In this document: piece after piece, positions 1 to 50,582 of the stretch
Layout: the number at the start of each line of letters is the position of its first letter
How positions within the stretch are numbered: the first letter of the stretch is position 1
NCBI GenBank assembly: GCA_017303655.1
Contig: JAFLCE010000021.1
Coordinates: 1-50,582, forward strand
Reading direction: 5' to 3'
Source of the DNA: Anaerolineae bacterium
GTDB taxonomy: Bacteria; Chloroflexota; Anaerolineae; Anaerolineales; Villigracilaceae
Length of the DNA: 50,582 nucleotides
Program-made: the position numbers and the translations under genes
Notes under the pieces: model-generated
What the model saw: only the letters and a program-made list of their open reading frames with translations
What the model was told of the DNA's origin: nothing
Databases searched by the model: none

Positions 1-23
1 CCATATGCAATATCTTATAAAGA

Positions 24-44
24 ATGGAAATCTCTAAAACATGA
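24..44 (+). other. possible 6-codon mini-ORF coupled to the ubiG-like start
   Basis: ATG at 24 opens a six-codon frame (MEISKT) whose TGA at 42-44 overlaps the next ATG at 41 as ATGA. A TANNNT-type hexamer (TATCTT, 11-16) lies 7 bases before the mini-ORF, so it could be the 5' end of a leaderless transcript. No good ribosome-binding site precedes the ATG at 41, so termination-reinitiation is plausible. It may be chance; a similar arrangement occurs at 35374. Confidence 0.3.
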
Positions 45-742
45 AATCGTTTGAAAACACAGATAATAAGGAAATCGAAAAGTTCGACAAGGTCTCGCAG
101 ATATGGTGGGATTTGAAAGGCGAGATGGGCACACTGCACGTGATCAACCCGCTGCGGACCCGTTTTATCATGGACGCCCTGCCGCCCAACCCAAGGATCC
201 TGGATGTGGGCTGTGGCGGGGGTATCCTTTCTGAGGCGTTGGCAAAGGCTGGGGCACAAGTCACAGGCTTGGACTTGTCTGAGGCGTCGCTGGAGGTCGC
301 CAGAAAGCACGCCCAGAGTCAAAATCTCCAGATCGAATATCGTTATGAAAGCGTGCAACAAGTCGCAGATGCGCAAGCGGGTAGTTTTGATGCCGTCGCC
401 TGCATGGAAATGCTCGAGCATGTGCCTGAACCGGCAAAGGTGGTGGCTGCCTGTGCCAAAGCGTTGAAACCGGGCGGGCGGGTCTTCTTCTCCACCATCA
501 ACCGCACGCCCAAGGCATTTTTGTTTGCCATCGTCGGCGGTGAATATATTTTGCGTTTGCTGCCGCGCGGCTCGCATACCTATTCCAAATTGATCCAACC
601 CCGTGAACTCAAAACCTGGGCAGTCGCGGCTGGGTTGCAGTTCGAACAACTCGCCAGCCTGATCTACAATCCTTTCATGCGTACGTTTAAGGTTGCGCCA
701 GATGTGGAAGATGTGAACTACATGGCGCATTTCAGGAAATGA
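41..742 (+). CDS. ubiG: UbiG-like class I SAM-dependent methyltransferase
   Basis: A 233-residue soluble methyltransferase. The N-terminus carries the UbiG-type signature (FDKVSQIWWD, residues 16-25, then LHVINPLR, 32-39). The SAM-binding glycine loop DVGCGGG is at 55-61 with an acidic ribose contact around D78. UbiG methylates phenolic hydroxyls of quinone precursors. Chloroflexota are generally thought to make menaquinone rather than ubiquinone, so the substrate here may be a different small molecule; that is inference. The GH13 gene follows after 25 bases, in another pathway, so cotranscription is uncertain. The left flank is too short to show the operon context. Family is clear, exact reaction is not. 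Confidence 0.8.
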   Translation: MKSFENTDNKEIEKFDKVSQIWWDLKGEMGTLHVINPLRTRFIMDALPPNPRILDVGCGGGILSEALAKAGAQVTGLDLSEASLEVARKHAQSQNLQIEYRYESVQQVADAQAGSFDAVACMEMLEHVPEPAKVVAACAKALKPGGRVFFSTINRTPKAFLFAIVGGEYILRLLPRGSHTYSKLIQPRELKTWAVAAGLQFEQLASLIYNPFMRTFKVAPDVEDVNYMAHFRK

Positions 743-767
743 TCATTCAAATAATAAGGCACTCATT

Positions 768-2399
768 ATGCACCTTCCCTGGTATCACAAAACGACTATC
801 TATCAAATCTACCCACGCTCGTTCAAAGACAGCAATGGCGACGGCATTGGCGACCTGCAAGGCATCATCCAAAAACTCGATCACATAAAAGACCTGGGGG
901 TTGAGTCGCTGTGGATATCCCCATTCTTCTCATCCCCGCAGGCGGATTTTGGCTACGATGTTTCAGATTACTTAAACATATCGCCAGACTACGGCACGAT
1001 GGATGACGCACTTCAACTTATCGACGAAATTCATAAGCGTGGAATCAAGGTCATATTCGACCTTGTTCTCAACCATACCTCAGATCAACATCCGTGGTTC
1101 AAGGAGTCACGTTCCTCGCGCAACAACCCCAAAGCAGATTGGTATCTCTGGCGCGATAAACCCAACAATTGGCAGAGCATGACCGGTGGTAGCGGCTGGC
1201 ATTACGCCAAAGAACGCGGACAATACTTCTGGTCGAGCTTTCTGCCATTTCAACCCGACCTGAATTGGCGCAACCCCGAAGTAAAACAAGTGATGTTCAA
1301 CATGGTCCGCTTTTGGCTTGGCAAAGGGGTAGATGGTTTCAGGCTGGACATTTTCAATACTATCTATAAAGATGCAGAATATCGAAACAACCCATTTACC
1401 TTTAAACTCACTCCTACGCCCAATGACCCATCCGGTTACTTTCAAAAGATGAAATACTCGCAAGACCAGCCGGAGAGCATGGAACTTGCGAAAGAATTCA
1501 GGCAGGTTTGCGAAGAATTCGGTGAAAAATTGATCGTTGGCGAAGTTCAGGCAAAAAGGGATATCGTCCGCAAATTTGAAGGCGAAGAAAAAAACGACGG
1601 ATTGACTCTTGCCTTTGACTTTGAAATGCTCGAATTCAAATTCACGGCAGAATTTTTCCACAGCATCATCAGCGATATCGAAAAGCATTTTCCACCGCCT
1701 TTTATGCCGGTATATGTCTTTAGCAATCATGATAAACGCCGGAGCATCGACCAGCTTGGGAAGGATGTGCGCAAGGCAAAGCTACTCCACATGCTGCAAC
1801 TGACAGTGCGCGGTGTGCCATGTATCTATTACGGCGAAGAGATCGGCATGACAAATCTCAAGCTTCCATTCGCTACTGCGCTCGATCCCATTCCACATAA
1901 GTACACCTTCGCGCCGCGATTTGTCTTTGACGCTCTTAACGTGACGGTTAACCGCGATGAAGTCCGCACACCAATGCAATGGGACAAAACCAAGAACGCC
2001 GGGTTCTCAACAGCTGAAACAACCTGGCTGCCGGTTCACCCTGATTTCTCAACAGTCAATGTGGAAGCGCAATACAAAAATGCTAATTCTCTGCTTTCTA
2101 CAATTCGCAGTTTGTTGATGCTCCGCAAGGATGAGAAGAGTTTAAATGAAGGATCGCTTGAATTATTACAAAACCTGCCCGACGGTATTCTGGGATATGA
2201 CAGGGTATTTGAGAATGAAATAGTTATCATCTTTTTGAACTTTAAGAATCAGCCCCAACAATTCACCTGCCCAAATCATGCTTCATCAACAACCCTTTTC
2301 CGCCTTTCGCAAACTGATGAAATAAAAGATGGAACAATCCATCTCGGCGAGTATGGCGGAATTATTTTGAAACTAGAAAACAATAGGAGTCTCGCATGA
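768..2399 (+). CDS. GH13 alpha-glucosidase (oligo-1,6-glucosidase type)
   Basis: A 543-residue cytosolic-type glycoside hydrolase with no signal peptide. The GH13 elements are in order: N-terminal YQIYPRSFKDSNGDGIGD, LVLNHTSDQHPWF (99-111), nucleophile D194 in GFRLD, acid/base E259 in VGEV, and transition-state aspartate D322 in SNHD. Length and the NGDGIGDL calcium/loop region fit the oligo-1,6-glucosidase and trehalose hydrolase group, which cleave alpha-glucosidic bonds of short oligosaccharides inside the cell. The stop overlaps the start of the GH31 gene (ATGA at 2396-2399), so the two are translationally coupled and probably degrade one imported oligosaccharide. Exact linkage preference cannot be read from sequence. 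Confidence 0.9.
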   Translation: MHLPWYHKTTIYQIYPRSFKDSNGDGIGDLQGIIQKLDHIKDLGVESLWISPFFSSPQADFGYDVSDYLNISPDYGTMDDALQLIDEIHKRGIKVIFDLVLNHTSDQHPWFKESRSSRNNPKADWYLWRDKPNNWQSMTGGSGWHYAKERGQYFWSSFLPFQPDLNWRNPEVKQVMFNMVRFWLGKGVDGFRLDIFNTIYKDAEYRNNPFTFKLTPTPNDPSGYFQKMKYSQDQPESMELAKEFRQVCEEFGEKLIVGEVQAKRDIVRKFEGEEKNDGLTLAFDFEMLEFKFTAEFFHSIISDIEKHFPPPFMPVYVFSNHDKRRSIDQLGKDVRKAKLLHMLQLTVRGVPCIYYGEEIGMTNLKLPFATALDPIPHKYTFAPRFVFDALNVTVNRDEVRTPMQWDKTKNAGFSTAETTWLPVHPDFSTVNVEAQYKNANSLLSTIRSLLMLRKDEKSLNEGSLELLQNLPDGILGYDRVFENEIVIIFLNFKNQPQQFTCPNHASSTTLFRLSQTDEIKDGTIHLGEYGGIILKLENNRSLA

Positions 2400-4660
2400 A
2401 ATTCACAGACGGATATTGGCAGATTCGTAAAGGGATGACTCCCCACTACGCGGCTCAAGTGCATGACCTAGAAACGGATCCGGCTTCGGTGACGGTCTAC
2501 GCCCCGACAAAAAAACTGCAAGGACGTGGTGACACACTCAACCTGCCACTGATCACCGTCCGCTTTTCCTCACCGATGGAAAATGTCATCCGCGTGAAGA
2601 TCGTACATCACAAAGGGGCAAGACCAGCAAAACCTGAATTCACTTTATACGAACAACCAAGCAATGTGAAGATCATAAATGAAGAAAACGCCGCAACCCT
2701 CACCAGTGGTGACCTGAGCGTACGCATCCACAAAGGCGAAGATTGGCTGGTGGAATTCATCGGCGGGAATAAAGTCCTCACTTCCAGTGGCTGGCGGTCA
2801 ATCGGTTTTGTGGATACGCCCGATGGCAGATTTATCCACGAGCAATTGAGTCTCGCGGTTGGTGAAAATGTTTACGGGCTTGGTGAACGCTTCACCTCCT
2901 TTATCAAGAACGGGCAAATCGTGGATATTTGGAATGAAGATGGCGGCACGAGCAGCGAACAGGCATACAAGAACATTCCCTTCTATCTCACCAATCGCGG
3001 CTATGGCGTTTTTGTCAACCAACCGGATAAGGTCTCCTTCGAAGTCGCCTCCGAAAAAGTGGAGCGGGTGCAATTCAGCATCCCCGGCGAGTCTCTGGAG
3101 TATTTCATCATTTACGGTCCGACTCCCAAAGAGATCCTTGACCGCTACACCGCGCTGACGGGTCGCCCTGCCCTGCCGCCTACATGGTCGTTCGGGTTAT
3201 GGCTTTCCACCTCGTTTACGACCAATTACGATGAAGCCACTGTCACCGGCTTCATCGATGAAATGGCAAGACGAGACATCCCTCTGCATGTCTTCCACTT
3301 TGATTGTTTCTGGATGAAAGAATTTAACTGGACCGACCTGCAATGGGACTCGCGCTATTTCCCCGACCCAGACGGGATGCTGACAAGGTTAAAGAGTCGC
3401 GGCTTGCGCATTTGCATCTGGATCAATCCATATATCGCGCAACGATCGATCTTATTTGACGAAGCCGCGCAGAACGGATATCTGCTTCGTAAACCGAATG
3501 GAGACGTCTGGCAGACGGATTTGTGGCAGGCGGGCATGGGCATTGTCGATTTCACCAACCCGGCAGCCTGTGCCTGGTTCGCCGAAAAATTACGCGCCTT
3601 GTTGCACATGGGCGTGGACACCTTCAAGACCGACTTCGGCGAGCGCATTCCCACCGAGGTGATTTATCACGATGGCTCCGACCCGTTCAAGATGCACAAT
3701 TACTACACCCACCTCTATAACAAAACCGTCTTTGATCTATTAGTAGAAGAACGTGGCGAAGGAGATGTGTTGGTCTTTGCTCGTTCTGCCACCGCAGGCG
3801 GCGGACAATTCCCTGTGCATTGGGGCGGCGACTGTACCGCCACTTTCGAATCGATGGCAGAAAGCTTGCGCGGTGGGCTTTCCCTCGGTATATCCGGCTT
3901 CGGCTTTTGGAGTCATGACATTGGCGGCTTCGAACAAACCGCCAGCGCCGATGTCTACAAACGCTGGGCGGCATTTGGTCTGCTTTCTTCACACAGCCGT
4001 TTGCATGGCAGTTCGTCCTATCGTGTGCCCTGGAATTACGATGAAGAAGCCGTGCAAGTCTTATCTAAATTCTCGAAGCTTAAATGCAGTCTGATGCCCT
4101 ATCTATTCCGCGCGGCGATGCAGGCGCATCAACACGGAACTCCCATGCTACGTGCGATGATGATGGAATTTCTAGACGACCCTGCCTGCACAGCACTTGA
4201 CCTGCAATATATGCTGGGCGATGCACTGCTCGTTGCGCCTGTCTTCACACACGATGGCAACGTAAGTTATTACGTCCCTGCTGGGCATTGGACAAATCTA
4301 TTAAATGGCGAACAGGTTGAAGGTCCCGGGTGGAGGCGGGAGAATCACGATTTCCTGAGTCTGCCGTTGTTGGCGCGTCCCAATACGGTCATCCCGATCG
4401 GCGCTCATAACGACAAGCCCGATTACGATTACAGCCAAAACATCACATTACATGTCTTTGAATTAGAAGAGAATCAACAAGTGAACGTTGAAATTCCAAA
4501 TCTAAACGGGCAAGTTGAAACAGTTTTTGAAGTATCCCGCGCAAAAAATATCATCCACATCCAAAGGCATGGACCTGCAAAAGATTGGGCGGTCTCTGTC
4601 ATGGGCGTAAAAACGAATGCATCTGCCCAAACTAGCGAATTGAAGATTGAATTAAAATAA
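2396..4660 (+). CDS. yicI: GH31 alpha-xylosidase, YicI type
   Basis: A 754-residue glycoside hydrolase family 31 enzyme with the usual layout: N-terminal beta-sandwich (to about residue 250), catalytic TIM barrel, C-terminal beta domains. The motif KTDFGERIP contains nucleophile D413 as in Escherichia coli YicI, and the acid/base D479 sits in WGGD. YicI-type enzymes release alpha-xylose from xyloglucan oligosaccharides such as isoprimeverose; alpha-glucosidase activity is the alternative. There is no signal peptide, so action is probably cytosolic. The gene overlaps the GH13 stop by four bases and ends just before a strong hairpin at 4668-4693. No transporter gene lies beside the pair. Confidence 0.9.
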   Translation: MKFTDGYWQIRKGMTPHYAAQVHDLETDPASVTVYAPTKKLQGRGDTLNLPLITVRFSSPMENVIRVKIVHHKGARPAKPEFTLYEQPSNVKIINEENAATLTSGDLSVRIHKGEDWLVEFIGGNKVLTSSGWRSIGFVDTPDGRFIHEQLSLAVGENVYGLGERFTSFIKNGQIVDIWNEDGGTSSEQAYKNIPFYLTNRGYGVFVNQPDKVSFEVASEKVERVQFSIPGESLEYFIIYGPTPKEILDRYTALTGRPALPPTWSFGLWLSTSFTTNYDEATVTGFIDEMARRDIPLHVFHFDCFWMKEFNWTDLQWDSRYFPDPDGMLTRLKSRGLRICIWINPYIAQRSILFDEAAQNGYLLRKPNGDVWQTDLWQAGMGIVDFTNPAACAWFAEKLRALLHMGVDTFKTDFGERIPTEVIYHDGSDPFKMHNYYTHLYNKTVFDLLVEERGEGDVLVFARSATAGGGQFPVHWGGDCTATFESMAESLRGGLSLGISGFGFWSHDIGGFEQTASADVYKRWAAFGLLSSHSRLHGSSSYRVPWNYDEEAVQVLSKFSKLKCSLMPYLFRAAMQAHQHGTPMLRAMMMEFLDDPACTALDLQYMLGDALLVAPVFTHDGNVSYYVPAGHWTNLLNGEQVEGPGWRRENHDFLSLPLLARPNTVIPIGAHNDKPDYDYSQNITLHVFELEENQQVNVEIPNLNGQVETVFEVSRAKNIIHIQRHGPAKDWAVSVMGVKTNASAQTSELKIELK

Positions 4661-4663
4661 AAA

Positions 4664-4702
4664 ACATGCCGTCGAAATCAAAGTTTCGACGGCACGCTTT
4701 TT
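4664..4702. terminator. bidirectional intrinsic terminator between yicI and anti-sigma gene
   Basis: A perfect 10-bp stem (GCCGTCGAAA at 4668-4677 with TTTCGACGGC at 4684-4693) and a 6-base loop lies between convergent genes. The plus side continues into a CTTTTT run and the minus side into a T-rich stretch, so it can serve both. Confidence 0.85.
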
Positions 4703-4714
4703 AGACAGAATAAA

Positions 4715-4978
4715 CTAACCTTTAGGGGTCATGTAATCTTCGAGATTGAGGCGTTTAAAAAGACGATCGCGCACATCCTGTGGGACAGTCTCTTGCGGAG
4801 ATGGAATTTGCACCAGATCGATCGTGCGTTTGGTGGTGTTGAGAACAATACGGCAGTTCTCACAACCTGCGAGATGCTTTTCGATCTCCTCGCATAAATT
4901 AGCGGGAAGTTCACCGTCAATATACTCAGATAAAGAGCCAAGCAAAGCCTGGCAATTCTCATGGAGATGGTCAGTCAT
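4715..4978 (-). CDS. zinc-finger anti-sigma factor (zf-HC2 family)
   Basis: An 87-residue protein with the anti-sigma zinc-finger pattern: an N-terminal helix with a Cys (ENCQALLGSLSEYIDGEL), then HLAGCENC, the His-x3-Cys-x2-Cys zinc site. Such proteins sequester ECF sigma factors and release them on redox or envelope stress. There is no transmembrane segment, so this is a soluble ZAS-type anti-sigma factor. The start was placed at 4978 because that ATG overlaps the end of the sigma gene (ATGACTGA), a normal translational coupling; a longer frame upstream has no support. The nearby thioredoxin-like genes make thiol redox a plausible signal, by inference. Confidence 0.85.
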   Translation of the reverse strand: MTDHLHENCQALLGSLSEYIDGELPANLCEEIEKHLAGCENCRIVLNTTKRTIDLVQIPSPQETVPQDVRDRLFKRLNLEDYMTPKG

Positions 4979-5579
4979 GGTTCTCCTTTCGCGCGATCCG
5001 TTCAGCATAATATGCCGAGAGGCTTTCGCGCAGCGCCATCCGGGCGCGTAATAAGCGGGTCTTTACGTTCGTTTCCGTCAGGTTCAAGATCTCAGCGGTA
5101 TCGCGAATGGATATTCCTTCAACATCGCGCAAAACAAAAACCAAGCGCAACGGTTCTGGCAGGCGTTTGACCGCATCATTCAAGGCTGTAGAAGATTCAC
5201 CGGAAAGTAACTGATCTTCCGGCAGGTCGCTCCAATCTACAAAAACCTCAGGCTGCGGCGTATCTTCATCTGCGCCCGCTTCAAAGTCATCGAAGTTCAC
5301 TGTTGTCTTCTTACGGCGCAACAACATCAAGGCTTCGTTCGAGGCAATACGGTATAGCCAGGTCGAAATGCTCGAGCGCCCTTCAAACCCTGCAAAATGC
5401 GTCAATGCATTGATAAATGTATTTTGTAGCACATCCTCTGCGTCTTGCGGGTTGCCAAGTATCTTCAAACCAAGCCGATAAATAGGCGCAGAAAACGCGT
5501 CTACTAAACGGGCAAACTCGGCGCGGTCGCCTGCACGTAATGCTTCGATGGAAAATGCTGGTGATGTTTGTTCATTCAT
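4971..5579 (-). CDS. rpoE: ECF-subfamily RNA polymerase sigma factor (sigma-70 family)
   Basis: A 202-residue ECF sigma factor. Region 2 is visible (FARLVDAFSAPIYRLGLKIL, then DAEDVLQNTFINAL and the -10 recognition helix FEGRSSISTWLYRIASNEAL), followed by region 4 (LPEPLRLVFVLRDVEGISI, then the helix-turn-helix TAEILNLTETNVKTRLLRAR). It directs RNA polymerase to stress promoters and is paired with the overlapping anti-sigma factor. The start at 5579 is the first Met aligning with the family; an in-frame Met at 5630 would add 17 unconserved residues. Two TATACT-like hexamers lie upstream on the minus strand around 5612-5627. The divergent redox genes beginning at 5702 may be in its regulon. 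Confidence 0.9.
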   Translation of the reverse strand: MNEQTSPAFSIEALRAGDRAEFARLVDAFSAPIYRLGLKILGNPQDAEDVLQNTFINALTHFAGFEGRSSISTWLYRIASNEALMLLRRKKTTVNFDDFEAGADEDTPQPEVFVDWSDLPEDQLLSGESSTALNDAVKRLPEPLRLVFVLRDVEGISIRDTAEILNLTETNVKTRLLRARMALRESLSAYYAERIARKENHD

Positions 5580-5701
5580 TAGATGATCAATATCCTGAAA
5601 AGTTGCAGATAAGTATAAAGTATACAACATCAGACAAGTCGTTCTGTAACTTTTTTACGCAGGTCGCATCCAATACATATCAACTAAATATGGAGACAAA
5701 A

Positions 5702-6370
5702 ATGGAAAAACTAATCAATCAGGATGTAGCCGGTCAGATCACAAAAGCCTTCGAAGGGCTTGAGAACCCGGTTCAGATCCTTTTCTTCAGCTCAAACGAA
5801 CAATGTGAATACTGCAATGAAACCCAACAACTCCTGACGGAAATCAGCGAACTCGATGCACGCGTATCGCTTTCTATTCACGATCTCGCTCAGGATGCAG
5901 CAGTGGCAGCAACCTATCAGATCACCAAAGCACCGGGCATCGTCGTTGCCGGAAAAGATGGCGATACCATCATTGACCTTGGGATACAGTTCTCTGGCAT
6001 TCCTTCGGGATATGAATTTAGCACCCTCATCACAGACATCCTGCTCGCCTCCAAACGCGACTCGGGCTTGGGTGCCGAGACCCGTGAGTTTTTGAGAACA
6101 CTGACAACTCCCCTGCTGTTACAAGTCTTCGTGACGCCCACCTGCCCATATTGCCCACAGGCTGTATTGTTGGCACATAAAATGGCAATGGAAAACCCCG
6201 CCATGATCCGCGCAGAAGCTGTCGAAGCCACTGAATTCCCAGAATTGGCGAACCAGTTCCGAGTTCAGGGTGTGCCGCAGACCGTTATCAACTCTGGTAA
6301 GGGAACCGCTGTCGGTGCATATCCCGAAGCGCGCATGCTGGCAGAGATCAAGAACGTGCTCCAGAATTAG
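5702..6370 (+). CDS. protein disulfide oxidoreductase (two glutaredoxin-like folds)
   Basis: A 222-residue soluble protein made of two thioredoxin/glutaredoxin folds. The first has CEYC (C35, C38) and a cis-Pro at about P78 (KAPG). The second has CPYC (C148, C151) and GVPQ as its cis-Pro loop. This is the architecture of the protein disulfide oxidoreductase/glutaredoxin-like family known from archaea, Aquifex and some Chloroflexi, which reduces or forms protein disulfides in the cytosol. The start at 5702 was chosen for the GGAGA six bases upstream; a longer in-frame extension to 5540 overlaps the divergent sigma gene and is unsupported. The thioredoxin gene follows after 7 bases, forming an operon. 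Confidence 0.85.
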   Translation: MEKLINQDVAGQITKAFEGLENPVQILFFSSNEQCEYCNETQQLLTEISELDARVSLSIHDLAQDAAVAATYQITKAPGIVVAGKDGDTIIDLGIQFSGIPSGYEFSTLITDILLASKRDSGLGAETREFLRTLTTPLLLQVFVTPTCPYCPQAVLLAHKMAMENPAMIRAEAVEATEFPELANQFRVQGVPQTVINSGKGTAVGAYPEARMLAEIKNVLQN

Positions 6371-6377
6371 GCGCTCC

Positions 6378-6968
6378 ATGAGCAGGCAAAAGTATCGTAA
6401 ACAACTGCTTCAAAAGAGAAATTTCACCACGTTTATTGGCGTAGGCTTTCTCGTCTTAGGTGTTGTTTCATTCTTGTGGTTGAGCCAGAACGAAAGTTCC
6501 TCGGCATCCACTTCTCAAAATGATCGCTCGGTAACACCCATGGAAGTGAACTTTCCTGCGCCAGAATTTTCACTGAGCACGCTCGAAGGCGAAATGCAAT
6601 CCATTTCCGATTACAAGGGCAAAGTGGTGCTAGTGAATAATTGGGCAACCTGGTGCCCGCCCTGCAAAGCGGAAATGCCCTCACTGCGAGATTTTCACAA
6701 CGCACATGTTTCGAAAGGCTTCACCGTCATTGCTGTAGAAGCAGGTGACCCCAAAGAAGACGTGCTCGACTTTGCCAACACCCTGAACTTGCAATTTCCT
6801 GTTTGGCTGGATTCAGAAGGTGTTTCTCTGAAAGCCATTGGCAATGGCAGTCTGCCCAACTCGTATGTGATCGACCGCACAGGAACGGTTCGTCTGGCAT
6901 GGACTGGTGAGATCAGCCTGGCGATGCTGGAGAAATACGTTACGCCAATCATTCAAGAAAGCAATTGA
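6378..6968 (+). CDS. membrane-anchored TlpA/ResA-like thioredoxin
   Basis: A 196-residue protein with a basic N-terminus, one transmembrane anchor (about residues 18-37), a short Ser-rich linker and an AhpC/TSA-type thioredoxin domain. The active site is WCPPC (C93, C96). TlpA and ResA proteins act outside the membrane, reducing apocytochrome c or other thiols. The start at 6378 lies seven bases after the preceding stop; the longer frame reads through that gene and was discarded. Together with the glutaredoxin-like protein it suggests a thiol-redox operon with cytosolic and extracytoplasmic arms. A strong terminator follows. Confidence 0.88.
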   Translation: MSRQKYRKQLLQKRNFTTFIGVGFLVLGVVSFLWLSQNESSSASTSQNDRSVTPMEVNFPAPEFSLSTLEGEMQSISDYKGKVVLVNNWATWCPPCKAEMPSLRDFHNAHVSKGFTVIAVEAGDPKEDVLDFANTLNLQFPVWLDSEGVSLKAIGNGSLPNSYVIDRTGTVRLAWTGEISLAMLEKYVTPIIQESN

Positions 6969-6973
6969 TAACA

Positions 6974-7007
6974 AAAAAAGTGGCGGACAAATGTCCGCCA
7001 CTTTTTT
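6974..7007. terminator. bidirectional intrinsic terminator
   Basis: A near-perfect 16-bp inverted repeat (core GTGGCGGACA and TGTCCGCCAC) with a two-base centre, flanked by A-runs and T-runs, separates the convergent thioredoxin-like and alaS genes and can end both transcripts. Confidence 0.9.
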
Positions 7008-7008
7008 A

Positions 7009-9735
7009 TTATTTCACTTTTTCTTCCACAACTTTTGAAAGTTTGCTCAACGCCTCTTTGACATCGCCAGCGAGGCTGCCTTGTGCCAAATTCGGACGCC
7101 CGCCTCCTTTTCCGCCGATGCCTGTGATCAAGTCCCCAGCCTTGACTCCCCGTTTGACCATATCTTCGGTTACGGTGGCAATGACGGTGTTGCCAGTCAC
7201 AAGAACCGCCGCGCCGTTCTTGGGATACTTCTCACGGAATTTATCTGCGAGCGAACGCAAGGTATCTGCATCTGCATTGGGGATTTCTACTGCAAGCACA
7301 TTAACATCTTTCACAACTTGAACCGCTGAAAGCTGTGTGCTAAAAGCTGACATCGCCGCCTGTGTGCGAAGATTGGCAAGTTCTTTCTTTAATTCAGAAA
7401 CTTCATCCTGCAACGCATCCACTTTGGCAGGGACTTCATCCAATGAGGTCTTGAGCGTGCCTGCGGTTTGCTTCAAGATCTTGAAGCGTTTCTGAATGAG
7501 TTCATACGCACCACGTCCAGTGACAGCTTCAATACGACGAACACCCGCCGCCGCCGAGCCTTCACTGAGGATGAGGAACGCGCCCACATCAGAGGTGCGG
7601 TCGAGATGGGTACCGCCGCAGAGTTCATAGGAATACTTCTCTCCGACAGTAGAACTGTCGGAGTCCATAATGGAGATGGTGCGGACAACTTCGCCGTATT
7701 TCTCACCGAAGAGCGCCATCGCACCTTCCTTCTTGGCTTCATCCAAAGACTTGGTCACTTTGACCACGGGCATATCCGCGGCGACGGCTTCGTTGACCAT
7801 TTTCTCAACGCGTTCGACCTGTTCGGGCGTCATGCCTTCGGGATGGTTGAAGTCGAAGCGCAAGTGAGTCGGTGAGACGAGCGAGCCTGCCTGCTTGGCT
7901 TGGTCACTGAGAACTTCATGGAGCGCCTTGTGCAGCAAGTGAGTCGCTGTGTGATTGCGCATGATGTCATGGCGGCGAGACGCGTCCACTTCGGCTGTTG
8001 CTTTGTCGCCAACTTTGGGATGACCAGAGATGACTTCACCGATGTGAACAATGACACCTGCCGAGGCGCGGCGCATACCAGTGATTTCTATTTCCCAGTC
8101 CGCGCCACGGATAAAGCCGGTATCGTTGACCTGACCACCTGCTTCAATATAGAAGCCGGTCTTGGGCAGGATGACTTCGACCTGGTCATCGAGAGAGGCG
8201 GAGTCTACAGATTGTCCATTCACGACGAGGGCGAGGACTTCGAGATCGGAATAGCGAGCAACGTCCAAGCCGTTGTATGGATCGTATTCAACGCCGTCTT
8301 TGCCAAGTTTCTTTTTGGCTTGCAAGTCTTTGAGAATGCCTGCAAAGTATTCGGCATCTTCACCGCCGAGTTTGCCCATGGCTTTGCCGCCACCGGAAGC
8401 TTTGGCGTGTTCTTCTTTCGCGGCAGTGAAACCAGCTTCGTCTACGTCGAGACCTTGTTCGCGGGCAATGTCGCGGGAGATTTCGAACGGCAAGCCGTAC
8501 GTGGCGTATAGATCGAAAGCCTTGTGACCATCGAGCACGGATTTGTTGGCGGCGCGAATCTCAGAGAATAGATTCTCTAAATGGGCTGTACCAGCTTCCA
8601 CCGTACGTGCGAAGCGGACTTCTTCCCGAGTCAAATTATCCAGAATGGCAGGCTGAGCCTTGACCAGTTCCGGGTAGAAATCGCCGTATTCATTAATCAC
8701 AGCCTGCGCGACTTTAGCAAGGAAGGGTTCATTAAGACCGATCTTGGAACCGAAACGCGCGGCGCGGCGGATGATCATGCGCGCAACATAATTGCGACCC
8801 GCATTACCGGGGACGACACCATCTGCAATGAGGAAGGCGCCCGAGCGGACATGGTCACAGATCACGCGATAGGGCGTGAAGTTTTCGAGCATCTCTTTTT
8901 CAGTGTGACCCGTGAGGCTGCGCAATACTTCAAGCGAGCCCGCAAAGAGGTCGGTCTTGTAATTCGAGTCGACGCCTTGCAAGACGGAGACGATGCGTTC
9001 AAAGCCCATGCCGGTATCAACATGCTTGGCGGGCAAGGGTTCGAGGCGACCATCTTCGAAGAGGTTGTATTGGATGAACACGTTGTTCCACAATTCGAGG
9101 TAACGTGTGCATTCGCCATTCACGCCGCAGACGTGGTCGGTACCGCGCAAGTTGTCGCGTTCTTCGCCGAGGTCAATGTGAATCTCGGAGCACGGACCGC
9201 AGGGACCGAACTCAGCCATCTGCCAAAAGTTTTCTTTGCGACCGAAGAAAAGGACGTGTTCAGGGTCGAAGCCGGGTTGTTCCTTCCAGATATTCGCGGC
9301 TTCATCATCTTGTGGGACGTTGCCTTTATCATCACGGAAACAAGTGGCGTAGAGTTTGTCTTTGGGTAAGCCCCATACTTCGGTCAGCAATTGCCAAGAC
9401 CAGGCGATGGCTTCCTTCTTATAGTAGTCGCCAAAGGACCAGTTGCCGAGCATTTCAAAGAAGGTGTGATGCGTATCATCGCGACCGACATCTTCGAGGT
9501 CGTTGTGTTTGCCTGCCACACGCATGCACTTCTGCGAGTCGACGGCGCGTTTGTAGGGACGGGTATCGGTACCCACGAAGACGTCTTTGAATTGCACCAT
9601 GCCCGAGTTGGTGAAGAGCAGGGTTCCATCGCCACCGGGGACGAGCGGCATGGACGGCACAGCCGTATGCCCGTGTTCGACAAAAAAGTCTATGAAGTCC
9701 TGGCGGATCTGGTTGCCGGTTAGTTTTTTGCTCAT
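7009..9735 (-). CDS. alaS: alanyl-tRNA synthetase
   Basis: A full-length 908-residue AlaRS that charges tRNA-Ala with alanine in the cytosol. The N-terminal class II catalytic core includes THHTFFEMLGNWSFGDYY. The editing domain carries the zinc-binding pair HTATH and CGGTH, which clears mischarged Ser/Gly-tRNA. The C-terminal C-Ala domain ends with a glycine-rich GGKGGGRPNLAQG motif. The ATG at 9735 has a GGAG eight bases upstream, and an extended -10 (TGGTATAAT) lies about 25 bases further up, so alaS appears to have its own promoter. Upstream on the same strand is a short Ala-rich ORF with a terminator. Confidence 0.98.
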   Translation of the reverse strand: MSKKLTGNQIRQDFIDFFVEHGHTAVPSMPLVPGGDGTLLFTNSGMVQFKDVFVGTDTRPYKRAVDSQKCMRVAGKHNDLEDVGRDDTHHTFFEMLGNWSFGDYYKKEAIAWSWQLLTEVWGLPKDKLYATCFRDDKGNVPQDDEAANIWKEQPGFDPEHVLFFGRKENFWQMAEFGPCGPCSEIHIDLGEERDNLRGTDHVCGVNGECTRYLELWNNVFIQYNLFEDGRLEPLPAKHVDTGMGFERIVSVLQGVDSNYKTDLFAGSLEVLRSLTGHTEKEMLENFTPYRVICDHVRSGAFLIADGVVPGNAGRNYVARMIIRRAARFGSKIGLNEPFLAKVAQAVINEYGDFYPELVKAQPAILDNLTREEVRFARTVEAGTAHLENLFSEIRAANKSVLDGHKAFDLYATYGLPFEISRDIAREQGLDVDEAGFTAAKEEHAKASGGGKAMGKLGGEDAEYFAGILKDLQAKKKLGKDGVEYDPYNGLDVARYSDLEVLALVVNGQSVDSASLDDQVEVILPKTGFYIEAGGQVNDTGFIRGADWEIEITGMRRASAGVIVHIGEVISGHPKVGDKATAEVDASRRHDIMRNHTATHLLHKALHEVLSDQAKQAGSLVSPTHLRFDFNHPEGMTPEQVERVEKMVNEAVAADMPVVKVTKSLDEAKKEGAMALFGEKYGEVVRTISIMDSDSSTVGEKYSYELCGGTHLDRTSDVGAFLILSEGSAAAGVRRIEAVTGRGAYELIQKRFKILKQTAGTLKTSLDEVPAKVDALQDEVSELKKELANLRTQAAMSAFSTQLSAVQVVKDVNVLAVEIPNADADTLRSLADKFREKYPKNGAAVLVTGNTVIATVTEDMVKRGVKAGDLITGIGGKGGGRPNLAQGSLAGDVKEALSKLSKVVEEKVK

Positions 9736-9767
9736 GAGTACTCCGAAATTTATAGAATAGCGTGCGA

Positions 9768-9776
9768 ATTATACCA
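9768..9776 (-). promoter_or_regulatory. extended -10 promoter of alaS
   Basis: On the minus strand TGGTATAAT is a perfect extended -10 element (TGn plus TATAAT). It predicts transcription starting near 9761 with a 25-base leader containing the alaS ribosome-binding site. No strong -35 is visible. Confidence 0.65.
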
Positions 9777-9786
9777 ACGGAATTTT

Positions 9787-9848
9787 GTAGGGGCGACCCG
9801 CCCAGCGGGATGAACTCGCCTTGCACAACCCTGAAGGGTCGCCCTTAC
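9787..9848. repeat. palindromic GTAGGGGCG-type intergenic repeat
   Basis: A 62-bp element bounded by imperfect 13-bp inverted repeats (GTAGGGGCGACCC at 9787-9799, GGGTCGCCCTTAC at 9836-9848, one mismatch). Its ends match those of a shorter element at 43069-43095. It separates the upstream mini-gene terminator from the alaS promoter and looks like a small non-autonomous palindromic repeat. Confidence 0.65.
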
Positions 9849-9853
9849 GCTGT

Positions 9854-9896
9854 CCTAAAAAATAAAAAGTCCCGAACCTGTTGGTTTCGGGACTTT
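9854..9896 (-). terminator. intrinsic terminator after the Ala/Cys-rich mini-ORF
   Basis: On the minus strand an 11-bp stem (AAAGTCCCGAA paired with TTCGGGACTTT) closes a loop and is followed by TTTTTATTTTTT. It begins about 20 bases after the mini-ORF stop at 9916 and more than 100 bases before alaS. Confidence 0.85.
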
Positions 9897-9915
9897 GGAT
9901 TTCATTCCATTCGTC

Positions 9916-9996
9916 TCAAGCCGTGGCAGGTTCACAGGTCGCGCATGTAGCGGCGGCGGCTTGAGCGGTTGCGGAGGGCTTGAAGGTTTGTTGCAT
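9916..9996 (-). CDS. 26-residue Ala/Thr/Cys-rich peptide (leader or stand-alone small gene)
   Basis: A short frame starting with ATG at 9996 encodes 26 residues: MQQTFKPSA, then TAQAAAATCATCEPATA. Nine are Ala, five Thr and two Cys. A perfect TATAAT (minus strand, 10009-10004) sits seven bases before the ATG, so the mRNA would begin at or next to the start codon and be leaderless. A strong terminator follows the stop after about 20 bases. Two readings are possible: an Ala-codon-rich leader peptide controlling read-through into alaS, or an independent small protein or modified-peptide precursor with a Cys-containing tail. The separate alaS promoter argues somewhat against simple attenuation. 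No homologue is recognised. Confidence 0.55.
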   Translation of the reverse strand: MQQTFKPSATAQAAAATCATCEPATA

Positions 9997-10003
9997 GGGC
10001 GCG

Positions 10004-10009
10004 ATTATA
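10004..10009 (-). promoter_or_regulatory. -10 box of the 26-residue ORF
   Basis: Perfect TATAAT on the minus strand, seven bases before ATG 9996, predicting a leaderless mRNA. No clear -35 box is seen. Confidence 0.6.
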
Positions 10010-10083
10010 CAGGGCATAAGGGAATTTGGGGAGGGGTATAACCTATCTCCAAAAGCAGAAAACTGATCGATTCAAAGTTGATA

Positions 10084-10092
10084 TGCTATAAT
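10084..10092 (+). promoter_or_regulatory. extended -10 promoter of the Trypco2/CHAT-GTPase operon
   Basis: TGCTATAAT is a perfect extended -10. It would start transcription near 10099, giving a 27-base leader with GAGGAAA before ATG 10126. Confidence 0.65.
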
Positions 10093-10125
10093 TATTTAGT
10101 GGTATTTGTACAAAATTGAGGAAAA

Positions 10126-10473
10126 ATGTCAATTACAACAAAAGAGTTAGGTTTACGTGAATTCATAAAACAAATCAAGAATGAATTATTGCTATCTCAA
10201 AGCAACCCTGAAGAGAAATTTTTGTACATTGAAGAAATTGAGATTGAAATAAATATTGTAGTTAGTGGAGATATTAATAGTGGTTTTAATTTGGGGGTTA
10301 TAACACTAGGCAGTGAAGTAAAAGAAGACAGAATTCAGAAAATAAAAGTAAAGCTATCTCCTTTGGTTTCTAAAGAAAACACTTTTGCTTCCATGTCGAA
10401 AAAAGAAAAGAATACAACTAAAGAACTATCAAAAAAACACATTTTCCGATCAACCTCTAAAAAACAGTCTTAA
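10126..10473 (+). CDS. Trypco2-like (trypsin-co-occurring domain 2) protein
   Basis: A 115-residue protein. Residues 1-80 resemble the Trypco2 domain: an N-terminal helix (LREFIKQIKNELLLSQ), a charged beta-strand pair (IEEIEIEINIVVSG), a turn and LGVITLGSEVKEDRIQKIKV ending in KVKLSPL. The last 35 residues are Lys/Ser/Thr-rich and look disordered. Trypco domains were described from comparative genomics beside trypsin-like proteases, CHAT proteases and NTPases in predicted bacterial conflict systems; their biochemistry is not established. GAGGAAA precedes the start. The CHAT-GTPase gene follows after 35 bases, so this is probably its partner or substrate. Base composition is much more AT-rich than the neighbours, suggesting transfer. 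Confidence 0.65.
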   Translation: MSITTKELGLREFIKQIKNELLLSQSNPEEKFLYIEEIEIEINIVVSGDINSGFNLGVITLGSEVKEDRIQKIKVKLSPLVSKENTFASMSKKEKNTTKELSKKHIFRSTSKKQS

Positions 10474-10508
10474 AGCACACCTTATCTTCTGGTTCAAGGA
10501 TAAACCAC

Positions 10509-13274
10509 ATGTCTAAAACAATATTAATCGTTACGGCAAATCCTGATAATACAGAAAGAATTAGATTTGACAAAGAAGTTAGAGATATAGATGAAGGTTT
10601 GAAAAGAAAATGGAAATCATCTTATAAAATTATATCAATCTTTGCTGCCCGTCCAAAAGACATAAGAAGAGCAATTCTAGATCACCAGCCCTCTTTTGTT
10701 CATTTTTCCGGGCACGGAGAAGGTGAAGAAGGTATAGTTTTTGAAGATGAATCAGGAAATCAAAGGACTGTAGATTCAAACACCCTTGCTGAATTCTTCA
10801 GTTTGTTTGTAAATGACATTTCTTGTATTGTCCTAAATGCATGTTACTCTGAGGTTCAAGCCAAGGAAATAGCAAAGTATATTCCGTATGTAATTGGCAT
10901 GCAGAAAGAAATCGAAGATAAATCAGCAATTGCATTTTCTGTTGCTTTTTATGACGGAATATTTGCAGGATTAACTATTGAAAAATCGCATAAATTAGCT
11001 TCAAATGCAATAAAGTGGGAAGATACGGAATTAGAAAACACTCCACAACCAACACTAGTAAGAGGCGAGTCGAGAGGAAATCTCCTTTTAGCAGAAAAAA
11101 TAAAACCGCCTCAAAAAAACAAAAAAAATATATCACAAAAAACACAACAAGCAAAATCAAACAGAAATACTATCGACATTTACACAGAGAATCTCTTTGA
11201 GGTCATGAGTAAATTTGAACTTCTTATCAAAACAGAAATAAAGCGAACAAAAGATAAGAAAATAATCGATTCACTTAAAGACCTAATGAATAAAACAGAA
11301 AAGACCAGACTTGATTTAGAAAATCAATCCTTTAAGGTTGCAATAATTGCATTAGCAAAATCTGGTAAATCGTCTTTACTTAATGCTTGGCTAGGAAATG
11401 AGTATTTACCTTCTTCAAATGTGCCTGAGACAGCGAATATTATTCGCATCAAACACAACATAAAACAAAAGAAGGGAGCCTTAACTCATAGAAACTCTTC
11501 TCCTATCGTTGGCGCGAATCAAATTCGCGCATATATCGAAAAACTTAATAAGCAAACTCGCGACCAGAGAAAAGATCCAATTAGAGAGGAGATAATCCTT
11601 GAAGCACCAATTCAGACCCTATCCAATACTTCATTTGATAGATTTAAGTTTGAGATACTTGACACCCCCGGACCAAACGAATACGGACAAGAAAAATTAA
11701 AGTTGGCGGTTGATGAAGTACTAGATAAATCAGCTGTAATAATTTACTTGTTAGATTACACAAAACTTAAGACAGACGAAGAAAATAACATTCTTGAAAA
11801 ACTCAGGTCAATGAGAAAAAATCTAATAGAAGATTTTTCAGATCGTTTATTTTTCGTTATTAATAAAATCGATCAGTTTGATCGAAACAGCTTACCTATA
11901 GAAGAAATACCCTTCTATGTCTCAAAACTGCTAGAGTCACAAATTGAAGGGCTTAGAATTCCTCCACAAAGAGTACTTTTGGTTTCTGCTAAAGATGCAT
12001 TACTATCAAGAATTATACAGAACGACGAATCAACACAAGAGCAACGTCTTGATTTTGCAAGAGTTATGTTTGGTCTTAGTTACAAAGAAAAAGCAATAAA
12101 CAGCGAAAGGCTTAAGAAGTACGCAAAAGGGCTAGAAGAAACTAGCCGCATAGCTGAACTTGAAGAAAAAATATTAGAATTTATATACTCACAAAGACGA
12201 CGACTCTTATTACTTGGCACAGCAGATGAAATAGATAGAAATCTACTTGTTTTTGATAACTACTTAGCTACAATAATTGGGACATTAAATGCGGATCAAG
12301 AGAAACTTCAAAATGAGATACATATTTTAGAAAAAAAGATAGACAACATAATAAAAAACATCAAGGATATTAGAGAGAAAGTGAGTAATTACAAAAAAAA
12401 AGCTGATATTGAAACAGAAAGCTTAATATCAAACTTTAGATTAGATACTCACAAAATAATAGTAACTGCGTTCAAAGGCGCAGAAAATGCGGAAATGACC
12501 TTTTTATCTGTTTCTATTCCATCGGGAATAAAAAAATTGATGCAACAAGTTAGACTGGAATTTAAAAGTTTTAGTGTTAAAAACAAGGATAAGGAAATTG
12601 TAGTTGCATCATTGTCGAATATAAACGCACACATATCAAAGCTTCTTGAATTCACATATGATGAATTGACAAGCAACATACAATCCGTCCTTTATAAATT
12701 GCAAATAAGCTTAACGGAAGAGCTTAGAAAAGAACTTATTCCCTTAACCAAGGAGATTGAAAAAGAGATTGAGGAAACGCTTAGTATTTCTCTTCACCCA
12801 ATAAACATCAACCTCAACTTCCCTGAAAGAAAGGATTTTCTTGGCAAGCTTATTCAAGAATCAGAATCAATTATCACATCAACAAGAGTTTCTTCTTTTA
12901 AAGTAAAACCCAAACTGGCATGGGGATGGTTGCCTTGGATAGATATACAATTTTTTGAAGATGAGTATGAAATATCATCAGATGAATATCAAAAACGTTT
13001 TCGCGAGCAATTAGAAAAGATAAGTGGTCTATGGCAAGAAATAGTGAAAAACCATATTAACAATGAATTCAACCCTATTCTTAATGTTGTACAAAACAAG
13101 CTGGATGAATACTCAAAAACATATATATCTACAATAAAGGATAACATAGTTACAGATCAAAAGAAAGAAAATAATAGGAAGGCAAAGCTTGAACTAATCA
13201 AGCAGGTTGCACAAGAACAAAACAATTTGATTTCAACAATAAATGTTATAAGAAAATTCTTAAAAGAATCTTGA
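10509..13274 (+). CDS. CHAT caspase-like protease fused to a dynamin-like GTPase
   Basis: A 921-residue fusion. Residues 1-190 form a CHAT (caspase-like) domain with the His-Cys dyad H69 (FSGHGEG) and C112 (VLNACYSE). After a Lys-rich linker (about 190-220) and a helical segment comes a dynamin-family GTPase: G1 ALAKSGKSSLLNAWLG with K287 (first Gly of the P-loop replaced by Ala), a Thr switch (PETANIIRI), G3 DTPG (385-388) and G4 NKID (452-455). Residues 560-921 are helical, with a coiled coil at about 590-630, as in dynamin stalks; a Trp-rich patch (LAWGWLPWIDIQFF) could touch membrane. No transmembrane helix is evident. Likely role: a membrane or assembly sensor that activates a protease, typical of abortive-infection systems; this is inference. 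AT-rich like its partner. Confidence 0.8.
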   Translation: MSKTILIVTANPDNTERIRFDKEVRDIDEGLKRKWKSSYKIISIFAARPKDIRRAILDHQPSFVHFSGHGEGEEGIVFEDESGNQRTVDSNTLAEFFSLFVNDISCIVLNACYSEVQAKEIAKYIPYVIGMQKEIEDKSAIAFSVAFYDGIFAGLTIEKSHKLASNAIKWEDTELENTPQPTLVRGESRGNLLLAEKIKPPQKNKKNISQKTQQAKSNRNTIDIYTENLFEVMSKFELLIKTEIKRTKDKKIIDSLKDLMNKTEKTRLDLENQSFKVAIIALAKSGKSSLLNAWLGNEYLPSSNVPETANIIRIKHNIKQKKGALTHRNSSPIVGANQIRAYIEKLNKQTRDQRKDPIREEIILEAPIQTLSNTSFDRFKFEILDTPGPNEYGQEKLKLAVDEVLDKSAVIIYLLDYTKLKTDEENNILEKLRSMRKNLIEDFSDRLFFVINKIDQFDRNSLPIEEIPFYVSKLLESQIEGLRIPPQRVLLVSAKDALLSRIIQNDESTQEQRLDFARVMFGLSYKEKAINSERLKKYAKGLEETSRIAELEEKILEFIYSQRRRLLLLGTADEIDRNLLVFDNYLATIIGTLNADQEKLQNEIHILEKKIDNIIKNIKDIREKVSNYKKKADIETESLISNFRLDTHKIIVTAFKGAENAEMTFLSVSIPSGIKKLMQQVRLEFKSFSVKNKDKEIVVASLSNINAHISKLLEFTYDELTSNIQSVLYKLQISLTEELRKELIPLTKEIEKEIEETLSISLHPININLNFPERKDFLGKLIQESESIITSTRVSSFKVKPKLAWGWLPWIDIQFFEDEYEISSDEYQKRFREQLEKISGLWQEIVKNHINNEFNPILNVVQNKLDEYSKTYISTIKDNIVTDQKKENNRKAKLELIKQVAQEQNNLISTINVIRKFLKES

Positions 13275-13353
13275 TTGTTCTTAAAAGTTTAGTTAAGTTT
13301 AATGGTATTCCTCGATTGTCCTAACCAAAAGAAAATAATCTTATAAGAAGAAT

Positions 13354-13476
13354 ATGAATGCCACCCAACAACCTACCTTTTGGATTCCCATCCTCAAAAG
13401 AAAAAATGCAGCCTTTCGTCAGGCTGCATTTTTGATTCAGTTGTACATGAATTCTCACCAAATTATCAGCCACTGA
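13354..13476 (+). pseudogene. truncated N-terminal copy of the membrane protein at 14550
   Basis: A 40-codon frame beginning MNATQQPTFWIPILKR, which matches the start of the intact protein at 14550 (MNTTDQPTLWSLILKS) at 10 of 16 positions. Similarity stops where a terminator hairpin (13402-13433) begins, so only the first exon-like stub remains. It carries an AGAAG ribosome-binding sequence. Probably a remnant of a duplicated gene lost by deletion, perhaps when the AT-rich island arrived next to it. Confidence 0.5.
13402..13433 (+). terminator. intrinsic terminator downstream of the CHAT-GTPase operon
   Basis: A 13-bp stem (AAAAATGCAGCCT, loop ttcgtc, AGGCTGCATTTTT) with a trailing T-run. 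It is the first strong terminator after the operon and lies inside the truncated reading frame. Confidence 0.88.
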
Positions 13477-13542
13477 GGGAAAGATAGACTCTTCACACAC
13501 ACTCCAGACCATGCATACATCATCGCATAAAAGGAAATTGAA

Positions 13543-14382
13543 ATGAGCAAAACAATATTGATCACAGGCGCGTCCACGGGCATTGGCAAGGCAGGTGCGC
13601 TGGAGTTGGGTCGCCGCGGCTGGAAGGTTTTTGTCCATGCGCGCTCAGAGGCACGCGGAAAACCCGTCCTGGATGAGTTGAAGCAAGGCGCACCGAACGC
13701 CGATTTCGCGCTGGTCACTGGCGATGTTTCTTCAATGGCGGAAGTCAAGTCGCTTGCGGAGCAGGTCAAGGCACAAACGAAAACCTTGGATGTCCTTTGG
13801 AATAACGCAGGCTTGATGCTGAACGAGCGCCAAGTCAGCGTGGATGGCTGGGAAATGACCATGGCGATCAACCACCTCGCCCCATTCGTACTGACCCGTG
13901 AACTGCTTCCGCTTATCGAGCAGACTCAGGGACGAGTCATCACCACCAGTTCGGGAGCTCACATGTTCGGCAGTTTCAACTGGGATGATTGGATGGACGA
14001 GAAAAGCAACTATAGCTCATTCAGAATCTACGGCAAGACCAAGCTTGCAAACATTCTTTTCACACGCGAACTAGCTCACCGGGTTAGTGGCAAGGGAATT
14101 ACTGCTCATTGCTATCATCCTGGTTTTGTCCGCACAGATTTTGGCAAGCAAACACGCGGCAAACAATCGCAAGGATCATTCTATCCGCGCTGGATGGAAA
14201 CCTTATTCACCATTGACTCAGAAGCAGGCGCGGATACGGGTGTCTTTCTCGCTGAAGACCCGTCCGCAAAGAATAGCAACGGAAAATACTGGATCAAGCG
14301 CAAGGTCCGCAGAACCAAGAGTTTTGATAACGACAGGAACGCAGCCAAACTTTGGGAACTCAGCGAAAAAGCCGTCAACTAA
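13543..14382 (+). CDS. short-chain dehydrogenase/reductase
   Basis: A 279-residue classical SDR of the retinol dehydrogenase/WW-oxidoreductase-like group, an NAD(P)-dependent oxidoreductase. The Rossmann motif TGASTGIG is at 8-15, NNAG at 87-90, catalytic Ser near 136-137 (ITTSSGAH) and Y163/K167 in YGKTK. The C-terminal loop (HPGFVRTDFGK) is typical of the group. The substrate cannot be deduced. AAAGGAAA precedes the ATG. It stands alone between two terminators. Confidence 0.92.
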   Translation: MSKTILITGASTGIGKAGALELGRRGWKVFVHARSEARGKPVLDELKQGAPNADFALVTGDVSSMAEVKSLAEQVKAQTKTLDVLWNNAGLMLNERQVSVDGWEMTMAINHLAPFVLTRELLPLIEQTQGRVITTSSGAHMFGSFNWDDWMDEKSNYSSFRIYGKTKLANILFTRELAHRVSGKGITAHCYHPGFVRTDFGKQTRGKQSQGSFYPRWMETLFTIDSEAGADTGVFLAEDPSAKNSNGKYWIKRKVRRTKSFDNDRNAAKLWELSEKAVN

Positions 14383-14391
14383 AAGAATAAG

Positions 14392-14430
14392 AAACATCCT
14401 CTACTTTTTTCAAGAAAGTAGAGGATGTTT
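14392..14430. terminator. intrinsic terminator after the SDR gene
   Basis: A perfect 16-bp stem (AAACATCCTCTACTTT at 14392-14407 with its complement at 14415-14430), loop of seven, followed by CTTTAATT. Confidence 0.85.
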
Positions 14431-14549
14431 CTTTAATTAGTTACACCCGCGCACATGAACGGGCAAACACCATTCTTTGAATAAACGGGACAAACCTCAC
14501 TTGTACTCCCCCATCAAAACTCATATCCTAAGTGGGAAAGGAAATGGAT

Positions 14550-15104
14550 ATGAACACAACCGATCAACCTACTTTATGGAGTCTTATTCTCAAATCCAGC
14601 GTGGCTCACACGTTGACGTATTTTCTTATGGGCATCCTCGCCTATAACTTCTTGAACTATGAAGATAGTTTTGCTTCAGGAGCATTGGCAAATTACATGC
14701 GCCCAACGGACAGTGCCTGGGTGGCGGCGGGACCCGGTCTACAGTGGATTCGCGGAATCATCTTTGCGCTGGCGTTCTATCCGCTGCGCGAGGTCTTCTT
14801 CCATAAAAAGAATGGCTGGCTGATTCTGGGCTGGGTACTCACGGCGTTGGGAATCCTCTCCACCTTTGGCGCGGCACCTGCATCCATTGAAGGCATGATC
14901 TACACCAATTACCCCGCCAATTTCTTCAGCTATGTGGAGGTCGTTCCGCAAGCGTTTCTCTTTGCAGGTTTGCTAGTTTACTGGGTCAATCACCCTGAAA
15001 AGAAATGGCTCAATTGGGTGCTGGGAATCTTTTTCGTGCTGGTCGTGCTCATGTCCGTGTTGGGTGTGATGGCGGCGACTGGAATGTTGCCAGCTTCGCC
15101 ATAA
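14550..15104 (+). CDS. multi-pass membrane protein of unknown function
   Basis: A 184-residue integral membrane protein with about five hydrophobic segments, at residues 15-35, 65-85, 95-115, 128-150 and 155-180. The middle contains PLREVFFHKKNGWLILGWVL, and the protein ends in ATGMLPASP. It resembles orphan membrane proteins common in Anaerolineae but no function is known. The start at 14550 was chosen because AAAGGA lies seven bases upstream; a GTG at 14532 and ATG at 14544 are also in frame. A truncated paralogue sits at 13354, on the other side of the SDR gene. Confidence 0.7.
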   Translation: MNTTDQPTLWSLILKSSVAHTLTYFLMGILAYNFLNYEDSFASGALANYMRPTDSAWVAAGPGLQWIRGIIFALAFYPLREVFFHKKNGWLILGWVLTALGILSTFGAAPASIEGMIYTNYPANFFSYVEVVPQAFLFAGLLVYWVNHPEKKWLNWVLGIFFVLVVLMSVLGVMAATGMLPASP

Positions 15105-15165
15105 AAAAGGCTACACAGTATTGGTCTATTAGGTTGTAGTGTTATAGGGGAAGGAGTTAAAAAAA

Positions 15166-15204
15166 TGCTTGACCTAGGGTGAGGGGGGCACCCTAGGTCA
15201 AGCA
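15166..15204. repeat. 16-bp perfect hairpin in a 274-base gap
   Basis: TGCTTGACCTAGGGTG and its exact complement flank a G-rich 7-base loop. It is preceded by TTAAAAAAA and followed by AGATTATTTT. It may terminate the 14550 gene or a minus-strand transcript. The rest of 15105-15312 shows no gene. Confidence 0.6.
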
Positions 15205-15309
15205 AGATTATTTTACACCGAAACCCACAAAAAAAACAAGGGGGAATTTTTCGCAAGAAAAGGTCGTATGCCCCTTTCTTCCCAAATTCAAAAGAACACC
15301 CATACGCAA

Positions 15310-15353
15310 TGCTATACTCCACTCACATGTTTAAACTATTTTCTCAACGGTAG
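15310..15353 (+). promoter_or_regulatory. extended -10 promoter and 8-codon mini-ORF before the lipoprotein gene
   Basis: TGCTATACT at 15310-15318 is an extended -10. Eight bases later ATG 15327 opens an eight-codon frame (MFKLFSQR, stop at 15351-15353) that would be at the very 5' end of the mRNA. The lipoprotein ATG follows at 15379. Confidence 0.4.
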
Positions 15354-15378
15354 ACCACTCTAAGAAAGCGAGACAACC

Positions 15379-16179
15379 ATGAAAACAAAGTCTTATATTA
15401 TTTCTATTGCAACTCTCGTGCTAGCGATGCTGGCGTGCAATCTGGGTCGTGCAGCCCCATCTGAGTCCCCCAGCAATGACCCAAACTCTGAGATAACAGG
15501 ATCAACTCCGATACCAGTCAACGAGGCGACAGTTCCTCCCGCCGCAACCAATGCATGCGACAATCCCTATATGCCAATCATCTTGGGCGGCACCTGGAGT
15601 TACAGCATCGATGGACCAATACCCGATACTTATATCCACACGATCCTCTCAGTCGAAGCAGATGGTTTTACTGAGCAGGATATTTTCGAATCAGGCGTCA
15701 CCCGTCAGGGAAAATGGAAATGCGAGAACGGAAATTTAATCGCGCTCAATCCATCGGGCGGAGGTTCTGCCAGCGTAAACGCGGATGGCAACGCGGTGGA
15801 CTTCCAAACCACGGCGCTTGAAGGTGTGACATTGCCCGCCTCGCTCAACCCCGGCGACAATTGGTCCCAGTCCCTGACCTTGGAAGGCACTCAGACCATC
15901 AACGGCGAAAGCTTCCCAGTGAGCAATCAAGTCACGCAGGCATGCACAGCTGTTGGTGTTGAATCGGTCACCGTCCCTGCCGGAACCTTCGATGCCATGC
16001 GAGTGGATTGTAAGATCGATATGAACATCACTATGGATATATCCGGCTCACCGTTTACAACGCCCATCGCGCTCAACAACACCAACTGGTATGCCGTCAA
16101 AGTCGGCTTGGTGAAAACCGTCTCCACCGGCAGCGGGCTGGATAGCACCATTGAATTAACCTCGTATTCGATACCCTAA
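15379..16179 (+). CDS. lipoprotein with DUF3108/TapB-like fold
   Basis: A 266-residue exported lipoprotein. The signal peptide ends in a lipobox LAMLAC with C21 as the lipidated residue. A Pro/Ser/Thr-rich linker reaches to about residue 55. The mature domain has motifs GTFDAMRVDCKI and NTNWYAVKVGLVKTV, which recall the DUF3108/TapB-like beta-barrel family (a Gly-Thr-Phe turn then Trp and a Gly-Leu-Val-Lys strand). Function is unknown. No partner gene is evident; the small gene at 16215 follows after 35 bases. Confidence 0.75.
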   Translation: MKTKSYIISIATLVLAMLACNLGRAAPSESPSNDPNSEITGSTPIPVNEATVPPAATNACDNPYMPIILGGTWSYSIDGPIPDTYIHTILSVEADGFTEQDIFESGVTRQGKWKCENGNLIALNPSGGGSASVNADGNAVDFQTTALEGVTLPASLNPGDNWSQSLTLEGTQTINGESFPVSNQVTQACTAVGVESVTVPAGTFDAMRVDCKIDMNITMDISGSPFTTPIALNNTNWYAVKVGLVKTVSTGSGLDSTIELTSYSIP

Positions 16180-16214
16180 GCCCTCCAATATTTATTGGAA
16201 ACCAAGAGGTATCT

Positions 16215-16547
16215 ATGAATTTCTTATTCGGCAAAAAAGAAGAAGCACAAGCCATAGCAGAAGTCCTTGAAGATGGACTCGCGATCATGAATCAGGAAAT
16301 GCAGAAGGCAAAATACAACAATTACAAAGGTGTAGAGCCGATGTTATCGGTTCGGGTGCGGGTTCAACCTACAGACGAATCTCCATTTGAGTCGGTGATG
16401 CAGGTAGGTATGACGAATTCCTTTTTGCTCAAACCCGGCGTGATCGTGCAGGTAAAATATCAAAAAGGGAAAACCACGCAGGTCACTTTCAATGATGATA
16501 CACAAAATGTATTGGCAAAAAATGCCGGAATACTAAAGAAAGGGTAA
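16215..16547 (+). CDS. conserved small hypothetical protein
   Basis: A 110-residue soluble protein not recognised. The N-terminal 45 residues are helical (KKEEAQAIAEVLEDGLAIMN); the rest is beta-rich (LSVRVRVQPTDESPFESVMQ, then PGVIVQVKYQKGKTTQVTF), like a small beta-barrel or SHOCT-neighbour domain. AAGAGG precedes the ATG. It lies between the lipoprotein and the P450 gene without obvious linkage. Confidence 0.6.
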   Translation: MNFLFGKKEEAQAIAEVLEDGLAIMNQEMQKAKYNNYKGVEPMLSVRVRVQPTDESPFESVMQVGMTNSFLLKPGVIVQVKYQKGKTTQVTFNDDTQNVLAKNAGILKKG

Positions 16548-16549
16548 GG

Positions 16550-16555
16550 TATACT
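16550..16555 (+). promoter_or_regulatory. -10 box for a leaderless P450 mRNA
   Basis: TATACT ends seven bases before ATG 16563 and no Shine-Dalgarno sequence is present, so the transcript probably starts at the start codon. Confidence 0.5.
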
Positions 16556-16562
16556 ACGCGTC

Positions 16563-17792
16563 ATGAGCCTCCCATCTCTTCACATTGACATTAATCAACC
16601 TGATTTCATCAAAGACCCCTACGACCAACTGGCAACCTTGCGAAAGGAAATGCCAGTTTATCTCGACTCGGTTTGGAACAAGGTCTTCTTTACTCGTCAC
16701 AGCGATATTGCCGCCTTGCTCAAAGACAAACGTCTTGGGCGGACCATGCTGCATCGCTACTCACGGGACGAGATCGGCTGGCCCCCGCCCGACCCGCGCG
16801 AAGCTCCATTTCGCCGCTATCAAGATAATGTCTTCATGGATATGGAAGCGGGCGCTCACAGCCGCATCCGCTCGTTGGTGACAAAGGTCTTCACGCCGAA
16901 ACGTGTCGAAAGCATGCGTGCCACGCTTGAACGCACTACTCACAAACTCATTGACGCGGTTGAAGCCAACGGCAAAGCGGACTTTGTCCACGATATTGCC
17001 GAGCCTTTGCCGGTCATCATGATCGCGAGCTTGCTGGGCATTCCTGACGAACAAATTCAATATCTGCGACCGTGGTCGAATGCCATCGTCAAGATGTACG
17101 AGTTGGGTTACACCGATCAACAAGTGGAAGAAGCCAATCGCGCCGCCACCGAATTCATGGAGATGATCGGCGGGCTCGCCGCCGAACGTCGCATCAAACC
17201 GCAGGATGATCTCATCACTGAGTTGGTGCAAGTGGAAGAAAAAGGCGACAAACTCACCGAAGATGAATTGCGTGCCACCGCCATCTTTCTGCTCAATGCC
17301 GGGCACGAAGCCACAGTCAATGGCTCGTCGCTTGGGTTGCGGGCACTCTTCCAGAAACCCGACCAACTCAAGGCGCTGAAAGAAGCGGTTGCCGAAGGCA
17401 ATTCCACATTACTAAAAACTGGCGTCGACGAAATGTTGCGTTATGAAACTCCGCTGCCGATGTTTGAACGCTACGTCATCGAAGATATGGACTTTAACAG
17501 AGTCAAGCTGGAACGCGGCATGGAAGTGGCGTTGATGTACATCTCTGGCAATCGCGATGAAGCCCGCTTCAACCAACCGAATGAGTTGATCCTGTCTCGT
17601 GAAGATAATCCCCTGCTGACGTTTGGTCTTGGCACACATTACTGCCTCGGTGCGCCGCTGGCTCGTTTGGAATTACAAGTACTCTTTAGTGTGTTGTTCA
17701 CGCGCTGCCCAAATATTCAACCAGACGGAGAAGCGGAATTTTCTTCGGGCTTCGTCATCCGCGGGTTGAATAAATTACCTGTTAAATTGTAG
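16563..17792 (+). CDS. cytochrome P450
   Basis: A 409-residue soluble bacterial P450 monooxygenase. Key motifs: I-helix AGHEAT (246-251), where the usual second Thr is replaced so the sequence reads AGHEATV; K-helix ExxR (E290-R293); heme loop FGLGTHYCLG with the heme-ligating C361. Length is typical of class I bacterial P450s. These need a ferredoxin and reductase, neither of which is encoded nearby, so the redox partner must be elsewhere. The substrate is unknown. The gene appears to be translated from a leaderless mRNA. Confidence 0.95.
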   Translation: MSLPSLHIDINQPDFIKDPYDQLATLRKEMPVYLDSVWNKVFFTRHSDIAALLKDKRLGRTMLHRYSRDEIGWPPPDPREAPFRRYQDNVFMDMEAGAHSRIRSLVTKVFTPKRVESMRATLERTTHKLIDAVEANGKADFVHDIAEPLPVIMIASLLGIPDEQIQYLRPWSNAIVKMYELGYTDQQVEEANRAATEFMEMIGGLAAERRIKPQDDLITELVQVEEKGDKLTEDELRATAIFLLNAGHEATVNGSSLGLRALFQKPDQLKALKEAVAEGNSTLLKTGVDEMLRYETPLPMFERYVIEDMDFNRVKLERGMEVALMYISGNRDEARFNQPNELILSREDNPLLTFGLGTHYCLGAPLARLELQVLFSVLFTRCPNIQPDGEAEFSSGFVIRGLNKLPVKL

Positions 17793-17800
17793 AAACCACG

Positions 17801-17825
17801 TAGGTCACGCTAATAGCGTGACCTA
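17801..17825. repeat. 12-bp perfect palindrome
   Basis: TAGGTCACGCTA and its complement with a one-base centre lie between the P450 and HlyIII genes. It could be a regulator-binding operator for the HlyIII gene or a weak terminator. There is no T-run. Confidence 0.5.
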
Positions 17826-17838
17826 TAAAATTAATCTC

Positions 17839-18537
17839 ATGATTACTCAAAAACCACCTCTCGACCCACTCATCTCTGCCCCAGACAGCAATGAATATTT
17901 CAACTCCATCAGCCATCTGATTGGCGCGATCCTTTCGATCTCTGCGCTGGCTGTTTTGGTTTCGCTCGCCGCCATGGCGGGCAAGCCTGCCCACGTGGTG
18001 GGATTTGTTATTTATGGCGTCAGTTTGTTTCTCTCTTTTCTATTTAGTTGCCTGCTGCATTTCTTTTTGCTCTTCAAAAAATATCTGCGCGTCTTTGGCA
18101 TCCTCGACCATAACGCCATTTATATTCTCATTGCCGGAACCTACACGCCTTTTTGTCTCACCATCTTCAGCGGAGCCACCGGCTGGGTCTTGTTTGGAAT
18201 CATCTGGAGTCTGGCGGTTTTCTTCATCACGCTCAAATCGATCTTCTTCTCCAAGATCCCGGTCTGGATGTCGAACGCTTCTTTCTTATTAATGGGCTGG
18301 ATCATCGTCTTTCTGGTCGGTCCCATCTCAGAGCAACTCGGACCCAACGCCATGGCATTGTTGATCGCAGGCGGGCTGTTCTATACCGTGGGCGCATTGA
18401 TCTTTGCCTTTGGCAAACCCAATCCCTTCCCGCCCTATTTCGGCAACCATGAAATCTGGCACATCTGCGTGCTCGCCGGGAATACCTTCATGTTCCTGGT
18501 GATGCTGTGGTATGTACTGCCCTACCCTGCCAGTTAA
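17839..18537 (+). CDS. hemolysin III / PAQR-family membrane protein
   Basis: A 232-residue protein with seven predicted transmembrane helices, of the HlyIII (YqfA/TrhA) branch of the PAQR superfamily. Conserved zinc-ligand context is present: SHLIGAIL in the first part, DHNAIYILIAGTYTPF in the middle and NHEIWHICVLAG near the end. Bacterial members affect membrane lipid homeostasis; a haemolytic role is not general. The start was moved to ATG 17839 because the GTG at 17818 lies inside a palindrome. No operon partners. Confidence 0.88.
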   Translation: MITQKPPLDPLISAPDSNEYFNSISHLIGAILSISALAVLVSLAAMAGKPAHVVGFVIYGVSLFLSFLFSCLLHFFLLFKKYLRVFGILDHNAIYILIAGTYTPFCLTIFSGATGWVLFGIIWSLAVFFITLKSIFFSKIPVWMSNASFLLMGWIIVFLVGPISEQLGPNAMALLIAGGLFYTVGALIFAFGKPNPFPPYFGNHEIWHICVLAGNTFMFLVMLWYVLPYPAS

Positions 18538-18568
18538 CACTACCTTACAACTTTCTGAAAACCTTCGA

Positions 18569-18591
18569 AATTCCATGCCTCGCATGGAATT
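18569..18591. repeat. 10-bp inverted repeat upstream of the cNMP-binding gene
   Basis: AATTCCATGC and its complement GCATGGAATT with a three-base centre, about 45 bases before the TTG start at 18636. No T-run follows, so an operator-like site is as likely as a terminator for the HlyIII gene. Confidence 0.4.
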
Positions 18592-18635
18592 CATCGATTA
18601 AAATAAATCCATTCTAGGCATGAGGATCCCTTCAC

Positions 18636-20393
18636 TTGACTCAAAGTAATTCCAGCTCCGAAAATGAGTTAGACGCCCTGATCGGCAGAGCCAAACAAGG
18701 CAGGCGCGCCAGCGAACCGAAAAAAGCGCCAGCTCCCAAAGCAACCGGTTTGCGTCCCAGTGACATCCTTTTCATGCCTGAGAACCAGGCAAAACTGGCA
18801 AACTACCTATCGCGTACCCATCGCGCCCGTCTGGTGGATATTCAACAAGCCCTGAATTTGCCGCAGCAGGCGATCCTCGATATCCTTTCCGAATTCAAGG
18901 CGAAGGGCTATCTCAAAGCCGCCTTGGCGAACGGCGAGATCCAATATCACATTAAATTCGTTGAGAATATCACCGCGCCGCAAAAGAGTCTGCCGCAAAG
19001 TTTGTGGAATGCCCTGCGCCCAGACGATGCTGTTTTTCTCAAGAGCGTGTTGCTCTTCAAAGAATGTAACGAAGACGACCTCGACTTCATCCGCAGTAAC
19101 TCGGTCTTCGAACACTACGAACGAAACGACATCCTCTTATGGCAGGGCGAGCCAGCCCGCGCACTTTTCATCATCAAAAGCGGAGTCGTCGCCGTCACCA
19201 ACGTCCTCAACGATGGTTCCAGCAATCTGCTGACCTATCTTGAACAGGGTGATTTTTTCGGCGAAGGCGGCTTGCTCACCGGGCGAAGTTCCTCTGCCAC
19301 TATCACGGCATTTACCCCGGTCGATGTTTTGATGATTCCCAAAGACCAATTCTATAATTTATTAAAGCGTTCCAGCAGTGTTGCAGTGGAGCTTTCACGC
19401 GTGCTGGCGAATCGCCTCTCTGCCACCAATGCCCGGCTCGCCAATGAACGTGGATACTCCAACCTGTTGCTCGTGATCAGTGCTGAAAAAGATTCCGGCG
19501 CCACCACCTTCGGGCTAACCATGGCACTCAAGCTCGGCGCATCCTCAGAAGATGGCACTGGCTATGTTGAATTCCCGCATCAACATTTGCCCGCCTTGTT
19601 TGGCTTTCCGCCAGAAATGGAATTTTACGAACACCCCGGCGGGTTCAAGGTCATCAATCAAGCCACAAACGTCGAACTGCCGCAATCCGCACAGGCGGCG
19701 CTGGTCATCGACCAGGCGGCTCGCAACTACAGTCACATTGTCGCATGTATCCCCTGGGAAGCCGCCGAGCAATTAGACTTCCTGATCGCCAGCGCCTCGC
19801 AGATCATTCTGATCGCACCCCGCAGGCGTGAGTCGCTCACGCAATTCTCGAACATGTTGTCTATCTTGCGCACAAAATCGCAGGCAAACAAAACTCGTAT
19901 TTACACCATCCTGAATCAAACCAGCCCCGACCAGACCGAATCCCTGCCGGATACGGAAGTGGATATCTCCCTGCCCTACATGGAAAACCTCCCGGCTCCT
20001 TCGCAGGGACGGCTGTCCAGCTTGCCCGAGCCTTTGGTCAAAGCGGCAGCCAGCATCCTTGACATGCTTGGGTATACCAATCAAGTCGGCATCTACATCC
20101 CCACCACCATCGGCGTGGACCAGCAGGCAAACACCACTCCGTATGTCGACCAGACTCTCGCCTTCATGGGCAGACTCTTCGGCGGTGCTACGCACGAAAA
20201 AGTGCGCGGCGTATGGAACAGCGATGAAGTCGGCATCGTCGCCGAGGATATTCATTTGGTACGCAGTTTCTGTAGCCCATCCACCCTGGACGAACAGATG
20301 AGTACCGTGGTCGATTACATGGAACGCCTGAAACAGGAGATGAAGCAGGAAGCTATGGCACTGGAGATCAACAGCAAACTCATGCTGATCTAG
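18636..20393 (+). CDS. winged-helix / cyclic-nucleotide-binding / ATPase-like regulator
   Basis: A 585-residue soluble multidomain protein. After a disordered N-terminus (1-40) comes a winged-helix-like segment (about 42-105), then a cyclic-nucleotide-binding domain (about 133-250) with a phosphate-binding cassette FGEGGLLTGRSSSATI (208-223). Residues 275-470 look like a degenerate MinD/ParA-type fold (LLLVISAEKDSGATTFGLTM) with an incomplete Walker A. The last 100 residues (PYVDQTLAFMGRLFGG onward) are not recognised. It starts with TTG at 18636, nine bases after GAGGA; no in-frame ATG precedes the conserved part. It probably responds to cAMP or a related nucleotide and pairs with the membrane sensor gene downstream (75-base gap). 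Confidence 0.65.
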   Translation: MTQSNSSSENELDALIGRAKQGRRASEPKKAPAPKATGLRPSDILFMPENQAKLANYLSRTHRARLVDIQQALNLPQQAILDILSEFKAKGYLKAALANGEIQYHIKFVENITAPQKSLPQSLWNALRPDDAVFLKSVLLFKECNEDDLDFIRSNSVFEHYERNDILLWQGEPARALFIIKSGVVAVTNVLNDGSSNLLTYLEQGDFFGEGGLLTGRSSSATITAFTPVDVLMIPKDQFYNLLKRSSSVAVELSRVLANRLSATNARLANERGYSNLLLVISAEKDSGATTFGLTMALKLGASSEDGTGYVEFPHQHLPALFGFPPEMEFYEHPGGFKVINQATNVELPQSAQAALVIDQAARNYSHIVACIPWEAAEQLDFLIASASQIILIAPRRRESLTQFSNMLSILRTKSQANKTRIYTILNQTSPDQTESLPDTEVDISLPYMENLPAPSQGRLSSLPEPLVKAAASILDMLGYTNQVGIYIPTTIGVDQQANTTPYVDQTLAFMGRLFGGATHEKVRGVWNSDEVGIVAEDIHLVRSFCSPSTLDEQMSTVVDYMERLKQEMKQEAMALEINSKLMLI

Positions 20394-20468
20394 GAAACAC
20401 GAATCGACGGTTTTTAGCGACTGATGTACAAACGAATTAATTTATATTTTTTCTGAAAGAGGTTTCCA

Positions 20469-21341
20469 ATGAAAAAGAGAACTGCATCGGATAATTCACA
20501 ATTTTCGTTCTACCTACTCCTATTCCTCACACTTGGGTTAGTGGTACTGGGCTGGTTGAATGTTTACTGGCAATATGTCAGCCTGCGTGAAGCGACCAAA
20601 AAAGCCACCAAGGCCGCCGCGCTTGAGATCGTGCGCTCCACCTCACGCGCAGCAAACAGCTTCTGGAATGACCAGCTCACCATCCTGGGTCTGAGCGAAG
20701 ATACCATCACCACCGACCAGATCCGCGCCATTGAGTCACAATTCTTTGCAGAATACATTGCCCCGATCCAATTGCTCGTTCCTGAAGGCAACGCCTGGGT
20801 GATTGGGTACAACAATGAAATGGTGTTCGACACCAGTGTAGACTTCCCCTATTTCGGTATGACCATCGATGAATTCCTGCCTGTGCAGGCGCAGAACGGC
20901 GGCGCAACCCAATATGAACAAATGCTTCAGGATGTTCTGTTGCGACATGAAAGCACCGGCGAATACATCTGGCTGACCGAAAAAGGATTGGAGATTGGTG
21001 CCTGGGCTCCCGCCATTTTGGATGAAACCAATAACATCAAATGGATGATCGGTCTGACCACACCGCTTTCTGCAGTACTCGAAGTTAGCGGCTCGAATGC
21101 TTCCGTCCGCCAATCGGTTGCCCAAATGACGGGCGTGACCGTTGTCGTTCTGTTGGTGTTCTACGCCTTCGTTGTGGGTCAACGCAGGGTCCGCGCGCTG
21201 CAAAAGCAAGTGGCGCAACTGCGCATTGAGATCGACCATGCCAAACGCCAGCAAGAAGTAGACCTGATCGTCGAATCGGAATACTTCCAAGCCCTGAAAG
21301 CCAAAGCCGCTCAAATGCGCGAACGCGCCAACAGCGCTTAA
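20469..21341 (+). CDS. bitopic membrane sensor-like protein
   Basis: A 290-residue protein with an N-terminal transmembrane helix (about 13-33), an extracytoplasmic region of about 185 residues and a second helix (about 222-243), followed by a cytoplasmic coiled coil (VRALQKQVAQLRIEIDHAKR). This is the shape of a chemoreceptor or histidine-kinase sensor without an output domain. The coiled coil probably passes the signal to the cNMP-binding protein encoded immediately upstream; this is inference. AGAGG precedes the ATG. The extracytoplasmic part may be a Cache-like domain but no diagnostic motif is visible. Confidence 0.65.
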   Translation: MKKRTASDNSQFSFYLLLFLTLGLVVLGWLNVYWQYVSLREATKKATKAAALEIVRSTSRAANSFWNDQLTILGLSEDTITTDQIRAIESQFFAEYIAPIQLLVPEGNAWVIGYNNEMVFDTSVDFPYFGMTIDEFLPVQAQNGGATQYEQMLQDVLLRHESTGEYIWLTEKGLEIGAWAPAILDETNNIKWMIGLTTPLSAVLEVSGSNASVRQSVAQMTGVTVVVLLVFYAFVVGQRRVRALQKQVAQLRIEIDHAKRQQEVDLIVESEYFQALKAKAAQMRERANSA

Positions 21342-21364
21342 CTTAACTACCCGGAGACTCTCTC

Positions 21365-22123
21365 ATGAAAATCGGCATCATCGGCGCCATGGATGAAGAA
21401 CTCGTTCCCATCCGCGCTTTAGCACAACATCTCGAAGAGATCAAAAAAGGCAACCGCACTTTTTGGCATGGAGACATTCATGGGCATCAGGTCTATCTGA
21501 CGCGCTGTGACCCCGGCAAAGCCAATGCCATCATCGCTACCCAGCAATTGTTGGATTTCTTCACCCCAGATTGTCTCCTCAACATGGGCAGCTCGGGTGC
21601 GCTTTCCCCAGACTTGGAAGTCGGCGACCTCGTCGTCGCTACTGAAGCGATTCAACACGATTTCGACCTGACCGGCTGGGACTTAAAGCCCGGCGAGATC
21701 ATTTTCGATGTGCTCACCTCTACAGAGACCGGTCAGTTAACCTATAAATCCATGCAAGCTTTCCCCACCGATGCGAAGCTCACCAAACTCGCCTTCGAAA
21801 TTGCCAGCGCCACCCCACTCGATAACCTTGGCAGCCACACACCCAAAGTTCACATGGGGCGCATTGTTAGTGGAGACCAGTTCATCAGCAGCGTAGAAAA
21901 AGCTGGAGCCTTGTGGAACACCCACCAAGCTCTGTGCGTGGATATGGAAGCCGCCGCCATCGCACATGCCTGCTACATGAACAACATCCCCTTCCTGTGC
22001 ATCCGCGCCATGTCTGATAAAGCTGACCATTCCGCCAATGTCAGCTTCACCGATTTCCTAGTCGCCGCCACGCAAAACTATGGCAAAGTGTTCGATACAT
22101 TCATCCAACAGCTTGAAAAATAA
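21365..22123 (+). CDS. mtnN: 5'-methylthioadenosine/S-adenosylhomocysteine nucleosidase
   Basis: A 252-residue nucleoside phosphorylase-fold enzyme that cleaves the N-glycosidic bond of MTA and SAH, recycling SAM by-products. Diagnostic pieces: start KIGIIGAMDEE with the catalytic Glu, MGSSGAL glycine loop, GRIVSGDQFI, VDMEAAAIAH for the substrate ribose, and RAMSDKAD with the catalytic Asp. Length is slightly above the usual 230. It follows the sensor gene after 23 bases and ends at a strong terminator, so the three genes from 18636 may be one transcript. Confidence 0.92.
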   Translation: MKIGIIGAMDEELVPIRALAQHLEEIKKGNRTFWHGDIHGHQVYLTRCDPGKANAIIATQQLLDFFTPDCLLNMGSSGALSPDLEVGDLVVATEAIQHDFDLTGWDLKPGEIIFDVLTSTETGQLTYKSMQAFPTDAKLTKLAFEIASATPLDNLGSHTPKVHMGRIVSGDQFISSVEKAGALWNTHQALCVDMEAAAIAHACYMNNIPFLCIRAMSDKADHSANVSFTDFLVAATQNYGKVFDTFIQQLEK

Positions 22124-22129
22124 ATAAAA

Positions 22130-22157
22130 AAAGTCCCTGAGATACCTCAGGGACTTT
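22130..22157 (+). terminator. intrinsic terminator after mtnN
   Basis: 12-bp stem AAAGTCCCTGAG / CTCAGGGACTTT with a four-base loop and a trailing TTTT. The same GGGACTTT signature recurs in terminators at 9866-9896 and 48180-48209. Confidence 0.88.
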
Positions 22158-22179
22158 TACTACCAAGTAAAATATCTGC

Positions 22180-23403
22180 ATGCTTTCTATGAAATTATTC
22201 TTCTTTGGTTTCACCTTATGGTTGGGCGCGTATCTGCTGGCACGTTCAACCCAAAAACGAACCGTCCAATTTACAGGTTGGGGTTTGCTTGCCTATGCAC
22301 TGGCACTGGGCATTTACATCGTATTCGATCAATTCTTCTTTATCATTCTCCTGATTCCCGCCTTGCTATGGATCGGTGCCGCACTACACTTACTCCCTGA
22401 AGAAAACGCTCAACGCTCCATTTACATCCGCATCTGGGCAATGACCGCCATTCCGCTTGCCATTCTGACGCAGGTCAACGCCTGGTTCTCCATCTTCATC
22501 GTCCTCGCGCTGATTCTTTGTGCGGGTATGGTGGCACGTTTGGCGTTACAGTCAAATTATAAAAATACTTATGCCTTACTCTTTGTCATCGCGCTTTTTG
22601 TGACTTTAAGTTCTGGCTTGCTGATCCTGCCGCTCAACTGGATCCAAGTCGATTGGGGTTTCGGGCTGCTCGGTGTTGATCTGCTCATTCTGGGCATTCT
22701 CATCACTATGTTGGATGCATTCGATGAAGGCGAAGCCATCCGTGCCCATCTTGTCAGATCACTGGCATCCAATGTGTATTATGCTGGCACACTCCTACTC
22801 ATTGCCAGTTTCTTCAACCCAACCCCGCCACTTCTAGTCGTGTTGCTCACTTTTGGAGTCCTCACTCAAACCTTTTCCAACGCCATTCAAAAGGGACTGG
22901 ACTCACTGACCCTGCCTGCCCGCATCAACAACGAACGTGAGACTCTGCGCCAAACAGCCGATGCGCTTCCGCTTCTTTCCACGCTGGAAACTGCCTCGGT
23001 TAACGAGGAGCAGTTCACCCGTCTGACGCGACGCGCACTCTCCCATTTAGGTGACCTGCCTAAACTGGCAACCAGCCCACTTATGAATCTTCCCACCGTA
23101 CAAGGGACAAATCCGCTCGACCGTGCTCATTCGCTTAAATCGCTGCTCACGCAAAGCATACAAAAACTCAAACCACAAAATGAAGCACAATTTGGGACAA
23201 GCGATGCATGGCGTTATTACAATGCGATTTATTTCCCGTATGTACTTGGTCTCAAGCCTTATACCCGCCGTGCTGACTTCGACTCACTTGACGAAATCTC
23301 CCGTGCCGCGCTTGATTGGTTCCAAACCTCCGTCCCCGAGCGGACGCTGCACAATTGGCAAAACACCGCCGCAAGATTGATCGCAGAAGACATTCGCAAA
23401 TAA
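22180..23403 (+). CDS. multi-pass membrane protein of unknown function
   Basis: A 407-residue protein. The first 230 residues contain about eight hydrophobic helices. Residues 240-407 are soluble and mostly helical, with a region ending in WRYYNAIYFPYVLGLKPYTR. No family is recognised. TAAAAT (22168-22173) sits six bases before ATG 22180, with no Shine-Dalgarno sequence, so the mRNA may be leaderless; an in-frame ATG at 22189 is an alternative start. It follows the mtnN terminator and is thus its own unit. Confidence 0.6.
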   Translation: MLSMKLFFFGFTLWLGAYLLARSTQKRTVQFTGWGLLAYALALGIYIVFDQFFFIILLIPALLWIGAALHLLPEENAQRSIYIRIWAMTAIPLAILTQVNAWFSIFIVLALILCAGMVARLALQSNYKNTYALLFVIALFVTLSSGLLILPLNWIQVDWGFGLLGVDLLILGILITMLDAFDEGEAIRAHLVRSLASNVYYAGTLLLIASFFNPTPPLLVVLLTFGVLTQTFSNAIQKGLDSLTLPARINNERETLRQTADALPLLSTLETASVNEEQFTRLTRRALSHLGDLPKLATSPLMNLPTVQGTNPLDRAHSLKSLLTQSIQKLKPQNEAQFGTSDAWRYYNAIYFPYVLGLKPYTRRADFDSLDEISRAALDWFQTSVPERTLHNWQNTAARLIAEDIRK

Positions 23404-23404
23404 A

Positions 23405-23460
23405 CTGGCAGTACATGGCAGTCTTTTTCGTGGACATGGCAGTCTACAAACTCCTAAAAT
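23405..23460 (+). promoter_or_regulatory. direct-repeat operator and -10 box upstream of 23484
   Basis: A 12-base direct repeat ACATGGCAGTCT occurs at 23413-23424 and 23434-23445, exactly 21 bases (two helical turns) apart, with a third partial copy CTGGCAGT at 23405-23412. A TAAAAT at 23455-23460 could be the -10 box. The spacing suggests sites for a dimeric activator on one face of the helix. Confidence 0.5.
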
Positions 23461-23483
23461 GGGGCAAAAAGGAGATACACATT

Positions 23484-23924
23484 ATGAATAAACAAACCAA
23501 CCTCAACTTCTGGTGGCGCTGGCTCGTTGCCGCCGACATTATCGTGATCGTTTTCGGCGCAGCACAAGCCCTCCTACCTGATCTGATCCGTCAGGGCTTC
23601 AGCCTGCTGGTCTTCGGCTCGGCATCGTATGTCGATACCTTCCCACAAGATGCGATTAGATACATCACCCTCACTCATGCAGTTATGGGATCTGCCATGA
23701 TCGGCTGGGGCGTCTCGATGATGTACACCCTTCTCACCCAGTTCCGCAACGGCGAATGGACAGGTTGGATCAGCCCAGCCGTTGCCCTCATCCTCTGGTT
23801 CATCCCTGATACAACCATATCCATTGTCACCGGCTTCTGGCAGAATGCTGTGTTTAATATTGGTTTCATCCTGCTGTTCGCAATTCCGTTGGCAGCCACG
23901 TATAAAACATTCCGAGCAAAATAA
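23484..23924 (+). CDS. four-helix membrane protein of unknown function
   Basis: A 146-residue membrane protein with four predicted helices (about 14-34, 55-80, 92-110, 118-138) and an N-terminus NLNFWWRWLVAADIIV. Start at 23484 follows AAGGAGAT; the longer frame lies inside the previous gene. No function is recognised. It is followed after 73 bases by another four-helix protein of similar size, so the two may act together. The direct-repeat operator upstream suggests regulated expression. Confidence 0.65.
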   Translation: MNKQTNLNFWWRWLVAADIIVIVFGAAQALLPDLIRQGFSLLVFGSASYVDTFPQDAIRYITLTHAVMGSAMIGWGVSMMYTLLTQFRNGEWTGWISPAVALILWFIPDTTISIVTGFWQNAVFNIGFILLFAIPLAATYKTFRAK

Positions 23925-23931
23925 AATTCAG

Positions 23932-23980
23932 ACGATGGACGATAGACCGCCGACGATGGTTTATCGTCCATCGTCGGCGG
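23932..23980. repeat. GACGATGG-type intergenic inverted repeat
   Basis: Contains CCGCCGACGATGG (23947-23959) and its exact complement (23968-23980) around an eight-base loop, and a nested GACGATGGACGAT copy just upstream. It fills the gap between two membrane-protein genes and looks like a dispersed palindromic repeat. Confidence 0.65.
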
Positions 23981-23997
23981 TTACAAGGAAACTAACC

Positions 23998-24375
23998 ATG
24001 GACAATCAATTCAGCCTCAGCCGCTTGCTCGTTTCCAATGGAACTTTCTGCTTCACAAACGGAATTATCTTAACCCTTGCCGCCAAACCGCTGGCAGATT
24101 TTCTTGACACCTTACCCATCGTGATGAGCATCCTAGGCATCGGATTGATCTTTTACGGGGCATTCGTTACCTATATGGCTACGCGTTTGATAATAACTAA
24201 AGGTTTCACTCTCTTCACCATCCTTGCCGATTCAGCTTGGGTTCTGCTCAGCATCCTGCTGCTTGTCCTACCCACCTTCAACTTCACAGCGGGTGCCAAA
24301 TGGGCAATCGGAATCACAGCGATCTGTGTTGATACATTCGCAACCCTACAATTCCTTGAATGGCGTAAGATGTGA
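23998..24375 (+). CDS. four-helix membrane protein of unknown function
   Basis: A 125-residue membrane protein with four predicted helices (about 15-33, 41-62, 72-92, 97-117). Starts at ATG 23998, preceded by AAGGAAA; the longer upstream frame runs through a repeat and was rejected. No function is recognised. Size and helix layout resemble the gene before it, and both probably belong to the operon starting at 23484. Confidence 0.65.
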   Translation: MDNQFSLSRLLVSNGTFCFTNGIILTLAAKPLADFLDTLPIVMSILGIGLIFYGAFVTYMATRLIITKGFTLFTILADSAWVLLSILLLVLPTFNFTAGAKWAIGITAICVDTFATLQFLEWRKM

Positions 24376-24394
24376 TTTCCCATTACTTCTCTGT

Positions 24395-24425
24395 AAATCT
24401 CCCGTCTGGAAGGATGGGAGATTTT
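24395..24425 (+). terminator. intrinsic terminator after the membrane-protein pair
   Basis: AAATCTCCC pairs with GGGAGATTT, extended by a few weaker pairs, and is followed by a T-rich run. It lies just before the next promoter. Confidence 0.75.
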
Positions 24426-24430
24426 TGTTT

Positions 24431-24439
24431 TGATATACT
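24431..24439 (+). promoter_or_regulatory. extended -10 promoter for a leaderless mRNA
   Basis: TGATATACT (TGn plus TATACT) ends nine bases before ATG 24449. No Shine-Dalgarno sequence is present. Confidence 0.55.
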
Positions 24440-24448
24440 TGCCAAATC

Positions 24449-24895
24449 ATGTTCAAACGCTTATCTGGTATCCTCATGCGCGGACATCAAGTGGCATCCC
24501 GTCCGTCAAAAGATTATCCATATAGTTCTTTAGAAAAACAAAAGCCGTATTTCAAAGCACTGGGGTTGGATCTATATGGATTCTTCAATGGGACCTTGAA
24601 CATCTCCATTGCGCCGCTGACGTTTGAGATGATTGCACCCGAATTCACCTTTCCGCTCGTTGAGTGGACTGACCTACACCCACCGGAGACGTTCTCGTTC
24701 TCGCGCTGCATGGTGATCTTTGAGGGAATAGAGTATCCCGGTTGGGTCTATTACCCGCACCCTGAAACCAAGAAAAATCATTTTCAAAACCCATCGCTGG
24801 TGGAAGTCATTGCCGTTCAGATTCCCAAAATTCAATATGGCGACTCACTCGATGTGGAACTTAATTTAAACGAGATCAAGGTTCAGGCTGGCTAA
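24449..24895 (+). CDS. hypothetical protein resembling DUF120 / CTP-dependent riboflavin kinase
   Basis: A 148-residue soluble protein. The order of short motifs recalls the archaeal DUF120 riboflavin kinase: a GH-Q-VAS segment near residue 12, an LG-x-DLYGFFNGTLNI turn (the GTLN motif typical of DUF120), a central variable region, and a C-terminal LVEVIA then a YGDSLDVELNL strand. If correct it would phosphorylate riboflavin with CTP or be a relative that lost this role; DUF120 proteins are uncommon in bacteria. Similarity is by eye only and the catalytic residues are not certain. Translated from a probable leaderless mRNA, as is its downstream neighbour. Confidence 0.45.
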   Translation: MFKRLSGILMRGHQVASRPSKDYPYSSLEKQKPYFKALGLDLYGFFNGTLNISIAPLTFEMIAPEFTFPLVEWTDLHPPETFSFSRCMVIFEGIEYPGWVYYPHPETKKNHFQNPSLVEVIAVQIPKIQYGDSLDVELNLNEIKVQAG

Positions 24896-24987
24896 AAGCC
24901 TAAGAGGGCTGCCATGTTTAGGTCCAGAATGAGGCGGGAACATCACCCAAAAGTTCTATTTGAGAAGAAAAATCTGTTCTCGTCGTG

Positions 24988-24993
24988 TACAAT
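24988..24993 (+). promoter_or_regulatory. -10 box for a leaderless metallophosphoesterase mRNA
   Basis: TACAAT ends nine bases before ATG 25003, with no Shine-Dalgarno sequence. Confidence 0.45.
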
Positions 24994-25002
24994 TAGATAA
25001 TT

Positions 25003-25743
25003 ATGCGCATTGGTTTTATTTCAGATATACACGGGAACTTTACAGCGCTCCAGGCAGTGTTGAAAGACATCAAGAAACAGAATGTCGACCAACTGGTTAG
25101 CTTGGGCGATACTGTCAGCTTGGGTCCGCAACCGCAAGAAGTGTTGAATGCACTGCGCGAGTGGAATGCCATTACGATCATGGGCAATCACGATCAGGCG
25201 ATTCTTGAGCCGGAAAAAGCACCCGACTTTGAGATCACAGAACATTTGATTCCTGATCTGTATTGGGGCTGCGAACAACTGACGCCGGAAGATTTTCAAT
25301 ACATTCGGTCTTTCAAAAACACCCACGCCTTTCATTTTGAACACGATATCAGCCTGCTTGCTTATCATGGCTCGCCGTTGTCTACTACGCATTTGGTGCT
25401 GGCAACCACCCCGGTTGAAACTCTACATCCTTACTTTGATGGACAGAGTGCGACGATCTTCATTGGCGGACATTCTCACATTCAAATGGAACGCCGGATC
25501 GGCAATAAGTTATTTTTGAATTCAGGCAGTGTGGGCAATGCTTTCGAATATGCCTTCTCCCCCGGCAACCCGCCCAAGCTGTTGCCGTGGGCAGAATATG
25601 CACTGGTGGAACAAACGGAAGATACACTGCATGTGGATCTGCGCAGGGTGTATTTTGATATTCCCAGTTTGTTGGCGCAGGTGCGCAAAAGCGATATGCC
25701 CGGCGCTGATTGGTGGTTTCGCCAATATCAAGACAAACTGTAG
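25003..25743 (+). CDS. YfcE-type metallophosphoesterase
   Basis: A 246-residue calcineurin-like phosphoesterase. Metal ligands appear in order: SDIHGN near the start (D8, H10), GDTVSLGP, MGNHDQ, YHGSP and GGHSHIQ. The C-terminal region (LNSGSVG, then WAEYALVE) fits the YfcE/MJ0936 group, which hydrolyses phosphodiesters with two divalent metals. The physiological substrate is not known. It stands alone, followed by a GC hairpin at 25761-25781. Confidence 0.88.
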   Translation: MRIGFISDIHGNFTALQAVLKDIKKQNVDQLVSLGDTVSLGPQPQEVLNALREWNAITIMGNHDQAILEPEKAPDFEITEHLIPDLYWGCEQLTPEDFQYIRSFKNTHAFHFEHDISLLAYHGSPLSTTHLVLATTPVETLHPYFDGQSATIFIGGHSHIQMERRIGNKLFLNSGSVGNAFEYAFSPGNPPKLLPWAEYALVEQTEDTLHVDLRRVYFDIPSLLAQVRKSDMPGADWWFRQYQDKL

Positions 25744-25760
25744 TACCGATCGTTTTGCTC

Positions 25761-25781
25761 AATGCGGCTTTTTGCCGCATT
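25761..25781 (+). terminator. GC hairpin after the metallophosphoesterase gene
   Basis: AATGCGGC and GCCGCATT flank a five-base T loop. It lies 17 bases after the stop, but the following T-run is weak, so termination efficiency is uncertain. Confidence 0.55.
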
Positions 25782-25857
25782 GTTGATTCATACATGTACT
25801 TGTAAGAAGTAAAAAATGCGTAATACACTTCATTGCACAACCTAAAGGAAAATTCAG

Positions 25858-27132
25858 ATGACAATTCATGTATTGAAAAACGCAAGGTTGATTGACGGCA
25901 CCGGCGCAAAGCCGATTGAACGTGCTGTCGTTGCAATTGAAAATGAGACCATCCTTTACGCTGGCAATGCCGAAGATTGGGTTCCGCCTGAAGTCAAGAC
26001 CATTCACGAACTTGATCTCACCGGTCGAACAATCATGCCCGGCTTAATCGACTGTCATGTGCATATCGCTGCTGAGTCCCTGCCAGATAGCACTATGGCG
26101 GGACCGTGGGGTTGGTCCACGCTGATTATGTTGAAGCATGCCCAAAATACCTTGTCTGCCGGGGTGACGACCATCCGCGATGTGGGCGGCAGACATCATT
26201 TGGAATTCTCGCTTCGCAAAGCCGTGGAAGCAGGCATGTTCGTTGCTCCGCGCATGTCACTGGCTGGGAAATTACTCTCGATCACTACGACGGGTACAGA
26301 ATGGTACGACGGGATGTATCGCGAAGCCGATGGCGTGGATGAAGTCCGCAAGGCAACACGGGAGCAATTAAAAGCCGGAGCCGATCTGATCAAAGTCCTT
26401 GCGACAGGCGCTGTCTTATCGCCAGGGGAAAAACCCGGCGCAGCTACATTTGAAATGGAAGAGATCCGCGCGGCGGTGGTGGAAGCCGCAAAAGTTGGCA
26501 AGATCGTGGCGGCTCATGCGCATGGCATCGAAGGGATTCGTAATGCAGTGGAAGCGGGTGCAAAGACCATTGAGCACGGCACCTATTTGCGAGAAGATGT
26601 ACGCGTCATGGAACGTATGGCAAAGGAGGAGATATTCCTCGTGCCCACCTTGAAAGCCGGATATGACGTTATTTATGGAGACCGACCGGGCATTCCCGAT
26701 TGGATCATGGAAAAAAGCAAAGAGACTCAAGAGCATGCCATGGCGTCTATTCGTAAAGCCTATCAAATGGGCGTGCCAATTGCGATGGGAACCGATGCCG
26801 CCACGCCGTATAACTTCCACGGTGAGAATGCGATGGAGTTGTATTACATGTCTGAGGCAGGCATCTCGACCATGGACTGTATCGTTGCTTCAACAAAGAA
26901 TGCGGCACGTGCCCTCGGTTGGGATTCGAAACTTGGCACACTCACAGCCGGAAAACTCGCTGACCTGATCGTAGTCGCGAAAAATCCGCTTGATGACTTG
27001 CGTTCTCTGGCAGACCGAAAAAATATAGAGTATGTGATGCAAGGCGGTAAATTCGTGGCGCGTCAGTTTAATGAGCCAAATGGCATCCCTGAAGAATTGC
27101 TGGCAGGCGCATGGATCTGCTGCGGATTTTGA
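25858..27132 (+). CDS. metal-dependent amidohydrolase (imidazolonepropionase/prolidase-like)
   Basis: A 424-residue amidohydrolase-superfamily enzyme with the small beta-sandwich at both ends and the metal-binding barrel between. Ligands are visible: DCHVHI (H67, H69), the bridging Lys in LIKVLATGA, AAHAHG, IEHGTY and GTDAATPYN. This pattern fits the subgroup that includes Xaa-Pro and Xaa-Arg dipeptidases and organophosphate acid anhydrolases, often annotated imidazolonepropionase-like. No signal peptide is present, so the enzyme is cytosolic. The natural substrate is unknown and no catabolic genes are adjacent. The start at 25858 follows AAAGGAAA. Confidence 0.88.
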   Translation: MTIHVLKNARLIDGTGAKPIERAVVAIENETILYAGNAEDWVPPEVKTIHELDLTGRTIMPGLIDCHVHIAAESLPDSTMAGPWGWSTLIMLKHAQNTLSAGVTTIRDVGGRHHLEFSLRKAVEAGMFVAPRMSLAGKLLSITTTGTEWYDGMYREADGVDEVRKATREQLKAGADLIKVLATGAVLSPGEKPGAATFEMEEIRAAVVEAAKVGKIVAAHAHGIEGIRNAVEAGAKTIEHGTYLREDVRVMERMAKEEIFLVPTLKAGYDVIYGDRPGIPDWIMEKSKETQEHAMASIRKAYQMGVPIAMGTDAATPYNFHGENAMELYYMSEAGISTMDCIVASTKNAARALGWDSKLGTLTAGKLADLIVVAKNPLDDLRSLADRKNIEYVMQGGKFVARQFNEPNGIPEELLAGAWICCGF

Positions 27133-27168
27133 TCTTAACCCCTGAACTCTTTTACCCGAGGTTACTCA

Positions 27169-28491
27169 ATGAAACGACTTTATCACTTCCTTTTAATCGG
27201 TTTTGTCTTGATGCTCGCCTGCTCCACGTTCACACCATCCACCTCAAGTGAAGATGGCTATCGATATGACAATCATCCCGATGCAAACAGTGCGGCAGTG
27301 GAGTTTCGTGCGCTCTCGCAGTGGGGCAAGACCAATATCACCTATTACTTTATCAACGGTACTCAAAAGATTTCGGGCAATGATGAGCAGGCAATCATCC
27401 GTGAAGCATTTTCGCTTTGGGCTGCTGCTTCATCATTGACCTTTACTGAAACCACATCACGCCAGGATGCCGATATCGTCATTGGCTGGGCAGAAGGCGA
27501 ACACGGCGACGGCGATCCATTTGATGGTCCTGGCGATGTATTGGCGCATGCCTCCTACCCCAACCCTTATGAGGATCGCCAAGTCTTCTTACACTTTGAT
27601 GATGCCGAACGATGGGTAAACAGCGCCTCACAAAACGTGGACCTGTTAACTGTCGCTGCCCATGAAATCGGTCATGCCCTCGGGCTGGGACACAGCGATG
27701 ACCCGAATGCCCTGATGTATCCATCTTATAGTGAGCCGCACCGCTTCCTTGGGCAGGATGATGTAGCAGGGATTCAATCACTATATGGTCTAGCAAGTGA
27801 AGCGCCATCCGCGCCGCAACTCCCCCAGCCGAATGAAAATCCACCACAAAGCCCGAAACAAGATTCAGATGGTGACGGCTTGGCAGACACCGATGAAACG
27901 CTCATCACCGGCACCGACTCGAAAAACCCCGACTCGGATAATGACGGCTTGGGCGACGGCGTGGAAGTTGTCAATCGTATGAATCCGCTGGATGCAGACA
28001 TGGACAAGGATGGGGCGAAAGACGGCGCAGAGATCGCCGCGGGCACGAATCCCTTGCTGCCAGATCAAGCGAATGGAGTGTCACCAGAACTTTCGAAAGA
28101 AGTGGGAGAGTTCCTCACCCAGGCGATCAAACTACAGATCGAAGCTTATAGAAAAGGCGATGCTTCTGTAGCGGCGAGCATTATGGCTGGAGACGTGCTG
28201 CAAACTTTGCAATCCGAGATCGACTCGCTCAACCAGCAAGGGCTGGTGGAAATTGCCGCGATTGATTATTACAAGAGTTATATTGACGGTATCCGCATCG
28301 TTAGCAATACTGAAATCCAAGTCAATACCTGCGAGGTATGGGCAACTCAGTTCTATCGTCGTTCAGATAGCGCTCTAGTGCAAAGCAACGACCCACAATT
28401 ATTGCCGCAGACTATTACGATTCAAAAGATCAATAACAATTGGTTCATCACCCAAGTGGAATTCTTCGATGCGCCCGCGTTTTGTAATTAA
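27169..28491 (+). CDS. lipid-anchored matrixin-type metalloprotease with thrombospondin type 3 repeats
   Basis: A 440-residue exported lipoprotein (signal ending LMLACS). Residues 60-205 are a matrixin/metzincin catalytic domain with the zinc motif HEIGHALGLGH (H165, E166, H169, H175) and the Met-turn at M183. Residues 228-300 contain acidic calcium-binding repeats of the thrombospondin type 3/dockerin kind (DSDGDGLAD, DSDNDGLGD, DADMDKDGAKD). The C-terminal 130 residues resemble an NTF2-like or other alpha/beta domain. It is likely a cell-surface protease; the target is unknown. The gene stands alone, with GAGG before its ATG. Confidence 0.88.
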   Translation: MKRLYHFLLIGFVLMLACSTFTPSTSSEDGYRYDNHPDANSAAVEFRALSQWGKTNITYYFINGTQKISGNDEQAIIREAFSLWAAASSLTFTETTSRQDADIVIGWAEGEHGDGDPFDGPGDVLAHASYPNPYEDRQVFLHFDDAERWVNSASQNVDLLTVAAHEIGHALGLGHSDDPNALMYPSYSEPHRFLGQDDVAGIQSLYGLASEAPSAPQLPQPNENPPQSPKQDSDGDGLADTDETLITGTDSKNPDSDNDGLGDGVEVVNRMNPLDADMDKDGAKDGAEIAAGTNPLLPDQANGVSPELSKEVGEFLTQAIKLQIEAYRKGDASVAASIMAGDVLQTLQSEIDSLNQQGLVEIAAIDYYKSYIDGIRIVSNTEIQVNTCEVWATQFYRRSDSALVQSNDPQLLPQTITIQKINNNWFITQVEFFDAPAFCN

Positions 28492-28504
28492 GTAACTCAT
28501 CTTA

Positions 28505-28546
28505 CGCGCTTTTACGCTCCCATAGGGTCTGTGACCCTGTGGCTAT
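28505..28546. repeat. AGGGTC-GACCCT hairpin repeat
   Basis: CATAGGGTC and GACCCTGTG flank a short loop. The surroundings (a GCGCTT-type start and the GACCCTG arm) match the repeat at 44336-44370, so both probably belong to one dispersed repeat family. Confidence 0.5.
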
Positions 28547-28547
28547 G

Positions 28548-29183
28548 TTATGGTGTTGAGGTTAGGGCAGGCATTTCACTAAGAATAATTAATGGCGGTT
28601 CGTCTAAGTGCGTTCGCCTCCACTCAATATGGTTTTTTAATTCCGCTGATCTTTGAAGAAAAATTCCAGAAGCAATTTTTTCTTGCACATCTTCAGGAAA
28701 CAACCTTTGAATATCAGAATCCCATGTTGAACCGTATACGGCGATTTCCACATCTTGAATGGCTCCATCTGTCTTGAAATAGATAACAGCTGGTTTACTT
28801 GCCACATACCCAGGGGCAGCACATACAGCCCACACATATACTTCCTGTTCAGATCGTCCCAATATATCCCACTCGCACAAAACTATTTCAACCGGAAATT
28901 TAGATACAAGCTTCTTTGCCAATTCTGTTTGATATTCCCTCCATCGTTCTACTTGAATCGCATCTGGTGTAAGGATCGGAGGTGGAGGTATTGTGGGTAT
29001 TAACGTCGCTTGGGGAGTTGCAGTAGGAATCACAGTAGGAGTTGGCAAAGCAGTTTGAGTGAGGGCGATATAGGTCTGCACGACTGCCATGGCTGTATTT
29101 TGCGCATCTACAGGAATAGCTGGGGAAGGTACACATCCTGCTAGAAAGATAAAGAGAAAGGCAATCTTGAATTGTATTTTCAT
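28548..29183 (-). CDS. exported lipoprotein of unknown function
   Basis: A 211-residue lipoprotein whose signal peptide ends in FLAGC (lipidated Cys near residue 17). A Thr/Pro-rich linker (TALPTPTVIPTATPQATLIP) precedes a mixed domain of about 140 residues with a CEWDILGRSEQEVYVWAVCA segment, which reads like a small secreted cystatin/NTF2-like fold. No family is recognised. The start at 29183 was chosen for AGGAG eight bases upstream; the 15 extra upstream codons have no support. The 303 bases between this gene and 29487 hold no recognisable gene, only short weak inverted repeats. Confidence 0.7.
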   Translation of the reverse strand: MKIQFKIAFLFIFLAGCVPSPAIPVDAQNTAMAVVQTYIALTQTALPTPTVIPTATPQATLIPTIPPPPILTPDAIQVERWREYQTELAKKLVSKFPVEIVLCEWDILGRSEQEVYVWAVCAAPGYVASKPAVIYFKTDGAIQDVEIAVYGSTWDSDIQRLFPEDVQEKIASGIFLQRSAELKNHIEWRRTHLDEPPLIILSEMPALTSTP

Positions 29184-29486
29184 ATTTTCCGCTCCTAGTT
29201 CAACCTTTGTCAGAAAAGGTAAATTCAATGGAAAACAACATTATGTGCAACCTGTTCTCTCTTTTCAAGTGACGTAAATCATAGAAATCGCATAAGGTGA
29301 GTTATTCACAGAAATTGACGCATCAAGCTAGGGCGTAAACTCAGGTTTGGGCGGGCAGACAAGCCCAAAGTCGGGTTGAGGCGAGGCTTCATCCAACCTT
29401 AAAAAATCGGCGAGTCGGCATTGGATGAAATGGAGTAAAATTATCCAGACCTTGCGATCCAATCTCTTTGCAGAAGGAAGGGCTGT

Positions 29487-30902
29487 ATGTTCGTCACAAA
29501 AAACCTTTATCAGAACGACGATCAATGGAAAGATGTTTCACTGGGTACCTCCGGCGAAACGACCATCGGCAAGTGGGGCTGTTTGCTGACCTCCGTTACC
29601 ATGATGCTGAATGGCATTGGGTATAACGAGACCCCCGTAACTGTCAACGATAAGATGAAAAAAGCTGGCGGTTTTCAGGGGGCGCTTTTTATTCCGAGCG
29701 TGCTGCCGTATGTGTGGCCCAATTGTACTTATCGCGATATGCAGCCTTGCGAAACCACCCCCGCCCCGATCGCGTTGATCGATGCCGCAGTGGCAGCCGG
29801 GAAGCCCGTGATCTTACAAGTAGATTGGAACAAACAACAGGGCATTCAAACCCATTTTGTTTTAGTGAAAGAAAAGAAAGGGGAAGATTATGTCATCTAC
29901 GACCCCTACAAATATGGCGGCGATGCGCCCGATAAAGATGTGCTCTTAACCACTCGCTATAAATACAACGGTGCCAAACTGGCAACCGAAATCAGCGCTG
30001 TGTTATGGTTCGAGAATTACAGCATTGCTGCGGCGGAACCTCCCAAGAAGACCACGTTGCCCGTCCCTGCCGATAAGTTGACTCTCTTTGCCGCTGAAGA
30101 TGATCTTGCCCTGCGAGCCGAGCCTTCGGTCACTGGCTTCCTTTGGAAGCGCATTATGTTGAACACTGAGCTGATCAGTCTGGAAGATAAAACCAAAGCC
30201 AAGGCGAAGATCGGTGTACAAGGACAGTGGATTCAGGTGCAAGACCCGCAAGGCGATCAGGGCTATGTAGCCGCTTGGTATGTTTCGGATAAAAAGGGAA
30301 CACCCGCCGCCTCAACTACCGCGCCCAAGCCTGGTACGGCTCCCACGCCGGGCAGCGCACCCAAACCGGGTACAGCTCCCTCCCCCAGTAAGCCCGCCAC
30401 AGCCCCAGTCCCTGCGGGCGCGTTGGCATTGATCCCCACCACCCAGGTGACCTTACGCAGCAAACCCATCGTGGCGCAAGACAATATCATCCGCTATGTG
30501 AGCACAACTGAACAACTTATCAGTCTTGAACCAGCAAATCAAGCCATTCCCAAAGTCGGCGTGGAAAATCAGTGGATCAAGGTCCGCGACGCAGGCAATA
30601 AGGAAGGCTATGTCGCCGCGTGGTTTGTTAAATACGTAGGCGGTTCCACGGCGCAAGCTAACAGCCAGACGGCTCCGGCAACGGGTGGTGCAATAAAAGT
30701 CCGCACGACGGCAGAAGCGGTCTCCCTCCGCAACCAAACAGTTGTGAGCGATGCGACTCTGATCAAGCGTGTGCCCATCGGCTATGAATTCACCATCACC
30801 GAAACCGGCGGCGAAAAGAAGATCGGCGCAAACAATCAGTGGATCAAGGTCAAGGATGCGACCCACGAAGGCTATATTGCCGCGTGGTTCGTGGCGCGAT
30901 AA
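29487..30902 (+). CDS. C39-like cysteine peptidase with three SH3b repeats
   Basis: A 471-residue protein. Residues 1-180 are a papain-like C39-family domain with a visible triad: C32 in WGCLLTSV, H123 in QTHFVLV and D139 in YDPYKYGG. Three bacterial SH3-type repeats follow (about 190-270, 310-385 and 395-471), each ending like QWIKVRD then GYVAAWFV. A Pro/Ala/Thr-rich linker (about 275-310) separates the first two. No signal peptide is seen, which is odd for SH3b proteins that normally bind cell wall. The SLATT-like gene starts 17 bases after the stop and the TIR/SLOG-like gene follows, so it is probably the first gene of the conflict-type operon. AGAAGGAAG precedes the start. Confidence 0.75.
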   Translation: MFVTKNLYQNDDQWKDVSLGTSGETTIGKWGCLLTSVTMMLNGIGYNETPVTVNDKMKKAGGFQGALFIPSVLPYVWPNCTYRDMQPCETTPAPIALIDAAVAAGKPVILQVDWNKQQGIQTHFVLVKEKKGEDYVIYDPYKYGGDAPDKDVLLTTRYKYNGAKLATEISAVLWFENYSIAAAEPPKKTTLPVPADKLTLFAAEDDLALRAEPSVTGFLWKRIMLNTELISLEDKTKAKAKIGVQGQWIQVQDPQGDQGYVAAWYVSDKKGTPAASTTAPKPGTAPTPGSAPKPGTAPSPSKPATAPVPAGALALIPTTQVTLRSKPIVAQDNIIRYVSTTEQLISLEPANQAIPKVGVENQWIKVRDAGNKEGYVAAWFVKYVGGSTAQANSQTAPATGGAIKVRTTAEAVSLRNQTVVSDATLIKRVPIGYEFTITETGGEKKIGANNQWIKVKDATHEGYIAAWFVAR

Positions 30903-30919
30903 CAGGCTGGAGAAAAAAC

Positions 30920-32242
30920 ATGGAATCTCAAAACAAAACCCCCATTCTCGAAGTCGCCTGGCGTAAGTTCGCCCAGTATGACGATGCATCGGTAATACGT
31001 ACAGCTGCTTTTACCAACCTTCGAAAATGGATTGCCATTTTCGGTGTATTAGCGACTCTTTTTTCCATTCTTACAGTAATGTATCCCGAAAGTTTTCCTC
31101 AAATTGGAGCGCTTGTACTTAAATTTCTTTTAATAGCATCGCCACTTATCGCTTCGGGTCTTGCAGCGTACACGAACGATGCGTTTGCGACTGGCGACTG
31201 GTTGGTAGCAAGGGCAGGCGCAGAAGAAATTCTCAAAGAAATTTATATTTATCGCACCATCCTTCGAGACAATCCAAAGCGCCGTGAATGGCTTGAAAAA
31301 CGTCTCGGCAAAATTCAACGTTCTGTTTACCGCGGCATGAATGGCGAATTGGCAATGAAAGCCTTTAAAGGCACATTGCCACCTGCACCCCGCTTTAATC
31401 CTAGCGACCCAAACTGCGACAACGGATTCTCGGATCTCACTGGGGATGAATATTATAAATTTCGCCTTGAAAATGAATTGAATTGGCATATCAAAAAAGT
31501 CAACCAGAAACAGGAAGAGAGAAATCGTCTTAAGATCTTAATCTTATCCCTAGGAATCCTTGGAGCAATTCTTGCAGCCAGCAGTGAAACAACTCTCTGG
31601 GTTGCGTTAGTAGCATCACTCACTACAGCTTTTCTTGGCTGGCAACAACTGAAGAATCTCGAATTGGTCGTCAAGAACTACAGCAAGGTCATCATTGAGC
31701 TGGGCATCATCTCAGACCATTGGAAGAACCTCGAAGCCGAAGAACGCACACAGACCGAAGTCAACCGCATGGTGCGCGCCACCGAAGACATGTTGTGGAG
31801 CCGCAACGTGGAATACATCAAAGCCATGCAGGAAGCGCTCAAGGACTCTAGCTTGGATGAAGAAGCCAAACTCATCAACAACGTCATTCAAGAACAGCGT
31901 GAAGCCGATCAACGCTTCCGCCAATCAATGACAGATGCAGTCGTCAACCAAACCCGCGAGGTCATGGACGACGTCCAAAAAGACCTAAGTGAACAGTTCG
32001 AGCAGATCCTCGGCACATTGGCAGAAGAAGCCTCCTCCGACGTGGTACAAGCAGAACTGGCAGCCATGCGCGAGTCGCTCCAGGAATTCTCAGAACAGAT
32101 CGCCCAACGCCTCGGGTTGACCAATTCCCTGCAGACCATCGCTGAACAATTCAAGGACGTGGACGTCAGCGGCGATACACCTCGCGGTGTGTTGAACGAT
32201 CTGCTTTCGCGTTATCCCAAAACCAGCGAAGTCAAAGGCTGA
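30920..32242 (+). CDS. SLATT/DUF4231-like membrane effector
   Basis: A 440-residue protein with two transmembrane hairpins (helices at about 36-55 and 63-83, then 204-221 and 226-243) and a long helical, coiled-coil C-terminus (about 245-440). The N-terminal half, with the segment TGDWLVARAGAEEILKEIYI after the first hairpin and a Tyr/Asn-rich loop, fits the SLATT/DUF4231 group. SLATT proteins are predicted 2-TM effectors that respond to nucleotide signals detected by SLOG or TIR-type partners and may permeabilise the membrane. The start at 30920 was preferred to the longer frame that overlaps the previous gene. The partner carrying a SLOG-like domain starts 30 bases downstream. Confidence 0.65.
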   Translation: MESQNKTPILEVAWRKFAQYDDASVIRTAAFTNLRKWIAIFGVLATLFSILTVMYPESFPQIGALVLKFLLIASPLIASGLAAYTNDAFATGDWLVARAGAEEILKEIYIYRTILRDNPKRREWLEKRLGKIQRSVYRGMNGELAMKAFKGTLPPAPRFNPSDPNCDNGFSDLTGDEYYKFRLENELNWHIKKVNQKQEERNRLKILILSLGILGAILAASSETTLWVALVASLTTAFLGWQQLKNLELVVKNYSKVIIELGIISDHWKNLEAEERTQTEVNRMVRATEDMLWSRNVEYIKAMQEALKDSSLDEEAKLINNVIQEQREADQRFRQSMTDAVVNQTREVMDDVQKDLSEQFEQILGTLAEEASSDVVQAELAAMRESLQEFSEQIAQRLGLTNSLQTIAEQFKDVDVSGDTPRGVLNDLLSRYPKTSEVKG

Positions 32243-32272
32243 ATCCACCCACCCGTGCCACAGGAGCCTCCC

Positions 32273-34819
32273 ATGTCTGATACCAGCGGAAATGCCTCAG
32301 AGAAAAAAATTGACCCGGCGGATAATCCCATTCCGGTGTCGAAAGAACCGGTGAGCAAACTTCAACCCAATCCAGACTCCGATTCCAATCAGGTCATGGA
32401 TCCGGTTCTGCCCACGCCCAAAGTGGATGCGAACACCTCCGCCTCAACTCCGCCCCCAGACCTGGCAGCCAAACCTCAGGCGAGTAATACCGCTCCAGAA
32501 ACTTCGACAACCCAAGCAGCAGCTGGAGATCCGCTAGCCAAAGTACAGGGTGAACAGACCAAAACATCGAAACGGCAATCGGATGAAAAAGACAATGACT
32601 CCGACTTCGTCGGCAAGGAACATAAGTACTTGCGGGCTGAGATTCGTCCGCATGCGTTTGTGGTGATGCCGTTCGGTAAGAAAAAGGGCGTCAACGATCA
32701 GCCATTCGACTTCAACGCCATCTATAAGCTATTGATCAAGCCCGCCATCGAAGCTGCCGGATTTGAACCCTTCCGTGCCGATGAAGAAACCTCTTCTGGC
32801 GATATCCTGACCGATATGTTCCAGGAACTTTTGCTGGCAGACATGGTCGTGTGTGACCTGAGCATTGACAATGCCAATGCCTTCTATGAATTGGGCATTC
32901 GGCATGCGTTGCGAAAACGAGGTGTGGTTCACATTCAGGCAGGGCGTGCCTACATGCCTTTCGACATCTTCAATGTACGCACCCTGCCCTATCACATCAC
33001 CCCCGAAGGGCTGCCAGACCCCGAGCACATCCGCAACGACATCAAAGCCATTGCAAGGTTGATCAAAGACACCGGCGCATCCGACCGCGACATGGTCCAC
33101 AGCCCGATCTACAATCTACTCACCGGCTTGAACGAGCCCAACCGAAAAGACCTGCAAACCCATCTGGCAACGGGCTTCTGGCGCGAATATGAAGAATGGA
33201 AAGACAAAGTCACTGTCGCGCAGCGTGATAAGCACATCGGCGATATTCTGCTTTTGACCGAAGAAATTAAGAACCCGCTTATCCGTGAAGAAGCCATCGG
33301 CAATGTTGGCAATGCGCTGGCAAAACTTGGGCGCAATGAGTTGGCATTAAAACAATATCGCGAAGGCATTGAAGTAAACCCTACGAATGTAGAATTCCGC
33401 CGCGAAGAAGCCTTTCACCTGAACCGTGTAGGGCGCGTTAACGAAGCCATCGTCAAATTGGAAAGTATTCTGACCGATTACCCCGATGACACCAAGTCGA
33501 TTTCGTATTTAGGACGCATTTACAAAGAAATGTGGACGAGCTCATGGGACAAGATCCGCGAGAAAAACAAACGTCTAAAACAGGCGTTCAATACCTATCA
33601 CTGGCTGATCCAGTCCATTGATATTTATCTCAAAGGCTTCCAGGTTGACCTGCGTGATTACTATCCCGGCATCAATGCCTTCACCCTTTCCATGCTCGCC
33701 ATACATCTGGCAGACCGCTACGACAGCAAGAAAACACCCGACCCGGATATCACCCGCATCCGAAAATTGCTCCCAGGTCTGCGAGATACCCTGCGTTTCA
33801 CCCTCGAAGGCAAGATCAGCATGGAGCAGGAAAAAACAGATTATTGGACCCTCGCTTCGTTGGCAGAACTACGCCTGCTGACCTCCAATGACATATCCGA
33901 AGTGGTGCGGACCTATCGCAAGGCAGTCGCAGCACTGCGCCGCGATGTCTTCTCACTGCGATCCTCCTTGCAACAATTGGAAACCATTCACTCCCTTGGT
34001 GTACGAACTGAATATGTTTCCGCCTGTATCGAGTTGGTCAAAGAAGAGATCCGGCAAGCCAGCACAGGCGATGCTGCCGCGGCTGAAGTTACAACCCGCA
34101 ATGGCAAAACCAAAGCCTCTGGTGCCCGAGGGCTTATCTTCACCGGCTACATGGTGGACTTTCCCGGAAAAGATAAAAAAGCGTTCCCGGCTGAAAGAGA
34201 AAATGAGATTCGCCAGGAAATACGCAAGCGGGTCGAAAAATTCAAACCACAGCCGCAAGATCGCGCCTTCGTGGCAGGGCTTTCTGCCGGTAGCGAAATC
34301 ATCTTTGCCGAAGCCTGTGCCGAAGCAGGCATCAAGGTCAAGGCATTCCTCCCGTATACTGAATCAACCTACATTAAAAGGTTCGTAGCACCGGGCGGTG
34401 AAGCCTGGGTAGACCGTTTCTATAAACTACGCAACAACTCCTATATCGATGAGATCTATCAGAGCGAACATTTGGGTCTGCCTAAAGATGGTGATAATCT
34501 TTTCGAACGCAATGGACGCTGGGCGATCTATTCCGCGCTGGGGCGGGTGGGCATCGAAAACATACGCATGGTCGCCGTGGCAAACGAATTCGTCGGCGAC
34601 ACCAAAGACCGCGATGTGCTGCTTACCAGCTATATGATCGACATGATGCGCAACGTCGGCGGCGTGGTGGAGGAATTCATCAATCCTTCTAAATACATTC
34701 ACAACATGATCAATAGTGCCCTTGAACAACTGATCCAGGGAACTACAGAACCCGCCGACAAAAATAAAAACGTATCGCGCGTGATCAAAAAAGGCAAGGT
34801 CGACAAAAAAGAAAAATAG
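32273..34819 (+). CDS. TIR/deoxyribosyltransferase-like, TPR/DUF4071-like and SLOG-like sensor
   Basis: An 848-residue soluble protein. Residues 1-115 are disordered and Pro/Thr-rich. Residues 126-265 are a Rossmann-like domain of the TIR/nucleoside 2-deoxyribosyltransferase kind, with HAFVVMPFG at 127-135 and the conserved Glu E206 in FYELGIRHAL, the probable catalytic or nucleotide-binding residue. Residues 340-590 are TPR-like and resemble DUF4071, the TRAF-binding module of ASK1-type MAP3 kinases. Residues 618-805 form a SLOG-like domain, with a strand LIFTGYMVD, AFVAGLSAGSEIIFAEAC and KVKAFLPY. It starts at ATG 32273 after CAGGAG. Combined with the preceding SLATT gene this suggests nucleotide-signalled conflict. 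Domain names are by eye. Confidence 0.65.
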   Translation: MSDTSGNASEKKIDPADNPIPVSKEPVSKLQPNPDSDSNQVMDPVLPTPKVDANTSASTPPPDLAAKPQASNTAPETSTTQAAAGDPLAKVQGEQTKTSKRQSDEKDNDSDFVGKEHKYLRAEIRPHAFVVMPFGKKKGVNDQPFDFNAIYKLLIKPAIEAAGFEPFRADEETSSGDILTDMFQELLLADMVVCDLSIDNANAFYELGIRHALRKRGVVHIQAGRAYMPFDIFNVRTLPYHITPEGLPDPEHIRNDIKAIARLIKDTGASDRDMVHSPIYNLLTGLNEPNRKDLQTHLATGFWREYEEWKDKVTVAQRDKHIGDILLLTEEIKNPLIREEAIGNVGNALAKLGRNELALKQYREGIEVNPTNVEFRREEAFHLNRVGRVNEAIVKLESILTDYPDDTKSISYLGRIYKEMWTSSWDKIREKNKRLKQAFNTYHWLIQSIDIYLKGFQVDLRDYYPGINAFTLSMLAIHLADRYDSKKTPDPDITRIRKLLPGLRDTLRFTLEGKISMEQEKTDYWTLASLAELRLLTSNDISEVVRTYRKAVAALRRDVFSLRSSLQQLETIHSLGVRTEYVSACIELVKEEIRQASTGDAAAAEVTTRNGKTKASGARGLIFTGYMVDFPGKDKKAFPAERENEIRQEIRKRVEKFKPQPQDRAFVAGLSAGSEIIFAEACAEAGIKVKAFLPYTESTYIKRFVAPGGEAWVDRFYKLRNNSYIDEIYQSEHLGLPKDGDNLFERNGRWAIYSALGRVGIENIRMVAVANEFVGDTKDRDVLLTSYMIDMMRNVGGVVEEFINPSKYIHNMINSALEQLIQGTTEPADKNKNVSRVIKKGKVDKKEK

Positions 34820-34832
34820 TCAGGCAATGTAC

Positions 34833-34866
34833 AATGAGACCCGCCACTTACTCGGCGGGTCTCATT
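34833..34866. terminator. bidirectional intrinsic terminator between convergent genes
   Basis: 13-bp stem AATGAGACCCGCC / GGCGGGTCTCATT. Its left arm overlaps the last codons of the minus-strand gene, which reads ATG AGA CCC GCC GAG TAA. Confidence 0.85.
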
Positions 34867-35318
34867 GTTTTCTGCACTTTTTCATTCGGGTACGGCCAGA
34901 TCTCACCCTTCACGCCTCTGGCAAGATAAAAATCTCCGGCGCGCACGGTCTCTGGTCCTTCCAACGTATGCACCATGATCATGCGGTCGGCATCTCCAGC
35001 CACCACCATCGCCAGCGGAACGATCAACGTCACCGCGCGCTTGATGCACAACCCCGGGCCTGTAATAATATAGGTCTCATCGAAAATCTTCGCATCAATG
35101 GGCCATACATCTGCGGGCGCATCCAGTTCACTGATCAACATATCCCCCGCTTTAGCGGTCAGTATCGAACCCCAGGGTGTTTTCACTTCCATAAATTGTG
35201 CTTCTTCATCGCGGGGCACAAACGGCACAACCCGCCGGACCATCGCATTACGATATGGCTTGAAATCCAGTTGATCTAAAAGCGGATCATCAAACATAAG
35301 AACAAACGGTTCGGTCAT
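34848..35318 (-). CDS. PGDYG-domain-like protein
   Basis: A 156-residue soluble protein with two copies of a motif in which AGD is followed by a turn and a Trp-Pro strand: WGSILTAKAGDMLISEL then VWPIDAKIFDETY, and VRAGDFYLARGVKGEIWPY. This matches what is known of the PGDYG family, of unknown function. The start at 35318 follows AGGAGAG; the ten upstream codons to 35348 are unsupported. It is divergent from the kinase gene at 35391, with a 72-base promoter region. Confidence 0.55.
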   Translation of the reverse strand: MTEPFVLMFDDPLLDQLDFKPYRNAMVRRVVPFVPRDEEAQFMEVKTPWGSILTAKAGDMLISELDAPADVWPIDAKIFDETYIITGPGLCIKRAVTLIVPLAMVVAGDADRMIMVHTLEGPETVRAGDFYLARGVKGEIWPYPNEKVQKTMRPAE

Positions 35319-35373
35319 GAGCTCTCCTGTTGGGTCATTAAGTTGCATATATTCTAATTATAAAACAAAGGGC

Positions 35374-35394
35374 ATGAAAGGGAACACAACATGA
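35374..35394 (+). other. possible 6-codon mini-ORF coupled to the P-loop kinase
   Basis: ATG at 35374 opens a six-codon frame (MKGNTT) whose TGA at 35392-35394 overlaps the kinase ATG at 35391 as ATGA. A TATAAA at 35359-35364 lies nine bases before it. AAAGGGA inside the mini-ORF may also act as the kinase ribosome-binding site. Confidence 0.3.
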
Positions 35395-35990
35395 ATCATC
35401 TGACCGTCATCGTGGGTGCAAGCGGCGCGGGCAAGACCTCGCTGCTAAACGCGCTTTGCCAGAATAGCTCATTTACAACGGCGCTTGAACAACATGCTGA
35501 GCGTCCGTTTCAGGCACTTTTCAAAGAAGATGCCCGTTATGCACTCGCCAACCAGCTCGATTACCTCATTCACCGCAGCGGGCAGGAAAAAGAATTGCGC
35601 GATGCTCCCCAGCCTGCCTTGATGGATGGTGGACTGGACCTCGACTTCCACGGCTTCACCCGCCTCTTTCGCACTCACGGCTGGGTCAGCGCTTCTGAGT
35701 TTGACCTGTGCCAACGCTTTTATACATTCGCCCGTAGCCTGCTCCCGCCGCCAGACCTGATCATCCATCTGCACGCGGACTCACAAACCATCCGTGAAAG
35801 ACTCGCTTCCAGAAACAGAATCAATATCGCGTCTGGGGAAGATGCGCTGTTGCTTGAGTCGTACATCACTGAGTGGTTGGACACTGTCCCGGAGTCGGAC
35901 ATCCTGCGTTTGGATGTTTCTCAAGAAAGTATTGAATATCCTATCAGTGTGCCGCTTATCCTTGATAAAATTAGAAGCATACGAGGCTGA
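35391..35990 (+). CDS. P-loop deoxynucleoside-kinase-like protein
   Basis: A 199-residue P-loop protein. Walker A GASGAGKTS is at 9-17. Later IIHLHADSQTIRERLASRNR resembles the LID/DRS region of deoxynucleoside kinases and related NMP kinases. The putative substrate-contact segment (YALANQLDYLIHRSGQEKEL) fits the dNK/dGK family, which phosphorylates deoxynucleosides at the expense of ATP. Overlaps the methyltransferase start (TGA at 35988-35990, ATG 35991), so the two are coupled. The exact substrate is not determined. Confidence 0.65.
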   Translation: MNHLTVIVGASGAGKTSLLNALCQNSSFTTALEQHAERPFQALFKEDARYALANQLDYLIHRSGQEKELRDAPQPALMDGGLDLDFHGFTRLFRTHGWVSASEFDLCQRFYTFARSLLPPPDLIIHLHADSQTIRERLASRNRINIASGEDALLLESYITEWLDTVPESDILRLDVSQESIEYPISVPLILDKIRSIRG

Positions 35991-36878
35991 ATGGAAAATA
36001 TTGACGAACTAAAACACAAGGTGCAGGGGGAACCAAAATATAAGCTATCAAATGCGAATGTATTTGTGTCGGCGGGTGGTTTTTATTTTATAGATCACCT
36101 CGACCCAATGACAGAGGTCTCGCCAATCATTGATGGCAGCGGACTGACCGAAGCAGAGATTAATTATATTGAACGATCATTGCAATCGAATCCAGAGCGA
36201 TTGGAAAAGCAGATCGCGGCAGTAAAACGACATACGGAAATAGTAGGCAAACACGCCTTGGATATCGGCTGCGGCGGTGGTTTGTTTCTTGCCACCATGC
36301 AATCACAAGGCGCAAAAGTTCTCGGTGTGGAATTGAGCGATACACGGGCGCATTACTCAAAAACCAAACATGGCTTCGAGGTCATCAAACGCACCATCGA
36401 AGATGATTACTGGAAACAATTTCATGGAAGCTTTGACATTGTCACGTTGTGGGATGTGATCGAGCATGTGAATTATCCGCTTGCCACATTGCGCGCCGCC
36501 GCAGATTTGCTCAAGCCAGGCGGGGTGCTGTTGATCGATACGCCTTGCCGTGATGCCTTCTATCACCGCTTTGGCGAATTCACCTACTGGCTCACCGGCG
36601 GGTTATATCCGACCTTTTTGAATGCCATGTATTCATCCAAACCGTTTGGGCACAAACAGATTCTTTCACTGACAGAGATGAAGGGTTTGCTTGAAATAGC
36701 AGGGTTGCAAGTGGCAGAGTTGAAGACCTTTCACGAGTTGTCCTTCCCCTATCCCTTTTATTTGAAGAAACTAGTCAGGTCTGAAACTCTTGTTAAATTC
36801 CTATTGCCTTTTGTGCATCTGTTCTTCGTGCTATTTCCCATTCGCAATAAAATGCTGGCAGTTGGGAGAAAACCCTAA
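35991..36878 (+). CDS. class I SAM-dependent methyltransferase
   Basis: A 295-residue methyltransferase with the SAM loop DIGCGGG at 91-97, an acidic motif GVELS and the post-motif DVIEHVNYPLATLRAA. It belongs to the large group of O- or C-methyltransferases acting on small molecules or sugars, often within cell-surface clusters. The C-terminal ~50 residues (FYLKKLVRSE onward) include a hydrophobic run that may associate with the membrane. Starts immediately after the kinase stop and precedes the hypothetical gene at 36887 by eight bases, forming a three-gene operon. The substrate is unknown. Confidence 0.8.
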   Translation: MENIDELKHKVQGEPKYKLSNANVFVSAGGFYFIDHLDPMTEVSPIIDGSGLTEAEINYIERSLQSNPERLEKQIAAVKRHTEIVGKHALDIGCGGGLFLATMQSQGAKVLGVELSDTRAHYSKTKHGFEVIKRTIEDDYWKQFHGSFDIVTLWDVIEHVNYPLATLRAAADLLKPGGVLLIDTPCRDAFYHRFGEFTYWLTGGLYPTFLNAMYSSKPFGHKQILSLTEMKGLLEIAGLQVAELKTFHELSFPYPFYLKKLVRSETLVKFLLPFVHLFFVLFPIRNKMLAVGRKP

Positions 36879-36886
36879 AGGTTGGA

Positions 36887-37330
36887 ATGAAAGTTGCCTT
36901 TGAAGGTTATCTTGTAGACATCATCGAAAAGACGTTAAGCCAGGGCGGTACGGCATCCAAGCCAAGTCAATGTCAGTTTCTGCCTATTCGTGATCTTTGG
37001 AGTTTCCCCAAATACCCAGCGCGGACGGTCATCGTACCGGACACAGTTAATTTGATCGAAGCTGTGCGGAACTTCATCACACAAAATGAATCTCTTCTAA
37101 ACGAAGAAGATTGCTGGCTGGGCACATGGCTTCATCCGCAGACGAGGGAAGTTTATTTTGATGTTGCAACAGGGATGCAGGATCTGGATACTGCGCGAGA
37201 TGTTGCACACCAGGCAGGCATACGTGAAGGCAGGCTGGTCGTGGCAATGTATAACCCCTTACAAAATGAAACGATCTATCTCAACGAACATCTACCTGCA
37301 TCACATAAGTCAACACCTGGTGGATCATAA
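36887..37330 (+). CDS. small conserved hypothetical protein
   Basis: A 147-residue soluble protein, not recognised. The middle segment DLWSFPKYPARTVIVPD precedes a helical stretch and a strand LGTWLHPQTREVYFDVATGM. AAAGGT precedes the ATG. Its last 50 bases overlap the end of the convergent M50-like gene (37281-37330), so the two 3' ends are interlocked. Possibly linked to the methyltransferase by operon position only. Confidence 0.55.
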   Translation: MKVAFEGYLVDIIEKTLSQGGTASKPSQCQFLPIRDLWSFPKYPARTVIVPDTVNLIEAVRNFITQNESLLNEEDCWLGTWLHPQTREVYFDVATGMQDLDTARDVAHQAGIREGRLVVAMYNPLQNETIYLNEHLPASHKSTPGGS

Positions 37331-38033
37331 AAAGCGGCAGCAATAGCACGATATGCACGATATTGCTCAGCCCAAAAAGCAACGCCACCGAACGCAAGAT
37401 GGGGTCAAGCAAGGGCGCAAGGTTATTCAACATCCATCCGCCTGCCCCGGCAAGCAGCGCCAGCACAAAAAGAGCCGCCACCCATAACCCAAGCGGCAGC
37501 CAGGCGTGGCGGTCTGACTCGGAGGGCATCATGGTGCTGGAAACTGCAAAGGTGAGGTAAAACCATAAATAAAAGTCGGGCACTCTCGGCAGGAGTCCGA
37601 TGCCCATGAAGAAAAGATTCAATTGTCCGTTTTGAAATACACGCCAGAGAGTATCCAAATGCATACCGTAGATACCAGCATAGGCAATGAACAACGTTCC
37701 CGCCACGATGGGAGCTAGCCCTATGAAAGAATCCCGCACGACATCCGTCTGCTCGGTTTCGACATAACCCAACTGCAATCGTCCACCTTCAAGAGTCCGC
37801 GGAATTACGGAAAACTTGCCGGTTCGTACCCTTAGAATCTTTGCCATGAGGAAATGACTCAATTCATGCAACGTAACGCCCGGAAAGAATAGGATCGAGA
37901 ACAAGCCGATTGTCAACGGTTTGCTGCGAGTTAGTAACAGAAAAATGATCTGGATCTCACGATGCAAAAGCCGCTGGAGAAATACCAGCGGCAGAAGCAT
38001 CAAGACAAACCAGAGAAAGCCTGGGAACGACAC
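37281..38033 (-). CDS. M50-like membrane metalloprotease
   Basis: A 250-residue integral membrane protein with about six helices. HELSH at 56-60 is the zinc motif of site-2-type (M50) proteases, with the Glu and both His in a helix as expected. MPSESD at 169-174 resembles the conserved aspartate region seen in related rhomboid-free M50 proteins. It may cleave membrane-bound signalling proteins such as anti-sigma factors, but no substrate is adjacent. It begins with GTG at 38033, five bases after the stop of the preceding gene (tpiA side), and its 3' end overlaps the gene at 36887 by 50 bases. Confidence 0.65.
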   Translation of the reverse strand: MSFPGFLWFVLMLLPLVFLQRLLHREIQIIFLLLTRSKPLTIGLFSILFFPGVTLHELSHFLMAKILRVRTGKFSVIPRTLEGGRLQLGYVETEQTDVVRDSFIGLAPIVAGTLFIAYAGIYGMHLDTLWRVFQNGQLNLFFMGIGLLPRVPDFYLWFYLTFAVSSTMMPSESDRHAWLPLGLWVAALFVLALLAGAGGWMLNNLAPLLDPILRSVALLFGLSNIVHIVLLLPLFMIHQVLTYVMQVDVR

Positions 38034-38038
38034 AGGTC

Positions 38039-38491
38039 TTAGATGGGGTTCATATCAGAAGGGGGAAGGCTCTTCCCAGCAGTGTTGTTCCAGATCGCGC
38101 CGCCACCAGCCCCCAAGGCAGCCGTCAACCCGACATTGACCAGCCCCACGCAACACGCCACACCAAGCTGTGATAACCAAACTGTGACGGGGTCAGCGGC
38201 GGGAAGACCAAGCACCTGATTAAGTTGATTATTCGGGTCCTGCATCACTGCGGCATTGATCACCGAAGCGATCATTTGCCCCACAATGCCAAGTCCACCG
38301 GCAATGGCACCAGCATAGGCACCGCGTTGCACTGTAGTGAGGATGTTCTTCTCAAATACACCGGTAAGATAACCTGCTCCCAAACCGGTGAACAAGGGGA
38401 CACACAAAGCACACAAGGGACTGACGATGGACGCCCCAAGCAAAACGAACAAGAACATAACAGCACCAGAAATTAGACCAGCTTTTAACAT
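38039..38491 (-). CDS. small hydrophobic membrane protein
   Basis: A 150-residue membrane protein with three or four hydrophobic segments and a Gly/Ala/Val-rich composition (AYAGAIAGGLGIVGQMIASV). Not recognised. The start at 38491 is two bases after the tpiA stop, with AAGGAG inside the tpiA end, so it is co-translated in the glycolytic operon. The M50-like gene follows immediately. Confidence 0.65.
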   Translation of the reverse strand: MLKAGLISGAVMFLFVLLGASIVSPLCALCVPLFTGLGAGYLTGVFEKNILTTVQRGAYAGAIAGGLGIVGQMIASVINAAVMQDPNNQLNQVLGLPAADPVTVWLSQLGVACCVGLVNVGLTAALGAGGGAIWNNTAGKSLPPSDMNPI

Positions 38492-38493
38492 CG

Positions 38494-39261
38494 TTATTCT
38501 CCTTTTGCTATTTGGGATTGAGACACAATTCCAACAAAATCGTCAACCTTCAAACTGGCTCCGCCCACGAGTGCGCCATCAATATCTGGCTGGGAGAAAA
38601 ACTCAGCAGCGTTGGTAGCCGTAACGGAGCCGCCGTACAAAATGCGGATCGCCTGCGCGGTTTCCGCACCGAACAGCTCGGTCAACACCTGGCGAATAAC
38701 AGCATGCACACCTTGAGCATTCTCCGCGCTGGAGGCTTTGCCTGTGCCAATCGCCCAAACCGGCTCATACGCCACCACGATCTGGGATGCAAATTCAGCA
38801 GAGACACCCTGCAGCCCAGCTCGGGTTTGTGAAGAAACTACTTCTGCCGTCTGCCCGGCTTCATATTGTGCTAAAGTCTCCCCCACACATACAATTGGAA
38901 TCAAGCCAGCTTTTTGAGCGGCAAGTAATTTCTTGTTCACGGTCTCGTCGGTCTCGCCAAAATAAGTACGGCGTTCTGAATGCCCCAGAATAACATAGCC
39001 ACATAATTCCTTTAGCATGCCTGACGAGACTTCACCCGTGAAGGCACCTTTTTCTTCCCAGTGCATGTTCTGAGCACCGAGCCCGATATTCGTCCCGGCA
39101 AGAAGTTCATGGGCGGCGGCTAATGAAACGAAGGGCGGGCAAACTACCCGCTCCACGCCTTGCAGATCATTCAAGCCAGCCTTCAACGCAGAGAGTAATT
39201 CGCGCGTCTCTGCAATCGTCTTGTTCATTTTCCAATTTCCAGCAACAAACATGGTTCTCAT
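38494..39261 (-). CDS. tpiA: triosephosphate isomerase
   Basis: A 255-residue TIM barrel that interconverts dihydroxyacetone phosphate and glyceraldehyde 3-phosphate in glycolysis and gluconeogenesis. Motifs are clear: AGNWKMNK at the start (active-site Lys), GHSERRTYFGE (catalytic His), AYEPVWAIGTGK (catalytic Glu with the mobile loop) and YGGSV near the end. Length is typical. GAGGA precedes the ATG at 39261, and the preceding gene on this strand is the Ser/Thr kinase. Confidence 0.98.
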   Translation of the reverse strand: MRTMFVAGNWKMNKTIAETRELLSALKAGLNDLQGVERVVCPPFVSLAAAHELLAGTNIGLGAQNMHWEEKGAFTGEVSSGMLKELCGYVILGHSERRTYFGETDETVNKKLLAAQKAGLIPIVCVGETLAQYEAGQTAEVVSSQTRAGLQGVSAEFASQIVVAYEPVWAIGTGKASSAENAQGVHAVIRQVLTELFGAETAQAIRILYGGSVTATNAAEFFSQPDIDGALVGGASLKVDDFVGIVSQSQIAKGE

Positions 39262-39270
39262 TGTGCATCC

Positions 39271-41121
39271 TCATTGAATGGTTTTTAATTGTTCTTCTGC
39301 CATGGCACGCAGCCACGAGGGCAGATTTGTATCGTTTATTAGCCCTTCAAAAATCTTTACAGCCTCTTGCGTATTGCCCTTCTCAACGGCGATCTCGGCT
39401 CTTAATAAATACACCTCAGGCAGAAACTCTGCTGAACGATTGGCAGTATCGAGAGACTTCTCTGCCTCGGCAATATTGCCATTGTACAACTCATGCCGTC
39501 CACGCACGATATTCAGAAAATCAAGTTGTATTTTACCAAGTTGATCGAAAGATACGATCAGAGGAAAGTCATTGCGCGGTGCAGCTTTGTAGGCAGACTC
39601 GCGGAATGCCTCTTTGATCTCTTCATCGACCACGCCTTGCTGGGCAAGCTGCATAGGCATCACTCGTAAATACATGCCAGCAGCAAAATGCCAAGCACTG
39701 CGGGTTTTATAATCTTGAGCTGCCTTCAAATAAAATTCCTGATTTCCCGGACCCGCCAGATTGGTAGCTTGTCCATATTCTTCGGCGGCGGGTTGTTCCA
39801 AGCCTGCATCCCAAAAAGCGAGCGAAAGCTGCAAATGCGCGTTCGGGTCACCGGGATTGTTACGTACCTGTTCATACGCTGCCTGAATTTCAGGTGTGAG
39901 CACCTCTGGCGGAATCATTGTCGGGGTGGCGAGGTTTGATGGTGGCTGACCCTGCCCGGGCGGAGGAAGAGGCGTTGCATCTTGCGGTGGGGAGTCTACA
40001 AAAGGAGTCAATGTCGACGGGTCGATAAAAGGCGTGAGTGTCGCCTCATCAGGAAGCCCTACCGCGCCTTGGTTAGCAGAGTTTCGAATTGCAAACAAAG
40101 TGATGCAAAAACATAAGCTGACGATAACCCCAACACTGACCCACATCCAGGGGCTGCGCTTCTTCTTCTGACTTTTGAGCGGGTTCGGCTCCCTGGCTGA
40201 TTTTTCACTTCGTGCTTGATTCTTTGCAGGCACAACTGCTGGTGCTGAAACTGCCGAGCCCACGGTGATGGTCGTTCCGCGCATGGGCATACCAGCTTCA
40301 AGCCAGGCAGATTTGAAAGCCGCAATTAATTCTTCGACAGTGGCATAGCGATCGTCACGATTTTTGGCAAGCGACTTGAGCAATACCCGTTGGACCGAAT
40401 CTGGCACACTAGGGTTGACGCTCTTCGGCAATGGCAAAGGGGTGTAAATGTGGTCGTGAATAATGGAGAAGGGCGTATCGGCATTGAAAGGCACCTGCCC
40501 TACGACCATTTCATAGATCATCACGCCAAAGGAATAGACATCGGTTTTTCCGTCTAGGTCTTTTTTGCCCATCGCCTGTTCGGGAGAAATATATTGCGGT
40601 GTGCCCATGATCGAATCAGCAGAGAGAGTGGATTCACCCGCTTGGGCAATGCGTGCCAGCCCAAAATCTGCCAGATACATGACGTTCTCAGTCGAGATCA
40701 ATACGTTCGAGGGTTTGATATCGCGATGCAAAACTCCCTGACGATGAGCGTAGCCAACCGCCGAGCCGACTGTTTCAACGACCTGTTCGATCTCTTTGGC
40801 AGTGAGCGGTCCTGCAGACATGCGCGCCTTGAGCGTATCACCTTCAATGAACTTCATGACCAAAAAAGGGCGACCCTCGTGTTCGGCAAAATCATAGACC
40901 GGCACAATGTTAGGATGTTCCAGTTTGGCAACTACTTTGGCTTCGCGTTGAAAGCGGCTGATAAAGGTGGAGTCTTCGTTAAACGCCTGGTGCAGAACTT
41001 TCAGTGCCACATAACGGTCCAATGCGGCGTGATAGGCTTTATATACAGAAGCCATGCCCCCCTGCCCTAATTGTTCGATGACCTGATATGGACCAACATT
41101 TGCGCCCAACTTGAACGACAT
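39271..41121 (-). CDS. transmembrane Ser/Thr protein kinase with TPR-type C-terminus
   Basis: A 616-residue Hanks-type kinase. The catalytic domain (about 1-280) has GQGGMASVYKAY (P-loop), K41 (VALKVL), HRDIKPSNV with D134, and DFG with D152. A juxtamembrane Lys-rich stretch leads to one transmembrane helix (about 325-345). The extracytoplasmic part (about 410-616) is TPR-like (LQLSLAFWDAGLEQPAAEEY and further repeats). Such kinases sense external or cell-wall cues. It lies just upstream of tpiA and downstream of a small membrane protein and pgk. GGAG precedes its ATG at 41121. Confidence 0.92.
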   Translation of the reverse strand: MSFKLGANVGPYQVIEQLGQGGMASVYKAYHAALDRYVALKVLHQAFNEDSTFISRFQREAKVVAKLEHPNIVPVYDFAEHEGRPFLVMKFIEGDTLKARMSAGPLTAKEIEQVVETVGSAVGYAHRQGVLHRDIKPSNVLISTENVMYLADFGLARIAQAGESTLSADSIMGTPQYISPEQAMGKKDLDGKTDVYSFGVMIYEMVVGQVPFNADTPFSIIHDHIYTPLPLPKSVNPSVPDSVQRVLLKSLAKNRDDRYATVEELIAAFKSAWLEAGMPMRGTTITVGSAVSAPAVVPAKNQARSEKSAREPNPLKSQKKKRSPWMWVSVGVIVSLCFCITLFAIRNSANQGAVGLPDEATLTPFIDPSTLTPFVDSPPQDATPLPPPGQGQPPSNLATPTMIPPEVLTPEIQAAYEQVRNNPGDPNAHLQLSLAFWDAGLEQPAAEEYGQATNLAGPGNQEFYLKAAQDYKTRSAWHFAAGMYLRVMPMQLAQQGVVDEEIKEAFRESAYKAAPRNDFPLIVSFDQLGKIQLDFLNIVRGRHELYNGNIAEAEKSLDTANRSAEFLPEVYLLRAEIAVEKGNTQEAVKIFEGLINDTNLPSWLRAMAEEQLKTIQ

Positions 41122-41212
41122 TCGATTTCTCCAGAAATAAATTTATTCAATTATAGCCGAGCAAGAACGTCTATGGCTTTGCTTTGCAAATTGATTGTAA
41201 ACTGTCATGGAA

Positions 41213-41246
41213 AACAAAAGTGAGCGCGGCTGCGCTCACTTTTGTT
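41213..41246. terminator. intrinsic terminator between 41264 and the kinase gene
   Basis: 15-bp stem AACAAAAGTGAGCGC / GCGCTCACTTTTGTT, loop GGCT, flanked by T-rich sequence on the minus strand. It would stop transcription from the 41264 gene before the kinase. Confidence 0.88.
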
Positions 41247-41263
41247 CGTATTCTTATTTTGAG

Positions 41264-41779
41264 TTAGGGCTGAAATTCTACCGTCACGTTCACGATACCG
41301 TTCTCAGGGGTGAACAAGAGCGGGAAGGCTTGGGAGCTGCCATCGCCGCAATTGACATTCCACTCCTCACGCCAAGCGCCGCTTGCATCCGGCTCCTGGG
41401 TCACGCTGATGGTCGTCCCATCCACGGTCGGGGATGTACATTCAGACATGATGCCGATCAATTGCACCGATGCCCAGGCAACGATACGAGTCTCATCATC
41501 GGCAAGCCCACCGGCAGGGATTTCTCCGCTGGTGTCGAAATCAGGGATAACAGGATCACCGTTCGGGTCAACCGGAATAAAAGGAACATCGGTGGGGATA
41601 TCCAGGTTTTGAATATCTTCCACAGCTTGCTGAGCGGCGATATACGTCTGATAGCCATAATAGCCACCGACACCGGTAACAACACAACAACAGCAAAGTA
41701 CCACAGCCACTACAACTGCAATGATCGTATTGCGGTTATTCTTTGGTGCAGCCGTTTCGGGAATTGGGTTTGAGTCCAT
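41264..41779 (-). CDS. small single-pass membrane protein with extracytoplasmic domain
   Basis: A 171-residue protein. The N-terminus is hydrophilic, then a Cys-rich transmembrane helix (about 18-42, VVLCCCCVV). Beyond a linker (DVPFIPVDPNGDPVIPDFD), residues 90-171 form a beta-rich extracytoplasmic domain with a pair of Cys (SECTS, NVNCGD) that could form a disulfide. Not recognised. GGAG precedes the ATG. It sits between pgk and the kinase and has terminators on both sides. Confidence 0.6.
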   Translation of the reverse strand: MDSNPIPETAAPKNNRNTIIAVVVAVVLCCCCVVTGVGGYYGYQTYIAAQQAVEDIQNLDIPTDVPFIPVDPNGDPVIPDFDTSGEIPAGGLADDETRIVAWASVQLIGIMSECTSPTVDGTTISVTQEPDASGAWREEWNVNCGDGSSQAFPLLFTPENGIVNVTVEFQP

Positions 41780-41823
41780 AGTTCTTTTTCTCCTATAAAA
41801 TTGATGTGTGCATTATACAAATA

Positions 41824-41860
41824 AAAGGAGCAGACGAATACAAAATTCGCCTGCTCCTTT
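41824..41860. terminator. intrinsic terminator after pgk
   Basis: 16-bp inverted repeat AAAGGAGCAGACGAAT / ATTCGCCTGCTCCTTT with one mismatch, 20 bases after the pgk stop on the minus strand. Confidence 0.82.
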
Positions 41861-41879
41861 AGTCCTATCAGAAAATCAG

Positions 41880-43052
41880 TTATTTATCGTTCAGTGCCGC
41901 CACACCAGGCAGTTCTTTGCCTTCGAGGAATTCAAGCGAAGCCCCGCCGCCAGTAGAGACATGCGTCATCTGCTTGGCAACGCCAGCCTTCTTGACTGCA
42001 CTAGCGGAGTCACCACCACCGATCACGGTGACCGCTTTGGATTCTGCCATCAACTTCGCGAGGGCGAAAGTGCCTTCGGCAAACTTGGGCATTTCGAAGA
42101 CACCCACGGGTCCATTCCAAACGATCAATTTGGCTCCGTCCAGTGTGCTTTTATACACGCTGATAGTTTTCGGTCCAACGTCCAGCATACGCCAACCCGC
42201 GGGAATCTTGTCCACGTCTACAGTTTGGGTATTGGCTTCAGAGTCGAACTTATCCGCGATGATCGCATCGACCGGCAAGACGAGTTTATCGCCCAGCTTG
42301 CCGAGTAGAGTCTTTGCGGTTTCAAGCGCTTCGGCTTCGACGAGACTGTCCTGCATGTTCAGTCCCTTCGCGGCGAGGAAGGTATTCGCCATGCCGCCGC
42401 CGATGATGAGCTTGTCACACTTAGATGCAAGCGTTTCAACGACGAGAATCTTGTCACTGATCTTTGCACCACCGAGGATGGCGATGTAAGGATGCTCAGG
42501 ATTCGCCACAGCTTTGCCGAGGTATTCCAATTCCTGTTCCATCAAGAAACCAGAGACGGCAGGCAGGAAGCGTGCAATGCCTTCAGTAGATGAGTGCGCG
42601 CGATGAGCAGAACCAAAGGCGTCATTGACGTATACATCCGCGAGAGATGCCATTTGTTTAGCAAGCTCGAGGTCGTTCTTTTCTTCGCCTTTGTGGAAGC
42701 GAGTATTCTCAAGCATCACCACGTCACCCGGCTTGAGTGATTTGGCAATGGCTTCCACTTCAGGACCAACACAATCGGGAGCCATGGTCACGGGGCGATT
42801 AATCAGCGTGGATAAAACTTCGGAAGCAGCACGCAGGCTAAATTCGGGGTCTGCGCCGCCCTTGGGGCGTCCCAAATGGCTGGCGAGCAGGAGCGAGGCT
42901 CCCTGATCCAAAACATATTGGATAGTGGGCAAAGCGGCTTTGATGCGCTTGTCGTCGGTGACTTTACCTTCTGCCATCGGGACGTTGAAGTCCACACGCA
43001 TGAAGACACGTTTGCCTTTGAGTTCGATATCTTTTACAGTTTTCTTGTTCAT
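41880..43052 (-). CDS. pgk: phosphoglycerate kinase
   Basis: A 390-residue PGK, transferring phosphate between 1,3-bisphosphoglycerate and ADP. Motifs include MRVDFNVPM near the start, SHLGRPKGG for substrate, and the C-terminal nucleotide site [13 protein letters not shown]. Length is normal. The start at 43052 follows a GGTGG sequence; the longer frame to 43064 has no support. It follows gap on the same strand, separated by a terminator-like hairpin at 43069-43095. Confidence 0.98.
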
Positions 43053-43068
43053 AATTTCCACCAAAAAA

Positions 43069-43095
43069 GTAGGGGCGGGATAACCCCGCCCCTAC
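43069..43095 (-). terminator. GTAGGGGCG-type hairpin between gap and pgk
   Basis: GTAGGGGCGGG and CCCGCCCCTAC form an 11-bp stem with a short loop, followed by TTTTTT on the minus strand, 7-8 bases after gap. Since pgk begins about 15 bases further on, it may partly end gap transcripts and lower pgk expression. Ends match the repeat at 9787-9848. Confidence 0.75.
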
Positions 43096-43102
43096 ACAGA
43101 TG

Positions 43103-44161
43103 TTACAGAGATTTCGCCATCATTGCCGCGAGATCGGCTGTGCGGCAGGAATAACCCCATTCATTATCGTACCAAGTAACAACTTTAATGAAGTTGCTCT
43201 TATCTTTACCAAGAACACTGGTGAAGGGCAGGTCAACCGAGGAGCTGTAGGAGCTGCCTTTGAAGTCCATGCTCACCAGAGGTTCGTCCACAGCTTCGAG
43301 AATGCCCTTGAAGCGCGGCTGCTTGGCGGCATCACGGAAGGCTTGGCGCAGTTCTTCGGTGGTGGTCTCTTTTTCGAGTTCAGCGGTGAAATCGACCACG
43401 GAAACAGTCGGGGTCGGAACGCGCAAGGAGTAGCCGTCGAACTTACCCTTGAGGTCGGGGATGACAAGGGAGACGGCTTTGGCGGCGCCAGTGGTGGTCG
43501 GGATGATATTCAAGCCCGAGGCGCGAGCGCGGCGCAGGTCTGAATGCGGCATATCCAACACCTTCTGATCGTTGGTGTACGAGTGGATGGTGGTCATAAA
43601 AGCGCGCTTGATGTTGAACAGATCATGCACAACTTTCGCAGCCGGAGCCAGACAGTTCGTGGTGCAGGAAGCGTTCGAAACAACATGATGAACTTTGGGA
43701 TCGTACTTGTCTTCATTGACGCCCAACACAACGGTCAGGTCTTCACCTTCGGCAGGAGCCGAAATGATGACTTTCTTGGCGCCACCAGAAGTGATGTGAT
43801 TGACTGCGCCTTTGACGGTCTTGCCCTTCTTGTTGACGCCATCGTCTTTGATCGTGAACAAGCCAGTAGACTCGATCACAATGTCGATGCCCAGGTCTTT
43901 CCAAGGAATGGCAGCCGGGTCGGTCTCTTTGAAGACCTTAACCTTCTTGCCATCGATCAACAGACCATCGTCTGAGTATTCAACTGTGCCATTGAAACGA
44001 CCATAGGTTGAATCATACTTGAGCAGGTGCGCCATCGTCTTCATGTCGCCAATGTCATTAAAAGCGACGACTTCGAGCTCCTGTGGGTACTGGTCACGAA
44101 TCGCCTTGAGAACCTGACGTCCGATACGACCAAATCCGTTAATACCTACTTTAATTGCCAT
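43103..44161 (-). CDS. gap: type I glyceraldehyde-3-phosphate dehydrogenase
   Basis: A 352-residue NAD-dependent GAPDH. N-terminal Rossmann motif INGFGRIGR; catalytic Cys C166 in [10 protein letters not shown]-terminal [14 protein letters not shown]. Length is typical. It oxidises glyceraldehyde 3-phosphate to 1,3-bisphosphoglycerate. The start at 44161 follows GGAGG; a five-codon extension is unsupported. It begins the minus-strand triose-phosphate cluster that includes pgk and tpiA. The 226 bases upstream to yvcK hold a repeat at 44343-44364. Confidence 0.98.
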
Positions 44162-44335
44162 GGGAAAATCCTCCATAAGATTTTTCTATTTAACTGAAAT
44201 GATTGTACTTCGTTACGGCTGATTTGTGAATTTTATAACGGCTACACTTTTGGGTGATGTTTGTCAGGAGATATCCCGCTTCTTGCCCCGCTCGTGCATG
44301 ATTCTGTTCCTTGTTGAAGGATTTTGACTGAAAGC

Positions 44336-44370
44336 GCTTACTCGCAGGGTCTTGTGACCCTGCGGGAGCG
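44336..44370. repeat. AGGGTC-GACCCT hairpin repeat, second copy
   Basis: CGCAGGGTC and GACCCTGCG flank a four-base loop at 44343-44364. Same family as 28505-28546. It lies 18 bases beyond the yvcK stop and may terminate that gene. Confidence 0.6.
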
Positions 44371-44387
44371 TAGTAGTCTGCAAGTGC

Positions 44388-45707
44388 TTAAATCAAAGGA
44401 CCGGTCTTCTGGTTAAAAATATTCAAGATCACTTGCGCCAGCTTGGCAGAGTCATGCCGCCAGGGATGGGCAGGGTCTGCCAAGTCGGTGGTGTGTGTGC
44501 GTTCGTCGGAGAGGGTCTTTTCATCTGCTCGTACCCAAACCGAGGCTTCATTCAATTTGCCCGCATAATTATTGTTACAGAGGATGACATCAAATACATC
44601 CGCGCCAATATGTTCTTCCAGCGCGCGGACGTGATCAAAGACATTAAATGAGTCGGTTTCGCCTTCTTGAGTGGCGATATTACAGATGTAGATCTTAATC
44701 GCCCGCGTTGCCCGTAAACTAGCCAACAGATCGGGCACCAACAAGTTTGGGAGCAGGCTGGTATATAAACTTCCTGGTCCTACCACGATCACTTCTGCCC
44801 CTAGAATGGCTTTGATGACCGGCGGGAAGACCGGTGCATCATCAGGCTCGAGCCAAACCCGGCGGACTCTGCCAGCCATGGCGGGAATCTTGCTCTCCCC
44901 TTCCACCCGCACTTGATTAACGGAATGCGGGAGTTCCAGACTGGCAACCAGCTTGACATCATGCAATGTGGCGGGAAAAACCCTGCCGTTCACAGAAAGC
45001 ACCCTGCCCGATTCCACGACAGCGTTCTCGAAACTGCCAGTGATATCTGCTAATGCAGTAATGAAAAGATTGCCGAATGAATGTCCTTCCAATTCGTTCG
45101 AGCCGCTGAAGCGGTATTGGAACAACTGCGTCATCATGGTTTCATCGTTCGAAAGGGCGGCAAGACAATTACGAATATCGCCGGGCGGAAGGATGCCATA
45201 ACTTTCGCGCAGCTTGCCAGACGAGCCGCCATCATCTGCGACGGTGACGACGGCGGTGAGATTGCGAGTGTGTGCTTTGAGTCCACGCAACAGGGTGGAA
45301 AGTCCATGCCCGCCGCCAATGGCAACCACACGGGGACCGCGATTGCGGCGCTGATAATCTGTCAGCGTATCGACCATGTCTGAGCCGGGACGCAGGAACG
45401 GGCGGAGAAGAGAGCGGTTCAGTTTGTACATCCCATAGACGATGAGCCCAACTCCCAATCCCCCAAAGATGAAGGCACGCACAAGACGCGGTAGAAAACG
45501 CAACGAGGCATACGAGAGGAAGGTTAGCAGAGCTGGGTCCGATGTATCGGTGCGATAGAGGTCGATCAGAACGACTGCGATGCCCAAGCCGATGAGAGTG
45601 ACGCCCGCCATGACGAATAGCAACCAACGTTTGACACCCAAACCCGGGCGCAGCCAGCGCGGAATATCGTATAAGATCTCGATGAATCGTTCTATAAAAT
45701 ATCGCAT
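44388..45707 (-). CDS. yvcK: YvcK/CofD-like regulator with N-terminal membrane anchor
   Basis: A 439-residue YvcK-family protein. After two transmembrane helices (about 27-50 and 75-95) the soluble domain begins with GGGHGLS at 131-137, followed by TVADDGGSSGKLRESYGI, both hallmarks of YvcK/CofD-like proteins. The family binds UDP-sugars and is needed for growth on gluconeogenic substrates and for cell-wall precursor balance. Membrane anchors are unusual for Bacillus YvcK but occur in Chloroflexi. A TATTAT box (45715-45720, minus) lies seven bases before ATG 45707 with no Shine-Dalgarno sequence, so the mRNA is probably leaderless. Divergent from glucokinase. Confidence 0.92.
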   Translation of the reverse strand: MRYFIERFIEILYDIPRWLRPGLGVKRWLLFVMAGVTLIGLGIAVVLIDLYRTDTSDPALLTFLSYASLRFLPRLVRAFIFGGLGVGLIVYGMYKLNRSLLRPFLRPGSDMVDTLTDYQRRNRGPRVVAIGGGHGLSTLLRGLKAHTRNLTAVVTVADDGGSSGKLRESYGILPPGDIRNCLAALSNDETMMTQLFQYRFSGSNELEGHSFGNLFITALADITGSFENAVVESGRVLSVNGRVFPATLHDVKLVASLELPHSVNQVRVEGESKIPAMAGRVRRVWLEPDDAPVFPPVIKAILGAEVIVVGPGSLYTSLLPNLLVPDLLASLRATRAIKIYICNIATQEGETDSFNVFDHVRALEEHIGADVFDVILCNNNYAGKLNEASVWVRADEKTLSDERTHTTDLADPAHPWRHDSAKLAQVILNIFNQKTGPLI

Positions 45708-45714
45708 GAAAAAG

Positions 45715-45720
45715 ATAATA
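45715..45720 (-). promoter_or_regulatory. -10 box of leaderless yvcK
   Basis: TATTAT on the minus strand ends seven bases before the start codon, with no ribosome-binding site in between. Confidence 0.5.
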
Positions 45721-45782
45721 GCATGAGTTGGAAGGATAAGTCAAACTACGGCGCGTGTGACAGGGACGAAAAAACCATACGG

Positions 45783-45788
45783 TATAAT
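45783..45788 (+). promoter_or_regulatory. -10 box of leaderless glucokinase
   Basis: A perfect TATAAT ends seven bases before ATG 45796 with only GACGCCC between. It forms a divergent promoter pair with yvcK. Confidence 0.6.
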
Positions 45789-45795
45789 GACGCCC

Positions 45796-46743
45796 ATGCC
45801 CACAATCGTAGCCGTTGATATTGGCGGAACGCAGATGCGTGCCGCTGTCTATACGCAAGATAAGATCGAACCGATCCGTCAAAAAAAGATACCCACGTTG
45901 GCTTCCAAACCCGGGGGAATAGACCGCCTCTTTCAAGTGATCGAGGATGTTTGGCCCAAAAATGACAGTGTGCTTGCCATTGGGCTTGGGTCGCCGGGTC
46001 CGCTGGACCCGCATACAGGGTACTTGCTTGCCCCGCCCAACAACCCGGAATGGCATAATTTTCCGCTCGCACCCAAGGTGGCAGAGCATTTTGGGGTGAA
46101 AGCCTTCCTTGATAATGACGCCAACCTGGCTGGGTTGGGTGAATATCGCTATGGCGCGGGCAAGGGACATCGCAATGTGCTGTACATCACCGTTAGTACA
46201 GGCATTGGCGCTGGCGTGGTGATCGAAGACCGGCTCTTACAGGGACATCACGGTCTGGCTGCGGAGTTGGGTCACTGCATTGTCGACCCGAACGGTCCGC
46301 CCTGCTCTTGCGGTTTCAACGGACATCTTGAGGCGTTCTCTTCAGGACCCGCTATCGTGAAGTATGTGCTTGGGGAACTGGAATCAGGCACAAAGTCCGT
46401 TTTGAAGCGCGATGCGAGTATGACGGCGCGTGACGTGGCAGAAGCTGCTAAAGCTGGTGACGAGTTGGCGATCCGTGCGTATCAGCGTGCGGGTGAATAT
46501 CTTGGCATTGGCACGGCATCTTTCCTGCATGCCTTTGATCCGTCGATTGTGATCTTTGGCGGTGGGGTTTCGCAGGTAGGCGGTTTGTTGTTCGATGCTT
46601 TTCATGTCAGTTTGAAGCAGAGAGTTTTTCATCCGCGTTATTTGGAAGGCTTGGTGATTACCACCGCAAAGTTGGGTGACAATGCAGGTCTGCTTGGCGC
46701 CCGTGCGTTGGCTGAGATGAAAGCTGATGTGAAAACCAGTTAA
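45796..46743 (+). CDS. ROK-family glucokinase
   Basis: A 315-residue ROK kinase, phosphorylating glucose or a related sugar with ATP. N-terminal phosphate loop VAVDIGGTQMR; catalytic LDNDANLAGLGE; STGIGAGVV; and the ROK zinc region AELGHCIVDP with CSCGFNGHLE. The usual third Cys of the CxCGxxGCxE zinc motif is His here, so metal binding is altered or uses His. The start was moved to ATG 45796, seven bases after TATAAT, since the longer frame lacks support. Probably feeds the glycolytic cluster on the opposite strand. Confidence 0.92.
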   Translation: MPTIVAVDIGGTQMRAAVYTQDKIEPIRQKKIPTLASKPGGIDRLFQVIEDVWPKNDSVLAIGLGSPGPLDPHTGYLLAPPNNPEWHNFPLAPKVAEHFGVKAFLDNDANLAGLGEYRYGAGKGHRNVLYITVSTGIGAGVVIEDRLLQGHHGLAAELGHCIVDPNGPPCSCGFNGHLEAFSSGPAIVKYVLGELESGTKSVLKRDASMTARDVAEAAKAGDELAIRAYQRAGEYLGIGTASFLHAFDPSIVIFGGGVSQVGGLLFDAFHVSLKQRVFHPRYLEGLVITTAKLGDNAGLLGARALAEMKADVKTS

Positions 46744-46760
46744 ACACACAATGAATAATG

Positions 46761-46819
46761 TCATCCTGAGCAAAGCGAAATATCTTCTACGCTCAAAGAA
46801 GAGTGCTCGCTCAGGGTGA
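46761..46819. repeat. TCATCCTGAG-type inverted repeat
   Basis: TCATCCTGAGC (46761-46771) and GCTCAGGGTGA (46809-46819, one mismatch) bound a 59-bp palindromic element in the gap between two genes. It is similar in style to other short repeats in this window. Confidence 0.6.
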
Positions 46820-46847
46820 AGCATTAAATTTATATCAAGGAGAAAGA

Positions 46848-48170
46848 ATGGCAGTTACGAACATCCCCGGACCCAAAACAAAAGCAATGATCGAACGTGA
46901 TCGAGAAGTGATCTCACCCTCCTACCCGCGCGGGTATCCCTTTGCCATGGACCACGGCAAAGGCACGGAGGTGTGGGATGTGGACGGAAACCGTTACCTA
47001 GATTTTATGGGCGGGATTGCCGTGGTCGCCACGGGACATTCACACCCGCAGGTGGTGAAAGCCATTCAAGAACAGGCAGAGAAGTTCATTCACATCTCGT
47101 CCGATTTCTATCATGAGAACTGGGTGCGGCTCGGTGAAAAATTGAGTGAGATCGCGCCGTTCGAAGAAGGTGCGCTTTCGTTCATGACCAACTCGGGCAC
47201 CGAGGCAGTGGAAGCCGCGATCAAGCTGGCGCGCTACCATACCAAACGTTCGAACTTCATCGGCTTTACGGGCGCTTTTCACGGGCGGACGATGGGCGCG
47301 GTGACCTTTACTGCCAGCAAGGCAAAATATCACAGCGGGTTTTATCCGCTGATGAACGGCGTGACGCATGCGCCCTTCCCCAACCCCTACCGCCCGATTC
47401 TGGAGCGGCGAAAAGGCGAAGATTATGGTGAGGCGGTGGTGCGTTACATCGAAGAAGAGATCATTGCTCAAATTCTGCCTGCCAAAGAAGTGGCGGGCGT
47501 GTTGGTAGAGACCATTCAAGGTGAAGGCGGGTATATTGTGCCGCCCGATGGCTTTTACCCTGCGCTACGAAAATTCTGTGACAAGCACGGCATTATGCTG
47601 ATTCTGGATGAAGTGCAATCGGGTATGGGACGCACCGGCAAGTGGTGGGCAATTGAACATTTCGGCGTGGAGCCGGATATCATCACCTCGGCGAAGGGCA
47701 TTGCTTCGGGCATGCCGCTGGGCGCCTGCATTGCACGCAAATCGGTCATGGATTGGGAGATCGGCTCACACGGCAACACCTATGGCGGGAATCCCATCTC
47801 CTGTGCCGCCTCGCTGGCGACGATTGACCTGATCGAGAAGCAATATCTTCAGAATGCCAAAGAAGTTGGCGACTATGCGATGGATGCGCTGGTGGAGATC
47901 CAGTCGCGCCACCCGAGCATGGGCGACGTGCGCGGCAAAGGCTTGATGATCGGCGTGGAGTTCGTAAAGGACCGCGAAAGCAAAGAACCCGCCAAAGCCT
48001 TGACCGACCGCGTGGTGGACCTGGCGTTCGAGCGCGGCTTGCTGATGCTCTCTTGCGGACAAAGCGTGATTCGCATCGCGCCGCCGCTCTCGATCAACAA
48101 AACTGAAGTGGACGAAGGCTTACGCATGTTCGAAGAAGCGCTGACGCAGGCGGAGAAAGAATTGATGTAG
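46848..48170 (+). CDS. class III PLP aminotransferase (GabT/ArgD-like)
   Basis: A 440-residue class III aminotransferase, PLP-dependent. Visible motifs: NSGTEAVEAAIKLAR, GAFHGRTMG, LDEVQSGMGRTG and the catalytic lysine K283 in ITSAKGIASGMPLGA. The sequence resembles 4-aminobutyrate and acetylornithine aminotransferases; which one cannot be decided, and no gabD or arg gene is adjacent. The start at 46848 follows AAGGAGAAAG; the longer frame lies in a repeat. A strong terminator follows. Confidence 0.92.
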   Translation: MAVTNIPGPKTKAMIERDREVISPSYPRGYPFAMDHGKGTEVWDVDGNRYLDFMGGIAVVATGHSHPQVVKAIQEQAEKFIHISSDFYHENWVRLGEKLSEIAPFEEGALSFMTNSGTEAVEAAIKLARYHTKRSNFIGFTGAFHGRTMGAVTFTASKAKYHSGFYPLMNGVTHAPFPNPYRPILERRKGEDYGEAVVRYIEEEIIAQILPAKEVAGVLVETIQGEGGYIVPPDGFYPALRKFCDKHGIMLILDEVQSGMGRTGKWWAIEHFGVEPDIITSAKGIASGMPLGACIARKSVMDWEIGSHGNTYGGNPISCAASLATIDLIEKQYLQNAKEVGDYAMDALVEIQSRHPSMGDVRGKGLMIGVEFVKDRESKEPAKALTDRVVDLAFERGLLMLSCGQSVIRIAPPLSINKTEVDEGLRMFEEALTQAEKELM

Positions 48171-48179
48171 TGAATAGGG

Positions 48180-48213
48180 AAGTCCCTGGGTGAAACATCC
48201 CAGGGACTTTTTT
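48180..48213 (+). terminator. intrinsic terminator after the aminotransferase gene
   Basis: 11-bp stem AAGTCCCTGGG / CCCAGGGACTT with an eight-base loop and a T-run, nine bases after the stop. Confidence 0.88.
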
Positions 48214-48261
48214 ATACTAAAAATCTCACTCAAAGAGATAAAATATCTTAATTTGGATAGT

Positions 48262-48609
48262 TTATCTCTCAAGTATATTGAAATAGAGACCTAAAAATCC
48301 TACCCCCCAAAAGACTACAATTAACAATATACCTGAGAATATAGCCCACCTACCTCGTATTGTTTGACTTGATACAACTCCAGGCATTTCTTTTTTATAG
48401 ATATACACAATGCCAATCATCCCAATCAAGAAAGATACAATAAAAAGAACTAAAGCACTCCAGATGGGATCTTGCAAGGGATTGATCGGATCGATTATTA
48501 CCCATCCTGCCATTAGGATAATGGCTAAAATCATTAAGATAGTTACTAAATTACTAGCAGATTTGCTATCTATATATTGAAGGATTATCTTCTTAATTTT
48601 GATTATCAC
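48262..48609 (-). CDS. small three-helix membrane protein
   Basis: A 115-residue membrane protein with three hydrophobic segments (about 19-37, 48-71 and 88-111). The C-terminal half (SSQTIRGRWAIFSGILLIVV) matches that of the protein at 49224 (GIPTLRGKVAVAFGILFILM), so the two are paralogues. Starts with GTG at 48609 after GAGGT. AT-rich, no recognised function. It follows an RHS-like fragment at 48673, which makes an immunity-protein role possible but unproven. Confidence 0.6.
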   Translation of the reverse strand: MIIKIKKIILQYIDSKSASNLVTILMILAIILMAGWVIIDPINPLQDPIWSALVLFIVSFLIGMIGIVYIYKKEMPGVVSSQTIRGRWAIFSGILLIVVFWGVGFLGLYFNILER

Positions 48610-48672
48610 ATTATTACCTCATTAGTTTATTCAGAATTTGACGAGATGATGATGCACATATCCAAAGCAATT

Positions 48673-48750
48673 CTACGCCTGCGGGTTGGTCGGGTCTAGA
48701 ATCAACGTATCCGGCTGGATGAAGCGGTGAAGATAAGGGAAACCAGGCAT
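48673..48750 (-). pseudogene. RHS/YD-repeat core tail fragment
   Basis: A 25-codon frame, MPGFPYLHRFIQPDT then LILDPTNPQA, closely resembles the end of the RHS repeat-associated core (PYL-x-RF-x-Q-x-D-T pattern followed by DP and NPQ). It stops where the variable toxin tip would begin. It is too short to be a gene and is best read as a displaced or decayed RHS end. A related copy lies at 49184-49234. Confidence 0.55.
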
Positions 48751-48802
48751 TTATTCATTAATGTGCCGAACCTTGATACAGTTCATTAATAAATTTGTAT
48801 AT

Positions 48803-49099
48803 TTATGAAATAATCATTTCAAAGTAAATACCAGCAATTAATCCCAGAATGCCCATTAAGATTACTACTCCACCGAATATCAGACTGCTCCACCCTGATT
48901 TAATTGGATTCTTTTTTTTCAAAAACTCTCTTTCTCTATTAACTGCATCCTCTGTTTTCCCCACAGACTGCAAAATAAACAATGCAACCTTCTCCATCGG
49001 ATCTAAAGTTGCCTGCCTCGTTTTTATTTGTTTTGCCCCGCGCAATGCTATATAGAGACCAGCAACAATAAACAATAAGGATCTTAAGATTTCAGCCAT
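48803..49099 (-). CDS. small two-helix membrane protein
   Basis: A 98-residue protein with two transmembrane helices (about 3-20 and 73-95) and a charged loop between (REFLKKKNPIKSGW). Not recognised. GGGAGAAG precedes ATG 49099. It lies between the two RHS-like fragments. Confidence 0.55.
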   Translation of the reverse strand: MAEILRSLLFIVAGLYIALRGAKQIKTRQATLDPMEKVALFILQSVGKTEDAVNREREFLKKKNPIKSGWSSLIFGGVVILMGILGLIAGIYFEMIIS

Positions 49100-49183
49100 T
49101 TACTCTTCTCCCAAGAGAATTTTTATCCTATTCAGTAAGCTAATAATTCTAAGGCAAAATTTCACTAATTACCCGTCATCAAT

Positions 49184-49234
49184 TTATTGTTGAATAATGA
49201 TTATCTCTGGCTGGCTGAAGTGGTTAAGATACGG
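49184..49234 (-). pseudogene. decayed RHS-core tail fragment, second copy
   Basis: Reads PYLNHFSQPEIIIIQQ then stop, in a different frame from the gene ending at 49224. Over 31 bases it matches the fragment at 48708-48738 at 25 positions. It keeps the PYL-x-x-F-x-QP spacing of the RHS tail but has lost the downstream part. Confidence 0.45.
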
Positions 49235-49595
49235 TGAAATTACCAATCGAAAATTGTTGCAAAATAGAAACGATCCCTCCCCCTGTGAACATCAATATAA
49301 ATAAAATACCAAACGCTACAGCCACCTTACCTCTCAATGTTGGTATACCTGGGACTATTCTATATTTTATGCACCAAATACCACTGAGCCCAACAATAAT
49401 AGAGCTTAATCCAATGGATATAATTTCAGCTAATATTTTATTATCGATTAAGTATCCAGAAATAATTCCCATAGGGAAGAGTAGTAAACCAACTATCATT
49501 GGCGTGTAAATTTTTCTCAAAACAGTTTCATCGAATTCAAGAACTTGTGAATTCTTTCTGTTAGTTAACTTTCTTTTTTCCACTTCACACCTCAT
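49224..49595 (-). CDS. small three- or four-helix membrane protein
   Basis: A 123-residue membrane protein, paralogous to 48262 (GIPTLRGKVAVAFGILFILM near the C-terminus). Hydrophobic segments at about 30-48, 55-75 and 92-112. Start is ambiguous: ATG at 49595, or GTG at 49583, which has AGGTG five to six bases before it. Its last bases overlap a decayed RHS-like fragment in another frame. Function unknown. Confidence 0.6.
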   Translation of the reverse strand: MRCEVEKRKLTNRKNSQVLEFDETVLRKIYTPMIVGLLLFPMGIISGYLIDNKILAEIISIGLSSIIVGLSGIWCIKYRIVPGIPTLRGKVAVAFGILFILMFTGGGIVSILQQFSIGNFTVS

Positions 49596-49700
49596 TATTC
49601 AAGAAAGCATAATTGTACTTACCGTCATGACTGCAATCTTATTTAGAACATTTACATTCCTGTTACAAGTTCTCTAATAAGTAAAGCTTTCTAAATAGAA

Positions 49701-50021
49701 TCAATCAAACAATCTATAAATTACAAAAAACAAGGCATCGGCAAATTGCTTAAATGCCCAACCTAAAACAATACTCATTATGAGGGTATACGGTATTAAT
49801 TTCAAGTCTCTCGGAAATACAAGTGTTATTTTTGAAAAATTCTGAGAATTATTGTCTGACCCGAAAAACTCCCTATAAACAAGCAGCAGAAGCCATCCGG
49901 TTAATACTAATTTAACCACTACTTCATATGTGTATAAAGTTTTGTAGGCAATATACCCGCCTAAAAATACAGTCGCAACAATCAATATAACAAAAGCGTA
50001 ATTTACTAATTTATTTTTCAC
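49701..50021 (-). CDS. small three-helix membrane protein
   Basis: A 106-residue protein with three hydrophobic segments (about 5-24, 30-50 and 76-100). Starts with GTG at 50021 after GGTGGG. Not recognised; AT-rich like the neighbouring membrane-protein genes. The 105 bases between this gene and 49595 hold no clear gene. Confidence 0.5.
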   Translation of the reverse strand: MKNKLVNYAFVILIVATVFLGGYIAYKTLYTYEVVVKLVLTGWLLLLVYREFFGSDNNSQNFSKITLVFPRDLKLIPYTLIMSIVLGWAFKQFADALFFVIYRLFD

Positions 50022-50043
50022 GGTAACCCACCACGAATTTAAC

Positions 50044-50075
50044 AGACATCCCGCAGAATACTCTGCGGGATGTCT
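50044..50075. terminator. intrinsic terminator between 50021 and the partial gene
   Basis: 14-bp stem AGACATCCCGCAGA / TCTGCGGGATGTCT with a four-base loop. It follows the stop of the partial gene at 50089 on the minus strand. Confidence 0.85.
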
Positions 50076-50088
50076 TCTTTTCCTAACC

Positions 50089-50582
50089 TTACGGGCTTAC
50101 ATACACAGCATAATCGTCCACATAATCACCGGGCGCGTAGGGAGTGTCACCGATGCCGTCACTGATCGCGCTTTTGAAAGTGGCGGTCAACACGGCGTGA
50201 TGTTCACCCGGCTTCCAATCGGAAAGCGCCGTATAAACGAGGCGGCACTGACTTCCACCTGATTCGGTCTCAAAGACCGCGAGTTGGTCGGCGGGCAGGT
50301 CTTCGCCGTTCAAATTGAAGTTCAACTGAATCTGGCTAAAGTTCTGCTCGAGTGTGGCTTGGTCTTTGGCACACCAGGCATACGCCCAGATCAGCGTCTC
50401 AGAATTATTGAGCGGAATGGTATAGGTGAGAGTGCGCGGCTCAAAAATCTCTTCATCATATTGCTCACGGGCAACATCCCAGAAGAATTGCGCACCCGCC
50501 GAAAAGGCGTTCTCGGCTTCTTCAGGAGAAGCAACTTTGGGCGAGGAGAGAGGCGTAATGCCTGCACCCTTCGGCTGACTGA
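50089..50582 (-). CDS. partial gene of unknown function, 5' end outside the window
   Basis: An open minus-strand frame runs from the right edge to a stop at 50089, at least 164 codons. Only the C-terminal part is present. It reads EEAENAFSAGAQFFWDVARE then AYAWCAKDQATLEQNF and ends APGDYVDDYAVYVSP. Two Cys and a beta-rich composition suggest a secreted domain. A TTG-initiated shorter frame at 50325 is not the true start. No family is recognised. Confidence 0.6.
   Translation of the reverse strand, partial: SQPKGAGITPLSSPKVASPEEAENAFSAGAQFFWDVAREQYDEEIFEPRTLTYTIPLNNSETLIWAYAWCAKDQATLEQNFSQIQLNFNLNGEDLPADQLAVFETESGGSQCRLVYTALSDWKPGEHHAVLTATFKSAISDGIGDTPYAPGDYVDDYAVYVSP

Follow-up and report, generated by a model that had tools for sequence, protein, structure and literature searches.

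A Trypco2 gene beside a CHAT-dynamin fusion gene: a candidate conflict module in an inserted segment of an Anaerolineae genome

What do the two genes of a short AT-rich segment near alaS encode in this Anaerolineae bacterium, and do they form a defence system? The window, i.e., the whole stretch of 50,582 nucleotides that was analysed, comes from a contig with an overall GC content of about 50%; the GC fraction of the segment 10084-13433 is 0.323 vs. 0.514 and 0.497 in the flanks, which bears out the AT-rich island of the original prediction. The latter had proposed that a Trypco2-like protein and a CHAT protease-dynamin GTPase fusion constitute an undescribed defence system. The segment and its borders comprise the following features:

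10010..10036, no strand: left edge of the inserted segment, where the genus-conserved DNA upstream of alaS ends (blastn)
10084..10092, + strand: extended -10-like element TGCTATAAT, plausible, by reading of the sequence
10126..10473, + strand: Trypco2 protein, 115 aa, with a basic C-terminal tail (PF19631, 38 bits, cut-off 24.2)
10509..13274, + strand: CHAT-dynamin fusion protein, 921 aa (open reading frame and Pfam matches)
13402..13433, no strand: symmetrical terminator-like hairpin (13 pairs, 5 G-C)
13551, no strand: start of the conserved DNA on the right (SDR gene), which adjoins the alaS side in relative G007 (locus L096)

Both open reading frames are intact and lie 35 bases apart, in agreement with the two-gene layout originally described. 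An extended -10 element had also been claimed at 10084: the element can indeed be read there, but a sigma-70 scan does not have it in its list. Since promoter-like sites in that scan are, moreover, fewer than expected (9 vs. 13.6 in shuffles), a promoter at 10084 is plausible at best. The terminator claimed at 13402 was found as the hairpin listed above, which the terminator scan reports on the minus strand (5 terminator-like sites vs. 2.0 in shuffles, sd 1.3); with A5 at the end of one arm and T5 at the end of the other, it could act as a terminator in both directions.

The furthest blastn matches of same-genus loci end at 10009-10035, and island DNA is present in none of the 27 same-genus loci (out of 30) that extend at least 1 kb beyond the alaS side, while the downstream genes of the window resume within 26-1129 bases in six of the 30. 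Such a distribution identifies the two-gene segment, on sequence comparison, as an insertion that is patchy among relatives. A misassembled chimera was considered and rejected in view of the single open frame and the equally low GC of both parts; the flanks also agree with the genus. Ten more proteins of the window, eight encoded close to the island and two at the far, AT-rich end of the window, were scanned with Pfam, and none was recognised as the product of a defence gene; the PADLOC matches at the locus are a weak one to LeoBC and others to CHAT models of a generic kind. Our best explanation, held tentatively and at a little under even probability, is that the two-gene module was acquired horizontally and is of the bacterial conflict kind (defence or regulated suicide).

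Within the fusion protein, the following parts can be delimited:

10509..11048, + strand: CHAT caspase-like protease domain, residues 1-180 (PF12770, 32.5 bits, cut-off 24)
10713-10715, + strand: predicted catalytic H69 of CHAT, second His of HFSGHG
10842-10844, + strand: predicted catalytic C112 of CHAT, Cys of NACYS
11061..11138, + strand: lysine-rich linker, residues 185-210 (composition)
11316..12008, + strand: dynamin-family GTPase domain, residues 270-500 (PF00350, Dynamin_N, 63.4 bits, cut-off 27)
12111..13271, + strand: long helical region (putative stalk), residues 535-921 (helices in a low-confidence model)

The Trypco2 assignment of the small protein was confirmed by its above-cut-off Pfam match; Trypco2 is the sole domain matched, and EACC1, which has a membrane helix, was not matched. 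Its C-terminal 32 residues include nine K/R and three D/E, and its structure model is poor (pLDDT 47). The CHAT domain of the fusion likewise exceeds its Pfam cut-off, with H69 and C112 at the positions originally assigned to them, both invariant in 13 out of 13 aligned CHATs. For the model of the CHAT part (pLDDT 61-87 in blocks of ten residues), the best PDB match is 8tl0, by its entry title an activated SAVED-CHAT filament (E 2.3e-11); the top Foldseek matches with this model are SAVED-CHAT and C11 protease, while caspases match more weakly (E 0.003 and above), amid unrelated weak matches. By PF12770, the dyad and the modelled fold, which is caspase-like over residues 1-180, the fusion is a predicted CHAT protease. 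The linker region 191-220 is modelled at pLDDT 28-33 by blocks.

The dynamin-family GTPase was recovered as predicted, with motifs G1, G3 and G4 in place (K287, the P-loop Lys of SGKSS; DTPG at 385; NKID at 452), and a profile built from five GTPase domains retrieves the bacterial dynamin-like protein 2j68 (E 5.9e-33). As for the helical stalk of the original prediction, helices are predicted at about 535-920, but with mostly low confidence (pLDDT mostly below 60); beyond residue 190, the blocks of the model range between pLDDT 25 and 61 for GTPase and stalk. Owing to this poor modelling, membrane binding and oligomerisation are without structural support here.

Sampling from Trypco2, we found a CHAT gene directly beside it in five (G000, G157, G529, G582 and G641) of the seven genomes with an over-cut-off Trypco2, the unpaired ones being G253 and G612; a Nostoc plasmid also carries adjoining Trypco2 and CHAT genes. 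The six pairs, those of the window and the Nostoc plasmid included, are each on one strand with gaps of 6-72 bases, and all retain the CHAT His and Cys. The CHAT gene comes first in four of the five pairs other than that of the window; Trypco2 is second in four of the six overall. Partners differ from pair to pair: CHAT is fused to NACHT in L067 and to an AAA/STAND-like domain in L089, and is in a row with NB-ARC-TPR, EAD9 and bDLD1 in L090 and with bDLD1 in L091, while none of the conflict-type partner domains was recognised in L093. Among cyanobacterial plasmid CHAT loci (11 taken from 69 matching records), five are annotated with a partner of NACHT, NB-ARC or AAA-like type, either fused to CHAT or next to it. 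The domains that accompany Trypco2-CHAT (NACHT, STAND, NB-ARC, EAD9 and death-like) are, by these assignments, the vocabulary of predicted conflict systems.

Loci sampled from CHAT almost never have Trypco2: it was seen only in the window copies, the loci found via Trypco2 and, weakly, G253. Within the families of G529 and G582, it occurs in one of 12 and one of 24 genomes, respectively, each time the query genome. A Trypco2 match in G314 was rejected: its score does not reach the cut-off, and on reading it runs antisense to a gene that resembles one for a binding protein. That Trypco2 can regularly neighbour CHAT, beyond trypsin, extends the published definition of the domain, and the pairing offers a search key for more modules of this kind.

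The fusion itself has no second instance in any set searched (genome contigs, plasmids, phages and viral contigs), which leaves this architecture without evolutionary replication. None of 33 other dynamin loci examined has CHAT or Trypco2. The whole-protein scan of genome contigs gave a single locus (L002), which encodes a dynamin but shows no match to CHAT; 114 plasmid records match some part of the protein and none covers 80% of it, and from the 50 that match the dynamin part, L022 alone was scanned, revealing no CHAT. In phages, one record matches the GTPase region weakly. Scans of viral contigs with single proteins (CHAT, the dynamin part, and the Trypco2 of the window and of Nostoc) and with the dynamin alignment found no relative, while the CHAT alignment found seven CHAT loci, none with Trypco2 by profile. 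Among the PubMed Central titles and abstracts listed, in a search largely outside subscription papers and preprints, none deals with a CHAT-dynamin fusion; the accessible text of PMC7522525 has both "CHAT domain" and "dynamin", in unrelated places. CHAT-dynamin with Trypco2 is thus found only here, but the undescribed system of the original prediction is better regarded as one variant of a Trypco2-CHAT module, and it is the Trypco2-CHAT pair, not the pair with the dynamin, that recurs.

We give nearly even weight to the reading that the locus is a mobile conflict module of the Trypco2-CHAT type, with the dynamin as the switch whose assembly activates the protease and with Trypco2 as the protease partner. 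On binding GTP, the dynamin part would form oligomers at a membrane that has been disturbed or on a structure made by a phage; the CHAT domains, gathered via the flexible linker, would then switch on proteolysis, in parallel with the STAND or SAVED assembly thought to activate other CHATs. Trypco2, as dedicated protease partner, might keep CHAT inactive or be the first protein that it cuts; an infected cell would, as a result, die or be arrested. Both the defence role and the dynamin switch are what we infer; the logic of sensing leading to proteolysis is a reasonable one by analogy. This assembly model draws on the domains scoring above their Pfam cut-offs, the intact dyad, a CHAT model nearest to an activated SAVED-CHAT filament, the pairing of Trypco2-CHAT with switches and adaptors elsewhere and the absence of the island from relatives; the published findings on GBP1 and DynA, given below, also speak for it. 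What argues against a conflict module is that there is no second fusion and no defence gene among the ten scanned neighbours, that two of the seven Trypco2 genomes have no adjoining CHAT and that CHAT-first loci hardly ever include Trypco2.

The locus could instead be a gene for membrane maintenance or stress death, not directed at phages, whose dynamin senses any membrane damage while CHAT controls turnover or death. The scanned neighbours, devoid of a recognised defence gene, suit this explanation, which we nevertheless find distinctly improbable given a patchy, AT-rich segment missing from relatives and the conflict-type partner domains at other Trypco2-CHAT loci. A CrfC-like replication or chromosome factor with an acquired protease has hardly any probability: CrfC is the top-scoring NCBIfam model (NF007368, spanning residues 381-910), but the whole protein scores 93.7 bits against an equivalog cut-off of 1146, and the best PDB profile relatives are membrane dynamins. 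Clamp motifs are QLSLPL-like or of the QxxLxF type; a pattern search yielded no QLSLPL-like motif and one QxxLxF-type match at 680, after which a clamp-binding CrfC factor was dropped.

The linker between the two parts, lysine-rich and modelled at low confidence, speaks for release as an alternative: on a signal via the small partner, CHAT would cleave the linker of its own chain, and the dynamin, set free, would be an effector that remodels or ruptures the membrane. The grammar is that of the EACC1 two-gene systems (PMC7159879, available text): a small constant gene at the 5' side adjoins one whose product starts with a caspase-superfamily domain and ends in a variable module, of which up to 50 are described, and effector release by auto-proteolysis is predicted. 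The fusion has the make-up of their 3' gene and the gene order is the same, with Trypco2 in place of EACC1, which itself has a membrane helix; neither "dynamin" nor "CHAT" occurs in the main text of that paper, as far as accessible. Release is nonetheless unlikely, as four of the five other Trypco2-CHAT pairs have CHAT first and the recognised partners elsewhere are mostly switches or adaptors, not obvious effectors. A toxin-antitoxin-like pair, with Trypco2 neutralising a toxic CHAT-dynamin by binding, would explain a small leading gene, the short gap, the shared strand and the recurrent pairing; it is very improbable, with Trypco2 second in four of the six pairs. In print, as far as the accessible texts go, Trypco2 adjoins trypsin-like as well as CHAT peptidases, which suits an adaptor as much as an antitoxin; it has been described both from DGR loci, one of them with a CHAT-TIR protein, and from VMAP ternary systems (PMC7159879; PMC10907252). 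The window shares with these Trypco2 beside a peptidase, but its protease is a CHAT fused to a dynamin, and Pfam found no trypsin-like peptidase, MoxR or vWA gene among the ten other window proteins, which sets it apart from VMAP systems.

To return to the assembly model, SAVED-CHAT (8tl0) supplies the closest solved CHAT relative by sequence and fold, but the window protein has no SAVED match and a dynamin GTPase in the sensor position: residues 37-153 match only 322-442 of the 498 positions of the PADLOC SAVED_CHAT profile. A membrane-type GTPase would occupy the place where other CHAT proteins have STAND ATPases or SAVED sensors. GBPs are members of the dynamin superfamily. Human GBP1 forms a platform on which caspase-4 is activated (PMC7314798, accessible part), a likeness of logic only (a GTPase coat activating a caspase) between systems that are not homologous, the window having both predicted activities in one bacterial protein. 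In logic, the assembly model would make the fusion a one-chain counterpart of caspase-4-activating GBP coats. A bolder reading, in which one chain does what is divided between two protein families in humans, its dynamin-superfamily GTPase assembling on a compromised membrane and so activating the caspase-fold protease, of which Trypco2 is the gatekeeper, is a doubtful proposition; if true, membrane-triggered caspase-like killing would be testable in a single bacterial polypeptide.

Among bacterial dynamins, LeoABC/Eleos is not indicated by PADLOC (LeoBC at just E 0.028 and 11.5 bits, no LeoA model listed). A dynamin GTPase followed by a long helical part, the latter as predicted here, is shared with 2j68, the 5owv pair, IniA, LeoA and CrfC, but the window protein has an N-terminal protease and full-length similarity is low. 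One bacterial dynamin, DynA, delays phage lysis, according to the accessible part of PMC8844932.

The AT-rich island at 10084-13433 of the window has a GC content of 32.3%, versus 51.4% and 49.7% in its flanks, and the two genes with a 35-base gap that had been predicted from the DNA are placed as follows:

10126-10473: Trypco2 gene, 115 amino acids
10509-13274: CHAT-dynamin fusion gene, 921 amino acids
13402-13433: symmetrical hairpin

The domain assignments of the original prediction were borne out with Pfam, which recognised Trypco2 in the first gene (38 bits, cut-off 24.2) and both CHAT (32.5 bits, cut-off 24) and Dynamin_N (63.4 bits, cut-off 27) in the second. The CHAT dyad (H69 and C112) and the GTPase motifs (K287, DTPG at 385 and NKID at 452) all occur at the predicted residues of the 921-aa protein, and H69 and C112 are invariant in 13 out of 13 aligned CHAT domains, an alignment that joins the window's domain with those of L003, a relative from the same genus, and of 11 proteins from cyanobacterial plasmids; identity with the window's domain is 45-53%. 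As for the predicted transcription signals, the hairpin is there, whereas the promoter is plausible only: a scan for sigma-70-like sites returned nine (13.6 in shuffled sequences), without the proposed one among them.

The Trypco2 family (PF19631) exceeded its cut-off in three of 301 genomes drawn from the window's phylum and in five of 396 drawn from its class, the union being seven (G000, G157, G253, G529, G582, G612 and G641). A CHAT gene adjoins the Trypco2 gene in five of these seven, so that the pairing of Trypco2 with CHAT recurs; no second dynamin fusion was found. The two others are G612, where Trypco2 scores 25.7 bits (cut-off 24.2), and G253, where the domain lies after hydrophobic helices within a single ORF (locus L094, 2469-3056, minus strand; CHAT is absent from the 9 kb covered). 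The sole plasmid record matching the window's Trypco2, from Nostoc sp. C057, carries a Trypco2 gene followed by CHAT-NACHT. All six Trypco2-CHAT pairs are encoded on the same strand with gaps of 6-72 bases, and all six retain the CHAT His and Cys. The number of CHAT places over the cut-off is 2, 3, 8, 10 and 19 in the five paired genomes; a crude model (one gene per kb, two neighbour slots), which ignores the picking of five from seven, puts the probability that all five adjacencies arose by chance at about 1e-13. In the reverse direction, loci found by CHAT almost never have Trypco2: 79 of 134 loci carry CHAT when overlapping fetches are counted separately, and Trypco2 is limited to the window copies, the loci found by Trypco2 itself and, as a weak match, G253. 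Most of the 134 cover only ~1.5 kb per side. This small sample suggests that Trypco2 adjoining CHAT is regular.

Surroundings of other Trypco2-CHAT pairs
L067, Nostoc sp. C057 plasmid NZ_CP040294.1, 1-4755: alpha/beta-hydrolase (upstream), Trypco2 and CHAT-NACHT in a row
L089: AAA/STAND-like domain, then an AAA gene
L090 (G582, C1): NB-ARC-TPR, EAD9-bDLD1, EAD9-CHAT and Trypco2 in a row
L091: bDLD1 upstream, beta-propeller proteins around
L093: CHAT and Trypco2, no additional partner recognised

The L090 row is a compact apoptosis-like module; EAD, death-like and STAND domains belong to the vocabulary of predicted conflict systems (PMC7159879 and PMC8195603, both eLife). Trypco2 is tied to trypsin in PMC7159879, and according to Kaur et al. 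the Trypco-trypsin and hydrolase-caspase pairings of ternary systems exclude each other; the hydrolase-Trypco2-CHAT-NACHT row of L067 contrasts with that description. At least one published case has Trypco2 next to CHAT, a DGR locus that combines Trypco2 with a CHAT-TIR protein (PMC10907252, PNAS).

A caspase-fold protease with a small constant partner and a swappable module is an already known kind of system; Trypco2 with CHAT-dynamin is a new combination within the genomes and literature searched. With the whole protein as the query, 20 of 101 genomes (the window's own included) matched, besides the window only inside residues 1-259, the CHAT side. Of the 301 genomes from the phylum, 15 matched the dynamin part, as did 22 of 392 from the class, window included, and neither CHAT nor Trypco2 was detected (profiles, E 0.1) in any of the 33 other dynamin loci fetched, four places in the 392-genome class listing having come without a locus and standing outside these 33. 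The genome_contigs scan, which covers 84,980 species and detects close relatives only, gave a single dynamin (31% identity) without a CHAT match. The main weakness is that the fusion is represented by one case only, from a draft genome of 172 contigs with 93.6% completeness and 5.8% contamination. CHAT domains with 30-33% identity to that of the window also occur on seven viral-contig loci (L128-L134), and phages or prophages may, therefore, carry CHAT genes too.

We modelled the 921-aa protein from a shallow alignment of seven sequences; the CHAT domain had block pLDDT values of 61-87 and the remainder was poor (mean 50.5, pTM 0.31). In Foldseek, the activated SAVED-CHAT filament 8tl0 ranked first with five chains (E 2.3e-11 to 2.1e-10), followed by a C11 protease (E 6e-5), the bacterial dynamin pair 5oxf (E 1.3e-3, probability 0.57) and, among unrelated proteins, caspases with E values from 0.003 upwards. 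At the sequence level, a profile built from five GTPase domains matched 2j68, a dynamin-like protein of bacteria (E 5.9e-33), and, interspersed with other GTPases, the 5owv pair, mitofusins, IniA and LeoA. The Trypco2 model was of too low quality for use, and the Trypco2 profile had no match among solved structures.

At the level of sequence, the architecture, the intact motifs, the absence of the island at the same site in relatives and the recurrent Trypco2-CHAT pairing are established. The dynamin would take the switch position held by STAND or SAVED modules in other CHAT proteins: its GTP-driven assembly on a membrane may cluster the CHAT domains and so start proteolysis, with Trypco2 possibly holding or feeding the protease, and the cell would end in arrest or death. 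The main rival is a release like that proposed for the two-gene conflict system EACC1 (PMC7159879), by which CHAT would set the dynamin free as the effector. Two points favour assembly over release: switches and adaptors make up most of the recognised partners in the other pairs, and the closest CHAT of solved structure belongs to an assembled filament. The proposed membrane assembly leading to proteolysis resembles GBP1 with caspase-4 (PMC7314798) in logic, not in membership. A bacterial dynamin, DynA, is able to act against phage at the population level (PMC8844932).

The start of alaS with its upstream DNA, the conserved left flank, matched in 49 of 57 same-genus genomes, in G003 and G006 over a short stretch only. 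Island DNA was absent (blastn) from all 30 same-genus loci compared, i.e., 29 from the alaS query besides the window plus the G007 locus; 27 extend at least 1 kb beyond the alaS-side match, and the absence can be judged only in these, the remaining L109, L110 and L121 being too short. In six of the 30 (G007, G013, G018, G027, G032 and G045), the window genes from 13.55 kb onwards resume after 26-1129 bases. G007 follows the window up to 10009 and again from the SDR gene at 13551, 132 bases separating the two; in G032, window position 10010 is followed by 26 bases and then 14497. A DNA search alone would miss a strongly diverged island, but the protein search, which covered 101 relatives, gave no other full-length match either. 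The island was either inserted in the window or lost from the other genomes; given its patchy distribution and low GC, insertion is the likelier of the two. A second AT-rich stretch lies at the contig end (48001-50582; 33-39% GC up to 50000) with short minus-strand ORFs, two of which were scanned and lacked a Pfam match. Upstream of alaS, a ~60-base element (9787-9850) has many short matches scattered across genomes of the genus, as if it were a repeated terminator or small element.
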